Of a stretch of 45,129 nt of DNA, positions 1 through 45,129 are shown piece after piece. A program made the position numbers and the translations under genes. The stretch is from contig DVKX01000037.1 in NCBI GenBank assembly GCA_018715805.1, positions 1 through 45,129 on the forward strand, written 5' to 3'. Below the pieces are notes generated by a model. That model searched no databases. It was not told the DNA's origin and worked only from the letters and a program-made list of their open reading frames with translations. The first letter of the stretch is position 1. Each line of letters starts with the position of its first letter. Source of the DNA: Candidatus Faecousia intestinigallinarum (lineage in GTDB: Bacteria; Bacillota; Clostridia; Oscillospirales; Oscillospiraceae).

Positions 1-51
1 GATTCCTGTGATTTCCGAGCCTGTTGTTGCGAAATCCACCCCTGGACGCAG

Positions 52-83
52 AAAAACGGCGTGACCATTGCGGTCACACCGTT
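52..83 (-). terminator. Rho-independent terminator-like hairpin (minus strand)
   Basis: A 12-bp stem pairs 55-66 with 72-83 around a 5-nt loop, with one C/A position that becomes a G-U pair in minus-strand RNA. The five A residues at 52-56 give a U-run after the stem on the minus strand. It has no minus-strand gene to terminate in the window, because the next sequence to the right is the MATE fragment on the opposite strand. It may be the remnant of a neighbour lost at a junction. Confidence 0.5.
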
Positions 84-805
84 CTCTGCCCCTCGCAAAG
101 CTAAATAGTACCTTATCACTATTAAGCCTTGGTCTTACGAGCTTTCTTGCGCAGATATCTCTCGTGATTTCTATGGCGGCTGTGCAAAATATGTGTACCA
201 AATACGGTGCAATGGATGCAATTTTCGGACAGGCAGAGTATGCGCAGATACCGCTGGCCGTACTTGGCATCGTTATGAAGTTCTTTCAGATTGCGATTTC
301 CATTTCCATCGGTCTTGCCGCAGGCTGTATTCCAATTGTTGGATATAATATCGGTGCAAAGAGAAAAGACAGAGCCAAAAAGCTGTTTTCTTATCTGCTG
401 ATTGCGGAGGTTGTTATCGGATTGGCAGCAACAGCAATCGTCGAACGATTTCCGCAGCAGCTTATCCATATTTTCGGCGCGGGAAATGAAAGTATTTATT
501 ACACAGAATTCGCAATCAAGAGCTTTCGAATTTACCTTTGTATGATGACGCTTGCAATGGTAAATAAAGGCACATTCATTTATTTGCAGGCACTTGGCAA
601 GGCGTTTGCGTCTACCGCGGTTTCGATGGTCAGAGAGATTATTCTAGGCGTATTTTTGCCGATTATTCTGCCAGTCTTCCTGGGACTTGACGGTATTCTG
701 TATTCGTTCCCCGCAGCAGATATTCTGACATTTGCAATAGCGATATTTTTCATTCGAAAAACATATAATGAACTTGGCAATCAGCCGAAAGTTATCACTA
801 GATAA
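68..805 (+). pseudogene. MATE family efflux transporter, 3' fragment
   Basis: The protein matches the C-terminal half of a MATE (multidrug and toxin extrusion) antiporter, an integral membrane Na+/H+-coupled exporter. Recognisable parts are GLTSFLAQ near residue 22, the second-half repeat IGLAAGCIPIVGYNIGAKR around residues 81-99, and several hydrophobic helices up to the TAA at 803-805. Full-length MATE proteins have about 450 residues and 12 helices; only about 230 residues and six helices remain. The homology seems to begin near residue 16 (about base 110), and the first residues (MRSHRSLPLAKLNST) do not look like MATE sequence. No ribosome site precedes base 68. Base composition is visibly richer in A/T than the genes to the right. 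I read it as a truncated gene or recombination remnant. An assembly junction is also possible. Confidence 0.75.
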
Positions 806-841
806 ATAGCGGCAGTGGCTGTACGAGCCTACAGGTATCGT

Positions 842-876
842 GGGCTTTGGATTTTGATACCCAAAATCCAAAGCCC
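842..876. repeat. Perfect 15-bp inverted repeat
   Basis: Bases 842-856 (GGGCTTTGGATTTTG) are perfectly complementary to 862-876 around a 5-nt spacer. It lies 37 bases after the MATE fragment stop. Neither strand has a good U-run directly after the stem, so it is not a textbook terminator, though it could still end the plus-strand transcript. Confidence 0.6.
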
Positions 877-923
877 GAATAAAAGAAAACCATACGCCAT
901 AACCCGAAGGCTATGCCGTATGG
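877..923 (-). terminator. Probable minus-strand terminator
   Basis: A 12-bp stem with one mismatch pairs 890-901 with 912-923. On the minus strand the stem is followed by a U-rich tail, TTTTCTTTTATT, read from 888 to 877. It would stop transcripts that run past the BMP lipoprotein gene. Confidence 0.5.
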
Positions 924-956
924 AAACGATAATATGAAATTGAAATGCAAAGCTAT

Positions 957-990
957 CTTGGGGCACCCTCCGTAAGGAAGGTGCCCCAAG
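957..990 (-). terminator. Hairpin after the BMP lipoprotein gene
   Basis: An 11-bp perfect stem, CTTGGGGCACC at 957-967, pairs with 980-990 around a 12-nt loop. It lies 20 bases past the TAA of the BMP lipoprotein gene. The following minus-strand bases (ATAGCTTTGCATTTC) are only moderately U-rich, so it may act together with the hairpin at 877-923. Confidence 0.55.
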
Positions 991-1009
991 GCTTGTTTCT
1001 GTTTGCAGG

Positions 1010-2230
1010 TTAGATGATGTTCAGGTTTACGTTGGGGAAGTTCTCAGCAACCAGACCGTTCTCGTAGTCGGCATCCACAGTGACGGTGCCGTCCTTCAGA
1101 GAGGCGAACAGGGCATTGTAATCTTCCACAGTGAAGTTCTCCATCATCCAGGTGTCGGTGGGCAGACCCACGGCGTCCATGGAAGCGCCCATGGTCACAT
1201 AAGTGCCGCCGACGCTGTCCCAATCACCGGAGAAGTACAGGTCGCAGGCATACATAACAGCTTCCCGCAGACCCTTGGTGGCGGAGGTCAGCACGGTGTC
1301 GGACTGAGAGGACTGATCCACGTCCACGCCGATGACGTAACCGTCATTGGCAGCGGCAGCAGCAAAGGCGTTCTGGCAGATAGAACCGCCGCAGGAGAAG
1401 ATGATCTCCGTACCGGAGGTGTACCAGCCGTCCAGCATGGTCTGCAGGTCGGGAGACGGAGTGAAGTTGGCGCCATACTCCCAGGTGTAGTTCATGTCCA
1501 CGGTGATGCCCAGCTCCGCAGCGGCGTCATTGGCGCCCTGGAGGTAGCCGTAGCCGAAACGGCAGCAGGGAGGATTGATGCCGCCGCCACCGCCGGAGAA
1601 GCCCAGCTTGGTGAAGCCTTCCTTCACAGCGGCGTAGCCGGCCAGGTAGCCGGACTGCTCTTCCTGGAAGTTGATGGACAGCACATTGGGCAGGCCGTCG
1701 CTGGCATTATCGATGAAGACGAACTTCACATCGGGGAAATCGGTGGCGGCCTTGGTCAGCGCGGTTTCCTGCAGGAAGCCGGCGGCAACCACGATCTGCG
1801 CGCCGCCGTCCACAGCGGCCTTCATGGCGTCGTAGCGGTCATCGTCGGTAGCGGCGTTGCCGTTAGCGGGCTGATAGTACTTGTAGCTCTTGCCGTTCTC
1901 GTAGGCATAGCGCTTCACGCCTTCCCAGGAGCCCTGGTTGAAGGACTTGTCCTTCAGCTGACCCACGTCGGTGACGAAAGCGATGTCGTAAGTGGTAGAC
2001 TCCATGGTGTCGGGGATGGCGTCGTAGTCGTAGGCCTCCGCGGCAGGCTCAGTAGCGGGCTCCGTGGCCGGCTCGGTAGCAGGATCCGTGTCCGCAGGCT
2101 CGGTGGCGGGAGTAGATCCCGTGGGGGTGCTGGCGGGATCGGTATCGTCAGGCGTCTCCGTAGGAGCGCAGCCGGCAAATACACCGCAGACCATAACGAC
2201 AGCCAGCAGAAGTGCCAGAATCTTCTTCAT
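1010..2230 (-). CDS. BMP family (PnrA-like) nucleoside-binding lipoprotein
   Basis: The protein is 406 residues. A type II signal peptide ends in the lipobox FAGC near residues 18-21, so it should be a lipid-anchored extracellular protein. An acidic, low-complexity Thr/Pro/Ala/Glu linker (repeated ATEP units) follows to about residue 65. The rest is the BMP/PnrA substrate-binding domain, beginning YDIAFVTDVGQLKDKSFNQGSWEG, a segment typical of the family. BMP proteins bind purine nucleosides or related ligands for an ABC importer, which fits the neighbouring deo/cdd/tdk genes. No ATPase or permease partner follows; the downstream sequence is hairpins and the MATE fragment. The start has GGAGG about 8 bases upstream. 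It is separated from cdd by 168 bases, so it probably has its own promoter. Nucleoside specificity is inference from family and context. Confidence 0.9.
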   Translation of the reverse strand: MKKILALLLAVVMVCGVFAGCAPTETPDDTDPASTPTGSTPATEPADTDPATEPATEPATEPAAEAYDYDAIPDTMESTTYDIAFVTDVGQLKDKSFNQGSWEGVKRYAYENGKSYKYYQPANGNAATDDDRYDAMKAAVDGGAQIVVAAGFLQETALTKAATDFPDVKFVFIDNASDGLPNVLSINFQEEQSGYLAGYAAVKEGFTKLGFSGGGGGINPPCCRFGYGYLQGANDAAAELGITVDMNYTWEYGANFTPSPDLQTMLDGWYTSGTEIIFSCGGSICQNAFAAAAANDGYVIGVDVDQSSQSDTVLTSATKGLREAVMYACDLYFSGDWDSVGGTYVTMGASMDAVGLPTDTWMMENFTVEDYNALFASLKDGTVTVDADYENGLVAENFPNVNLNII

Positions 2231-2398
2231 TTTTCAAACCTCCATATGTAGATTTTCAAATTTTGGTATTCCTCAAATACCGCTTGTATTGTCGCACATT
2301 TTTCAGGAAAAATCAACAGGAATTCTATGATTTTATAAAATTTAACAGCTATGCCACAATTTGTCCATTTCTGCTGACAAAATCACCCAAAAATAAAC

Positions 2399-2806
2399 TC
2401 ATTTCATGTGGGTCTTGGCAGAAAAGCTATAGGGCAGCACCTCCGCCAAGGTATGCGCCTCGTAGCCGTCCGCCGTGACGAAGTAGAGGATAAAATCATC
2501 CTCGCAGAATTCCCGCATCACCTGGCGGCACACGCCGCAGGGGGGGAATGCGCCGGTGATGACGCCGTCCCTGCCGCCGCATATAGCGATGGCGGTGAAA
2601 TCCCGACGGCCATCGTACACCGCTTTGAAGAAGGCGGTGCGCTCGGCGCAGACCGTAGGGCTGAAGGAGGCGTTTTCAATATTGCAGCCCTGGTATACCG
2701 TACCGTCGGCGCACAGCAGCGCCGCGCCTACCTTATAGCCGGAATAGGGGACATAAGCGTGCCCCATGGCCTCCACAGCCAGCTTGCACAATTCCTTAGG
2801 TTCCAT
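2399..2806 (-). CDS. cdd: Cytidine deaminase
   Basis: A 135-residue homotetrameric-type cytidine deaminase, which hydrolyses cytidine and deoxycytidine to uridine and deoxyuridine in the cytoplasm. The active-site motif CAE lies at residues 53-55, with Glu55 as proton shuttle. The other two zinc ligands are in PPCGVCRQV (Cys90, Cys93). The substrate-binding GCNIENASF segment is at 40-48 and YVPYSGYKVGAAL is at 18-30. Length is normal for the family. AAGGAGG sits 6 bases before the ATG. It lies 35 bases after deoB and is probably the last gene of the tdk-deo operon. No clear terminator follows the stop. Confidence 0.95.
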   Translation of the reverse strand: MEPKELCKLAVEAMGHAYVPYSGYKVGAALLCADGTVYQGCNIENASFSPTVCAERTAFFKAVYDGRRDFTAIAICGGRDGVITGAFPPCGVCRQVMREFCEDDFILYFVTADGYEAHTLAEVLPYSFSAKTHMK

Positions 2807-2841
2807 CCAGATCCTCCTTATTCCCGGGATCGCCCCGGCGT

Positions 2842-4005
2842 TTACACGATCTCCTTCAGAAAGCTCTTTCCCGGGGTATCCAGGGAAACCCCCAGCGCTT
2901 CCGCCACGGTGGCGGCAATGTCGGCAAAGCTGCCGCGCTGCCCCAGATCCCGGGGCTTCACCCCTTTGCCCGCCACGATCAGGGGCACATACTCCCGGGT
3001 GTGGTCGGTGGTGGCCAGATAGGAAGGATCGCAGCCGTGGTCAGCGGTGATCATCACCAGGTCGTCCTCTCCCAGCCGGGCGAGAAAACCCGGCAGCCAG
3101 GCGTCGAACTCCGTCAGCGCCCGGGCGTAGCCGTCCACATCCCGGCGGTGGCCGTAGAGCATATCAAAGTCCACCAGGTTCACGAAGCACAGCCCGTGGA
3201 AATCCCTGCCGGCGTAGCCCAGGGTCTTCTCCAGGCCGTCGGTATTGCCCTTGGTATAGACGTGTTCCGTGGTGCCCTGTCCCGCAAAAATATCGAAGAT
3301 CTTGCCCACGGCAATGGAGTCCAGCCCAGCGTCCTTTATGGCGTCCAGCAGGGTGGGTCTGGGCGGCTCCAGGGAATAGTCATGGCGGTTGGGAGTGCGG
3401 GTATAATGACCGGAAGTGCCCACAAAGGGTCGGGCAATGACCCGCCCTACGCTGTGCTTGCCCCGCAGCTGGGCGCGGGCAATGTGGCAGTATTCATACA
3501 GGGTTTCCAGAGGCACCACATCTTCATGGGCGGCGATTTGGAATACCGAATCCGCCGAGGTATATACGATCAGATCCCCGGTGGCGCAGTGTTCATCCCC
3601 ATATTTCTGAATGACCTCCGTCCCCGACCAGGGGGCGTTGGCCAGAATGCCCCGGCCGGTGGCCTCCCGGAAGGGCTGGAGCACCTCCTCCGGGAAACCG
3701 TTGGGATAGGTGGGCAGGGGATCGGGGGAAACCAGTCCTGCGATTTCCCAGTGGCCAATGGTGGTGTCCTTGCCCATGGAGGCCTCCGCCAGCCGGGCAT
3801 ATGCCCCGGCGGGCGCGTCCGTATGACGCAGATAATCCACCCCTTGGATGTTGCCCAGACCCAGCTTTTCCAGGTTGGGCAGGGACAGGCAGGGAGAGCC
3901 GGCGCAGGCGCGGAGGGTATTCACCCCCACGTCGCCGAAGGATTCTGCGTCCGGCATGGCGCCGATGCCGCAGGAATCCAATACAATCAGAAAAATACGT
4001 TTCAT
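2842..4005 (-). CDS. deoB: Phosphopentomutase
   Basis: The protein is 387 residues, the usual length for DeoB, a member of the alkaline phosphatase-like metalloenzymes. It interconverts (deoxy)ribose 1-phosphate and 5-phosphate, linking nucleoside phosphorylase to deoxyribose-phosphate aldolase. It starts with the metal-binding segment FLIVLDSCGIGAMPDA and carries DTTIGHWEIAG near residue 79, which holds the phosphorylated Thr. Further metal-site motifs are LVDFDMLYGHRRD and MITADHGCDPS. GAGGAGGG lies 7 bases before the ATG. It sits between the small membrane protein gene (13 bases upstream) and cdd. Confidence 0.97.
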   Translation of the reverse strand: MKRIFLIVLDSCGIGAMPDAESFGDVGVNTLRACAGSPCLSLPNLEKLGLGNIQGVDYLRHTDAPAGAYARLAEASMGKDTTIGHWEIAGLVSPDPLPTYPNGFPEEVLQPFREATGRGILANAPWSGTEVIQKYGDEHCATGDLIVYTSADSVFQIAAHEDVVPLETLYEYCHIARAQLRGKHSVGRVIARPFVGTSGHYTRTPNRHDYSLEPPRPTLLDAIKDAGLDSIAVGKIFDIFAGQGTTEHVYTKGNTDGLEKTLGYAGRDFHGLCFVNLVDFDMLYGHRRDVDGYARALTEFDAWLPGFLARLGEDDLVMITADHGCDPSYLATTDHTREYVPLIVAGKGVKPRDLGQRGSFADIAATVAEALGVSLDTPGKSFLKEIV

Positions 4006-4018
4006 GGGGCGTCCCTCC

Positions 4019-4504
4019 TCAGATCAGATCCACTTGGTTCGGCAGCAGCTCCTTGAACCGCTCCACCGCCGGATTCACCCGTTCCATCCAGATGGGAAAT
4101 CCCCGCTTGGGATTGATGGAGAGCAGATAGAGATCCATGTCTCCCTTGTGCATCCCCAGGCGCACCTCCCGCACGGAGGCCACCACAGAGCGCAGCCCGG
4201 CGATGGGTACCCGCCGCAGGGTAATGGAACCCAGGCACAGGCGTACCTCCTCACGGCTGATGTGGATGCTTTCTGCTCCGGTGAGCAGGGTGATAAGCCC
4301 CACCAGGAATACAATGGTGCAGAGGATACCGAAAACCAGCGCGGTGATATACAGCCACAGCTTCCGCTCTCCGGGCAGGGACCAGAACATAACCGCTGCC
4401 AGCGCCCCGCCTGCCAGGGTCAGGGTTCTCCCCAGCGCCATGGCCGGCGCTTTGTGGACGAAGCGGGGACATTTTACCACAGAGTAATCAGATTCGTTGT
4501 TCAT
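4019..4504 (-). CDS. Small two-helix membrane protein of unknown function
   Basis: A protein of 161 residues, starting at the ATG at 4504 because AAAGGAG lies 6 bases upstream. Upstream in-frame codons have no ribosome site. A short polar N-terminus is followed by two hydrophobic helices, roughly residues 25-45 and 50-72. A cytoplasmic domain of about 90 residues with regular beta-type patterning follows (ESIHISREEVRLCLGSITLRR). This resembles the PH-like domains attached to two-helix membrane proteins in Firmicutes, but I cannot name the family. It is embedded between deoD (11 bases) and deoB (13 bases) in one operon, so it is co-expressed with nucleoside catabolism. A role there is not shown by sequence. 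Confidence 0.7.
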   Translation of the reverse strand: MNNESDYSVVKCPRFVHKAPAMALGRTLTLAGGALAAVMFWSLPGERKLWLYITALVFGILCTIVFLVGLITLLTGAESIHISREEVRLCLGSITLRRVPIAGLRSVVASVREVRLGMHKGDMDLYLLSINPKRGFPIWMERVNPAVERFKELLPNQVDLI

Positions 4505-4515
4505 TGTGCACTCCT

Positions 4516-5262
4516 TTACCGGTTTTCCATATTGACCGCCACTTCCAGCGCCACTTTCATCATGGTGGTGAAGGCGTTCTGGCGCTCGTCGGAGGTGGTC
4601 TCCTCGCCGGTGAGCACATGGTCGGAGATGGTGCAGATGCACAGGGCGCGCTTGCCGTACCGGGCGGCGTTCATATACAGCGCGGCAGCCTCCATCTCCA
4701 GCGCCAATACGCCCATTTTCTTCAGACCATATACGCTGTCCAGTCCCTCGGGCACCCCCGCATGGTCGCCATAAAAGACGTCGGAGGAGTTCACATTGCC
4801 CACATGGTAGTGAGCGTTTGCCGCCCGGCAGGCGTCTACTGCGGCAGAGAGCAATTCATAGGAGGCAATGGGGGCGAAGGTGCCGGGCAGATGGAACTGC
4901 TTGGCGAAATTGGAGTCGGTGCAGGCGCCCTGCGCCAGCACCAGGTCATAAAGATGGATGTGCTCCTGGATGGCTCCGGCGGAGCCCACGCGGATGATGT
5001 TCTCCACGCCGTAGCCGTTGAACAGCTCATGGGAGTAGATGCCGATGGCGGGCATACCCATGCCGGAGGCCATGACGGAGACTTTCACGCCCTTGTAGTA
5101 GCCGGTGTGCCCCTGCACACCCCGGACATTGTTCACCAGAACGGGGTTTTCCAGGAAATTTTCCGCAATGAATTTCGCCCGCAAAGGGTCACCGGGCATT
5201 AGAACGGTCTTGCCGAAGTCGCCGGGTTTGGCGGAAATATGGGGAGTGGGTGTGGTAAACAT
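4516..5262 (-). CDS. deoD: Purine nucleoside phosphorylase, DeoD type
   Basis: About 248 residues, the hexameric DeoD family. It phosphorolyses purine (deoxy)nucleosides to free base and (deoxy)ribose 1-phosphate. Family features are the N-terminal HISAKPGDFGKTVLMPGDP, the phosphate-binding RVGSAGAI, the ribose-site EMEAAALY, and the catalytic SDHV segment followed by LTGEETTSDERQ. Two in-frame ATGs are available. The one at 5268 is only 2 bases from AAGGAG, whereas the one at 5262 has 8-base spacing, so the shorter start is preferred. It lies 34 bases after deoC and 11 bases before the small membrane protein gene. Confidence 0.95.
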   Translation of the reverse strand: MFTTPTPHISAKPGDFGKTVLMPGDPLRAKFIAENFLENPVLVNNVRGVQGHTGYYKGVKVSVMASGMGMPAIGIYSHELFNGYGVENIIRVGSAGAIQEHIHLYDLVLAQGACTDSNFAKQFHLPGTFAPIASYELLSAAVDACRAANAHYHVGNVNSSDVFYGDHAGVPEGLDSVYGLKKMGVLALEMEAAALYMNAARYGKRALCICTISDHVLTGEETTSDERQNAFTTMMKVALEVAVNMENR

Positions 5263-5296
5263 AAGCATTTCTCCTTTTTGCCTTTGAAAAGTGTTC

Positions 5297-5983
5297 TCAG
5301 TAGCTGCCGTCGTGGGGGGCGTTTTCGCCCTTTTCCGCAGCCTTTGCCAGCTTTACGATCCGGGAAGTGCCCAGCCGGGACGCCCCCAGGGCGATGAATT
5401 TCTCCGCATCGTCCAGGCTGGAGATGCCGCCCGCCGCCTTGATCTTCACGTTGGGACCGATGTGCTGGGCGAACAGCGCCACATCCTGGAAGGTAGCGCC
5501 GGCGGTGGAGAAACCGGTGGAGGTCTTGATATAATCTGCGCCGGATTCCGTCACCACCTGGCACATACGGATCTTCTCCTCCTCCGTCAGCAGGCAAGTC
5601 TCGATGATGACTTTCAGGAGCTTGCCCTGGCAGGCGGCCTTCACAGCGGAGATCTCCTGGCGGATTTCATCGAACTTCCCGTCCTTCACCCAGCCCAGGT
5701 TGATGACCATATCCACTTCCTCCGCGCCGCCCTCCACCGCGTCCTGCGCCATGAAGCACTTGGCGGCGGTGGTATCGTAGCCGTTGGGGAAGCCGATGAC
5801 GGTGCAGATGGCAAGCCGATCCCCCACATATTCCCTGGCCTGCCGGACATAGCTGGCGGGGATGCATACGGAGGCGGTATGGTAGCGGAGTCCATCCTCG
5901 CAAACCGCCTGGATTTCTGCCCAGGTGGCGGTGGGGGAGAGGAGAGTGTGGTCGCATTTTGCCAAAATTTCTGTAAGATTCAT
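5297..5983 (-). CDS. deoC: Deoxyribose-phosphate aldolase
   Basis: A 228-residue class I aldolase with a TIM-barrel fold. It splits 2-deoxyribose 5-phosphate into glyceraldehyde 3-phosphate and acetaldehyde. The Schiff-base lysine is in YIKTSTGF (Lys153). The general-acid Lys is in KIKAAGGI, and the conserved Asp is in [11 protein letters not shown] near residue 91. Length is typical (about 220). AAGGAG stands 9 bases before the ATG. It is 20 bases after tdk in the same direction and is followed by deoD. Confidence 0.97.
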
Positions 5984-6003
5984 TGTATTGCGCTCCTTTT
6001 CTG

Positions 6004-6621
6004 TTATGTGGATGCTTTATGCTGGCCATGAAGCCGGATCACCTTGCGTTCCCGGATGCCCCGGATCCAGCATTTGTGGCACATGGCGATATAGCTGTCG
6101 TTGCCCCCCAGAAGCACCTGCTCCCCCTGGGTGACGATGTGTCCCTCCCCGTCGATCCGGGCGGTGACGGTGGCTTTCGCTCCGCAGTCGCAGATGGTCT
6201 TGATCTCCTGGATGGTATCCGCCACCTCCATGAGCCGGCGGCTGCCGGGAAAGAGATGGCACTGGAAATCCGTCCGCAGACCAAAGCACATCACGGGCAC
6301 GTTGTAGTCGTCCACAATGGCGCGAAGCTGATCGATCTGGGTTGGAGAGAAGAACTGACATTCGTCGGTGATGATCACATCGCATTTGCCCAGGCGGCTA
6401 TCCCGGAACACCTGGTATATATCTGCCTGGGGCGGCATGATCTGCGCCACGCTCTCCAGACCGATGCGGCTGCGGATTACCGCTTCCCCGTCCCGGCTGT
6501 CGGCGCTGGGCTTCACCAGCCATACCCGCAGGTCATTCTCCTCATAATTGTATTTGGTGATCAGCGCCTGGGCGGTTTTGCTGGAGCCCATCGCGCCGTA
6601 TTTGAAGTATAGCTTCGCCAT
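6004..6621 (-). CDS. tdk: Thymidine kinase, type II
   Basis: A 205-residue cytosolic TK1-type enzyme that phosphorylates thymidine (and deoxyuridine) with ATP. The start ATG at 6621 has GGAGG 7 bases upstream. The P-loop at residues 9-16 reads GAMGSSKT, in place of the commoner GxMxSGKS/T. The Walker B/Mg site is [10 protein letters not shown]. The lasso/zinc region has two Cys pairs, ICDCGA and CHKCW. The C-terminal tail is basic. It is the first gene of the nucleoside operon; a strong promoter lies 28-56 bases upstream. An in-frame extension upstream of 6621 has no ribosome site and passes through that promoter, so it was rejected. Confidence 0.95.
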
Positions 6622-6648
6622 AGCAAGCCTCCAAGGGATATTTTCTCT

Positions 6649-6677
6649 ATTATACCGAAAAACTGCAGCAGTTGCAA
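6649..6677 (-). promoter_or_regulatory. Promoter of the tdk-deoC-deoD-deoB-cdd operon
   Basis: On the minus strand TTGCAA (6672-6677) and TATAAT (6649-6654) are separated by exactly 17 bases. The predicted transcript start is about 20 bases before the tdk ribosome site. The -10 is perfect; the -35 has CA where the consensus has AC. Confidence 0.8.
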
Positions 6678-6791
6678 GAGCGATTTTGGACGAGTTGCCA
6701 CAGACGTCCAAAGTGCGTTCTTCCGGGAGTTCGGCCGCAGCGGAGGCTAAAAGCTGCCGCCGGAATTTGCCGGAAAAGGCGGTAAATAGTT

Positions 6792-6823
6792 GTGGGCAAA
6801 AGTCCAAAAGGACTTTTGCCCAC
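6792..6823 (-). terminator. Terminator of the first ABC exporter operon
   Basis: A 14-bp perfect stem, GTGGGCAAAAGTCC (6792-6805), pairs with 6810-6823 around an AAAA loop. It begins 4 bases after the stop codon of the downstream exporter gene. The tail on the minus strand (AACTATTTACC) is only partly U-rich. Confidence 0.75.
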
Positions 6824-6827
6824 GGGT

Positions 6828-8717
6828 TTATTCGCTTTTTTCCAGCTGCATTTTGTTGTATTGCAGGGTGTAGAGCTGATAGTAGCGGCCGTGCAGCGCC
6901 AACAGCGCCTGGTGATTGCCCTGCTCCAGAATCTGGCCGTGGGACAGCAGAATAATGTTGTCCGCGTGCTGGATGGTGGAGAGCCGGTGGGCAACGATGA
7001 GCATGGTGCCAATGTTTTTCATCTTCTCCAGGGAATCCTGAATCAGGATCTCCGTCTCCGTATCGATGTTGGCGGTGGCCTCGTCCAGAATCATTACCGC
7101 AGGCTTGTGGATGATGGTGCGGGCGAAGCTCAGCAGCTGCCGCTGGCCGGCGGAGAAGTTGTTGCCCCGCTCCCGGACGATCTCATCCAGACCGTTGTCC
7201 AGCCTGTTGATAAAGGTGTCCGCGTTCACATAGGCGCAGGCTTTCTGGATCTCTCGCTCGGATACGCCCTCCATGCGCAGCAGGATGTTGCTGCGGATGG
7301 TGCCGGAGAACAGAAATACGTCCTGGAGCATCTGACCGAAGTGCCGCCGCAGGGAGGAAATCTTGATCTTCTTGATGTCGATGCCGTCAATGAGGATGCG
7401 GCCCTTTTGGATGTCGTAGTTCCGGCAGATCAGGGACAGGATGGTGGTCTTGCCGGAGCCGGTGGAGCCTACAAAGGCCACGGTCTGCTTGGGATACACA
7501 TGGAAGGATACGCCCTTCAGCACCCATTCGTCGGGCTTATAGGCAAACCATACGTCCTGGAATTCGATCTCGCCCCGGATGGTGTCCAGTTCCATGGCGT
7601 CCGGCTCGTCCACCACCTCCGGCGTCATGTCCATAACGGTGAAGATCTTCTCCGCAGAGGCGAAGGCGCTCTGAAGCATATTAAACTGCTCCGCCAGAGT
7701 TTGGATGGGGTTGAAGAATTTGGAGATATACATATAGAAGGTGACCACCGTGCCGCTGGTCATGGTCTGGCCGAACAGGGACAGATCCGCGATATAGCCC
7801 TTGCCCCCCAGGTAGAACAGGCACAGCACCGAGGAAATGTAGAGCATATACACCATGGGGCGGAACACGCCGAACACAAAGATCTGGTTCTGCTTGGCTT
7901 TTTTCAGCTTGTTGCTTTTAACCAGGAAGTCCTGCATTTTCCGCTGCTCTCGGTTGAAAACCTGGGTGATCTTGATGCCGGAGAGATTCTCGGACAGGTA
8001 GGTGTTAATGTCCGTGGTGCCGTCCTTCACCACCCGGTAGACCTTCCGGGAGAATTTGCGGAAGATCACCGTGAAAAGCACCAGAAACGGAACAAAGCAC
8101 AATATCATCAGCGTCAGGGCGTAGTTCAGCAGCAGCATGGCGCCCATCACGCCCACAATTACCATGGCGTTTTTCAGCATGGTCACCAGGATGTTGGTGA
8201 ACATCAGGGAAATGGCGTTGGTATCGTTGGTGACCCGGGTCACCAGCTTGCCCACAGGGATGTTGTTCAGCTGCTCGTGGGACAGGCGCTCGATGTGGGT
8301 GAAGATGTCCTCCCGCAGCTGGGATAGAATTTTCTGACCGGTCTTTTGCAGGATCATGGACTGCAGGTAGGTGCACGCCAGGGATACCAGCAGGATGCCT
8401 GCGTACACCGCCACCATGCCGTAAAGCCGGCTCAGCGGAAAGCTGCTCTTCACCATCTCCTCAATGTCGCCCACCAGCAGGGGGGAGACCAGGTCATAGA
8501 CGATGGAGACTACCATCACCAGGAAGACCACTACAAATTCTTTCCAGTAGGGCTTGGCATACACCATCAGCCGGCGGATGATCTCCCCATCCGGCATATT
8601 CCGGTCAAAGCCCATGGTCTCTTTTTTGTTCTTTGCAGCGGCATAGGCCAATACGAACACCAGGGCAAATGCCCCGATGATGGCGCCCACGATCAGTATA
8701 GGAAGATACTCACGCAT
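6828..8717 (-). CDS. ABC exporter half-transporter with consensus ATPase (subunit B)
   Basis: A 629-residue type IV ABC half-transporter: an N-terminal signal-anchor-like helix, a six-helix exporter domain to about residue 350, then the nucleotide-binding domain. The ATPase motifs are Walker A GSTGSGKTT, signature FSAGQRQLLSFARTI, Walker B VMILDEATANID with the catalytic Glu, and switch His in IVAHRLST. The start at 8717 follows GGAGGAAGGAGGG and overlaps the end of the upstream subunit gene by 8 bases, so the two are translationally coupled. The signature (FSAGQ instead of LSGGQ) is slightly degenerate. Together with the partner's Asp at the catalytic Glu position, this marks a heterodimeric exporter of the BmrCD/TM287-288 kind. 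The substrate (drug, lipid or peptide) cannot be told from sequence. Confidence 0.93.
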   Translation of the reverse strand: MREYLPILIVGAIIGAFALVFVLAYAAAKNKKETMGFDRNMPDGEIIRRLMVYAKPYWKEFVVVFLVMVVSIVYDLVSPLLVGDIEEMVKSSFPLSRLYGMVAVYAGILLVSLACTYLQSMILQKTGQKILSQLREDIFTHIERLSHEQLNNIPVGKLVTRVTNDTNAISLMFTNILVTMLKNAMVIVGVMGAMLLLNYALTLMILCFVPFLVLFTVIFRKFSRKVYRVVKDGTTDINTYLSENLSGIKITQVFNREQRKMQDFLVKSNKLKKAKQNQIFVFGVFRPMVYMLYISSVLCLFYLGGKGYIADLSLFGQTMTSGTVVTFYMYISKFFNPIQTLAEQFNMLQSAFASAEKIFTVMDMTPEVVDEPDAMELDTIRGEIEFQDVWFAYKPDEWVLKGVSFHVYPKQTVAFVGSTGSGKTTILSLICRNYDIQKGRILIDGIDIKKIKISSLRRHFGQMLQDVFLFSGTIRSNILLRMEGVSEREIQKACAYVNADTFINRLDNGLDEIVRERGNNFSAGQRQLLSFARTIIHKPAVMILDEATANIDTETEILIQDSLEKMKNIGTMLIVAHRLSTIQHADNIILLSHGQILEQGNHQALLALHGRYYQLYTLQYNKMQLEKSE

Positions 8718-10491
8718 TATGACGCCCTCCTTCCTCCTCCAGCCGCTGCAGGTCCACCATTTTGCGGTAGGCGGCGTTCTGGGCGTAAAGCTCCTGGTGC
8801 TTGCCCACGGCGGCCAGCTTGCCGTCGTCAATAAAGAGGATCTTGTCCATCTGCTCGATGGTGGAGATCCGGTGCGCGATGAGGATGGTGGTTTTGCCCG
8901 CCCGGGTTCTGCGCAGGTTCTCCAGAATGGTGCGTTCCGTTTTGGTATCCACAGCGGAAACGCTGTCGTCCAGAATCAGGATGGGGGCGTTCTTCATCAG
9001 CGCCCGGGCGATGGAGATGCGCTGCTTCTGTCCGCCGGAGACGGTGACGCCCCGCTCGCCCAGGATGGTTTCATAGCCCTTGGCAAATTCCCGGATGTTC
9101 CCGTCCACGTCCGCCAGCCGGGCGGCTTCCTCCACCTGCCGTTCGTCCACGGCGTCCGCGCTGAAGGCGATGTTCCGGGCAATGGTATCGGAGAATAGGA
9201 AGTTGTCCTGGGGCACATAGGCGCAGCCGTCCCGCAGGGAGCGGATGGATATTTGATTCACGTCGTGGCCGTCGATGAAAATAGAGCCGTCCGGCACATT
9301 GTAAGTACGCAGGATCAGATCCACCAGGGTGGTCTTGCCGGAGCCGGTCTTGCCCACCACGCCCACGTTTTCTCCGGCATGGATGGTAAAGGACACGTCC
9401 TGGAGCACGTCGTATTCCCCGCCGGGATAGCGGAACGTCAGCTCCCGGAACGCAATGTCCCCCCGGATATTTTTCAAGTCCTCCACTCCGGGCTTATCCA
9501 CCACGTCCTGCTTGGCGTCCAGCAGCTCGCTGATGCGCTTCAGGGAGGCCTTGCCCCGGCTGGTCATGTCGATAAGCTCAGATATGGCCATGATCGGCCA
9601 AACAATGGCGTTGAAATAGCCGATGAATTCCACCAGCTGGCCGGCATTGAACCGCCCCTCATGCACCAGATAGCCGCCGTAGCCCAGAATCACACAGATG
9701 ACGCTCTCCACGAACAGCGTCACCAATATCCGCAGCAGCACGGAGGAACGGGTGAAGTCCACGTTTGCTTCCTCGTTTTCCTGGTTCAGCTTCCGGAAAG
9801 CCATCAACTCCTTGGCCTCCTTGACAAACGCCTTGATGACGGCGATGCCGGAGAAGCTCTCCTGGGAAAAATCGGACAGCTTGGAGAAGGCCGCCTGCCG
9901 AATGTCCCACTTCTTGGTCAGGTAGTTGCCCACCACGGTGGAGGCTGCCAGCAGCAGCCCCATGGGGATCAGGCACAGGAACGTGAGCAGCGGATCCATC
10001 CGCCACATTTTCCCGATGGACAGGATGAACAGCACCAGCGCGTCAAACAGCATCAGGAGCCCGGAGCCATAGCAGTCCTGCACCGTCTCCAGATCGTTGG
10101 TGAACAGGCTCATCAGGTTGCCTACCTTGTTCACCTGGTAGTACTGCACGGACAAGTCCTTGGCATGGTCAAACATGGCGTTGCGCAGATCCGTCTCCAC
10201 CTTGATGGCAGCGCCGAAAATACAGATCCGCCACAGAAAGCGTCCTAAAACAATGGCCAAGATGACCCAAACCATGGGCATACAGATGTTGTCCAGCAGA
10301 AAGTCCATGTTGAAAGGCGTCCGCACGCCGTCCACCATTACATATCCCTGGTTCATGCCGTTAATAACCATCTGATACAGGTTGGGGATGACCAGCTGGA
10401 AATAATCCACCGCCACCAGCGCCGCCAAGCCTGCCAGCAGCCAGCCGGCGTATTTGATATAGTAATGGTTGATATGCTTGCCGAATATCAT
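8710..10491 (-). CDS. ABC exporter half-transporter with degenerate ATPase (subunit A)
   Basis: A 593-residue half-transporter with six membrane helices in the first 320 residues and a C-terminal ATPase domain. Motifs are Walker A GKTGSGKTTLVDLI, signature VSGGQKQRISIARAL, Walker B ILILDDSVSAVD and switch His LIAHRIST. The residue after the Walker B Asp is Asp instead of the catalytic Glu, so this subunit's own ATP site should hydrolyse poorly. The start at 10491 has AAGGAGG 6 bases upstream; the longer in-frame ORF start has none. It is the first gene of a two-gene operon with its own promoter and overlaps the next gene by 8 bases. Confidence 0.93.
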   Translation of the reverse strand: MIFGKHINHYYIKYAGWLLAGLAALVAVDYFQLVIPNLYQMVINGMNQGYVMVDGVRTPFNMDFLLDNICMPMVWVILAIVLGRFLWRICIFGAAIKVETDLRNAMFDHAKDLSVQYYQVNKVGNLMSLFTNDLETVQDCYGSGLLMLFDALVLFILSIGKMWRMDPLLTFLCLIPMGLLLAASTVVGNYLTKKWDIRQAAFSKLSDFSQESFSGIAVIKAFVKEAKELMAFRKLNQENEEANVDFTRSSVLLRILVTLFVESVICVILGYGGYLVHEGRFNAGQLVEFIGYFNAIVWPIMAISELIDMTSRGKASLKRISELLDAKQDVVDKPGVEDLKNIRGDIAFRELTFRYPGGEYDVLQDVSFTIHAGENVGVVGKTGSGKTTLVDLILRTYNVPDGSIFIDGHDVNQISIRSLRDGCAYVPQDNFLFSDTIARNIAFSADAVDERQVEEAARLADVDGNIREFAKGYETILGERGVTVSGGQKQRISIARALMKNAPILILDDSVSAVDTKTERTILENLRRTRAGKTTILIAHRISTIEQMDKILFIDDGKLAAVGKHQELYAQNAAYRKMVDLQRLEEEGGRHNA

Positions 10492-10549
10492 GATCTTCCT
10501 CCTTTCGGCGCGGAATGGTTCCAATTTGTTAAAAAATATAGCGTGGAAA

Positions 10550-10578
10550 ATTGTAGCACAGGTGTTTCCAAAAGGCAA
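10550..10578 (-). promoter_or_regulatory. Probable promoter of the first ABC exporter operon
   Basis: On the minus strand TTGCCT (10573-10578) and TACAAT (10550-10555) are 17 bases apart, about 40 bases before the ribosome site of subunit A. The match is moderate: the -10 is 5/6. Confidence 0.55.
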
Positions 10579-10634
10579 GCCCCGGCAGGGAAAATCGCGG
10601 AAATAGTCATATAATATGCGCCTTCCCGCCCAGC

Positions 10635-10662
10635 AAAAAGCCCTCCCCTTCCGGGGAGGGCT
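10635..10662 (-). terminator. Terminator after pnp
   Basis: A 10-bp stem, AGCCCTCCCC (10639-10648), pairs with 10653-10662 around a TTCC loop. On the minus strand it is followed by TTTTT (10639-10635). It lies 15 bases past the pnp stop codon and is a textbook rho-independent terminator. Confidence 0.9.
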
Positions 10663-10677
10663 GCAGATCGCTGTGGG

Positions 10678-12798
10678 TTATTGATTTTCCATTTCCTTCA
10701 GGGCGTCCTTGCGGCTGTAGTTGGCGCGTCCCTTCTCGTCGAAGCCCATGAACTTCACCCAGGTCATATCCCCCAGGTTCAGCACGTCCTCCACCTTCTC
10801 CACCCGGCGATTGGCCAGCTTGGAGATATGCACCATACCATCGTGGCCGGGAGCCACCTCTACGAAGGCGCCGATGGGCAGGATCCGCACCACCTTGCCG
10901 TAGTACAGCTTGCCCACCTCGGGCACAAAGCAGATGTCGTCCACCATCTTCTTGGCGGCGTCCGCAGCGGCGGCGTCCACTGCGGAGATGAACACCATGC
11001 CGTCGTCGTTGATGTCCACCTTGGCGCCGGTATCCGCGCAGATCTTCTGGATGGTCTTGCCGCCAGAGCCGATGACCTCGCGAATCTTGTCCACAGGGAT
11101 CTGCAGGGAGATCATCTTGGGGGCGTACTCGGAAACCTCTGCCCGGGGCGCGGGGATGCAGGGGAGCATGATCTCGTTGAGGATCTCCAGGCGCGCTTTG
11201 CGGCAGCGCTCCAAAGCGTCCGCGATGATCTCCATGGTCAGACCCTTGTTCTTCAGATCCATCTGGATGGCGGTGATACCCTCCGTGGTGCCCGCCACCT
11301 TGAAGTCCATTTCGCCGTGGAAGTCCTCCACACCCTGGATGTCGGTGAAGGTGCGCCACTCGCCGGTCTCCTGATCGGAGATCAGGCCGCAGGAGATGCC
11401 TGCCACCGGCCGCTTGATGGGCACGCCGGCGTCCATCAGCGCCAGGGTAGAGCCGCAGATGGAGCCTTGGGAAGTGGAGCCGTTGGAGGACAGCACCTCG
11501 CTGACCACCCGGATGGCGTAGGGGAACTCGTCCACATCGGGGATCACCGGCAGCAGAGCCTTTTCCGCCAATGCGCCGTGACCGATCTCCCGGCGGGAGG
11601 TGGAGCGGGCGGCTTTGGCTTCGCCGGTGGAGAACGCGGGGAAGTTATAGTGATGGATATAACGCTTGGTCTCCTCGGGATAGATGGTATCCAGCTTCTG
11701 GGCGGCGGACAGGGTGTTCAGAGTGCAGATGGAGAGCACCTGGGTCTGGCCGCGGGTAAACAGGCCGGAGCCATGCACCCGGGGCAGCAGGCCGACTTCC
11801 GCAGCCAGGGGACGGATCTCGTCCATGCCCCGGCCGTCCACGCGCTTGCCCGCCAGCAGCCACTTCTTCACGACTTTTTTCTGCATCTTGTACAGGCACA
11901 CATCGATGTTTACATCGAAGTCCTCATACTTCCCGGCAAACTGATTGGCAAAGTCTACCCGGGCGGCGGTGAGGCGCTCCTCCCGGACATTCTTGTCGTC
12001 GGTGTCCAGGGCGTACTCGATTTGATCCAGGCCGTAGGCCATCAGATCGTCCAGCAGGTCGTGATTCACAGCGGCCTTCTCAAAGGTGAATTTGGGCTTG
12101 CCGATTTCCGCCACGATGCCGTTGATGAACTTCACGATCTCCATGTTGGTCTCGTGGGCGATGCGGATAGCCTCCAGAACCACGCTTTCGGGAGCCTCGT
12201 TGGCCTCTGTCTCGATCATCACCACTTTCTCAAAGGTGGAGGCGATGCACACGAAGCAGTCGGCGGCGGCGCGCTCGTCGGCGGAGGGGTTCACAATATA
12301 CTTGTCCCCCAGGTGCGCCACATTGGTGGTGGCCACGGGTCCGTTCCAGGGCACGTCGGAGGAGGCGATGGAGATGGAAGCGCCCAGGGAGGCTACGATC
12401 TCCACGGGGTTATCGTAGTCGTTGGCCAGCACGGTGCAGGTCACCACCACGTCGTTGCGCAGCTCCTCGTCGAAGAGGGGGCGCATGGGGCGGTCGATGA
12501 TGCGGCTGTTCAGGATGCCCCGCTCGGAGGGCTTGCCCTCCCGGCGGTTGAAGGAGCCGGGAATCCGCCCTACGGAGTACATCCGCTCCTCAAACTCGAT
12601 GGTCAGGGGGAAGTAGTCGATGCCCGCTTTGGGCAGGGGGGAGCAGGTGACGGTGGTGAGCACCACAGTGTCGCCATAGCGGCATACGCACTCCGCGTCG
12701 GCCAGTTCGGCTACCTTTCCCGTCTCCACGGTGAAAGGACGGCCGCCGATGTCCATTTCATAGATCTTGTGATTGGGAAATTGCTTATGGGTGATCAT
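10678..12798 (-). CDS. pnp: Polyribonucleotide nucleotidyltransferase (PNPase)
   Basis: A 706-residue 3'-5' phosphorolytic exoribonuclease, normally a homotrimer and part of the RNA degradation machinery. The order is two RNase PH-like domains separated by an all-helical linker, then a KH domain (QIPVDKIREVIGSGGKTIQKI, about residues 565-585), then an S1 domain from about residue 630 to the C-terminus. The first RNase PH domain contains FEERMYSVGRIPGSFNRREG. The catalytic second domain contains ISCGLISD and MDFKVAGT. Length is normal. AGGAGG lies 8 bases upstream of the ATG. It follows rpsO, the classic rpsO-pnp order. A long imperfect stem-loop precedes the start and may be a processing or autoregulation site. 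Confidence 0.97.
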   Translation of the reverse strand: MITHKQFPNHKIYEMDIGGRPFTVETGKVAELADAECVCRYGDTVVLTTVTCSPLPKAGIDYFPLTIEFEERMYSVGRIPGSFNRREGKPSERGILNSRIIDRPMRPLFDEELRNDVVVTCTVLANDYDNPVEIVASLGASISIASSDVPWNGPVATTNVAHLGDKYIVNPSADERAAADCFVCIASTFEKVVMIETEANEAPESVVLEAIRIAHETNMEIVKFINGIVAEIGKPKFTFEKAAVNHDLLDDLMAYGLDQIEYALDTDDKNVREERLTAARVDFANQFAGKYEDFDVNIDVCLYKMQKKVVKKWLLAGKRVDGRGMDEIRPLAAEVGLLPRVHGSGLFTRGQTQVLSICTLNTLSAAQKLDTIYPEETKRYIHHYNFPAFSTGEAKAARSTSRREIGHGALAEKALLPVIPDVDEFPYAIRVVSEVLSSNGSTSQGSICGSTLALMDAGVPIKRPVAGISCGLISDQETGEWRTFTDIQGVEDFHGEMDFKVAGTTEGITAIQMDLKNKGLTMEIIADALERCRKARLEILNEIMLPCIPAPRAEVSEYAPKMISLQIPVDKIREVIGSGGKTIQKICADTGAKVDINDDGMVFISAVDAAAADAAKKMVDDICFVPEVGKLYYGKVVRILPIGAFVEVAPGHDGMVHISKLANRRVEKVEDVLNLGDMTWVKFMGFDEKGRANYSRKDALKEMENQ

Positions 12799-12841
12799 TG
12801 GTTGAACCTCCTAAAAATGTTTGATTTTTCTGCCGGGAGGT

Positions 12842-12895
12842 TTAGCACTTGAAACCGGCGCCGCAGCCATGGTCGGCGCTGCTTTCAACTGCTAA
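12842..12895 (-). promoter_or_regulatory. Long stem-loop in the pnp leader
   Basis: Bases 12842-12863 pair with 12874-12895 to form a 22-bp stem with three mismatched positions and a 10-nt loop. It is 43 bases upstream of the pnp start codon. No U-run follows, so it is not a terminator. Its position and size resemble the RNase III-cleaved leader hairpin that governs PNPase autoregulation in Escherichia coli; that role here is inference. Confidence 0.6.
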
Positions 12896-12915
12896 GCGGT
12901 TCCCGGCAAATTCGG

Positions 12916-12943
12916 AAAAAAGGGCGACTTTCGCCGCCCTTTT
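12916..12943 (-). terminator. Terminator after rpsO
   Basis: The stem AAAAGGGCG (12918-12926) pairs with 12935-12943 around an 8-nt loop. On the minus strand the stem ends in a run of six U (12921-12916). It begins 8 bases beyond the rpsO stop and should uncouple rpsO from pnp at least partly. Confidence 0.85.
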
Positions 12944-12950
12944 CCAATAC

Positions 12951-13217
12951 TTACTTACGGATGCCCAGCTTGGCGATGATGGCACGATACCGCTCGATGT
13001 CCTTCCGCGCCAGGTAGTCCAGCAGGTTGCGGCGCTTACCGACCATCATCAGCAGGCCGCGGCGGGAGTGGTTGTCGTGCTTGTGTACCCGCAGGTGATC
13101 GGTGAGCTCGTTGATACGGGCGGTGAGAATGGCAATCTGCACCTCAGGAGAGCCGGTATCCCCCTCGTGGGTAGCGTTTTCCAGAATGACCTGGGTCTTT
13201 TTTTCCTTCTGAATCAT
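12951..13217 (-). CDS. rpsO: 30S ribosomal protein S15
   Basis: An 88-residue protein, the standard length for S15, which binds the central domain of 16S rRNA early in 30S assembly. Recognisable segments are [36 protein letters not shown] and [15 protein letters not shown]. The start at 13217 has AAGGTGG 8 bases upstream. The longer in-frame ORF adds unrelated residues. It has its own promoter and a structured leader of over 100 bases, as expected for a gene whose product often represses its own translation. It is followed by a strong terminator, then pnp. Confidence 0.97.
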
Positions 13218-13272
13218 GGGAATTTCCACCTTTCTAAAGCATTGCCCGAAAGCTAAGTAGGGGTCAGTGGAG

Positions 13273-13286
13273 GCGCCTTGCGGCGC
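13273..13286 (-). promoter_or_regulatory. GC hairpin in the rpsO leader
   Basis: GCGCC (13273-13277) pairs with GGCGC (13282-13286) around a TTGC loop, in the untranslated leader between the rpsO promoter and start codon. It could be part of an S15-binding leader structure; sequence alone does not show that. Confidence 0.35.
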
Positions 13287-13341
13287 GGTATCCCGCAACT
13301 GAGCATTGGGCGAAAAATTACCTGGCATTGCCAGCTTGGCT

Positions 13342-13370
13342 ATCATATCATGAGTTTGCCCAAAAGTAAA
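13342..13370 (-). promoter_or_regulatory. rpsO promoter
   Basis: On the minus strand TTTACT (13365-13370) and TATGAT (13342-13347) are 17 bases apart. It lies just past the ribF stop and about 125 bases before the rpsO start, so rpsO can be expressed apart from the nusA-infB operon. Confidence 0.6.
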
Positions 13371-13379
13371 GCATCTTTT

Positions 13380-14267
13380 TCAGCTTTTGGCAAAGAATTT
13401 CCGGGTCTCGGCGGCGTTTTTTTGGATTTCCGCCTGCAGCGCCTCCAAGGAAGCAAATTTTTGCTCCGGGCGCAGAAAGCGGTACAGCTCCAGGCGCAGC
13501 TCCCGGCCGTATAACTCCCCGGTAAAGTCTAAAAGCCAGCTTTCCACCGTGGTATAGCCGCCGCCCACCGTGGGGCGGTTGCCGATATTGGTCACGGCCA
13601 GATAGCTTGCTTCCCCCACCCAGGCTTTGCAGGCATATACCCCACGCCGGGGGCAGAGCACTTCTTTGGGCAGCAGCAGATTGGCGGTGGGGATGCCCAG
13701 GGTGCGCCCCAGGCGCTGCCCTGGCGATACAATACCGGAAAGGATATGGGGATGCCCCAGAAACCGCGCCGCCTGGGTCATTTCCCCGGCTTCCAGCAGC
13801 CGGCGGATATGGGTGGAGGAAATGGTGACGCCGTCCAGACGCTGCTCCGGCACAACGGCGCAGGGCAGAGACAGCGCTTCGCACAGCTCCGCCAGCTTCT
13901 CCGGCGTGCCCGCGCCCCCCGCGCCGAAGCGGAAGTCATGGCCGCACACGAATCCTCCGGCCTGATAACGCTTGACCAGCAGCAGCACAAAGGTGCGGTA
14001 GTGCATTTCCATCATAGCCCGATCAAAAGGCAGGGTCACGATTCGCGCCATGCCCATCTGCCGGAGCAGTGCCTGGCGATCCGCGATGGAATTGATGAGC
14101 GGCGGGGTCTTGCCGGTGACCAGGGTGTCCGGGTGGCTGGCAAACGTCACCACGCCGGGCTGACAGCGGTTTTCCTGCGCCAGACGGCGGCCTGCCGCCA
14201 GCAGCGCCTGATGCCCCCGGTGCACTCCGTCAAAAAAACCCAGGGCATAGATGGTCTTTTCTTCCAT
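13380..14267 (-). CDS. ribF: Bifunctional riboflavin kinase / FAD synthetase
   Basis: A 295-residue protein that makes FMN from riboflavin and then FAD. The N-terminal FAD synthetase domain (to about residue 165) has the nucleotidyltransferase motif GFFDGVHRGH at 10-19 and ISSTHIRRLL near 148. The C-terminal riboflavin kinase domain starts near 175 and contains GIPTANL, VYACKAWV, TNIGNRPT and the catalytic Glu region VESWLLDF. Length is typical. It is 32 bases downstream of truB, the last gene of the nusA-infB operon here. The ribosome site (AAGGAC) is weaker than its neighbours'. Confidence 0.96.
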   Translation of the reverse strand: MEEKTIYALGFFDGVHRGHQALLAAGRRLAQENRCQPGVVTFASHPDTLVTGKTPPLINSIADRQALLRQMGMARIVTLPFDRAMMEMHYRTFVLLLVKRYQAGGFVCGHDFRFGAGGAGTPEKLAELCEALSLPCAVVPEQRLDGVTISSTHIRRLLEAGEMTQAARFLGHPHILSGIVSPGQRLGRTLGIPTANLLLPKEVLCPRRGVYACKAWVGEASYLAVTNIGNRPTVGGGYTTVESWLLDFTGELYGRELRLELYRFLRPEQKFASLEALQAEIQKNAAETRKFFAKS

Positions 14268-14299
14268 AAACGTGTCCTTATTTATATACTTGCCGGACG

Positions 14300-15160
14300 T
14301 TACACGGCAAAAAAGCTTTTTATAGTTGACATAACATTTCTGTCTACTTCTGCCAGCATGAGAAATTCCCCCGCAGGGCTATATGCCCGGTACTGCCCAT
14401 CCGGCAGGGAAATGGAAAAGGCGTTGCCGTTGCGGCAGCGCTGGGTCTGCTTCTCCGTAAGGGTAACGGCGGGATAGCTGCGGAACAGGCTGTCCAGGGG
14501 CAGCAGGAATGTTTCCGGCGCAGGACTTTCCAGCAGCGTTTCCAGCGGCACCGACTGCGCCAGGGTGTATTCCCCGGCAGCGGTGCGCCGCAGGGACGCC
14601 ATGCAGGCGCCGCAGCCCAGCGCCTGCCCAATGTCGTGGCAGAGCGTGCGGATGTAAGTGCCCTTGGAGCAGTGAATCCGCAGCCGGGCGGTATTTCCGG
14701 AAAATTCCAGACATTCCAGAGCAAAAATGGTGATCTTCCGGGGCTTCCGCTCCACCTCTACCCCGGCGCGCGCCAGCTCGTAGAGCTTTTTCCCCGCCAC
14801 CTTGACGGCGGAATACATAGGGGGAAGCTGCTGGATTTCTCCGGTAAACTGGGAGAGGACGCGGCGGAACGCTTCTTCCGAAACGGAAAGCTCCCGCTGC
14901 TCCAGAATCCTGCCGGTGATGTCCTGGGTATCGGTAATCACGCCCAGGCGCACTTCGGCCTCGTAGACCTTGTCCGCGTGCTCGAAGAACTCCACCCCCC
15001 GGGTGGCGCGCCCTACGAACACCGGCAGCACCCCTGTGGCCATGGGATCCAGCGTGCCGCCGTGACCCACCCGCTTGGTGCCGAATACCCGGCGCAGCTT
15101 GGCCGTCACATCCTGGCTGGTCCAGCCGGCAGGCTTGTCGATAATCACGATGCCGGTCAT
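14300..15160 (-). CDS. truB: tRNA pseudouridine(55) synthase
   Basis: A 286-residue enzyme that converts U55 of the tRNA T-arm to pseudouridine. The catalytic Asp lies in GGTLDPMATGVL at about residues 34-45. The start, MTGIVIIDKPAGWTSQDV, is the classical TruB N-terminus. KGTYIRTLCHDIG and the Tyr-containing QLPPMYSAVKVAGKKLYE also match the family. The ATG overlaps the stop of nrnA by 4 bases (ATGA), showing translational coupling. The C-terminal tail after about 240 is poorly conserved. Confidence 0.97.
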   Translation of the reverse strand: MTGIVIIDKPAGWTSQDVTAKLRRVFGTKRVGHGGTLDPMATGVLPVFVGRATRGVEFFEHADKVYEAEVRLGVITDTQDITGRILEQRELSVSEEAFRRVLSQFTGEIQQLPPMYSAVKVAGKKLYELARAGVEVERKPRKITIFALECLEFSGNTARLRIHCSKGTYIRTLCHDIGQALGCGACMASLRRTAAGEYTLAQSVPLETLLESPAPETFLLPLDSLFRSYPAVTLTEKQTQRCRNGNAFSISLPDGQYRAYSPAGEFLMLAEVDRNVMSTIKSFFAV

Positions 15161-16110
15161 GCCAGCGCCTCCATGGCCTCTGCCACCGCCAGGGCGGCTT
15201 CCTCCAGGGACATGGCCAGGGAAGCCCCGGCGGCGCCTTTATGGCCGCCGCCGCCGAATCGGGCGCACACAGCCCCGGCGTCATAGCCCGGAACGGCGCG
15301 GACGGAAATTTTGATCTGCCCGTCCTTGGCTTCCCGCAGCGTCGCGGCCATCTTTACCCCCTGAATAGACCGGGGGAAGCCGGAGATATTCTCCAGATCA
15401 TCTTCGGTAGCCCCCGCCTCCTGCTCCACCGCCCGGGGCAGCGGACACACGGCGAAAGCGCCGTCCCGGTAAAACCGGGCGTGTTCCACCAGATAGCTCT
15501 GCACTTTCAGCCGGGCAAAGGAATTGGTATCAAACAGAGTTTGATTGATGGCGAACAGATCGCCCCCCGCCTGAGCGCAGTCGGCGGCGGTGCGCAGGGA
15601 ATGGGCGGTGGTATTGGCGTAACGGAAGCAGCCGGTATCGGTGGACACGGCGGTGTACAGCGCCTCCGCCATGGCCTTGTCCAGCCGGAAGCCCATTTCC
15701 AGCAGCACGTCGTATACGATTTCCCCGCAGGCGCCTGCCCCGGGATCCACCAGCTCCAGCGGGGTAAAGGAGGCGGCGGTGGCATGATGGTCAATGCGCA
15801 GGGCGATGCGTTCCAGCAGCGGACGGAATTTGTCCGGCAGCATATTGGGGGCTGCCACGTCCACGGTGAGGATGGTTTCGCACCCCACAGGCGCGTCTAC
15901 TGTGAGTCCCGCGTGGAGATGGGCGTATTTTTCTGTGATCTCCGGGTTTTTCAGAATATGGGCGGTTTTGCCCAAGCTCCGCAGTCCCCGGCACAGCAGG
16001 GCGGCGGTGCCGATGGTATCTCCGTCCGGGCGGCAGTGGGAGAGGATCAGAAAATTGTCCTGGACTCCCAGATACCCGGCGGCCTCAGTCCTGGTCAGGC
16101 GCTTGGTCAT
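15157..16110 (-). CDS. nrnA: DHH-family phosphoesterase (NrnA-like nanoRNase/pAp phosphatase)
   Basis: A 317-residue protein with an N-terminal DHH domain and a C-terminal DHHA1 domain. Metal-binding motifs are SHCRPDGDTIG near residue 24, the DVAAPN segment near 84 and RIDHHAT near 109. The DHHA1 glycine-rich motif FGGGGHKGAAG is near residue 291. NrnA enzymes degrade 2-5-nt RNAs and dephosphorylate 3'-phosphoadenosine 5'-phosphate in the cytoplasm. The position between rbfA and truB is the usual Firmicute one. It overlaps rbfA by 26 bases and truB by 4 bases. Confidence 0.92.
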   Translation of the reverse strand: MTKRLTRTEAAGYLGVQDNFLILSHCRPDGDTIGTAALLCRGLRSLGKTAHILKNPEITEKYAHLHAGLTVDAPVGCETILTVDVAAPNMLPDKFRPLLERIALRIDHHATAASFTPLELVDPGAGACGEIVYDVLLEMGFRLDKAMAEALYTAVSTDTGCFRYANTTAHSLRTAADCAQAGGDLFAINQTLFDTNSFARLKVQSYLVEHARFYRDGAFAVCPLPRAVEQEAGATEDDLENISGFPRSIQGVKMAATLREAKDGQIKISVRAVPGYDAGAVCARFGGGGHKGAAGASLAMSLEEAALAVAEAMEALA

Positions 16111-16456
16111 CCTGGTCTACCTCCAGCGAATTGATGAGAGCCAGCATTTTCGCTCCATAGGCGATGGAGTCGTCCAGCGCCCACTGGATCTCCGGGGTGT
16201 GGCGCAGCGCCATGGCCTGGCTCAGCTCCCGGCGGAGATACCCGGAGGCGGATTTCAGCCCTTTCAGGGCGTCCGCCGCCCGATCCTCCTGCAAAAAGCT
16301 CACGTATACCTTGGTAAAGTGCAGATCCGGAGTGGTTTCCACCCGGGTAATGGAGATCATGGTTCCCTGAATCCGGGGATCTTTCAGATTGCGGATCAGA
16401 CCGGACAATTCCTGCTGGATCTGCTCATTGATGCGCATAATGCGGTTGGATGCCAT
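16085..16456 (-). CDS. rbfA: 30S ribosome-binding factor A
   Basis: A 123-residue KH-like protein that helps late 30S subunit maturation and cold adaptation. It begins with RIMRINEQIQQELSGLIRNLKDPR and has the typical TRVETTPDLHFTKVYVSFL strand region and HTPEIQWALDDSIAYG near the C-terminus. AAGGAGG lies 9 bases upstream of the ATG. It is 75 bases after infB and overlaps nrnA by 26 bases. Confidence 0.96.
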   Translation of the reverse strand: MASNRIMRINEQIQQELSGLIRNLKDPRIQGTMISITRVETTPDLHFTKVYVSFLQEDRAADALKGLKSASGYLRRELSQAMALRHTPEIQWALDDSIAYGAKMLALINSLEVDQDDQAPDQD

Positions 16457-16531
16457 AGTGGTTCCTCCTTTTTGTGGCGGTCAGGCAAGGCGGAAAAAGC
16501 CCTTCGTGTATGCTTCGCGGGGGTGCGCCGC

Positions 16532-18922
16532 TCAGCGCTTGACCTCCTCCATCACGAAGCACTCGAATACGTCGCCTTCCTTGATATCGTTGAACTTCAG
16601 AATGCTCATGCCGCACTCATAGCCGGCGGTGACTTCCTTCACCGCGTCCTTGAAGCGCTGCAGGGAGCCTACCTCGCCCTCGTGGATCACGATGTTGTCC
16701 CGCAGCACCCGAACCTTGGCGTCCCGGCTCACCTTGCCGTCTTTTACCATGCAGCCGGCGATGGTGCCGATGGCGGAGACTTTGTAGGTCATGCGAACCT
16801 CTGCATGGCCGATAACGGATTCCTGGTACTGGGGCGCCAGCATTCCTTTCATGGCGGCCTCGATCTCGTCGATGGCGTCGTAGATCACCCGGTAGAAGCG
16901 CATATCCACCTTGGCGCGGTGGGCGCTGGCCTGGGCGGCGGCGTCGGCGCGGACATTGAAGCCCACCACAATGGCGCCTGCAGTGGAGGCCAGCAGGATA
17001 TCGGACTCGTTCACCGCACCCACGCCGGCGTGGATGACCTTCACCCGTACTTCCTCATTGGAAATTTTCTCCAGGCTGGCTTTCACAGCTTCGGCGGAGC
17101 CTTGTACGTCTGCCTTTACCACCAGGTTCAGCTGCTTCATCTCCCCCTCCTGCATCTTGGCAAAGAGGTTATCCAGGGTGACCTTGGTGGCTGTCTTGGC
17201 CAGGGCGTCCTTTTCCGCCTGACGGCGCTGCTCCACCAGTTCCCGCGCCATGCGCTCGTCGGAGACGGCATTGAACTCGTCGCCGGGACCCGGCACGTCC
17301 GCCAGGCCGGTGATCTCCACAGGCTGGCTGGGGCCGGCGGCCTTTACAGTGCGGCCCTGGTCATTGGTCATTACACGGACGCGGCCTACGGCGGTGCCGG
17401 CGATGACAATGTCGCCCTGCTTCAGCGTGCCATTCTGCACCAGCAGAGTAGCCACGGGGCCGCGGGTTTTATCCAGCCGCGCCTCGATTACCGTGCCCTT
17501 GGCGGCGCGGTTGGGATTGGCTTTCAGCTCCTGTACCTCGGCGGTGACGATGACCATTTCCAGCAGCTCGTCGATGCCCATGCCGGTCTTGGCGGAGATG
17601 GGGCAGATGATGGTGTCGCCGCCCCATTCCTCGGGGATCAGGTCGTACTCGGTGAGCTGCTGCTTGATCCGGTCGGGGTTGGCGTCTGGCTTATCCATTT
17701 TATTGATGGCCACGATGATGGGGATATTGGCGGCCTTGGCATGGTTGATGGCCTCCACGGTCTGGGGCATGATGCCGTCGTCCGCCGCCACCACCAATAT
17801 GGCGATGTCCGTGCACATGGCGCCCCGCGCCCGCATTGCGGTGAAAGCCGCGTGGCCGGGGGTATCCAGGAAGGTAATGGGATTGCCATTGATCTCCACG
17901 GTATACGCGCCGATGTGCTGGGTGATGCCGCCGGCCTCGCCGGAGGCTACCTTGGTTTTCCGCACCGCGTCCAGCAGGCTGGTCTTGCCGTGGTCTACGT
18001 GTCCCATTACCACCACCACCGGGCTGCGGGGCTGCAGCTCCTCGGCGGTATCCTCATGGTCGTCGATGATCTGTTCTTCGATGGTGACTGTGACTTCCTT
18101 CTCCACCTTGCAGCCCAGTTCCGTAGCCACGAATTCGGCGGTATCGAAGTCGATGGTCTGATTGATAGCGGCCATAACGCCGTTTTTCAGCAGCAGCTTG
18201 ATGACCTCTCCGGCGGTCTTTTTCATCCGGGAGGCCAGTTCGCCCACGGTGATCTCCTCGGGGATCTTCACAGTGAGCACAGCCTTGCGCGCCTGCTCCA
18301 TCTGTAGCCGGCGCATACGCTCCTGCTCCTCGTTCCGAGCCTTATTGCCCTTGACGAACTTATTGTCCTTGCGCTTGTTCTGCTGCTGCTTGCCGCCGCC
18401 GATGCGCTGCTTGCCCCGGGCGTAATCCTGCACCCGCTCGGACACCAGGCTGTCCACCCGGTCGTCGAAGCGGGCGGCGTTCACCTGCACGGCGGAGGTA
18501 TCCACCACCCGGCGCTCCCGCTTCCGCTCCGGCTCCTTGGGCTTGTCGGCCTTGGGGGGCTGCGGCGCGGCGGGCTTATCGGTCTTGGGGGGCTGACCGG
18601 CGTGGTCGCTGCGTCCGGCGGGTTTGGGCTGCTTCTGCGGCTCCTGCCGGGGCTTTTCCTGCCGGGGGGCGTCTTGGGCGGCCTCCTTGGGGGCTGCCTT
18701 GGCAGCGCTCTGGGGGGGCTGCACGGCAAATACCCTTTCCAGCGAATCGATCTGGTGATTTTTGGTGATCTGATCGAATACCACATTCAGCTCTTCCTCT
18801 GTGAGCACCTGGGTATTGGACTTGGGTTTTTCAAAAAACTTGGAGAGGATCTCCGTGATTTCCTTGGGCGCAACCCCAAAATCCTGGGCGACATCCCGCA
18901 AACGATACTTTATAAAACTCAT
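16532..18922 (-). CDS. infB: Translation initiation factor IF-2
   Basis: A 796-residue GTPase that brings initiator tRNA to the 30S subunit and promotes subunit joining. The start at 18922 ([16 protein letters not shown]) has GGAGGTG 6 bases upstream; a longer ORF start is unsupported. After an IF2-N helical domain (1-55) comes a Pro/Lys/Gln-rich disordered stretch to about 210, with a second IF2-N domain near 230-285 ([18 protein letters not shown]). The G domain has [17 protein letters not shown] and NKMDKP. Domains II-IV follow to the C-terminal [21 protein letters not shown]. Normal for the family. Confidence 0.97.
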
Positions 18923-18938
18923 ATGCGCACCTCCAAAA

Positions 18939-19379
18939 TCAATGTTCCTTCTTGGCGTCCGACCGGCGCGTTTTGCCAGCCTGCCGGTTATGTTCATGCG
19001 CCTTGGCTTCCTTCCGGCGCTGCTGCTGACGCCGCGCCTTTTCCTCCAGGACGGCCAGGACGGCGTCCTGGGCCTCTCCGGCGGGCAGCGCCTTTACAAT
19101 GGCCAGCGCCAGGCTGGCGTCGGTGATGGCGGCGATGGCAAGACTAGCTCTGCCCACAGCCTGCCCCATCTCATCCTTGGTAAAGGGAAGACGCAGACAG
19201 GACTGGCTGGTTCCCGCCACAAAGCTTTTGGCGCGCCGCCAGGTATGCTCAGAAGCGTCGGAGGCCACCGCCACCAGCGCGGCCTTTCCGGCGCGGGTCA
19301 CGGCGTTCACAGGATCTTCGCCCAGCTCCACCAGATTGCCCTTGCGCCCCAGGGATAAGTATTGCAGCGGATTACCCAT
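18939..19379 (-). CDS. ylxQ: L7Ae/L30e-family ribosomal protein YlxQ
   Basis: A 146-residue member of the L7Ae/L30e/S12e/Gadd45 RNA-binding family, at its usual place between ylxR and infB. Residues 1-100 carry the fold ([55 protein letters not shown]). The family is normally about 100 residues; here a basic, Gln/Arg/Lys-rich tail of about 40 residues is added ([19 protein letters not shown]). It probably binds a kink-turn-like RNA, but its exact target is not known. It overlaps ylxR by 8 bases. Confidence 0.88.
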
Positions 19380-19641
19380 GGGCAGCCTCCATTTCCTTGG
19401 CCAGCTGGTCGTATACCGCCTGACTGATGGGAGCCTCCAGGCTGCGCTCCAGCGCCTTGGAGCGAATGGCTTTCTGCAGGCACGCGGGATCGGGACACAG
19501 ATAGGCGCCCCGGCCGTTCACCTTGCCGGAGAAATCCAGCCGCACCACGCCGTCGGCGCAGCGTACCACACGGATCAGCTCTTTTTTTGCTTTGCGTTCC
19601 CGGCAGCCCATACACTGCCGCTGGGGAATTTTCTTTTGCAT
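19372..19641 (-). CDS. ylxR: YlxR/RnpM family RNA-binding protein (DUF448)
   Basis: An 89-residue protein with the family signature RQCMGCRERKAKKELIRVV near the N-terminus and NGRGAYLCPDPAC near residues 42-54. A relative in Bacillus subtilis has been renamed RnpM, a modulator of RNase P; this is family knowledge, not shown here. It sits between nusA and ylxQ, 23 bases after nusA. Cys10 and Cys13 with the later Cys pair may form a structural site. Confidence 0.92.
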   Translation of the reverse strand: MQKKIPQRQCMGCRERKAKKELIRVVRCADGVVRLDFSGKVNGRGAYLCPDPACLQKAIRSKALERSLEAPISQAVYDQLAKEMEAAHG

Positions 19642-19664
19642 GGCGCGTGCCTCCTTCGCTTCTC

Positions 19665-20786
19665 TTATGCCTCCATGGCAGCCGCGTTGGACGCGGACTT
19701 GATGTCAATTTTGTAGCCGGTAAGACGGGCGGCCAGCCGGGCGTTCTGCCCTTCCTTGCCGATGGCCAGACTCAGCTGGTCGTCGGGCACCACCACCCGG
19801 CAGGCTTTCTGGCCGGGGATCAGGTCTACGCTCAGCACTTCCGCAGGGCTGAGGGCAGCCTTCACATATTGGCAGGGATCCTCGCTCCACACCACGATGT
19901 CGATCTTCTCGCCGTGCAGCTCCTCCACCACAGCCGCCACGCGGCCGCCCCGGGGGCCTACGCAGGCGCCCACGGGATCGATCCCCTCCAGGGCGGCGCG
20001 CACGGCCATCTTGGAGCGGGAGCCAGGCTCCCGGGCGATGTTGCGGATCTCCACCTGACCCTCGGCGATTTCCGGAGTTTCCAATTCAAAGAGCCGGCGC
20101 ACCACATTGGGATGGGTACGGGACACAAAGACATTGGTAGAGCGGGCGCTCTGCCGGGCTTCCAGCACATATACCCGGATCTTGTCGCCCTCCCGGTAGG
20201 TTTCCCCGGGGATCTGCTCGCTTTGCCGCAGAATGGCGTTGTGGGCGTCGTTGCCGGAACCCACGGCCACGATGGCGTCGCCGCTGGGCTCCAGGCGCAG
20301 CACCGTGCCGCTGAGCAGCTCCTGGGATTTGGAGGAGTAGCTCTCGTAAGCCATGCCCCGCTCCGCTTCCCGGATGCCCTGAATCACCACCTGCTTGGCG
20401 GTCTGGGCGGCGATGCGGCCAAATTTCTCAATGGCCACGGGGATGGAAATGGTATCGCCCACCTGGGCGTTGGGGTCGATATTCCGGGCGGCATCGATGT
20501 GGATCTCCAGAGCGGTATCCTCCAATTCCTCCACCACGGTCTTCAGCTGGTACATCCGCAGTCCTTTTTCGCTGAGCTCCACCACCACGTTTTCGGCGGG
20601 GACGTCCCGGTGATCCTCCCGATCCTTGCGATAGGCGTTGGTGAGCGCCTGCTTCAGCCGCTCCACCATATAATCCACGGGGATGCCCTTCAGCTTTTCC
20701 AGATCCCGCAGGCTTTCGAAGATCTCTGCGCCGATGTCCACCTTGGTTTCTTCCGCTGTTTTTTTGGCTCTGGTATTTCTGGCCAT
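19665..20786 (-). CDS. nusA: Transcription termination/antitermination factor NusA
   Basis: A 373-residue RNA polymerase-associated factor. The N-terminal polymerase-binding domain is followed by an S1 domain (from about 150, GTVLRLEPSGDAIVAVG) and two KH domains (SKMAVRAALEGIDPVGACVGPRGGRV, then SLAIGKEGQNARLAARLTGYKIDIK). It lacks the C-terminal repeats of proteobacterial NusA, as in other Firmicutes. The N-terminus has about 18 extra basic and acidic residues (MARNTRAKKTAEETKVDIG) before the usual start of homology (AEIFESLRDLEKLKGI). GGAGG is about 11 bases upstream of this ATG. It lies 17 bases after rimP. Confidence 0.96.
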   Translation of the reverse strand: MARNTRAKKTAEETKVDIGAEIFESLRDLEKLKGIPVDYMVERLKQALTNAYRKDREDHRDVPAENVVVELSEKGLRMYQLKTVVEELEDTALEIHIDAARNIDPNAQVGDTISIPVAIEKFGRIAAQTAKQVVIQGIREAERGMAYESYSSKSQELLSGTVLRLEPSGDAIVAVGSGNDAHNAILRQSEQIPGETYREGDKIRVYVLEARQSARSTNVFVSRTHPNVVRRLFELETPEIAEGQVEIRNIAREPGSRSKMAVRAALEGIDPVGACVGPRGGRVAAVVEELHGEKIDIVVWSEDPCQYVKAALSPAEVLSVDLIPGQKACRVVVPDDQLSLAIGKEGQNARLAARLTGYKIDIKSASNAAAMEA

Positions 20787-20803
20787 GATTCCTGTTCCTC
20801 CTG

Positions 20804-21256
20804 TCAGAATTCCACCCGCAGGCGCACCAAGGCCACCTGGGATTTTTCAAATGTAATGGTTTCTTTGCCTGCTTCCACGGTAATCCGGCCGTCCTCATAG
20901 CCCCGGAGGATGCCGGGGATCTCCTTCAGGCCGTTGCGCGGCCGGTAGAGCTTGACCAGGACGGGGCTGCCCATAAACTGCTGGAAATCGCCGGGGCGCT
21001 TCAGCACCCGCTCCAGTCCGGCGGAGCAGACTTCAAAGTGATAGCTTTCGGGGATGGGATCCTGCTCGTCCAGGATGGGATCCAGCGCGCGGGCGACTGC
21101 CTCGCAGTCGTCGATGCTCACGCCGCCCTCCTTGTCGATATAGACCCGCAGGAAGCGCTCCGCGCCCTCCCGCACATATTCCACATCCCACAGCGAGCAG
21201 CCCTTCTCCTCCACAATGGGCTGGGCGAAGGCCGCAACTTGTTCGGTAATTTTCAA
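20804..21256 (-). CDS. rimP: Ribosome maturation factor RimP
   Basis: A 150-residue protein needed for 30S maturation. The N-terminal domain has GCSLWDVEYVREGAERFLRVYIDKEGG and the C-terminal SH3-like domain has GRITVEAGKETITFEKSQVALVRL. The conserved SAGLERVLKRPGDFQQFMG is in the middle. The start codon is TTG at 21256, with AAAGAGG 8 bases upstream; no ATG gives the conserved N-terminus. It is the first gene of the operon and has a strong promoter about 75-100 bases upstream. An imperfect hairpin (21281-21304) lies in the leader. Confidence 0.95.
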   Translation of the reverse strand: MKITEQVAAFAQPIVEEKGCSLWDVEYVREGAERFLRVYIDKEGGVSIDDCEAVARALDPILDEQDPIPESYHFEVCSAGLERVLKRPGDFQQFMGSPVLVKLYRPRNGLKEIPGILRGYEDGRITVEAGKETITFEKSQVALVRLRVEF

Positions 21257-21280
21257 ATCGTTCGCCTCTTTCAGCAGAAA

Positions 21281-21304
21281 AGAGAGGGGCTTGCCCCTCT
21301 CTTT
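21281..21304 (-). promoter_or_regulatory. Imperfect hairpin in the rimP-nusA operon leader
   Basis: AGAGGGGC pairs with GCCCCTCT around a very short spacer, and the flanking GAAA/TTTC continue the stem with a 2-base bulge. It lies in the 5' leader about 25 bases before the rimP TTG. In other bacteria NusA regulates its own operon leader, but nothing here proves that. Confidence 0.35.
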
Positions 21305-21330
21305 CGTATATTCTACGCTAGATTACCAGT

Positions 21331-21359
21331 ATTATAGCACCCTTGTCCCTGTTTTGCAA
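21331..21359 (-). promoter_or_regulatory. Promoter of the rimP-nusA-infB operon
   Basis: On the minus strand TTGCAA (21354-21359) and a perfect TATAAT (21331-21336) are 17 bases apart. The predicted start lies about 68 bases before the rimP start codon. It has the same -35 variant as the tdk promoter. Confidence 0.8.
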
Positions 21360-21411
21360 GAGGTTTTTTTCCAAAAAAGGGCGGATGTTTCGTGTTTTTT
21401 CGGTTTCCCAA

Positions 21412-21433
21412 GGCGGGAGCGGCTGCTCCCGCC
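21412..21433 (-). repeat. GC-rich hairpin after the 39-codon ORF
   Basis: GGCGGGAGC (21412-21420) pairs with GCTCCCGCC (21425-21433) around a 4-nt loop. On the minus strand it lies 20 bases past the stop of the small ORF at 21453-21572. No U-run follows on either strand, so its terminator role is uncertain. Confidence 0.45.
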
Positions 21434-21452
21434 CGGAAATGCCCCGCTTCCG

Positions 21453-21572
21453 TCAGAGCGTACCCGGCTGCGCCGGCGGGCTGGATGCGCCTGCACCGTC
21501 GGAATGGATGACGGGAGGCTTGGGGTCTACGATCTCGCAGGGCGCTGCTTTCTTTTTTTCTTCTTCCTTCAT
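21453..21572 (-). CDS. Small ORF, 39 residues, unknown
   Basis: An ATG at 21572 is preceded by CTGGAGG with 5-base spacing and opens a 39-codon frame ending in TGA. The peptide starts MKEEEKKKAAPCEIVDPKPP and continues with a Ser/Gly/Ala/Pro-rich tail ending QPGTL. It is highly charged at the N-terminus, has one Cys, and no signal peptide or membrane segment. It lies in the otherwise empty 490-base gap between rimP and the SDR gene, on the same strand as rimP, upstream of the rimP promoter. A hairpin follows it. I know no family for it. The good ribosome site is the main support. Confidence 0.45.
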   Translation of the reverse strand: MKEEEKKKAAPCEIVDPKPPVIHSDGAGASSPPAQPGTL

Positions 21573-21686
21573 GGCTTCCTCCAGATTGATTGTGAAAGTT
21601 TACTGGCTATAGTATCTGCGCCGGGACTGGAATCATACCTGCTTTTTTCCGCGTTTCCCTGAACGCCTAGGACGCGCGGGAAACCC

Positions 21687-21715
21687 TTTCCATTTTTCCG
21701 CGCCTGTGCTATAAT
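21687..21715 (+). promoter_or_regulatory. Promoter of the SDR gene
   Basis: TTTCCA (21687-21692) and TATAAT (21710-21715) are 17 bases apart, with a TGC extended -10 immediately before TATAAT. It is 31 bases upstream of the SDR start codon. Confidence 0.7.
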
Positions 21716-21745
21716 GGAAAAAACTTGAAACATAAGGAGAAAGCT

Positions 21746-22552
21746 ATGAAAGTCATTCTCATTACCGGAGTGTCCTCCGGCTTTGGCCGCGCCATGGCGC
21801 TGGCGCTGGCGGCGCAGGGGCACCGGGTTTACGGCGTGAGCCGCCGGATTCCGGAGCAGGCGCTGCTGGACGTGCTGGCCGGGCATTTCCAACTGGATTT
21901 ATGTAAACCAAATTCCGCCCAAGAGGCGGTGGACGGCGTGTTGACCCGCGCCGGACGGCTGGATGTGCTTATCAACAACGCAGGCGCCGGCATCGGCGGC
22001 GCGCTGGAGGAAACGGATAACGAAGCCATGGAACGGCTTTTCCAGATCAACTACTTTGCCATGACCCGGCTGTGCCGGGCGGCGCTGCCTGCCATGCGGA
22101 GGCAAGGAAGCGGCATGATCCTGAACTTCAGTTCCTTGGGCGGCATTGCCGGACTGCCCTACCAGGGCGCCTACAGCGCCAGCAAATTTGCCGTGGAGGG
22201 CTACACCGAGGCGCTGCGCAGTGAAGTGAAGCCCTTTGGGATCCATGTTTGCATGGTGGAGCCGGGGGACTTTGCCACCGGCTTTACCGGGAACCGTACC
22301 ATGGCCGCAAGCCCGGATTCTCCCTACCAGACCTTCCATGCGTCCGCCCTGCGCCGCATCGAGCAAGACGAGCAGGGAGGAAGTCCTCCCGAGGTGCTGG
22401 CGAAAAAAGTGCTGAAGATTGTATCCGCGTCCAAGCCCCGGCTGCGCTACACCGTGGGAAATCCCGCAGAGTGCCTGCTGGTGAAGAGCCGCCACATTCT
22501 GGGGGACCGGCTGTTTCTGTTCCTGCTGGGAAAATACTACGGCGCCAACTGA
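21746..22552 (+). CDS. Short-chain dehydrogenase/reductase (SDR) family oxidoreductase
   Basis: A 268-residue classical SDR. The NAD(P)-binding TGVSSGFG is at residues 7-14, NNAG at 77-80, the catalytic Ser in NFSS near 129 and the YxxxK motif at Tyr143/Lys147 (YSASK). The specific substrate is not evident; the closest general type is the VSSGxG group often named short-chain oxidoreductases. The start has AAGGAG 6 bases upstream; an in-frame ATG at 21725 precedes the ribosome site and was not used. It is monocistronic or loosely linked to the marR operon, which has its own promoter 27 bases past the stop. Confidence 0.9.
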   Translation: MKVILITGVSSGFGRAMALALAAQGHRVYGVSRRIPEQALLDVLAGHFQLDLCKPNSAQEAVDGVLTRAGRLDVLINNAGAGIGGALEETDNEAMERLFQINYFAMTRLCRAALPAMRRQGSGMILNFSSLGGIAGLPYQGAYSASKFAVEGYTEALRSEVKPFGIHVCMVEPGDFATGFTGNRTMAASPDSPYQTFHASALRRIEQDEQGGSPPEVLAKKVLKIVSASKPRLRYTVGNPAECLLVKSRHILGDRLFLFLLGKYYGAN

Positions 22553-22578
22553 CGGACGGGAGGAATTTTTCCGGCTGC

Positions 22579-22607
22579 TTTACAAATGGAGGAATGTGTG
22601 GTAAAAT
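22579..22607 (+). promoter_or_regulatory. Promoter of the marR-ABC exporter operon
   Basis: TTTACA (22579-22584, 5/6 match) and TAAAAT (22602-22607, 5/6) are 17 bases apart. The -10 overlaps the palindrome at 22605-22626, so binding there would block polymerase. Confidence 0.75.
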
Positions 22608-22626
22608 AGTTGCAATCGCAACTATT
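22605..22626 (+). promoter_or_regulatory. Palindromic operator, probable MarR binding site
   Basis: AATAGTTGC (22605-22613) and GCAACTATT (22618-22626) form a perfect 9+9 palindrome with a 4-base centre. It starts inside the -10 box and spans the transcript start, 17 bases before the marR ATG. This is the usual arrangement for autorepression by a MarR dimer. Confidence 0.75.
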
Positions 22627-22643
22627 CAAAAGGAGGCCGCGCA

Positions 22644-23072
22644 ATGTCTCAGATTATTCGCGACATCACCGAAATTTCCCGCTGCGGCGCGCAGTATCAG
22701 GCGGAAACCTTTGCCGATATGGGGCTGAAATCCTGCCATGCCAGCTATCTGCTGGAGATCTGCGCCCATCCGGGCATATCTCAGGATCAGCTGGCCAGCC
22801 GCATTTGCTTCAATAAGAGCAACATTGCCCGGCAGGCTGCCGCGCTGGAGGAAAACGGACTGCTCCGCCGGGTGCCCTCGCTGGAGGACAAGCGGGTGCT
22901 GGAGCTTTACCCCACCCAGAAAGCGCTGGAGCTGCTGCCCCAGATCACTGCCCGCCTGGGGCAGTGGGAGGCGCTGCTTACCCAGGACATCACCGAAGAG
23001 GAGACTGCCGCGCTGGAAGCGCTGCTGCTGCGGATGCGCGCCCGGGCAGCCGCCTGGATGGAGGCGCATTGA
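22644..23072 (+). CDS. MarR family transcriptional regulator
   Basis: A 142-residue winged-helix regulator. The HTH lies at about residues 45-70 (ISQDQLASRICFNKSNIARQAAALEENGLL), followed by the wing RVPSLEDKRVLELYPTQKA with the DxR motif typical of MarR. The flanking helices form the dimer interface. AAGGAGG is 9 bases before the ATG. It is the first gene of an operon with two ABC half-transporters and sits right behind a palindrome over its own -10, so it probably represses the operon until an effector (likely an exported compound) binds. The ligand is unknown. Confidence 0.93.
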   Translation: MSQIIRDITEISRCGAQYQAETFADMGLKSCHASYLLEICAHPGISQDQLASRICFNKSNIARQAAALEENGLLRRVPSLEDKRVLELYPTQKALELLPQITARLGQWEALLTQDITEEETAALEALLLRMRARAAAWMEAH

Positions 23073-23073
23073 T

Positions 23074-24795
23074 TTGAAGCAGCTGAACCGCTATATCCGC
23101 CCCTATTATGGCTATATCGCCCTGGCCGTGTTCATCAAGCTGGTGGGCGCGGTGCTGGAACTGTTTATCCCCTATCTTATGGAGCAGATGCTGGATGTGC
23201 AGGTGCCCGCCGGGGACTTGACCGGCATCTATCTCTTTGGCGCGGGCATGATTCTGTGCGCTGCGGGCTGCTTGGCGGCCAATATCTGGGCAAACCGCAT
23301 GAGCGCCGTCAGCTCCGGCAAGATCACCCTGGCGATCCGCCATGATCTGTTTGAAAAGCTCCAGAGCCTTTCCGCCCGGCAGATGGATACGCTCACCATA
23401 TCCTCCGCCGAGTCCCGGCTTACCAGCGACACCTATAATATCAACCAGCTGCTGGCGCGGGTACAGCGGCTGGGAATCCGCGCGCCCATCCTGCTGCTGG
23501 GCGGCGTGACCATGATGCTGGGCATGGACGCACCACTGGCGCTGGTGCTCATCGCCATGCTGCCCATTATCGCTGTGGTGGTGTATTTTGTCACCAAGAC
23601 CAGCGTCCCGCTGTATACCAAGCAGCAGGGCGTGCTGGACAAGGTGGTGCGTACCGTGCAGGAGAACATCACCGGCATCCGGGTCATCAAGGCGCTGAGC
23701 AAGACGGACTATGAGAAAGACCGCTTCCGCCGGGTGAACCAGGAGCTTACCGCTGTGGACGAGAAAGCGGGTGTTATCACCTCCATCACCAACCCCACCT
23801 CCACGCTGGTGCTGAATCTGGGACTGACGCTGGTGGTGGTGGCAGGCGCGTTCCGCGTGAACGGCGGCGGCTGCCAGAGCGGCGTGATCGTGGCCTTTCT
23901 GCAGTACTTCACCATGATCCTCAACGCTATGCTGGGCATTACCCGAATCTTCGTCATGTATTCCAAGGGAGAGGCCAGCGCCAAGCGGGTGGCCAATGCT
24001 CTGGCCATGCCCGCCGACCTCACGGTGCTGGCGGAAAAGGCACCGCCGGCGGAAAATGCGCCCCATATTGCGTTTCAGAACGTCACGTTCTCCTATACCG
24101 GCCGGGGCAACAACCTGGAAAATCTCAGCTTCTCCCTCCAGCACGGCCAGTGCCTGGGGATCTTGGGTCCCACCGGCTCGGGGAAATCCACCATTTTGAA
24201 CCTGCTGCTGCGGCTCTATGATCCGGACTCCGGCGTGGTGGCCATCGACGGCAGGGACATCCGCACCATCCCCCGGGAGGAATTGCAAAAGAAATTCGGC
24301 GTAGTGTTCCAAAATGATTTTGTAGCCCAGGGTACCATTGGGGAGAATCTCCGCTTTTTCCGGGAGCTGGACGACGCCGCCATCGCCCGGGCGGCGGGGA
24401 ATGCCCAGGCGGACTTTATCACAGAGAAGCCCGGCGGCATGGACGCGCCGGTTACCGTCCGGGGCAACAATCTCTCCGGCGGCCAGAAGCAGCGGCTGCT
24501 CATCGGCCGGGCGCTGGCGGGAGATCCGGAGATACTGGTGCTGGACGATGCTTCCTCCGCCCTGGATTACCGCACAGACGCCAATCTGCGCCATGCCCTG
24601 GCCAGGAACTATGCCCGTACCACCACGGTGATCGTGGCGCAGCGGGTCAGTTCTCTGCGCCATGCCGACCTGATATTGGTGCTGGATGACGGCCGGGTCA
24701 TCGGCATGGGCAGCCATGGGCAGCTGATGGAGGATTGCCCGGAGTACCGCGCCATTGCCAACGCCCAGATGGGCGAAGGAAAGGAGGCGGTATAA
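23074..24795 (+). CDS. ABC exporter half-transporter with degenerate ATPase
   Basis: A 573-residue half-transporter starting at TTG (23074), one base after the marR stop, with GGAGG 9 bases upstream. No nearby ATG fits the conserved N-terminus LKQLNRYIRPYYGYIALAVFIK. Six membrane helices precede the ATPase domain (from about 335). Motifs are Walker A GPTGSGKSTI, signature LSGGQKQRLLIGRAL and Walker B ILVLDDASSALD, where Asp replaces the catalytic Glu. The switch motif reads VIVAQRVSS, with Gln replacing His. Both changes predict a non-hydrolysing own ATP site, while its intact LSGGQ serves the partner's site. It is followed directly by the partner gene; the stop TAA and next ATG are adjacent. 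Confidence 0.94.
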   Translation: MKQLNRYIRPYYGYIALAVFIKLVGAVLELFIPYLMEQMLDVQVPAGDLTGIYLFGAGMILCAAGCLAANIWANRMSAVSSGKITLAIRHDLFEKLQSLSARQMDTLTISSAESRLTSDTYNINQLLARVQRLGIRAPILLLGGVTMMLGMDAPLALVLIAMLPIIAVVVYFVTKTSVPLYTKQQGVLDKVVRTVQENITGIRVIKALSKTDYEKDRFRRVNQELTAVDEKAGVITSITNPTSTLVLNLGLTLVVVAGAFRVNGGGCQSGVIVAFLQYFTMILNAMLGITRIFVMYSKGEASAKRVANALAMPADLTVLAEKAPPAENAPHIAFQNVTFSYTGRGNNLENLSFSLQHGQCLGILGPTGSGKSTILNLLLRLYDPDSGVVAIDGRDIRTIPREELQKKFGVVFQNDFVAQGTIGENLRFFRELDDAAIARAAGNAQADFITEKPGGMDAPVTVRGNNLSGGQKQRLLIGRALAGDPEILVLDDASSALDYRTDANLRHALARNYARTTTVIVAQRVSSLRHADLILVLDDGRVIGMGSHGQLMEDCPEYRAIANAQMGEGKEAV

Positions 24796-26631
24796 ATGGC
24801 CAATCCCAATCTCATCGGCGGCGGCCGTCTGACCCGCGCCGAGACCAGCGGCGATCACCGGCACTTCGATGGAAAGCGGCTGAATATGCCCGCTCTGCTG
24901 AAGCGCCTGTGGCAGTATCTTGGCCGCAACCGCCTGCTGCTCCTGCTGGCTTTCGCGCTGTCCGTGGCATCCAGCTGGCTGGCGCTGTACGGACCAAAGC
25001 TTTCCGGCCAGGCCATCAATGCCATCGACCTGGGGGCGGGGCGGGTGGATTTCCCCACGGTATTCGGCTGCGCCGTATGGATGACGGTATTTTACCTGCT
25101 TTCCGGCGTCATGACGTATCTATTGAACGTGGTGATGATACGGCTGTCCCGGACGGTATCCCGGCAGATGCGCCGCGATATTTTTGAGAACCTCACCGCT
25201 CTGCCTGTGGGCTTCTTCGACCGGTATCAGACCGGCGATATTATCAGTACCATCACCTACGATGTGGATACGGTGAATCAGTCCATGTCTGCGGATCTGC
25301 TGCAAATTTTGCAGAGCGCCGTCACCGTGCTGGTGAGCTTCGTGATGATGCTCACCATTGCGCCGCAGCTGGTGGTGATCTTCCTGGTGACCATCCCCGC
25401 CACCATTTTCTTCACCCGCTGGCTTACCCGCCGGGTGCGGCCGTTGTTCCGCCGCCGGAGCGCCAAACTGGGGGAGCTGAACGGCTTCGTGGAGGAGATG
25501 CTCTCCGGGCAGAAGACCGTTCGCGCCTATGGCCGGGAGCAGGCCGTGCTGGAGCGCTTTGACCACAAGAACCGGGAGGCGGTGGACGCCTATACCGTGG
25601 CGGAGGCCAACGGCACTATCACCGGCCCCTCGGTGAACTTCATCAACAACGTGTCCCTGGCGCTGGTGTGCCTGCTGGGCAGCGTGCTTTTTCTCCAGGG
25701 GCAGATCCGCCTGGGAGACTTGAGCAGCTTTGTCCAGTATTCCCGGAAGTTTTCCGGCCCCATCAACGAGGTGGCCAACATCATTGCGGAGCTGCAAAGC
25801 GCCTTTGCCGCTGCGGAGCGGGTATTTGCCCTCATCGATGCGGAGCCGGAGCCTGCGGACAGCCCCGACGCCCGGGAACTGACGCAGGTGGCCGGGGACG
25901 TGCGGCTGGAGGATGTGGATTTTTCCTATGTCCCCGGCAAGGAGATCATCACCGGTCTGAGCCTGCATGCCAAGCCCGGCAGCCTCACCGCCATTGTGGG
26001 TCCCACCGGGGCGGGGAAGACCACCATCATCAATCTGCTCATGCGCTTCTACGATGTGGACGGGGGCTGTATCTATGTGGATGAACAGGCGGTTCCTACT
26101 CTGACCCGAGCCTCCCTGCGGCGGGCGTATACCATGGTGCTCCAGGACACCTGGCTGTTCCACGGCACCATTTTCGACAACATCGCCTACGGAAAGCCCG
26201 GCGCTACCATGGAGGAGGTGGTGGCCGCCGCCAAGGCCGCCCACATCCACAGCTATATTTCCCGCCTGCCCCAGGGGTACGACACCGTGCTTTCGGACAA
26301 CGGTTCTTCCATCTCCAAGGGGCAGAAGCAGCTCCTTACCATTGCCCGCGCCATGCTTTTGGACGCCCATATGCTGATCCTGGACGAAGCCACCTCCAAC
26401 GTGGATACGCGCACCGAGGAACAGATCCAGCTGGCCATGCGGGAGCTGATGGCGGGCAAGACCTGCTTCGTCATTGCCCACCGGCTCTCCACCATCCGCT
26501 CGGCGGATCACATCCTGGTGCTGAACCAGGGCAAGGTGGTGGAGCAGGGCACCCACGAGAGCCTGATGGCGCAAAAGGGCTTCTACCACGATTTGTACCA
26601 GGCGCAGTTCGACACCGCCCTGGCAGAGTGA
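24796..26631 (+). CDS. ABC exporter half-transporter with consensus ATPase
   Basis: A 611-residue half-transporter. A 40-residue polar N-terminus (GGGRLTRAETSGDHRHFDGKR) precedes six membrane helices, then the ATPase domain from about 370. Motifs are Walker A GPTGAGKTTI, signature ISKGQKQLLTIARAM (degenerate from LSGGQ), Walker B MLILDEATSNVD with the catalytic Glu, and switch His in VIAHRLST. It complements the preceding subunit exactly: its own Walker motifs pair with the partner's LSGGQ to make the single active site. AAGGAGG is 6 bases before the ATG. It is the last gene of the marR operon; a strong terminator follows. Confidence 0.94.
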   Translation: MANPNLIGGGRLTRAETSGDHRHFDGKRLNMPALLKRLWQYLGRNRLLLLLAFALSVASSWLALYGPKLSGQAINAIDLGAGRVDFPTVFGCAVWMTVFYLLSGVMTYLLNVVMIRLSRTVSRQMRRDIFENLTALPVGFFDRYQTGDIISTITYDVDTVNQSMSADLLQILQSAVTVLVSFVMMLTIAPQLVVIFLVTIPATIFFTRWLTRRVRPLFRRRSAKLGELNGFVEEMLSGQKTVRAYGREQAVLERFDHKNREAVDAYTVAEANGTITGPSVNFINNVSLALVCLLGSVLFLQGQIRLGDLSSFVQYSRKFSGPINEVANIIAELQSAFAAAERVFALIDAEPEPADSPDARELTQVAGDVRLEDVDFSYVPGKEIITGLSLHAKPGSLTAIVGPTGAGKTTIINLLMRFYDVDGGCIYVDEQAVPTLTRASLRRAYTMVLQDTWLFHGTIFDNIAYGKPGATMEEVVAAAKAAHIHSYISRLPQGYDTVLSDNGSSISKGQKQLLTIARAMLLDAHMLILDEATSNVDTRTEEQIQLAMRELMAGKTCFVIAHRLSTIRSADHILVLNQGKVVEQGTHESLMAQKGFYHDLYQAQFDTALAE

Positions 26632-26644
26632 CCCATCCCATGCG

Positions 26645-26690
26645 AAAAGCCTGCTGAAAATGCCCAAACGGGTATTTTCAGCAGGCTTTT
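26645..26690. terminator. Bidirectional terminator
   Basis: A 21-bp stem pairs 26645-26665 with 26670-26690 around an AAAC loop, with one G-U position. On the plus strand T-runs end the stem (GGCTTTTTTA), and the AAAA at 26645-26648 gives a U-run on the minus strand. It ends the exporter operon and the convergent DUF2461 operon, whose last stop codon is at 26691-26693. Confidence 0.9.
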
Positions 26691-27344
26691 TTATGCCTGA
26701 AAACGGTTGAAATAGTCGTACAGAGGAATGAGGCCGGTGAAAAATTCCCGCGCCTGCACCGCCAGCTCCGGCGTGAACAGGGCGTCGCCGGGCGCGATCT
26801 CCCGAATGCAGGAGATGTCGCTCCTCCAGGCGAAGTAGGGAGCCAGGCGCGGATCCGGACAGGGCTTCGGCTTTTTATACTGCTGCGCCGTGACGGGCAT
26901 ACCCACAGCTTTTTCTGTCCGCGCGATCAGGTCAAGAAATTCCTCCGGACGGGCGGCGATGTCCTGCCGGAACGCCTCCAGCCGCGGCACCCGCGGACGC
27001 CAGAAGAAAAAGCCGTAGCTGACGCCCTCCGGACGGATCTCAAAGAACAGGCAGGGATTTTCCGCCCACCACTCCACATCCCGGCGGATGCAGATCCACA
27101 GACTCTCCTTATAGGGCTCGGGCGGATGCATCCGGGCGTCGCGGTAGATGCGGCTGACCTTCAGCAGATTGCCCGGCTTGTCCAGGAACGGAAGGAACAG
27201 TTCCCGCCCCAATGCTTTCATTGGCTCGTAGAGGCGGGTGATATAGTCCTGTTTGTGGGATTGGAACCAATCCCGGTTATTATTCAGTCGAATCCCCCAG
27301 AGGAAATCAAAGGTTTCCGGGGAAAAGCCAGTAAATTCTGCCAT
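26691..27344 (-). CDS. DUF2461 family protein
   Basis: A 217-residue cytoplasmic protein of the DUF2461/TIGR02453 family, whose function is not established. Recognisable segments are FSPETFDFLWGIRLNNNRDWFQSHKQDY near the N-terminus, SRIYRDARMHPPEPYKESLWI around 70-90, and PCLFFEIRPEGVSYGFFFWRP around 105-125. The ATG at 27344 is chosen because homology begins there; the ribosome site is weak (GAGAG). It is 10 bases after the metallophosphoesterase gene and probably the third gene of the operon that starts with the ParB-like/BMP fusion. Confidence 0.88.
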   Translation of the reverse strand: MAEFTGFSPETFDFLWGIRLNNNRDWFQSHKQDYITRLYEPMKALGRELFLPFLDKPGNLLKVSRIYRDARMHPPEPYKESLWICIRRDVEWWAENPCLFFEIRPEGVSYGFFFWRPRVPRLEAFRQDIAARPEEFLDLIARTEKAVGMPVTAQQYKKPKPCPDPRLAPYFAWRSDISCIREIAPGDALFTPELAVQAREFFTGLIPLYDYFNRFQA

Positions 27345-27354
27345 GGTGATTCTC

Positions 27355-28020
27355 TCAATCTTCCTCCTGCTTGGGAGGTTTGTTTTTCCAAAGAAGCTGC
27401 CCCCGCTCCTTTTCCGGGATCTCCCGGTCGGGGATTTCCAGGGTATAGCGCTGGACGACATTGATGATCTGGGTGCTGCCGTAGGCTCGCTCCCGGAGCT
27501 GGCTCCCGCCGTAGCGCGGGTGCACATGGCCGTGGAGGAGATACTGGGGATTATACTTATCCAATAATTCCAGCAGCGCCTGAAAGCCCCAGTGCGCCGG
27601 GTCGTCCGCATCTCCGATTCCCCGGGGAGGCGCGTGGGTCACCACAATGTCCACGCCCTTGCTCCGCCACAGCGCCCACCTCAGCCGGCGGATGCGCCGG
27701 CGCATCTGCCGCTCGGTATATTGGTGGGCGCCGGGATGATATTTCCGGCAGCCGCCCAGCCCCAGGATCCGCAGGCCGTTGTAGACCACCAGCCGGTCGT
27801 CGATGCAGTCGCAGCCCTCCGGCGGGGACTGCCGGTAGCAGCCGTCGTGGTTGCCGTGGACGTAAAGCACCGGGCAGCGCGCCATAGTCACCAGGAAAGA
27901 CAGATACTCCGCCTGTAAATCTCCGCTGGAAAGGATCAGGTCATATTCCCGGAGCCGTCCGGGAACGTAGTAGTCCCATAGCCCCGCGCATTCTTCGTCG
28001 GCCACCGCCAGGATCTTCAC
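27355..28020 (-). CDS. Calcineurin-like metallophosphoesterase
   Basis: A 221-residue cytoplasmic phosphoesterase. Metal-binding motifs are GDLQAE (33-38), GNHD (56-59), the His of VTHAPPRG near 133, and GHVHPRYGG near 165. The usual first motif, DxH, reads ADEEC (Asp8-Glu9-Glu10), so one metal ligand His is absent. I recall similar ADEE-type sequences in other clostridial members of this family, so this is probably a subfamily trait. The ATG overlaps the stop of the upstream ParB-like/BMP fusion gene by 4 bases, showing tight coupling. Substrate unknown: nucleotide, phosphodiester and protein substrates are all possible. Confidence 0.9.
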   Translation of the reverse strand: MKILAVADEECAGLWDYYVPGRLREYDLILSSGDLQAEYLSFLVTMARCPVLYVHGNHDGCYRQSPPEGCDCIDDRLVVYNGLRILGLGGCRKYHPGAHQYTERQMRRRIRRLRWALWRSKGVDIVVTHAPPRGIGDADDPAHWGFQALLELLDKYNPQYLLHGHVHPRYGGSQLRERAYGSTQIINVVQRYTLEIPDREIPEKERGQLLWKNKPPKQEED

Positions 28021-29969
28021 AGAAGTCCCTCCTCTTTCTCTTTGGGTACGCGATCGCGATGTACGCCCAGCTCCCGAACCAGCGCCTGGGACATGGGCAG
28101 AACTTCCTCGAACTCTGGGATGCGCCCCTCTACGTTTTCACACAGCCAGTCCATCCGCAGAATGGCGTCCGGCGTCAGGCTGCGTTCGCCTTCGTTTTTC
28201 ACCGAACCGTCCTGGGCTACGATGTACCGGCGGAAAGGATCCAGCAGTCCCATCTGCAGCCCCTTGCGCAGCATCTCCGCCAGGGCGGCCACGCCGTTGG
28301 GCAGGGTCTTGGCCAGACGCACGTCGATAACGCTGCTGTTCAGCCCCCACCAGTAGTTCACGGCCTTTGGCTCGCCCTTGTTCTCCCACGCGCCGGAGAG
28401 GATGGAGCGCACCACGTTCTCGTAGAACCGACCCCATTGGTAGCAGGGAGACGCCAGGGGCGTGAGCTTGCCGCTGTCCTCCACCAGATAGGTGCCGTAC
28501 TCTCCGCCGTGGAGGTAGAAGCTGCCGGGGGTGGGAATATCCCGGTTGGAGATCACGCGGATACCCTTGTCGATAAATTCCTGGGTGGGATTGCCCGGCT
28601 GGCAGGACCAGCGCAGTTCCACCTTTACCCGGGGATTGGTCATCTGCGCCCCCAGAGCAAAGGCGTTAATGGAGGCGGGCACGCCCAAAATAGGGTAGGA
28701 GCCAACATAGCCGACGCGGTCGGTTTTGGCGATGGCGCCGGCGATGGCGCCGGTGATGAATTTTCCTTCAAATTCCCGGCAATAGTAGCTGCGCACGCTG
28801 GAAAACGGGGTATCCGCCGAGCAGTTCAGAAAGCGCACCTTGGGATATTTCACGGCGGCCTTGAGGGTGGCGCGGCTCAGCTGGGGGGTGGTGGTGAAGA
28901 CCACCTGGGCGCCCTCCAGCACGGCCAGATCCAGCAGTTCCTCCGCCTGCTCCTGGGTATCCGCGTCGAAATAGCTGCGCACCGTCACCCGGCCGGGGAG
29001 CACCTGCTCCAGATGGATGCGGCCGTCGTCGTGTCCCTTGGTCCAGACGCTGCTGGAGGGATTGCGCTGGTGGATAAAGGCCACCTCCAGGTGGTCGGGC
29101 ACCGAGGAAATGAGCCGCCCAAGCACACCCTTGCCCTGCTCCGACGGCTCGGTGAGCACTTTCACCGGCTCCTCCTGGGACATAGTCACCAGATCGTCCC
29201 ACAGCCCGGAGAGCAGCTTTTTCAGCTCCCCGCCGGACAGCCGCCCCAGATCCCGGAAAGGGTACACCTCCAAAAAGAGCAGCAGGGCGTCCTCCGGGCG
29301 CATATCCAGTTCATCGCCCCCCTGGGCGAAAAAGGCTTCCTTAAAATATTGGAAATAGGCGGTGAAGGTCTTCTTCTCCCGATCCGTCCACTCCTCGCCC
29401 GGCTCCTTGCCCAGAGAGGCCAGCAGCTTGGCATAGTCCCCTGGGCGGCGGAACTGAACCTCATAGATGCCCGCGCTTTTATAGAACTCCAGGAATTCAT
29501 AGTATGCCCGGATCCTTGGCTCCTGGCTAGGGGCGGGCAGGATGCGGTGCACCACGCTGGGGATCCGGGCGGCGCCGAAGTATTTCAGCACGCTCAGGCG
29601 CTTGTTGCCCTCCTGCACGTAGAAATTGCCCAGGTATTCAAAGCAAAGGATGGGATCGCGAATACCCTCGGACAGGTGCGCGGCGCACAGATTCACCCAC
29701 TTGGCGGCGAACTCGCTGTCCGCCTCCAGCAGCGGCAGGAATCCCTGGGTAAACGCGGAAATGCGCCCCCGGGACTTGATGCCCACGATCTGCTCCACAG
29801 GGATCTCCGTCAGGGGAACGATCTGGACGCTCTCCTGGGACGTATCCCCCAGGATTTCGTCCAGTACCACGGGATAGGGGTCTTTGCCCGCCATGCTCCG
29901 CTCTTTATATTCTTTTTGGCCTAAACGCAGTGCGCGGGTGTATTCCTCTTTTGCTTCCTGCAGGTACAT
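28017..29969 (-). CDS. Cytoplasmic ParB-like / BMP-domain fusion protein
   Basis: A 650-residue protein with no signal peptide, lipobox or membrane helix. Residues about 45-145 resemble a ParB/sulfiredoxin-type domain (IVPLTEIPVEQIVGIKSRGR, then FYVQEGNKRLSVLKYFGA). A charged helical region follows to about 285. From about 290 comes a BMP/PnrA ligand-binding domain (LEVAFIHQRNPSSSVWTKGHDDGR, VRFLNCSADTPFSSVRSYYCREFEGKFITGAIAGAIAKTDRVGYVGSYPILGVPASINAFALGA). BMP domains normally sit outside the cell and bind nucleosides, so an intracellular one points to sensing of a small ligand; that is inference. AAGGAG is 8 bases before the ATG. It is first in a three-gene operon with a metallophosphoesterase (4-base overlap) and a DUF2461 gene. 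Similar proteins occur in other Clostridia, as I recall, usually annotated only as BMP transporters. Confidence 0.85.
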   Translation of the reverse strand: MYLQEAKEEYTRALRLGQKEYKERSMAGKDPYPVVLDEILGDTSQESVQIVPLTEIPVEQIVGIKSRGRISAFTQGFLPLLEADSEFAAKWVNLCAAHLSEGIRDPILCFEYLGNFYVQEGNKRLSVLKYFGAARIPSVVHRILPAPSQEPRIRAYYEFLEFYKSAGIYEVQFRRPGDYAKLLASLGKEPGEEWTDREKKTFTAYFQYFKEAFFAQGGDELDMRPEDALLLFLEVYPFRDLGRLSGGELKKLLSGLWDDLVTMSQEEPVKVLTEPSEQGKGVLGRLISSVPDHLEVAFIHQRNPSSSVWTKGHDDGRIHLEQVLPGRVTVRSYFDADTQEQAEELLDLAVLEGAQVVFTTTPQLSRATLKAAVKYPKVRFLNCSADTPFSSVRSYYCREFEGKFITGAIAGAIAKTDRVGYVGSYPILGVPASINAFALGAQMTNPRVKVELRWSCQPGNPTQEFIDKGIRVISNRDIPTPGSFYLHGGEYGTYLVEDSGKLTPLASPCYQWGRFYENVVRSILSGAWENKGEPKAVNYWWGLNSSVIDVRLAKTLPNGVAALAEMLRKGLQMGLLDPFRRYIVAQDGSVKNEGERSLTPDAILRMDWLCENVEGRIPEFEEVLPMSQALVRELGVHRDRVPKEKEEGLL

Positions 29970-30009
29970 AGGCGCATCTCCTTTGCGTTATTGGTTGGAT
30001 ACTACCTTT

Positions 30010-30038
30010 ATCATAGCGGCTTTTCCACGGTTTTGCAA
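30010..30038 (-). promoter_or_regulatory. Promoter of the ParB-like/BMP fusion operon
   Basis: On the minus strand TTGCAA (30033-30038) and TATGAT (30010-30015) are 17 bases apart, 41 bases before the start codon at 29969. It has the same -35 variant as the tdk and rimP promoters. Confidence 0.7.
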
Positions 30039-30041
30039 CCC

Positions 30042-30077
30042 AAAAATAACCCCGGGAGAAACTTTTCTCCCGAGGTT
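30042..30077 (-). terminator. Terminator after the Nudix gene
   Basis: A 13-bp stem pairs 30048-30060 with 30065-30077; its one C/A position is a G-U pair in minus-strand RNA. Downstream on the minus strand is TTATTTTTGG. It lies about 70 bases past the Nudix stop codon and just upstream of the promoter of the next operon. Confidence 0.75.
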
Positions 30078-30145
30078 TCCCTGCTGTGCGCGGAAAGGAA
30101 ATCTGTTTTGCGCACCCGCGCCGCAGAACCCGCGGCTGCTGCGGC

Positions 30146-30616
30146 TCAGCGCAGTTTCTTCCCGTTCAGTACGGCTTCTACCAGCGTATCTCCCTGATAG
30201 CGCAGCTTCAGCAGGAAAAACGGCGCGTCCTGCCAAAGAAGCTGGAGGAAAATATCGTCCCCTTCCCATTTGGGCAGCGCGTCCACAAATTCCCGGCTTA
30301 CCCACCGCAGTTCCCCCTCGGGGCAGTCCGTCAGTTCCCCGGTGAAGCCGTCGGCGGTGAAGAGGTACATATATTCTCCCTCCCACTGCCCATCGGTGAG
30401 AAAGGTGATGACGCCCCGGCAGCGCCAGGAGGTCAGGGTCAGCCCCGTCTCCTCCTTTGCCTCCCGCAGCAGGCATTCGTCCGGGGTTTCCCCGTCCAGG
30501 AATTTCCCGCCGATGCCGATCCATTTTCCCTGGTTCAGATCGTTTTTCTTTTTCACCCGATGGAGCATCAGCACCTGATCTCCCTGGGTCACATAGCACA
30601 GCGTGGTATTGATCAT
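30146..30616 (-). CDS. Nudix hydrolase, 8-oxo-dGTP diphosphatase-like
   Basis: A 156-residue Nudix protein. The Nudix box spans residues 37-59, with Glu43, Arg51-Glu52, Glu55-Glu56 and Gly58 in the expected places (GKFLDGETPDECLLREAKEE). The N-terminus, MINTTLCYVTQGDQVLMLHRVKKKND, is typical of the MutT/8-oxo-dGTP diphosphatase group in Firmicutes, which cleans oxidised nucleotides from the pool. The exact substrate is not proven. Its ATG overlaps the stop of the lipid kinase gene by 4 bases. The transcript ends at the hairpin at 30042-30077. Confidence 0.9.
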   Translation of the reverse strand: MINTTLCYVTQGDQVLMLHRVKKKNDLNQGKWIGIGGKFLDGETPDECLLREAKEETGLTLTSWRCRGVITFLTDGQWEGEYMYLFTADGFTGELTDCPEGELRWVSREFVDALPKWEGDDIFLQLLWQDAPFFLLKLRYQGDTLVEAVLNGKKLR

Positions 30617-31509
30617 GTTGCTTCCTCCCGGCAGATCACCTGCACCGCCCGGTGCAGATTGCGTACTTCAATGGTCTTGTGGCCGCTTTCCCTTTCCCCG
30701 TCCAGCGTCCAGGGCATATCCTCCTCCGCCTGGATGCGGATATGAGAGGCGGAGGCGAAGGTGAGCATATTGCAGTTATACTCCTGCCGCTGCACAGCGC
30801 GGATAAGCTGAGAGATTTCCCCCAGCTCCATGGGGGAGCGCAGGAGCAGTACTTCAAATTTCCCGTCCTGCATATCCACTTGCTTTGGGTCCAGCGCCAG
30901 GATGCCCCCCACGCTGGTGGAGTTGCTGATGGCGCCGAACAGAAAATCATCCTCCACCGCAGCCCCGTCCAGCTCCAGCCGGACGTGTACCTTTTTGATT
31001 TGGGACAATTCCGGGATGCCCTGCAGCAGGTAGGCGGCGTGACCCAGGGCGTTTTTCAGATTTTGGGGCGTGGAGTAGCTGGCCTTGGTGAAAGCGCCGA
31101 AGGAAGCCACATAGGAAAAATACCGCTCCCCAAATTGTCCTACATCCAGCCGCCGGGGCGCGCCGGTGACAATGGTCTCCGCCGCCTGGCGGATGTTCAA
31201 GGGCAAGCCCAGGCTGGAGGCGAAGTCGTTGGTGGAACCCGCTGGGATATATCCCACGGGAATATCCATGCCGCTTTTCAGCAGGCCGGAGATGGTCTCG
31301 TTAAAGGTGCCGTCGCCGCCGCAGCAGGCCACCATATCCACCTCCCCTGCCAAATCGGCCACTACCCCCACGGCGTCCCCAGGGCAGCTGGTCATATGGG
31401 CGGTGACCCGATACCCCGCCCGATTGAAGATCCCCAGAATATCCGCCAAGCAGCGGTTTGCCCGCCGCTGTCCGGCAAAGGGATTCATAACAAACAGCAT
31501 TTTTTTCAT
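30613..31509 (-). CDS. Diacylglycerol/lipid kinase family protein (YegS/BmrU-like)
   Basis: A 298-residue cytoplasmic or membrane-associated lipid kinase. The N-terminal DAGK catalytic domain has the substrate- and ATP-binding motif CCGGDGTFNE (GGDGT at 64-68) and IPAGSTNDFASSLGLP near 89. The C-terminal beta-rich domain contains the diagnostic SVGGILALDPKQVDMQDGKFEV. It likely phosphorylates diacylglycerol or a related lipid; the specific lipid is unknown. The ATG at 31509 follows TGGGGGA, and a promoter lies 34-61 bases upstream. It is the first gene of a two-gene operon with the Nudix gene (4-base overlap). Confidence 0.92.
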   Translation of the reverse strand: MKKMLFVMNPFAGQRRANRCLADILGIFNRAGYRVTAHMTSCPGDAVGVVADLAGEVDMVACCGGDGTFNETISGLLKSGMDIPVGYIPAGSTNDFASSLGLPLNIRQAAETIVTGAPRRLDVGQFGERYFSYVASFGAFTKASYSTPQNLKNALGHAAYLLQGIPELSQIKKVHVRLELDGAAVEDDFLFGAISNSTSVGGILALDPKQVDMQDGKFEVLLLRSPMELGEISQLIRAVQRQEYNCNMLTFASASHIRIQAEEDMPWTLDGERESGHKTIEVRNLHRAVQVICREEAT

Positions 31510-31542
31510 TCTAATCCCCCAAATGGAAATTATTTGAAAATT

Positions 31543-31570
31543 ATTATACCACTTTTTTGAAAAACTGCAA
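31543..31570 (-). promoter_or_regulatory. Promoter of the lipid kinase-Nudix operon
   Basis: On the minus strand TTGCAG (31565-31570) and a perfect TATAAT (31543-31548) are 16 bases apart, in the divergent gap before the acyltransferase homologue. Confidence 0.65.
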
Positions 31571-31646
31571 GAAACGTTCCGGGGGTGTTCATGATATTTT
31601 CATATTCATTGAGTATTTTATGTCAAAAAAGCGTAAGGAGAACTAT

Positions 31647-32108
31647 ATGGAGCTAGTTTACTGTATCCTCTACATTGCCGCCCTGGGAATCGCGTCCCAT
31701 TTTCTGGGCAACGCCCTGCCGAGAAGGTGGTTTGACGAAACAAGATTCCCCTACAGGAGCTTTTCCTGGGAGCAGGAGGGGCAGATCTATCGGAAGATCC
31801 GTATTCAGAGCTGGAAGGACAGGCTCCCGGATATGAGCAAGATCTGCCGGGACATGGTGCGCAAAGAGGTGAAATCCCGCCCCACGGCGGACTCCACCAA
31901 GCGGCTCATCCAGGAATCCTGCGTGGCGGAGCTGGTGCATTTTCTGCTGATATTCGCTTCCGTGCCGGTGATGGTCATCTGGAAAGGCGCCTGGGGGAAA
32001 CTGGTATTTGTGCTGTGCATCCTGGGAAATCTGCCCTTTCTGCTGATCCAACGCTACAATCGCCCTAGATTATGTAAACTATACCGTCGTTTATCCAAAC
32101 AAAATTGA
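31647..32108 (+). CDS. CrtO-like (glycosyl-diaponeurosporenoate acyltransferase family) membrane protein
   Basis: A 153-residue protein with an N-terminal helix (residues 1-20), a central soluble part (PYRSFSWEQEGQIYRKIRIQ) and two further helices near 95-112 and 118-135. It ends with LLIQRYNRPRLCKLYRRL. The QRYNRPRL motif, the E-x-x-H segment (AELVHFLLIF) and the length resemble the Staphylococcus aureus CrtO acyltransferase of staphyloxanthin synthesis. No other carotenoid genes are in the window, so the substrate here is probably a different glycolipid or lipid. TAAGGAG is 6 bases before the ATG. It stands alone, divergent from the lipid kinase. Confidence 0.8.
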   Translation: MELVYCILYIAALGIASHFLGNALPRRWFDETRFPYRSFSWEQEGQIYRKIRIQSWKDRLPDMSKICRDMVRKEVKSRPTADSTKRLIQESCVAELVHFLLIFASVPVMVIWKGAWGKLVFVLCILGNLPFLLIQRYNRPRLCKLYRRLSKQN

Positions 32109-32114
32109 GGTGCT

Positions 32115-32132
32115 GCCGCCAAATCCGGCGGC
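32115..32132 (+). repeat. Short GC hairpin after the acyltransferase homologue
   Basis: GCCGCC (32115-32120) pairs with GGCGGC (32127-32132) around a 6-nt loop, 6 bases past the stop codon. No U-run follows. It may stop transcription weakly. Confidence 0.4.
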
Positions 32133-32215
32133 GCCAGCGGTGGATGGGGATTCCGTCAAAATATATCGATACAACAATATTTTTTCTGTTTTTTGTGCAT
32201 TTGGCCGATTGGTTA

Positions 32216-32244
32216 TAGACATTTGAGAAAAATTGCGGTATTAT
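32216..32244 (+). promoter_or_regulatory. Promoter of the rnf operon
   Basis: TAGACA (32216-32221, 5/6) and TATTAT (32239-32244, 5/6) are 17 bases apart, 54 bases upstream of rnfC. The region before it (32150-32215) is strongly A/T-rich, like an UP element. Confidence 0.75.
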
Positions 32245-32258
32245 GATAGCAATATCCC

Positions 32259-32273
32259 CGCGGCAGTGCCGCG
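32259..32273 (+). promoter_or_regulatory. Hairpin in the rnf leader
   Basis: CGCGGC (32259-32264) pairs with GCCGCG (32268-32273) around an AGT loop, in the 5' leader just before the rnfC ribosome site. It could protect the mRNA end or affect translation; the sequence does not decide. Confidence 0.4.
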
Positions 32274-32297
32274 AACTTATGAGAGAGGTGAAAACCA

Positions 32298-33626
32298 ATG
32301 GCGTTTTCCTTTTTCGGCGGGATCCATCCCAAAGAAAACAAATGGTATGCGGAGGAGGAACGGGTGCAGTCCTTCCCGGAGCCGGATGTGCTGGTGATTC
32401 CCATGCAGCAGCATATCGGCGCCGCCTGCCAGCCGCTGGTGAAAAAGGGCGACTACGTGACCATGGGGCAAAAGATCGGCGACGGACAGGGGCTTTGCGT
32501 GCCGGTGCACGCCAGCGTCTCCGGCACGGTAAAAGCGGTGGAGATGAAACCCCATTCCAGCGGCATGACGGTCATGAGCGTGGTGATCCAGAACGATCAC
32601 CAGGATGCCCTGTGTCCGGATATTCAGCCCCGGGACGCGGTGGCGGTGGCAAAGCTCACCGCGCAGGAACTGATGGATGTTATCCGGGAGGCGGGCATTG
32701 TGGGCATGGGCGGCGCTACTTTCCCCACCCATGTGAAGCTCAGCTCCGGCATCGGCAAGGTGGATACCGCCATTGTGAACGTATCCGAGTGCGAGCCATA
32801 TATTGTGGCGGACGACCGGGTGTGCCGGGAATACCCCCAGGAGGTGCTGTCCGGTCTGCGGGTCATTATGCGGATATTGGATCTGCGGAAAGCCCATATC
32901 GCCATTGAGGACAATAAGAAGGCGGCGGCGGAGGCGCTGCGGCGGAACATCGATCCCCGCTCCGGCGTGGTGCTGGATGTGCTGCCTGCCAAATACCCCC
33001 AGGGTGCGGAGAAGCAGCTGATACAGGCCATTACCGGGCGGCAGGTGCCTTCCGGCGCGCTGCCTGCGGCGGTGGGCTGTGCGGTGTTCAACGCCGCCAC
33101 CTGCAAGGCCGTCCACGACGCGGTGTACAATGGAATGCCGCTGATCCGCCGGATCGTCACCGTATCCGGGGATATTGTGATGCAGCCCATGAACCTGCTG
33201 GTACCCATCGGCACCAGCTTTAACGACCTTTTAGACGCGGTGGGACACAGCGAAAATCCGTATAAGGTGCTCTCCGGCGGCCCCATGATGGGCGTCGCGC
33301 AGTTTGATCTCAGCGTACCCATTACCAAGGGCACCAACGCCGTGACCATTCTGGGACATAAAAACCGTTTTGCGGTGGACAATCCCCACTGCATCCGCTG
33401 CGGCAAATGTATGGAGGCGTGCCCCATGCGCCTGACGCCCCTGCTGATGTATCAGGCGGAGCGGAACGGGGATCTGACGGAATTGAAGAAGCTCCATCTG
33501 ATGGACTGCATGGAGTGCGGCTGCTGCGCGTATATCTGCCCAGGCACGCTCCCCCTGGTGCAGTCCTTCCGGGCGGGCAAGCAGCGCCTGCGGGACGCGG
33601 CTGCCCGGCAGGCGGCCAAGGCGTAA
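32298..33626 (+). CDS. rnfC: Rnf complex subunit C (RnfC)
   Basis: A 442-residue peripheral subunit of the ferredoxin:NAD+ oxidoreductase (Rnf) complex, where NAD is reduced. It has an N-terminal barrel-sandwich domain (GACQPLVKKGDYVTMGQKIG), the FMN/NADH-binding core (IVGMGGATFPTHVK, ECEPYIVADDRV) and a SLBB region (VLSGGPMMGV). Two 4Fe-4S motifs, CIRCGKCMEACPM and CMECGCCAYICPG, follow at about residues 365-425. The start follows GAGAGGTG. It is first in the order rnfCDGEAB, which is the usual clostridial order. Confidence 0.96.
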   Translation: MAFSFFGGIHPKENKWYAEEERVQSFPEPDVLVIPMQQHIGAACQPLVKKGDYVTMGQKIGDGQGLCVPVHASVSGTVKAVEMKPHSSGMTVMSVVIQNDHQDALCPDIQPRDAVAVAKLTAQELMDVIREAGIVGMGGATFPTHVKLSSGIGKVDTAIVNVSECEPYIVADDRVCREYPQEVLSGLRVIMRILDLRKAHIAIEDNKKAAAEALRRNIDPRSGVVLDVLPAKYPQGAEKQLIQAITGRQVPSGALPAAVGCAVFNAATCKAVHDAVYNGMPLIRRIVTVSGDIVMQPMNLLVPIGTSFNDLLDAVGHSENPYKVLSGGPMMGVAQFDLSVPITKGTNAVTILGHKNRFAVDNPHCIRCGKCMEACPMRLTPLLMYQAERNGDLTELKKLHLMDCMECGCCAYICPGTLPLVQSFRAGKQRLRDAAARQAAKA

Positions 33627-33638
33627 GGAGGCGGAAAT

Positions 33639-34637
33639 ATGGCACCCATGAAATACTTCTATGAATTGACCATTTCCAGCTCCCCCCATGCCCACAGCCC
33701 TGTGACCACCCGCACCATCATGCGGGATGTGCTCATCGCTCTGCTGCCGGCGCTGGTGGGAAGCGTATACTTCTTCGGGTTCCGGGCACTGATGGTGACG
33801 CTGGTTTCGGCGGCGGCCTGCGTGTTCTTCGAGTGGGGCTACCGGAAGCTGATGCATCTGGACTCTACGGTATACGATATGTCCGCCGTGGTCACGGGAG
33901 TGCTGCTGGCCTTTGTGTGCCCGGTGACCATTCCCTACTGGTGCATTCTCATCGGCGACTTTTTCGCCATTGTCATTGTGAAGCAGCTTTTCGGCGGCAT
34001 CGGCAAGAACTTCGTGAACCCTGCGCTGGCGGCGCGGGCGTTCCTGTTCAGCTGGCCCGTGGTGATGAACACCTGGGTCAAGGTGGGCTTTGAAAACGCC
34101 GCCGGCGTACTGGACACGGCGGATGTGGTCACAGCGGCCACCCCCTTATCGGCTATGCACCAGGGGGCGATGCCCACGGATTCTCTGCTGAATATGTTTC
34201 TGGGGAATGTGGGCGGCTGCTTGGGGGAGACTTCCACGCTGCTGCTCCTGCTGGGCGCTGCCTATCTGCTGCTGCGGCGGGTGATCTCTGCCCGGATTCC
34301 CTTGGCGTTTGTGGGCACGGTGGCCTTGATTGCGGTGCTGTTCCCCCAGGGCAACGATCCTCTGGCCTGGATGGGCGCGCAGGTATGCGCCGGCGGCGTG
34401 ATGCTGGGAGCGTTCTTTATGGCTACCGACTATGTGACCAGCCCCGTGACCAAATGGGGGCAGGTGATCTTCGGCATGGGCTGCGGCGCGCTGACCATGG
34501 TGATCCGCTATTTCGGCGGGTACAACGAGGGCGTCAGCTACGCGATCCTGGTGATGAACGCCTGCGTGGTGCTGCTGGATAAGGTGGGTCTGCCGAAAAA
34601 ATACGGCGCTGTGGTGAAGGAGGGGACGAAAGCATGA
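33639..34637 (+). CDS. rnfD: Rnf complex subunit D (RnfD)
   Basis: A 332-residue membrane subunit with about nine helices, homologous to NqrB. It begins with the typical SSSPHAHSPVTTRTIMRDVLIALLPAL. The flavinylation motif around residues 165-168 (TAATPL) carries Thr168, to which FMN is attached by a phosphodiester bond in the family; the usual SGAT appears here as TAAT. GKNFVNPALAARAFLFSWP is the other conserved segment. It is 12 bases after rnfC and overlaps rnfG by 4 bases. Confidence 0.95.
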   Translation: MAPMKYFYELTISSSPHAHSPVTTRTIMRDVLIALLPALVGSVYFFGFRALMVTLVSAAACVFFEWGYRKLMHLDSTVYDMSAVVTGVLLAFVCPVTIPYWCILIGDFFAIVIVKQLFGGIGKNFVNPALAARAFLFSWPVVMNTWVKVGFENAAGVLDTADVVTAATPLSAMHQGAMPTDSLLNMFLGNVGGCLGETSTLLLLLGAAYLLLRRVISARIPLAFVGTVALIAVLFPQGNDPLAWMGAQVCAGGVMLGAFFMATDYVTSPVTKWGQVIFGMGCGALTMVIRYFGGYNEGVSYAILVMNACVVLLDKVGLPKKYGAVVKEGTKA

Positions 34638-35191
34638 AAAAAACGTCGAATGTGGGTTATATCCTGCGCCTGTCCCTGACCCTGCTGGTCATCTGCGCGG
34701 TGGTGGCCGTGCTGCTGGCGGAGGTCAACGCCATTACCGCGCCCCGCATCACCGCCAGCAAGCAGGAAAAAACGGCGCAGGCCGTTGCTGCGGTGCTTCC
34801 CGACGGGGAAACGGCGGCGGCGCTGGATACATATCCCGACGAAAGCGGCATTATCCAGGCTGTGTACGCCTCGGAAACAGGCTATGCCATTCAGGTGGCG
34901 CCCAGCGGCTTTGACAGCCAGATCAATATGATGGTGGGCGTTTCCAAGGACGGACGGGTGCTGGGCGTGTCCATCATCTCCCACACGGAGACCGCCGGTC
35001 TGGGGGCGGTGGCGGCTGCCAAAACGGAAAAAGGGCAGGCTTTCCGCGACCAATTCGTAGGGAAAAGCGGCGTGCTGGCCGTGAGCAAGGATGGCGGCGA
35101 CATCGACGCCATTACCAGCGCCACCATCACCTCCCGGGCAGTGACCAGCGGTGTGAACGCGGCGCTTCAGTGCGCAGAGCGGCTGGGTTAA
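34634..35191 (+). CDS. rnfG: Rnf complex subunit G (RnfG)
   Basis: A 185-residue protein with one N-terminal membrane helix (about residues 10-30) and an extracytoplasmic FMN-binding domain. The flavinylation motif is TSAT at 161-164 (DAITSATITSRAVT), with Thr164 as the FMN acceptor. SIISHTETAGLGAV near 113-126 is also conserved. The start overlaps the stop of rnfD by 4 bases. It relays electrons through covalent FMN within the complex. Confidence 0.95.
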   Translation: MKKTSNVGYILRLSLTLLVICAVVAVLLAEVNAITAPRITASKQEKTAQAVAAVLPDGETAAALDTYPDESGIIQAVYASETGYAIQVAPSGFDSQINMMVGVSKDGRVLGVSIISHTETAGLGAVAAAKTEKGQAFRDQFVGKSGVLAVSKDGGDIDAITSATITSRAVTSGVNAALQCAERLG

Positions 35192-35203
35192 GGAGGGGTT
35201 GCA

Positions 35204-35842
35204 ATGAATATCGGCAAACAATTCAAAGAGGGACTGCTCACCAAAAACCCGGTGTTTGTGCAGCTTCTGGGAATGTGCTCCTCTCTGGCCATTACCACCA
35301 GTATGTTCAACGGCCTGGGCATGGGGATCAGCGTGACCCTCATCCTTATTTGTTCCAACGTGTTTATTTCCGCTCTGCGGAAAGTCATCCCCAGCAATAT
35401 CCGCATCGCGGCCTACATTGTGATTATCGCGGGCTTTGTGACCATGGTGGATCTGCTGCTGCAGGCATTTTTGCCCGCCCTGTCCGAAAACCTGGGGGTC
35501 TTTATCCCATTGATCGTGGTGAACTGCATCATTCTGGGCCGCGCGGAGGCGTTTGCCTCTAAAAACGGCGTGCTGGCCTCCGCTTTTGACGGCCTGTTCC
35601 AGGGCATCGGCTACACCATGGCCATCACCATCATGTCCATCATCCGGGAATTCCTGGGCGCGGGCACCTTCGGCGGCGGCGTGCTGAACGGCGGCGAGGG
35701 GATTCGCATTCTCCCCGAGGGCTACCCGGCATTGCAGATGGTGATGCCTGTGGGCGGCTTCCTGGCGCTGGGCTTCCTCATCGCCGGGTTTCAATGGCTG
35801 ATGAAAAAGATGGAAGAGAAGCAGAAGGAGGGGGTAAAATGA
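35204..35842 (+). CDS. rnfE: Rnf complex subunit E (RnfE)
   Basis: A 212-residue integral membrane subunit with about six helices, homologous to NqrD. Conserved features are the N-terminal FKEGLLTKNPVFVQLLGMCSSLAI and the paired-helix VNCIILGRAEAFA motif, with the Cys that shares a membrane iron centre with RnfA. A polar tail of Lys/Glu residues ends it. AGGAGG is 7 bases before the ATG. It overlaps rnfA by 4 bases. Confidence 0.95.
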   Translation: MNIGKQFKEGLLTKNPVFVQLLGMCSSLAITTSMFNGLGMGISVTLILICSNVFISALRKVIPSNIRIAAYIVIIAGFVTMVDLLLQAFLPALSENLGVFIPLIVVNCIILGRAEAFASKNGVLASAFDGLFQGIGYTMAITIMSIIREFLGAGTFGGGVLNGGEGIRILPEGYPALQMVMPVGGFLALGFLIAGFQWLMKKMEEKQKEGVK

Positions 35843-36432
35843 GCGAATACATGCAGAGCCTCCTGGGCATTTTACTCTCCGCCATCCTGACGGAAAACTT
35901 CATCCTGGTGAAATTCTATGGCATCTGCCCTTTTATGGGCGTGTCCAAGAAGACGGATACGGCGCTGGGCATGGGCATGGCGGTGACTTTCGTCATGGGG
36001 ATCGCTTCTGCGGCTACCTGGGCGGTGAACGCGTTCCTGCTGATCCCGCTGAAGCTGGAATATATGCAGACGGTGGCCTTTATCCTGGTGATCGCGGCCA
36101 TTGTGCAGGTGGTGGAGATGTTCCTGAAGAAGAGCGTCCCTGCGCTCTATCAGGCGCTGGGCATTTTCCTGCCCCTGATTACCACCAACTGCGCGGTGCT
36201 GGGCGCGGCGCTGGTGAACGTGCAGAAGGGCTACGACTTTTTGCAGAGCGTGGTGTTTGGCGTCTGCGGCGGCCTGGGCTTCACTCTGGCCATCGTGTTA
36301 TTCGCCTCCGTCCGGGAGCGGGTGGACAAGGCGGAGTGCCCCAAGAGTTTCCGGGGCTTCCCCATTGCGCTGGTGTCCGCAGGACTGCTGGCGCTGGCGT
36401 TTATGGGCTTTTCCGGCCTGAAGATCTTCTGA
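35839..36432 (+). CDS. rnfA: Rnf complex subunit A (RnfA)
   Basis: A 197-residue membrane subunit, the inverted-topology partner of RnfE, homologous to NqrE. Conserved parts are ILLSAILTENFILVKFYGICPFMGVSKK with the Cys of the shared iron centre, and LPLITTNCAVLGAALVN. The ATG at 35839 (MSEYMQSLLG) has GGAGGGGG 5 bases upstream and overlaps the rnfE stop; the longer ORF start is in the end of rnfE and was rejected. Followed by rnfB after 13 bases. Confidence 0.95.
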   Translation: MSEYMQSLLGILLSAILTENFILVKFYGICPFMGVSKKTDTALGMGMAVTFVMGIASAATWAVNAFLLIPLKLEYMQTVAFILVIAAIVQVVEMFLKKSVPALYQALGIFLPLITTNCAVLGAALVNVQKGYDFLQSVVFGVCGGLGFTLAIVLFASVRERVDKAECPKSFRGFPIALVSAGLLALAFMGFSGLKIF

Positions 36433-36445
36433 GGAGGGGCGGAGC

Positions 36446-37300
36446 ATGACGGAAATTTTGATCGCGCTGGCCATTCTGGGCGGCCTGGGGCTGATTTTCG
36501 GCCTGGTGCTGGCGGTGGCCTCCAAAGTGTTTTATGTGTACACAGACCCCCGGCTGGAGGAACTGAAGGAATGTCTGCCCGGCGCCAACTGCGGCGGCTG
36601 CGGCTATGCCGGATGCAGCGGCTATGCCGAGGCGGTGCTGAAGGGGGAGGCCGAGATTGGGAAATGCGCTTCCGGCGGCGCGGAGTGCTCCCGGCGGATG
36701 GCCGGGATCATGGGGGTGCAGGCGGAGAAATTTGTCCGCCGGGTGGCGCTGGTGCGCTGCGCCGGACAGCACCGTCTGGACGAGGACGGCAAGTTTGTAG
36801 GCGCAAAAATGAAAGGCGACTACGAAGGGATCGCCGACTGCCTGGCCGCCAGTAAAGTGGCGGGACGCGGCCCGCTGATCTGCAAGTTCGGCTGCCTGGG
36901 CTTCGGCAACTGCACCAAGGTGTGCCAGTACGACGCCATCCATGTGGTGGACGGGGTGGCAAAGGTGGATCAGGAGAAATGCGTGGGCTGTATGCGCTGT
37001 GCGGCGGAGTGCCCCCGGCAGCTGATTGTGCCGGTGGAGTATGAGAAGCACGTGGTCATCGCCTGCGCCTCCAAGGCTAAGGGAGCGGTGACGATCCGGG
37101 GCTGCACCGCCGGGTGTATCGGCTGCGGCAAGTGCAAGGAGGTCTGCGAGACGGGCGCTATCCATGTGGAGCAGAATCTGGCCTACATCGACTATGACAA
37201 ATGTATTTCCTGCGGCAAGTGCGCCACAGTGTGTCCGAAGCACCTGATCACGGACACCAAGCTGACAGCACCTGCGCTGGAAGAACCGGCTTCGCTGTAA
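36446..37300 (+). CDS. rnfB: Rnf complex subunit B (RnfB)
   Basis: A 284-residue iron-sulfur subunit that accepts electrons from reduced ferredoxin. An N-terminal membrane helix (5-28) is followed by the Fe-S motif CLPGANCGGCGYAGCSGYAE (Cys43, 49, 52, 57). Then come further Cys groups: CKFGCLGFGNCTKVC, CVGCMRCAAECPR, CTAGCIGCGKCKEVC and CISCGKCATVCPK. This gives room for about six clusters. The multi-cluster form is the clostridial type. GAGGAGGGG is 7 bases before the ATG. It is the last gene of the rnf operon. Confidence 0.95.
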   Translation: MTEILIALAILGGLGLIFGLVLAVASKVFYVYTDPRLEELKECLPGANCGGCGYAGCSGYAEAVLKGEAEIGKCASGGAECSRRMAGIMGVQAEKFVRRVALVRCAGQHRLDEDGKFVGAKMKGDYEGIADCLAASKVAGRGPLICKFGCLGFGNCTKVCQYDAIHVVDGVAKVDQEKCVGCMRCAAECPRQLIVPVEYEKHVVIACASKAKGAVTIRGCTAGCIGCGKCKEVCETGAIHVEQNLAYIDYDKCISCGKCATVCPKHLITDTKLTAPALEEPASL

Positions 37301-37387
37301 AGCCGCCCTGCTGCACATTTTCCGCACTGGGGAATACCATGGAATGAGCGGTAAAAACCGCCACGAAAAATCTGGAGGTATTCTCTT

Positions 37388-37546
37388 ATGTGCTGTGGTA
37401 ACAACAATAACTTCCTGTGGATCATCATCCTGCTGGCGCTGTTCTGCAACAACGGTTCCCTCTTCAACATGGGCTGCGGCTGCGGCTGCGCTCGGGATCG
37501 GGACTGCGGCAACACCCGGGAGATGGGCTGCGGCTGCGGGTACTAA
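37388..37546 (+). CDS. Small Cys-rich membrane peptide (52 residues)
   Basis: GGAGG lies 9 bases before this ATG. The peptide begins MCCGNNNN, has a single hydrophobic helix (FLWIIILLALFC, residues 9-20), and then a Cys/Gly-rich tail with MGCGCGCARDRDCG and a final MGCGCGY. It has nine Cys in 52 residues. It is encoded 87 bases after rnfB and just before a strong terminator, so it may be read from the rnf promoter. Similar short peptides with N-terminal CC/N-rich and one helix occur in Firmicutes, but I cannot assign a family or function. The Cys could bind metal or an iron-sulfur cluster. Confidence 0.7.
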   Translation: MCCGNNNNFLWIIILLALFCNNGSLFNMGCGCGCARDRDCGNTREMGCGCGY

Positions 37547-37566
37547 GGGTAAACGGTCAAGGAAAA

Positions 37567-37588
37567 GGGCGCCCCAATCGGGGCGCCC
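37567..37588. terminator. Bidirectional terminator between the rnf side and dapH
   Basis: A 9-bp perfect stem, GGGCGCCCC (37567-37575), pairs with 37580-37588 around an AATC loop. GATTTTT follows on the plus strand, and TTTTCC follows on the minus strand. It serves the rnf/Cys-peptide transcript and the convergent dapH. Confidence 0.9.
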
Positions 37589-37599
37589 GATTTTTGCGG

Positions 37600-38298
37600 T
37601 TACAGTGCCCGGAGGGCGTCCACCAGGGCGGTTTTCCCGGCGGTTTTTTCGTCCTTGACTTTGATGACCCGGGCGGGGCAGCCCGCCACCACCGTGTTGG
37701 GCGCCACATCTCCCACCACCACGGCGCCTGCGGCCACCACTGCGTCGTGGCCGATGCGGCAGCCCTCGATGACTACGGCGTTGGCGCCGATGAGCACGTT
37801 GTCCTCCACGATCACAGGAGTGGCGGAGGCAGGCTCGATGACCCCGGCCAGCACCGCGCCGGCGCCTATATGGCAGTTCTTCCCTACGGTGGCGCGGCCA
37901 CCCAATACGGCGCCCATGTCGATCATGGTACCATCGCCCACCACGGCGCCGATGTTCAGAATCGCGCCCATCATAATGACGGCGTTTCTGCCGATCTCCA
38001 CCTGCTCCCGCAGAATGGCGCCCGGCTCAATGCGGGCGGGGATGTCCTTCAGATCCAGCATGGGGATGGCGGAGTTGCGGCAGTTGTTTTCCACTTCCAC
38101 ATGGGAGATGGAAGCCCTGCCTGCTTCCAGGGCGGGAGCCACGTCCTTCCAGTCGCCGAAAACGATCTTGCAGCCCTCTCCGGCGGGGAAAATATGGCAG
38201 CCGGGGAAGTCCACCGGGGCGGTTTCCCAGACATAGACCTTCACCGGTGTCTTTTTTTCCGAGGTGCGGATATATTCAATAATCTCCTGTGCGTTCAT
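37600..38298 (-). CDS. dapH: 2,3,4,5-tetrahydropyridine-2,6-dicarboxylate N-acetyltransferase (DapH)
   Basis: A 232-residue left-handed beta-helix acetyltransferase of lysine/diaminopimelate synthesis. It transfers acetyl from acetyl-CoA to tetrahydrodipicolinate. A small N-terminal helical domain is followed from about residue 85 by hexapeptide repeats ([39 protein letters not shown]). The final [13 protein letters not shown] is typical. TGGAGG is 5 bases before the ATG. It is divergent from dapL and patA, which carry out the next steps. Confidence 0.95.
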
Positions 38299-38328
38299 AA
38301 CGTCCTCCAGTACGGTTTGATTGTCCCC

Positions 38329-38357
38329 ATCATACCACCTTTCCCCCGGGATTACAA
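38329..38357 (-). promoter_or_regulatory. dapH promoter
   Basis: On the minus strand TTGTAA (38352-38357) and TATGAT (38329-38334) are 17 bases apart, 31 bases before the dapH start. It is back to back with the dapL promoter in the same 123-base gap. Confidence 0.6.
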
Positions 38358-38365
38358 GCCGGAAA

Positions 38366-38394
38366 TTGACATGCCGCGCTCCTTGCGCTATAAT
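38366..38394 (+). promoter_or_regulatory. Perfect-consensus promoter of dapL-patA
   Basis: TTGACA (38366-38371) and TATAAT (38389-38394) match the sigma-A consensus exactly at 17-base spacing, 28 bases upstream of the dapL start codon. It is the only perfect promoter I see in the window. Confidence 0.9.
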
Positions 38395-38421
38395 AATGAA
38401 AAACAGGGAGGAGGCGATGGT

Positions 38422-39507
38422 ATGTCCCTAGTGGATGACCGCCGGGCGCTGCACCAGATCCCGGAATTGGATCGGAATTTACCAAAGACCATGGAGTATC
38501 TGAAAAACGCGCTGCAGGGGCTGCGCTGTCAGGTATTCTCGCCTATGGAGGGGGCGCTGTGCGCCTGGTTTGATTATGGACACGACAGTGCGATCGCGTT
38601 CCGGGCGGATGCGGACGCGCTGCCGGTGGCGGAGACCAACAAAGTACCCTTTGCCTCCCGCCATCCGGGGCAGATGCACGCCTGCGGCCACGACGGCCAT
38701 ATGGCGATTCTGCTGGAGCTGGCGCGGCGGCTGAGCGGGAAGCGGCTGCGGAAAAATGTGCTGCTGGTGTTCCAACCGGCGGAGGAGACCACCGGCGGAG
38801 CGAAGGATCTGTGCAAGACCAATGTTTTCCGTAAGTACCATGTGGAGGCCATCTTCGGGCTGCACCTGTGGCCCGGTCTGGAGACGGGGGTCATTGCCAG
38901 CCGCCGGAATGAGATGATGAGCCGCTCCTGCGAGGTGAAGGTGGACATCTACGGCCGCGCCGCCCACATCGCCAAGGCGGAGGAGGGGCTGGACGCCATG
39001 GCCGCCGGGGTGGAGTTCTACAGCCGCGTCATGGCCATGGAGGCGGCTATCCCCCGGAAAATCCTGCGGCTGCTGAAATTCGGCAAGCTGCGCAGCGGCA
39101 GCGCCTGCAATGTAGTCTCCGACCACACTCGGCTGGAGGGCAGCCTGCGTACCTTCGAGGACGAGGTGTTCTATACCCTGCGGGCGGGCATTGTATCCGC
39201 AGGCAAGGCGGTGGAGCGCAGCTCCGGCTGCACGGTGAACGTATATATGAACGACGGCTATCCTCCGGTGGTGAATCCCCCCGCCCTGTATGAAAAGGTG
39301 CGGGAGCTGGTGGATTTCCGGGAGTTGGAAAAGCCCAGCATGATTACGGAGGATTTCTCCTGGTACCAGAAATATCTGCCGGGAATGTTCTTCTTCCTGG
39401 GTGTGGGGGATACTCCGGCGCTCCACGCCAGCGATTTCCATTTTGACGAAGGAGTCCTGGAAAAAGGCGTTGATTTCTTTGAGAAATTGGCGGAAAATTA
39501 CCAATGA
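38422..39507 (+). CDS. dapL: M20 family amidohydrolase, probable N-acetyldiaminopimelate deacetylase
   Basis: A 361-residue zinc peptidase-family hydrolase. It has [13 protein letters not shown] (residues 55-67), [11 protein letters not shown] with metal ligands near 91, [13 protein letters not shown] with the catalytic Glu pair near 118-126, and [10 protein letters not shown] lid domain (about 175-290) interrupts the fold. The family removes N-acyl groups from amino acids; here the tight arrangement with dapH and patA points to N-acetyl-LL-diaminopimelate deacetylase. GGAGGAGG is 8 bases before the ATG. It overlaps the next gene by 4 bases. Substrate choice is inference from context; other aminoacylases look alike. 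Confidence 0.88.
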
Positions 39508-40616
39508 TACCCTTAAATGAAAACCTGTCCCGGATGCGGCGCAGCGGCATCCGAGCCTATACGGAGTTGGCCAGGGCTGTGCCGGACTGCGTTATGTTAA
39601 CCATCGGCGAACCGGAATTTGCCACGCCTCAGCCCATCCGGCAGGCCGCCTGGGCGGCGCTGGAGGCGGGGCAGACCCACTATGCCCCCAATGCGGGGCT
39701 TTTGGAGCTGCGGCAGGCCATCGCCCGGCAGGAGGGGCGGAAGACATCGGAAATCCTGGTGACGGTGGGAGCGTCCGGGGCGCTGTTCACGGCGCTGCTG
39801 GGCGTATTGAACCCGGGGGATCAGGTGATCGTCCCCATCCCGGCCTTTCCCCTGTATGAATCCATCATTACCATGGCCGGGGCGGAATTGGTGCCGCTGG
39901 ACACCAGCGGGGACGGCTTTCAGATCCGGGAGGCGGCGCTGCTGCCTTTGGTGACGGAGAAAACCAAGGCCATGGTGCTGAATTCCCCCCACAACCCCAC
40001 GGGGGTGGTATATGACCGGGAATCCCTGGCGGCGGTGAAAAAAGCGCTGCTGGGCAAGCCCATTTTCCTGGTGAGCGATCAGGTGTATCAGGGGCTGTGC
40101 CTGGGGGAGATCCCCAGTCTGGCAAAAGACCCGGATTTGCAGGAGCAGCTCCTGCTGTGTCAGAGCTTTTCCAAGCCCTACGCCATGACCGGCTGGCGGG
40201 TGGGCTACCTGGCGGGGCCGGAGGAGGTAATGGGGCGGCTGCTGCTGCTCAGCGCGGCGGAGATCGCCAGCGTACCTACTTTCTTGCAGGCGGCCTGCGT
40301 CACCGCCCTGGAGACGGATAACGCCCTCATGGCGGAAACCTACGCCCAGCGCCGGGAATATGTGTGCCGCCGCCTGCGCGCCATGGGGCTGGATTTTCCC
40401 CGGCCGGAGGGGGCGTTCTATGTGTTTGTGAACATCGCCCGCTTTGGGCTGTCCTCCGATGAATTCTGCCGCCGGATGATCCGGGAGGCGGGGGTGGCCG
40501 CAGTGCCGGGGAGCTGCTTCGGCACGGAGGGGTATCTGCGCCTGTCCTACTGCTGCGCCCAGGAGGCGCTGGAAAAGGGACTGGATAGAATGGAAGCCTT
40601 CCTAAAGCGGCTGTAA
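39504..40616 (+). CDS. patA: PLP aminotransferase, probable N-acetyl-LL-diaminopimelate aminotransferase
   Basis: A 370-residue fold-type I class I/II aminotransferase. The PLP lysine is in SFSKPYAMTGWRVGYL near residues 220-235. Other cofactor contacts are GEPEFATP near 33, NSPHNPTG near 157, and the C-terminal RLSYC Arg for the substrate carboxylate. The start (LNENLSRMRRSGIR) and length fit the PatA/DapX type of Firmicutes. The ATG overlaps the stop of the deacetylase by 4 bases. In the acetylase branch it amino-transfers N-acetyl-2-amino-6-oxopimelate with glutamate. Aspartate aminotransferase-like side activities cannot be excluded. Confidence 0.86.
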   Translation: MIPLNENLSRMRRSGIRAYTELARAVPDCVMLTIGEPEFATPQPIRQAAWAALEAGQTHYAPNAGLLELRQAIARQEGRKTSEILVTVGASGALFTALLGVLNPGDQVIVPIPAFPLYESIITMAGAELVPLDTSGDGFQIREAALLPLVTEKTKAMVLNSPHNPTGVVYDRESLAAVKKALLGKPIFLVSDQVYQGLCLGEIPSLAKDPDLQEQLLLCQSFSKPYAMTGWRVGYLAGPEEVMGRLLLLSAAEIASVPTFLQAACVTALETDNALMAETYAQRREYVCRRLRAMGLDFPRPEGAFYVFVNIARFGLSSDEFCRRMIREAGVAAVPGSCFGTEGYLRLSYCCAQEALEKGLDRMEAFLKRL

Positions 40617-40648
40617 ATACTGCCGGCGGCAAAGCGCCGCGCCGAAAG

Positions 40649-40671
40649 CGCGCCCCATCTTCCGGGGCGCG
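40649..40671 (+). terminator. Terminator of dapL-patA, first of two
   Basis: CGCGCCCC (40649-40656) pairs with GGGGCGCG (40664-40671), flanked by AAA and TTTCCTTTC, 33 bases past the patA stop. Confidence 0.75.
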
Positions 40672-40694
40672 TTTCCTTTCTGCCCAGGTGGAAA

Positions 40695-40733
40695 CGGACT
40701 TCCCGGCCAGCTTTCCGGGAAGTCCGCTTTTTG
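40695..40733 (+). terminator. Terminator of dapL-patA, second of two
   Basis: A 12-bp perfect stem, CGGACTTCCCGG (40695-40706), pairs with 40715-40726 around an 8-nt loop, followed by CTTTTTG on the plus strand. It protects the convergent ABC operon from readthrough; no equally good minus-strand tail is seen. Confidence 0.85.
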
Positions 40734-40793
40734 TTTGTATGGCGGCGCAGGCAGACGCATATGGAAAAGGATGCCCGCATACCCCGGCCGGGT

Positions 40794-41453
40794 TCAGCAG
40801 GACGGGGGATTTTCGTAAATGGTGGTCATTTTTCCCGCGTCCATCTCGTGGAGGGTATCGCAGAGGATGCGGGTATCCTCGGGATTGTGGGAGGCCATGA
40901 GGATGGTCTTACCCTGCTCCTTTAATTCCAGGAACAGCCGCCGCATTTCCTCCACGCCGGATTTGTCCAGGCCGTTCATCGGCTCGTCCAGGATGAGGAG
41001 GGCGGGGTCGTCCATAATGGCCTGCGCAAGCCCCAGCCGCTGGCGCATACCCATGGAGTATTTGCCCACGTGCTTCCGGCTGTCTGGATCCAGCCCCACC
41101 CGGCGGATGGCTTCCCGGATGCGCGCCTTGTCCGCCTTGCCGCTAAGCTCCATAAGATAGCGCAGATTTTGATACCCTGTGTAGTTGGGCAGGAAGCCCG
41201 GCGTCTCAATGATCGCGCCCAGGCGCTTGGGCACCCGCTTGCCGTCTCCCATTTTTTCTCCCAGGACGGTGATGCTCCCCTGGGTCACTGGCAGCAGGCC
41301 GCAGATGCACTTAAAGAGCACCGTCTTCCCCGAGCCGTTCCGGCCGATGATGCCGTGGATTTTCCCGGCCTCAAAGGTTACGGTCACGTCGTCTACCGCC
41401 AGGGTCTCGGCAAATTTCTTGGTCACATTTCGGATCTCAATGGCATATTCCAT
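40794..41453 (-). CDS. ABC-2 type transporter ATP-binding protein (BcrA-like)
   Basis: A 219-residue ATPase. Motifs are Walker A GRNGSGKTVL near 37, Q-loop IIETPGFLPNYTGYQNL, signature YSMGMRQRLGLAQAI and Walker B LLILDEPMNGLD, with the switch His in LMASHNPED. The YSMGMRQR-type signature is typical of the BcrA/lantibiotic-immunity group of ABC-2 transporters. The ATG at 41453 has AAGGAG 8 bases upstream; an in-frame GTG at 41462 sits inside the ribosome site and was rejected. It is the last gene of a three-gene transporter unit with two permeases, 5 bases after the second. Confidence 0.93.
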   Translation of the reverse strand: MEYAIEIRNVTKKFAETLAVDDVTVTFEAGKIHGIIGRNGSGKTVLFKCICGLLPVTQGSITVLGEKMGDGKRVPKRLGAIIETPGFLPNYTGYQNLRYLMELSGKADKARIREAIRRVGLDPDSRKHVGKYSMGMRQRLGLAQAIMDDPALLILDEPMNGLDKSGVEEMRRLFLELKEQGKTILMASHNPEDTRILCDTLHEMDAGKMTTIYENPPSC

Positions 41454-41458
41454 TCTTT

Positions 41459-42295
41459 TCACTCCTTATCCGTTTCCAGATCTACCCGGTGGATGTTCGC
41501 CAGCACCGCCGCCGCCAGGATACACCCCAGCAGGAACGGGGCTGCGGCGGCAAAGGCGTAGGAGGGCAGTCCCTCATTGGACAGACCCATCAGGCTCCTG
41601 TCCATCCAGGACAGGGGCGAGATCCACAGCAGGCGCTTGATGGGGCCGGGGCTTTGGGAAAAAAGGCTCAAAAACAGAGGGATGATCGCCAGCCCAGCCA
41701 CCAGCGTGGTGCCCGTGCCCTTGGGAAAATAGAGGTTGCACGCCATCATCAGCATCCCCAGCAGGAAGCATACGCTGAACATCACCCAGGCCACCCACAG
41801 CGTGGCGGGGATGGGGGCGATATTCTTCATGCAGCCGTAGTTCCCCACAAAGAGTCCATTGTTGGCGGCGGTGGTGAGCACCGGCCCCCAGCTGGCGGTC
41901 CACTGGATGCTGGGCAGCACCAGGAGGAAAGTGAGTAGCCACAATACCAAGGTGAAGATGGCGCTGACCGCCAGAATGTACACGATCTGCCCCGCCGCCC
42001 AAATGCGCTTGCCCGTGCGCTGGAGGACGAACTGCTGATGCCGGGTGCGGAAGGGCGCGTCGATGATGAGGATGATATAGGCCAGAAACACCGGCGTGAT
42101 CAGACCGCTGAGGGAGGGCAGCAGGGGAAAGAGATAGGGGGCGATCTCCGGGTGCCCCAGGGACTGGGCATAGGGGATCAGGTCGTGGTAGGCGTTCCAT
42201 AAATACAGGCACACCGCCACCAGCGCCGCCGCATACTTGGGGTCGGAGCCCCAGCGGAGCAGATTGACCCAGGCCGCCCGCAGGATTCTTTTCAT
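41459..42295 (-). CDS. ABC-2 type permease, second subunit
   Basis: A 278-residue integral membrane protein with about six helices, near residues 21-40, 58-82, 103-128, 165-193, 203-220 and 248-270. A loop at about 140-160 contains NNGLFVGNYGCMKNIAPIP. It starts MKRILRAAWVNLLRWGSD. The ATG at 42295 overlaps the stop of the first permease by 4 bases and follows GGAGG by 8 bases. A much longer ORF in the same frame, extending to 43183, runs through the upstream gene and is not real. It has the general pattern of ABC-2 permeases with bacteriocin/lantibiotic-type ATPases, but I do not recognise a specific family. Confidence 0.85.
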   Translation of the reverse strand: MKRILRAAWVNLLRWGSDPKYAAALVAVCLYLWNAYHDLIPYAQSLGHPEIAPYLFPLLPSLSGLITPVFLAYIILIIDAPFRTRHQQFVLQRTGKRIWAAGQIVYILAVSAIFTLVLWLLTFLLVLPSIQWTASWGPVLTTAANNGLFVGNYGCMKNIAPIPATLWVAWVMFSVCFLLGMLMMACNLYFPKGTGTTLVAGLAIIPLFLSLFSQSPGPIKRLLWISPLSWMDRSLMGLSNEGLPSYAFAAAAPFLLGCILAAAVLANIHRVDLETDKE

Positions 42296-43089
42296 ATTCC
42301 CAGCCTCCTTCTTCCCCGGCGCAGGAAGCCCCAAAGGCACAGCGCCGTCACGGTGAGCAGCCCGGTGCAGCTGACCACTGCGCTGAGCAGGTGATCTTCC
42401 CGGAAAAACTCCCCGGACATATAGTTTTCCAGATACAAAAAGCCGAAAATCGGGTCGTCCGGGAGCAGACCGATCATCATCCTCAGGAAAAAGCGCAGGA
42501 AATAGTACAGCACCACCGGGGAGAGGATGGTCACATAGCTGTTGGGGATCCAGGTGGAGACCAGCAGCGCCGCCGAAGCGGCCATGGCGCAGTCCAGGCC
42601 GAAAACCGTCAGCTGCACGGCGTAGTAGCCTGCCAGACGCCCTTCCCATACCAGATCCAGGTATGTTCCCATCCCCGGACCCAGCACCGTCTGGGAAAAC
42701 CCTGCGGCGGCCATGCCCAGGGAGAAGACCCCGGCGGCCAGCGCCCCCAGCAGGAAGGCGGATAGCGCCGCCGCCACGCCCCGGGAAAGGAGGAGGTTCC
42801 CAACCCCGACACGGGCGGCGGCCTCCTTGGCGAAGCCGCTCTGCGTATCCTGGAGGAAGCTGGCGGCGTACAGGGCGGGCACGATGGCCAGGTAAAGCCC
42901 GTCCAGAGCGGTGATGGAGTGCAGCGCCTGCTGCAAGATCAGGGGCGCGCCCGCGCCCGCTTGCGTCCCGAAGAGGTACTGGGAGGCGTTGAAGCACATA
43001 TATCCCAGCAGCAGCGCCAGGAGCAGCAGCGTTTTTTTCTGAATAAGGCTCCGGCGCAGATCCACCCGGAGCGCCCGGAAGAATTTCAT
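42292..43089 (-). CDS. ABC-2 type permease, first subunit
   Basis: A 265-residue membrane protein with about six helices (the first at about 20-42, the last at about 238-256) and a short cytoplasmic N-terminus, MKFFRALRVDLRRSLIQKK. Two in-frame ATGs exist: the one at 43095 is one base from GGAGG, while the one at 43089 has 7-base spacing and is chosen. It lies 100 bases after the small secreted protein gene, behind a GC-rich hairpin, and overlaps the second permease gene. The likely role is export of, or resistance to, an unknown compound. Confidence 0.83.
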   Translation of the reverse strand: MKFFRALRVDLRRSLIQKKTLLLLALLLGYMCFNASQYLFGTQAGAGAPLILQQALHSITALDGLYLAIVPALYAASFLQDTQSGFAKEAAARVGVGNLLLSRGVAAALSAFLLGALAAGVFSLGMAAAGFSQTVLGPGMGTYLDLVWEGRLAGYYAVQLTVFGLDCAMAASAALLVSTWIPNSYVTILSPVVLYYFLRFFLRMMIGLLPDDPIFGFLYLENYMSGEFFREDHLLSAVVSCTGLLTVTALCLWGFLRRGRRRLGI

Positions 43090-43091
43090 GG

Positions 43092-43109
43092 ACATTCCTC
43101 CTTCGTAAA
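43092..43109 (-). repeat. Leader repeat copy 1 (before the first permease)
   Basis: On the minus strand this reads TTTACGAAGGAGGAATGT and includes the ribosome site. It differs at one base from the copy at 43619-43636 before the secreted protein gene. Confidence 0.7.
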
Positions 43110-43131
43110 GAGTCGTTTTTTAAGGAAATCG

Positions 43132-43157
43132 CCGCCCCGGCTGCCGGACCGGGGCGG
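43132..43157 (-). terminator. Possible attenuator after the secreted protein gene
   Basis: CCGCCCCGG (43132-43140) pairs with CCGGGGCGG (43149-43157) around an 8-nt loop, 33 bases past the secreted protein stop. The minus-strand tail (CGATTTCCTT) is only partly U-rich, so it may reduce rather than block readthrough into the permease genes. Confidence 0.5.
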
Positions 43158-43189
43158 GCCAAAAGGACGTTTTTCAGCCGCAAATGGCT

Positions 43190-43615
43190 TTAGGGATACC
43201 AATAGCCGCCGTAGTTGCCCAACGTACCGCTGCTGTAAGAAGCCAGATTTACTGTCATTTTGGAATTGGTATAGTCATCAAAAGCTTCCCCATAGTAATA
43301 CAGCATATGGGTGCCCACGCCGATGCCGCCGACAGAGGAGCAAATGGTCACGCCGCGATAGTCGTCCACCCAGATGGTGGGTTGATTCACATGGAGGTAG
43401 TCGCCGCCGGTGACCACTACCTCGGCGTGCATATAGGCTTCCCCGGATACTTTAATATTGTTTTTTACTGCACTGCTGTAGCGGGTGCTTTCGCCATTAT
43501 GGATAAAGCTGAAATTCTGCTTTGCAGAGGAGGCGAAAACGCTCAACGCCAGCAGGGGCAGCAGGATCAGCGCCAGGGTCAGCAGGGCGCCCAATCGTCT
43601 CTTTAAGTTCTTCAT
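43190..43615 (-). CDS. Small secreted protein of unknown family
   Basis: A 141-residue protein with a clear type I signal peptide: MKNLKRRLGALLTLALILLPLL, cleavage likely after SVFAS near residue 29. The mature part, about 112 residues, is rich in Ser/Gly/Tyr/Val with alternating patterns typical of beta strands (IKVSGEAYMHAEVVVTGGDY, MTVNLASYSSG). It has a single Cys (near residue 91) and ends in the aromatic stretch GNYGGYWYP. AAGGAGG is 9 bases before the ATG. It sits directly before a BcrA-type ABC-2 transporter and after a lipoprotein gene. I considered the lactococcin 972 class of secreted bacteriocins but the family's motifs are absent. No function can be assigned. Confidence 0.75.
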   Translation of the reverse strand: MKNLKRRLGALLTLALILLPLLALSVFASSAKQNFSFIHNGESTRYSSAVKNNIKVSGEAYMHAEVVVTGGDYLHVNQPTIWVDDYRGVTICSSVGGIGVGTHMLYYYGEAFDDYTNSKMTVNLASYSSGTLGNYGGYWYP

Positions 43616-43618
43616 ACT

Positions 43619-43636
43619 ACGTTCCTCCTTCGTAAA
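43619..43636 (-). repeat. Leader repeat copy 2 (before the secreted protein)
   Basis: On the minus strand this reads TTTACGAAGGAGGAACGT and includes the ribosome site of the secreted protein gene. The other copy is at 43092-43109 with one difference. Confidence 0.7.
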
Positions 43637-43683
43637 TTGTTTTGCTCTTTGTCTGTGTAAACGTACTGCTTTATCTACCAGCC

Positions 43684-43700
43684 GCCGCCGGCACGGCGGC
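43684..43700 (-). repeat. GC hairpin after the lipoprotein gene
   Basis: GCCGCCG (43684-43690) pairs with CGGCGGC (43694-43700) around a GCA loop, 6 bases past the lipoprotein stop. No U-run follows on the minus strand, so it is a weak candidate terminator. Confidence 0.45.
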
Positions 43701-43706
43701 TCGTAT

Positions 43707-44816
43707 TCAGACTTCGTCCCCGGTGACGGCGTCGTAGAGGACGTTGGTAACGGTATAGGCTCCGGTCACCCAGTTGGATTTTTCCCGGACGTAGATGTTC
43801 CACACCGGGTACAGCTTCCAGCCGTCCCCATCCGGGATGTAGTCGTATTCCAGATTTACCTGGAATACTTCCCGCTTCTGCCCGTCCAGCAGATTGCGCA
43901 GCTTTTCCTTTGCCTTGGCCAGCGCTTCCCCCGCTGAGACCGTTTCCGTGGGTTCCTCCAATACCTCCTCCGGTATCCAGAAGCCCATATAACCAAACTC
44001 AAAGATTCCATGCGCATTGTACCAGACCACCAGACTGCTGGCATGATGGACATAGGTTTCCCCAGTCCAGCTGGCCATGCTCATGGGGAAGCCGTCCACG
44101 GCGCAGGCAAACTCAAAGATATAGCATTCATCTTCCTCCGTCCACTCCTGGGGGAGCGGGAGCGTCTCGCCCGGGCGGGTGGGATTGGGGAGGGTTTCCA
44201 GTGCGCCGTGCATCTCCGCCAGCCGGTCTTTACTTAGGTACAGGGTCTCCCGCAGGGCCAAGTCCAGCCCCAGGGTGGCAAAAATCCTCCGGATGTCTGC
44301 CGCGGCCTCCGCCGCCGTGCCAAAATGGAGCTCCGCCGGTTCAAAGAAAAGATCCGACAAGCGCCAGTGGCCATTGCGCCAGTAATCATCCAGACTGCTG
44401 TAAATGGGGTAGTCATAATATGGTTCCATTGCCGTCCAGTCGCTGAACCCTAGATTCCCATAGGGATACCCCTCCATATAGTTGTAGCCCAGCGCTGCGC
44501 CGCTTTCGCAGGTGATATTGATATACGGGGCGTCCACCCAGTCTCTTCCCTCATCCACCGAGGCCACCTTCTGCCCCAGCGCCTCCGCGAAGGCTTCCAG
44601 CTGCTCCCGGGTGAACACCGGCTGGTAGCCGGAGTACACCTTGGGGTGTACCCCATCCTCCGGGGCGATCACGTCCGCGTCGATGATCAGGTTCTCACTG
44701 ACCTCCTCATACACATGGCCGGAGGCAACATCCATCCCCTGGGTTTCCCCCTGGCACCCCGCCAGCAGCGCGAAAAGCACCGCCAGCAGCACACAAAATC
44801 CACGTTTCCCATTCAT
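43707..44816 (-). CDS. Lipoprotein with C-terminal PepSY/YcdB-like region, unknown function
   Basis: A 369-residue protein with a type II signal peptide and the lipobox LLAGC (Cys21), so it should be lipid-anchored outside the membrane. The middle is rich in Tyr/Trp/Asp/Glu (YNYMEGYPYGNLGFSDW). Residues about 295-369 (SAGEALAKAKEKLRNLLDG, VNLEYDYIPDGDGWKLYPVW, VTNVLYDAVTGDEV) have the look of a PepSY/YcdB-type domain: an Ala-rich helix, then a strand leading to PVW, then a DAVTG turn. I do not assign a family. AAGGAGG is 8 bases before the ATG. It is the tandem partner of the gene cut at 44902-45129, which is almost identical in its last 75 residues. The small secreted protein gene is 92 bases downstream. 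Confidence 0.8.
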   Translation of the reverse strand: MNGKRGFCVLLAVLFALLAGCQGETQGMDVASGHVYEEVSENLIIDADVIAPEDGVHPKVYSGYQPVFTREQLEAFAEALGQKVASVDEGRDWVDAPYINITCESGAALGYNYMEGYPYGNLGFSDWTAMEPYYDYPIYSSLDDYWRNGHWRLSDLFFEPAELHFGTAAEAAADIRRIFATLGLDLALRETLYLSKDRLAEMHGALETLPNPTRPGETLPLPQEWTEEDECYIFEFACAVDGFPMSMASWTGETYVHHASSLVVWYNAHGIFEFGYMGFWIPEEVLEEPTETVSAGEALAKAKEKLRNLLDGQKREVFQVNLEYDYIPDGDGWKLYPVWNIYVREKSNWVTGAYTVTNVLYDAVTGDEV

Positions 44817-44901
44817 AACCGTTTGCCCTCCTTATTAGGATTGTCTGTTATTTGTTTTCCTCTTATATACAGCGCGTTCAAAGGAAGCGGGCGGCCCGTA
44901 T

Positions 44902-45129
44902 TCAGACTTCGTCCCCGGTGACGGCGTCGTAGAGGACGTTGGTGACGGTATAAGCACCGGTCACCCAGTTGGATTTTTCCCGGATGTAGATATTCCACAC
45001 CGGGTACAGCTTCCAGCCGTCCCCGTCCGGGATGTAGTCGTATTCCAGATTTACCTGGAATATTTCCCGCTTCTGCCCGTCCAGCAGATTGCTCAGCTTT
45101 TCCTTTGCCTTGGCCAGCGCTTCCCCCGC
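44902..45129 (-). CDS. Second lipoprotein copy, 3' part only (cut by window end)
   Basis: The last 75 codons and TGA of a gene continuing beyond the window. Compared with the last 75 residues of the gene at 43707-44816, I count three differences: Arg to Ser, and Val to Ile twice, all conservative apart from the first. The DNA is also nearly identical. It is a recent tandem duplicate, 85 bases upstream of the first copy's start. The same PepSY/YcdB-like C-terminal region is present. Whether the N-terminus is also duplicated cannot be seen. Confidence 0.85.
   Translation of the reverse strand, partial: AGEALAKAKEKLSNLLDGQKREIFQVNLEYDYIPDGDGWKLYPVWNIYIREKSNWVTGAYTVTNVLYDAVTGDEV

Follow-up and report, generated by a model that had tools for sequence, protein, structure and literature searches.

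A probable ParB-like domain fused to a BMP receptor domain, and its conserved metallophosphoesterase partner in Clostridia

The stretch of DNA analysed here (the window) comprises 45,129 nucleotides of contig DVKX01000037.1 from Candidatus Faecousia intestinigallinarum. Three consecutive genes on its minus strand are considered, coding for a fusion of a probable ParB-like domain with a BMP-type ligand-binding domain, for a metallophosphoesterase (MPE) and for a DUF2461 protein (Table 1). Their coordinates, lengths and order are as given in a preliminary description of this DNA, which had also noted that the stop codon of the fusion overlaps the start of the MPE gene; the two genes share four bases, GTGA. 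The same 4-base overlap is found in 34 of the 45 linked loci of the family, a count that depends on the starts chosen. The DUF2461 gene follows 10 bases past the MPE stop in the window. A promoter-like pattern was found once upstream of the fusion, compared with 0.1 occurrences in shuffled sequences, and this site, together with an AAAGGAG sequence located 8 bases upstream of the fusion start codon, is consistent with the called start. The AlphaFold2 model of the fusion has a mean pLDDT of 92.3 and a pTM of 0.89.

Table 1. Features of the fusion locus, in window coordinates.
Feature	Position	Strand	Basis
DUF2461 gene	26691..27344	-	PF09365, E 6.6e-35; lineage-restricted neighbour
Metallophosphoesterase (MPE), 221 aa, GTG start	27355..28020	-	PF00149
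Fusion/MPE stop/start overlap, GTGA	28017..28020	-	ORF ends
ParB-like/BMP fusion, 650 aa	28017..29969	-	ORF, relatives and AlphaFold2 model
BMP/PBP1 ligand-binding domain (predicted), residues ~291-620	28110..29099	-	PF02608; 3s99 and 6pi5 by sequence and fold
Helical linker with a net acidic charge and weak conservation, residues 147-285	29115..29531	-	Secondary structure, charge, conservation
Probable ParB/sulfiredoxin-like domain, residues ~48-146 (boundaries estimated)	29532..29828	-	Fold matches, profile alignment, secondary structure
Box II-like P motif EGNKR (GxxR), residues 120-124	29598..29612	-	Conservation in 61 aligned fusions
Box I-like loop GIRDPI, residues 102-107	29649..29666	-	Conservation; aligned to ParB GIxQP loop
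Sigma-70-like promoter TTGCAA-17-TATGAT upstream of fusion	30010..30038	-	Pattern scan
Terminator-like hairpin between upstream NUDIX gene and fusion	30048..30077	-	Pattern scan; 13 pairs then ATTTTT

The C-terminal half of the fusion is readily assigned, as PF02608 matches residues 305-454 of the window protein (E 1.4e-17; 64.1 bits against a cut-off of 24.1) and is matched by all 61 members of the fusion alignment, which was built from the 63 full fusions after excluding L051 and L087. The nearest PDB relatives, 3s99 and 6pi5, align over residues 288-619 with E ~1e-35, and they are also the nearest by fold, with ~25% identity over 330 residues. According to the available part of the published description (PMC6834077), these structures, the Brucella basic membrane lipoprotein (3s99) and AtzT (6pi5), are BMP-family substrate-binding proteins for purine bases, and an AtzT-type guanine site consists of a Tyr45/Trp194 sandwich, Ser97, the Phe98 N, Glu165, Asn218 and Asn220. 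The position of the stacking Tyr45 stays aromatic in 63/63 fusions (Trp in all 47 of clade 1; Trp or Phe in all 16 of clade 2), and His49 is retained. Glu165 is lost in every one of the 63, with Gly in its place in 46 of the 47 clade-1 proteins, and Trp194 is equally absent from all of them; Phe98 is replaced by Pro in 57/63, and Ser97 is kept in 25/63. The full AtzT-type guanine-binding site is thus present in none of the 63 fusions. Since Glu165 and Trp194 are lost throughout, the ligand has probably changed relative to that of the guanine binders and, as most contacts of the AtzT site are replaced, its assignment as a purine rests on one aromatic residue, on ancestry and on the neighbouring genes. 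The preliminary description had noted that BMP domains normally bind nucleosides; for this receptor such a ligand is not supported, the solved structures closest to it being those of guanine/adenine binders, and most of the base contacts have been replaced.

The N-terminal half is probably ParB/Srx-like, an assignment drawn from fold matches, weak PHROGs matches, a profile alignment and a strictly conserved motif. When ParB homology was sought by sequence, Pfam, PDB and PHROGs yielded weak matches or none, and sequence comparison by itself lends the fold no significant support. For instance, no fusion passes the cut-off of PF02195 (best E 0.022, in one of 47 members scanned, a set taken from the 61 aligned fusions), while the ParB proteins of 31/31 genomes of the same family pass it; in PHROGs, families of ParB-like proteins recur among the commonest weak matches (best E 0.0039, 6/47 members). 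When models were compared, 18 of the best 50 matches among the viral models of BFVD bore the names of ParB, ParB/Srx, partitioning or occlusion proteins (E between 1.3e-4 and 0.018), and they superpose poorly (rmsd of at least 14.9 A; TM to target of at most 0.33; aligned ranges not given); no ParB/Srx protein is among the 50 PDB fold matches listed for the full-length fusion. In a profile alignment with 30 ParB_N domains, EGNKR falls on GERR and GIRDPI on the GIxQP loop of ParB, with a score of 10.4, where none of 30 column shuffles exceeded 7.6, an E of 0.043 and an hhalign probability of just 0.65%. Both the GxxR P motif, which is EGNKR in the window protein and EGxKR in its relatives, and the Box I-like loop are found in ParB order in the 61 aligned fusions, where E120, G121, K123, R124, S126 and, in the loop, G102 are invariant, and I103 and P106 are at least 90% conserved.

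A canonical ParB of the ParABS type was considered and rejected, as neither the HTH nor the C-terminal dimerisation domain of ParB gives a Pfam match in the 61 members and the C-terminal half is occupied by the BMP domain. The weakly conserved linker between the two halves contains 19 K+R and 25 D+E. Among the 28 genomes of the class sample with a match to the N-terminal domain, 27 have it in a frame of 632-681 aa; the remaining match, in G674 (375 aa; E 5e-8), appears to be another kind of ParB-like protein and was excluded from the counts. One stand-alone paralogue of the N-terminal domain was found, at locus L049. The preliminary description had seen in this protein a fusion of ParB/Srx-like and BMP domains, and this architecture stands, with the BMP domain recognised by both Pfam and PDB and the ParB-like half probable.

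It had also been claimed that the fusion lacks an export signal, and a signal peptide or lipobox like that of a secreted BMP/PnrA-like substrate-binding protein was indeed not recognised by a hydrophobicity scan in any of the 63 fusions. The most hydrophobic 19-residue window within the first 60 residues reaches at most 1.32 (Kyte-Doolittle) in 63/63, as compared with 2.0-3.0 in three stand-alone BMP proteins, the call being a heuristic that sets 63 fusions against three substrate-binding proteins and not the output of a trained predictor.

The partner protein of the window matches PF00149 with an E of 3.6e-11. Its first metal motif is D8-x-E10 and not DxH, and among the 43 aligned MPEs (of 45 linked ones, L052 and L087 being excluded) the His position of this motif is occupied by Glu in 37 cases, by Pro in four, and by Ala and Thr in one each; the remaining metal motifs (GD, GNHD, H and GHxH) are invariant in 43/43. 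The nearest solved folds are Dbr1 and MPPED2 (Foldseek E ~5e-9, TM ~0.6 on the query, 16-17% identity), a fold likeness that is common to other MPEs, and the corresponding profile matches are weak (E 5e-4 at best for Dbr1 and 1.6e-5 for MPPED2).

The fusion and the MPE form a real, conserved pair. In a sample of 150 genomes of the family, tallied like that of the class from lists compiled by hand, 62 have both genes, none has the fusion alone, one has the MPE alone and 87 have neither; one of the 62 (G106) was scored as positive from a fragment at a contig end (residues 9-184). In 291 genomes of the class, the corresponding numbers are 26, 1, 3 and 261, and the fusion of G637 runs off a contig end. 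In G046, G745, G769 and G618, an MPE is present but no fusion was detected, the MPE of the last being more distant, and three genomes without the pair are of poor completeness (G040, 85%; G133, 73%; G142, 67%). The MPE is the next gene downstream in 45/47 clade-1 loci of the family and in 75 of the best 80 among at least 585 named stretches, these being the closest relatives. In the 26 class genomes with both genes, counting that of the window, the pair is arranged in tandem in 12, convergently in 13 and unlinked in 1. Furthermore, the MPE tree splits along the two fusion clades with 100/100 support, the MPEs of clade 2 being unlinked to their fusions; G033 has both fusion clades and both MPE types, and G036 has two fusions and one MPE. 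When rows listed for the same genus were compared by eye, nine differences changed both genes together and one (G046/G134) did not, a comparison that is incomplete, as the 24 and 67 genomes with no match in the two family searches are not in the rows. The link between fusion and phosphoesterase was therefore borne out, and it persists where the operon structure is lost. Many Clostridia carry the pair, and a good share of these come from animal guts. As a separate observation, an unannotated human-fecal record named 'Bacteriophage sp.' matches 97% of the fusion query with 38% identity.

By contrast with the pair, the DUF2461 gene is restricted to close relatives, being found at 1/47 clade-1 loci of the family and as the gene that immediately follows the MPE on 14 of the best 80 among at least 585 named stretches, all of them close relatives. 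Beyond these, a conserved three-gene operon was rejected, and with it the single pathway including DUF2461 that had been proposed; only the part of the suggested three-gene co-occurrence that concerns the pair is retained. The NUDIX and lipid-kinase genes upstream were also discarded as partners because no matches to them were found in the 26 closest of the best 80 among at least 585 named stretches (three of which, L099, L109 and L158, have fewer than 200 bases upstream) and because the terminator-like hairpin lies in between in the window. A phage origin was rejected as well, a pattern-based scan of IMG/VR having yielded three loci, all with BMP only. Regarding purine genes, a xanthine phosphoribosyltransferase gene (xpt) lies within three genes of 6/16 clade-2 fusions, where ~0.1 would roughly be expected; in clade 1, it occurs on 5 of the best 80 (among at least 585) named stretches, against a rough expectation of ~0.4. 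At L167 and L171, xpt is divergent within 0.7 kb. BMP-type permeases are found at most seven genes away at 5/16 clade-2 and 1/47 clade-1 loci, and xpt or such permeases at 1/47 clade-1 loci of the family and 0/31 class stretches, the connection with purines being weak in clade 1. The MPEs of clade 2 adjoin alcohol-dehydrogenase-like genes, with no recognised purine genes. Control by a purine riboswitch was rejected, since no Rfam match was obtained at gathering thresholds in the window and six loci.

From the sequences, we infer a ligand-gated system that may act on a nucleotide or nucleic acid. Our preferred but tentative interpretation, to which we would give slightly less than an even chance, is that the fusion and the MPE constitute a two-protein cytosolic module, in which a ParB-fold NTP switch gated by a purine-type ligand works with a dedicated phosphodiesterase. 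The receptor domain would bind a purine-derived ligand, probably other than plain guanine in view of the replacement of most guanine contacts. Once bound, this ligand would alter the binding or hydrolysis of NTP in the ParB-like domain, and the fusion would therefore act as an NTP switch under ligand control. Its partner, a putative metal-dependent phosphodiesterase, could be controlled by this switch or, alternatively, might remove the nucleotide that the switch responds to or makes. A more specific proposal, which we regard as rather unlikely, is that Clostridia possess a hitherto undescribed nucleotide signalling system responsive to purines, where the fusion would make or hold the signal and the MPE would end it. 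Here, a cytosolic PBP1 receptor would gate the ParB-fold half, which would bind NTP, and a receptor-synthase and its hydrolase would be expected to co-evolve as matched pairs even when unlinked.

Other explanations have to be weighed against the ligand-gated switch. The ParB/Srx-like domain might instead be a small-molecule kinase or nucleotidyl-transfer enzyme to which the receptor presents the substrate, with the MPE reversing the reaction or processing its product. EGNKR has the acid-G-x-x-R form, the available text of PMC12704722 lists SerK and SbnI as kinases with a ParB fold, and strict co-occurrence is what would be expected of an enzyme and its antagonist; however, the domains are predicted to be separate and a common active site would be putative. 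We consider this reading unlikely. It is more doubtful still that the fusion is a DNA-binding regulator, that is, a purine-gated ParB-like clamp on DNA that would govern purine genes and resemble PurR in function. Although its PBP1 domain matches the fold of PurR bound to hypoxanthine and its operator (1pnr; E 4.9e-5), clade-2 fusions often lie beside a BMP-type transporter and xpt, and xpt is divergent at L167 and L171, the ParB HTH has a Pfam match in 0/61 members, the stretch that follows the ParB-like domain has a net acidic charge and little conservation, and the near-obligate phosphoesterase would be left unexplained.

Two further possibilities deserve even less credit. Adjacent genes without a common function may be vertically co-inherited, as could be thought from the mostly adjacent genes and the related genomes, yet the pair is kept when unlinked or convergent, nine within-genus differences are concordant in the listed rows and G033 has two fusions with two matching MPE types, which makes this explanation very improbable. 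Finally, we give hardly any weight to the idea that the fusion simply binds the substrate for an ABC transporter, as BMP proteins ordinarily do, and that its signal peptide went unnoticed: a BMP domain is present and its stand-alone BMP relatives serve in transport, but a hydrophobic N-terminus is found in 0/63 fusions, the N-terminal half of ~285 residues is structured in the AlphaFold2 model, and BMP-type permeases lie within seven genes at only 5/16 clade-2 and 1/47 clade-1 loci.

Two questions are raised by these proteins, namely whether a purine-type ligand controls an NTP switch and what the MPE hydrolyses. In the literature, we found no paper linking a ParB-like domain with a BMP/PnrA-like domain, be it alone or together with a metallophosphoesterase. 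Dbr1 and MPPED2 resemble the MPE as its nearest solved folds, but they differ from it by the low identity mentioned above and by the DxE form of its first metal motif, and no lariat-specific sign was seen in it. PurR and LacI repressors are similar to the fusion in having an intracellular PBP1-fold purine receptor, the PBP1 part of the fusion matching 1pnr by fold. PurR has an N-terminal HTH, whereas the fusion has a ParB-like domain instead and an HTH was not detected in it. SerK has an acid-G-x-x-R motif and, set beside the fusion by description, the free-serine kinases SerK and SbnI share with it this motif and, probably, a ParB-like fold; they are set apart, also by description, by their acceptor, serine, and to our knowledge they have no receptor domain.

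According to the available text of a 2025 survey (Kaljevic et al., PMC12704722), the ParB fold is a general NTP-binding module that has been repeatedly fused to other domains. The ParB-CTPase-fold fusions surveyed there are like the present one in their GxxR P motif, Box I-like loop and lineage-specific partner domain, and the archaeal ParB-CBS fusions, in which the partner domain senses a ligand, represent the nearest idea to a ParB-like/BMP fusion. The available main text makes no mention of a BMP, periplasmic, substrate- or solute-binding, or phosphoesterase partner; detection, as described there, relied on PF02195 at its gathering cut-off, below which the ParB-like/BMP fusions fall. The fusion would add to the ParB fold a family that escapes the Pfam model commonly used to find it. 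As to the receptor, AtzT and 3s99 share with the fusion the domain fold, the ~25% identity over 330 residues, the stacking aromatic and His49, but they are stand-alone proteins, while the receptor of the fusion is joined to a ParB-like domain and lacks the export signal, Glu165 and Trp194. The fusion would thus seem to put an AtzT-type receptor to use inside the cell: a recognisable small-molecule receptor joined to an apparent ParB fold and accompanied by a near-obligate MPE in 62/150 family and 26/291 class genomes.

The strongest inference to be drawn from the neighbourhood survey is that the ParB-like/BMP fusion and its metallophosphoesterase partner (MPE) share one job. In 150 genomes of the window's bacterial family, full-length fusions occupy 47 loci of clade 1, which includes the window (35-57% identical), and 16 loci of clade 2 (27-30%). 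The MPE is the next gene downstream in 45 of the 47 clade-1 loci, and a 4-base overlap joins the two genes in 34 of those 45 (with script-chosen starts). Among the closest relatives of the window fusion, namely 80 named loci that were the best of at least 585 matching stretches in a contig search, 75 carry a same-strand MPE, and in 72 of these the MPE starts no more than 57 bases from where the fusion match ends; the remaining five comprise one that stops at the contig end (L172) and four that have room for the gene (L119, L141, L154 and L168). Counted by genome, the family has 62 members that carry both genes and 87 that lack them both; the MPE stands alone in one (G046), and the fusion nowhere (Fisher 6e-42, taking genomes as independent and ignoring kinship). 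Those 62 include 15 genomes with only a clade-2 fusion and the MPE elsewhere, one (G109) in which the two genes lie about 180 kb apart on the same contig, and one (G106) counted on a fusion fragment at a contig end. The coupling of fusion and phosphoesterase proposed in the preliminary description is thus borne out by the survey. Across 291 genomes of the class, 26 have both genes, one only the fusion (G637, at a contig end), three only the MPE (G618, G745 and G769) and 261 neither, a weak match in G674 being left out; where both occur, 12 genomes show a tandem arrangement, 13 an adjacent convergent one and one (G703) no linkage, and a single inversion may lie behind the convergent cases. Only five of 398 phylum genomes, a sample with few members of the window's class, hold a full-length fusion; all five belong to that class, and the remaining matches are BMP-only.

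Shared descent alone might be invoked to explain this pairing, but it predicts neither the concordant differences within genera nor the matched pairs of G033, a genome in which both fusion clades and both MPE types are represented by one gene apiece. In the listed rows, nine genera vary for both genes together, and in one (G046/G134) the fusion varies alone. Additionally, a tree of 63 MPEs separates 15 clade-2 from 45 clade-1 proteins with 100/100 support; the clade-2 MPE genes are unlinked to their fusions, yet the tree splits by fusion clade. A strict one-to-one rule is contradicted by L063, the second clade-1 fusion of G036, which has no second MPE. Fusion-like sequences also appear under viral names: the human-fecal "Bacteriophage sp." record MT836456.1 (1636-3534) holds a near full-length fusion at 38% identity, and a matching fragment in a viral fold library is labelled Podoviridae sp. 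ctC2p8. No fusion was found in an IMG/VR scan, and both are possibly bacterial DNA in viral bins.

In the window, the stop/start overlap described earlier is confirmed, and the hairpin and promoter listed below separate the fusion from an upstream NUDIX gene, so transcription may begin at the fusion, as far as pattern matches indicate. The fusion is single-copy in this genome (2.09 Mb, 99 contigs).

Features of the fusion locus in the window
Feature	Position	Strand	Basis
Fusion, 650 aa	28017-29969	-	ORF
MPE, 221 aa, GTG start inside fusion stop (GTGA)	27355-28020	-	ORF
DUF2461 protein, 217 aa, 10 bases beyond MPE	26691-27344	-	ORF
Terminator-like hairpin, between upstream NUDIX gene and fusion	30077-30048	-	pattern match
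Sigma-70-like promoter, between upstream NUDIX gene and fusion	30038-30010	-	pattern match

DUF2461, by contrast with its proposed role as a conserved operon partner, is a lineage-restricted addition: it follows the MPE in 14 of the 80 named loci, all within the 26 closest, and the window is the single such case among the 47 clade-1 family loci. L035 has a DUF2461 gene on the strand opposite a clade-2 fusion, at a distance of about four kb. Judged by eye, the window also encodes a MarR-like regulator followed by two ABC exporter-type half-transporters (22644-26631, +), convergent to the DUF2461 gene, and two ORFs resembling RnfC and RnfD of the Rnf electron-transport complex (32298-34637, +).

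The only domain that Pfam finds in the window fusion is BMP (PF02608, residues 305-454, E 1.4e-17), leaving the N-terminal half uncovered. Residues 288-619 match the purine-base-binding proteins 3s99 and AtzT (6pi5) at E about 1e-35 by sequence, and the receptor half does so at about 1e-63 by profile. An AlphaFold2 model computed from 61 aligned family members (mean pLDDT 92.3, pTM 0.89) retrieves AtzT and 3s99 as the top PDB folds in Foldseek, above the nucleoside-binding PnrA group, with none of the 50 listed rows being a ParB chain. Among the 50 top rows of a search against viral models are 18 with the names ParB, chromosome partitioning, occlusion or ParB/Sulfiredoxin (E 1.3e-4 to 0.018); they superpose poorly (rmsd 15 A or more), and we infer, no ranges being reported, that they stem from the N-terminal half. 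ParB-like families are also among the commonest weak PHROGs matches of 47 members (best E 0.0039). When residues 40-150 were compared by profile with 30 same-family ParB domains, GIRDPI fell on the GIxQP loop and EGNKR on GERR, in the same order, with a score of 10.4 against a maximum of 7.6 in 30 column shuffles (E 0.043, formal probability 0.65%). E120, G121, K123, R124 and S126 are invariant across the 61 aligned fusions, the motif reading EGNKR in the window and EGHKR in some relatives; a 2025 survey of the ParB fold assigns GxxR to Box II as its P motif (PMC12704722). On the fold rows, PHROGs, profile alignment and conserved motif taken together, the N-terminal domain is probably ParB-like. 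A stand-alone copy of it also occurs: G056, which has a full fusion, encodes a 308-aa version with EGHKR and no BMP domain (L049:7677-8603). In G674 an apparently different ParB-like protein of 375 aa with EGKHR (L232) adjoins a gene resembling, by eye, the metallo-beta-lactamase fold. By a hydrophobicity heuristic, the reported absence of an export signal holds throughout: over the first 60 residues the peak 19-residue value never exceeds 1.32 in 63/63 fusions, whereas three stand-alone BMP proteins from these loci reach 2.0-3.0.

AtzT sandwiches guanine between Tyr45 and Trp194 and holds it through Ser97, the Phe98 backbone, Glu165, Asn218 and Asn220, according to its structural description (PMC6834077). 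All 63 fusions retain His49 and an aromatic residue at position 45 (Trp in 47/47 of clade 1; Trp in 11 and Phe in 5 of the 16 of clade 2). Trp194 and Glu165 are absent from all 63, the latter being Gly in 46/47 of clade 1 (the clade-2 alignment near 165 is gapped and less sure); Phe98 is replaced by Pro in 57, and Ser97 is kept in 25. The Asn220 site holds Glu in 4/47 clade-1 fusions and Asp in 43/47, as in 3s99. By contrast, four stand-alone BMP proteins of these loci retain the AtzT/3s99 set at 97, 98, 165, 194, 218 and 220, with His and Asp at 218 and 220 as in 3s99. The comparison thus suggests a re-specified member of the purine-base subfamily, and a larger or differently substituted ligand would be a fair guess from these residues.

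Purine genes accompany some fusions. The xanthine phosphoribosyltransferase gene xpt (identified by an NCBIfam equivalog for the L075 gene, with which the others cluster) lies within three genes of the fusion in 6 of 16 clade-2 loci. It immediately follows the fusion in L038, L045, L046 and L047, the order substrate-binding protein, fusion, xpt running on one strand in L038, L046 and L047, and BMP-type permeases lie near five of the six (L037, L038, L044, L046 and L047). Of the 47 clade-1 family loci, L075 alone has xpt and a transporter; five of the 80 named clade-1 loci have xpt on the fetched stretch (L107, L108, L119, L167 and L171), of which L167 and L171 have it divergent and no more than 0.7 kb from the fusion, and 31 class stretches have none. 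With relatedness ignored and xpt taken to occur once in 2.4 Mb, roughly 0.1 clade-2, 0.44 named and 0.29 clade-1 family loci would be expected to have it. The window and six of these loci gave no match to an Rfam purine riboswitch. In L119, a Christensenella MAG whose fusion lacks an adjoining MPE, xpt shares the fusion's strand and lies about 1.9 kb upstream of it.

The MPE contains PF00149, and Asp8, Asp34, Asn57, His58, Asp59, His129, His163, His165 and His167 are unchanged in 43/43 proteins, the DxH-motif histidine being replaced by glutamate in 37. Among solved structures, Dbr1 and MPPED2 come closest to it in fold (Foldseek E about 5e-9, TM about 0.6, 16-17% identity). Near clade-2 MPE genes (L188, L190, L192, L194-L201), a neighbour named by eye as alcohol-dehydrogenase-like (cluster 1) occurs in 8/15 loci, with a similarly placed 393-aa gene in three more, and one named likewise as FMN-reductase-like (cluster 2) in 8/15.

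Beyond the shared job, a mechanism may be proposed in steps of weakening support. The fusion would be cytosolic; its N-terminal half would probably bind NTP; its C-terminal half would bind a small aromatic ligand, probably purine-derived; binding in one half would control the other; and the MPE would be the controlled output or remove the signal. The best rival, by analogy with the ParB-fold free-serine kinase SerK, is that fusion and MPE would form a kinase/phosphatase pair. A repressor resembling PurR, the LacI-type purine repressor, is less likely, since no HTH was found in the fusion, the linker is net acidic and the near-obligate phosphoesterase would go unexplained.

Neither a PBP1-fold purine receptor nor a ParB-fold fusion is new in kind. 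We found no literature on the ParB-like/BMP/phosphoesterase combination, subscription journals lying mostly outside our coverage, and the 2025 survey does not mention it in its main text; that survey defined the fold by PF02195 at the gathering cut-off and would therefore miss this family (PMC12704722). The same survey describes archaeal ParB-CBS fusions, a precedent for a ligand-sensing partner domain in which the ParB fold is joined to CBS.
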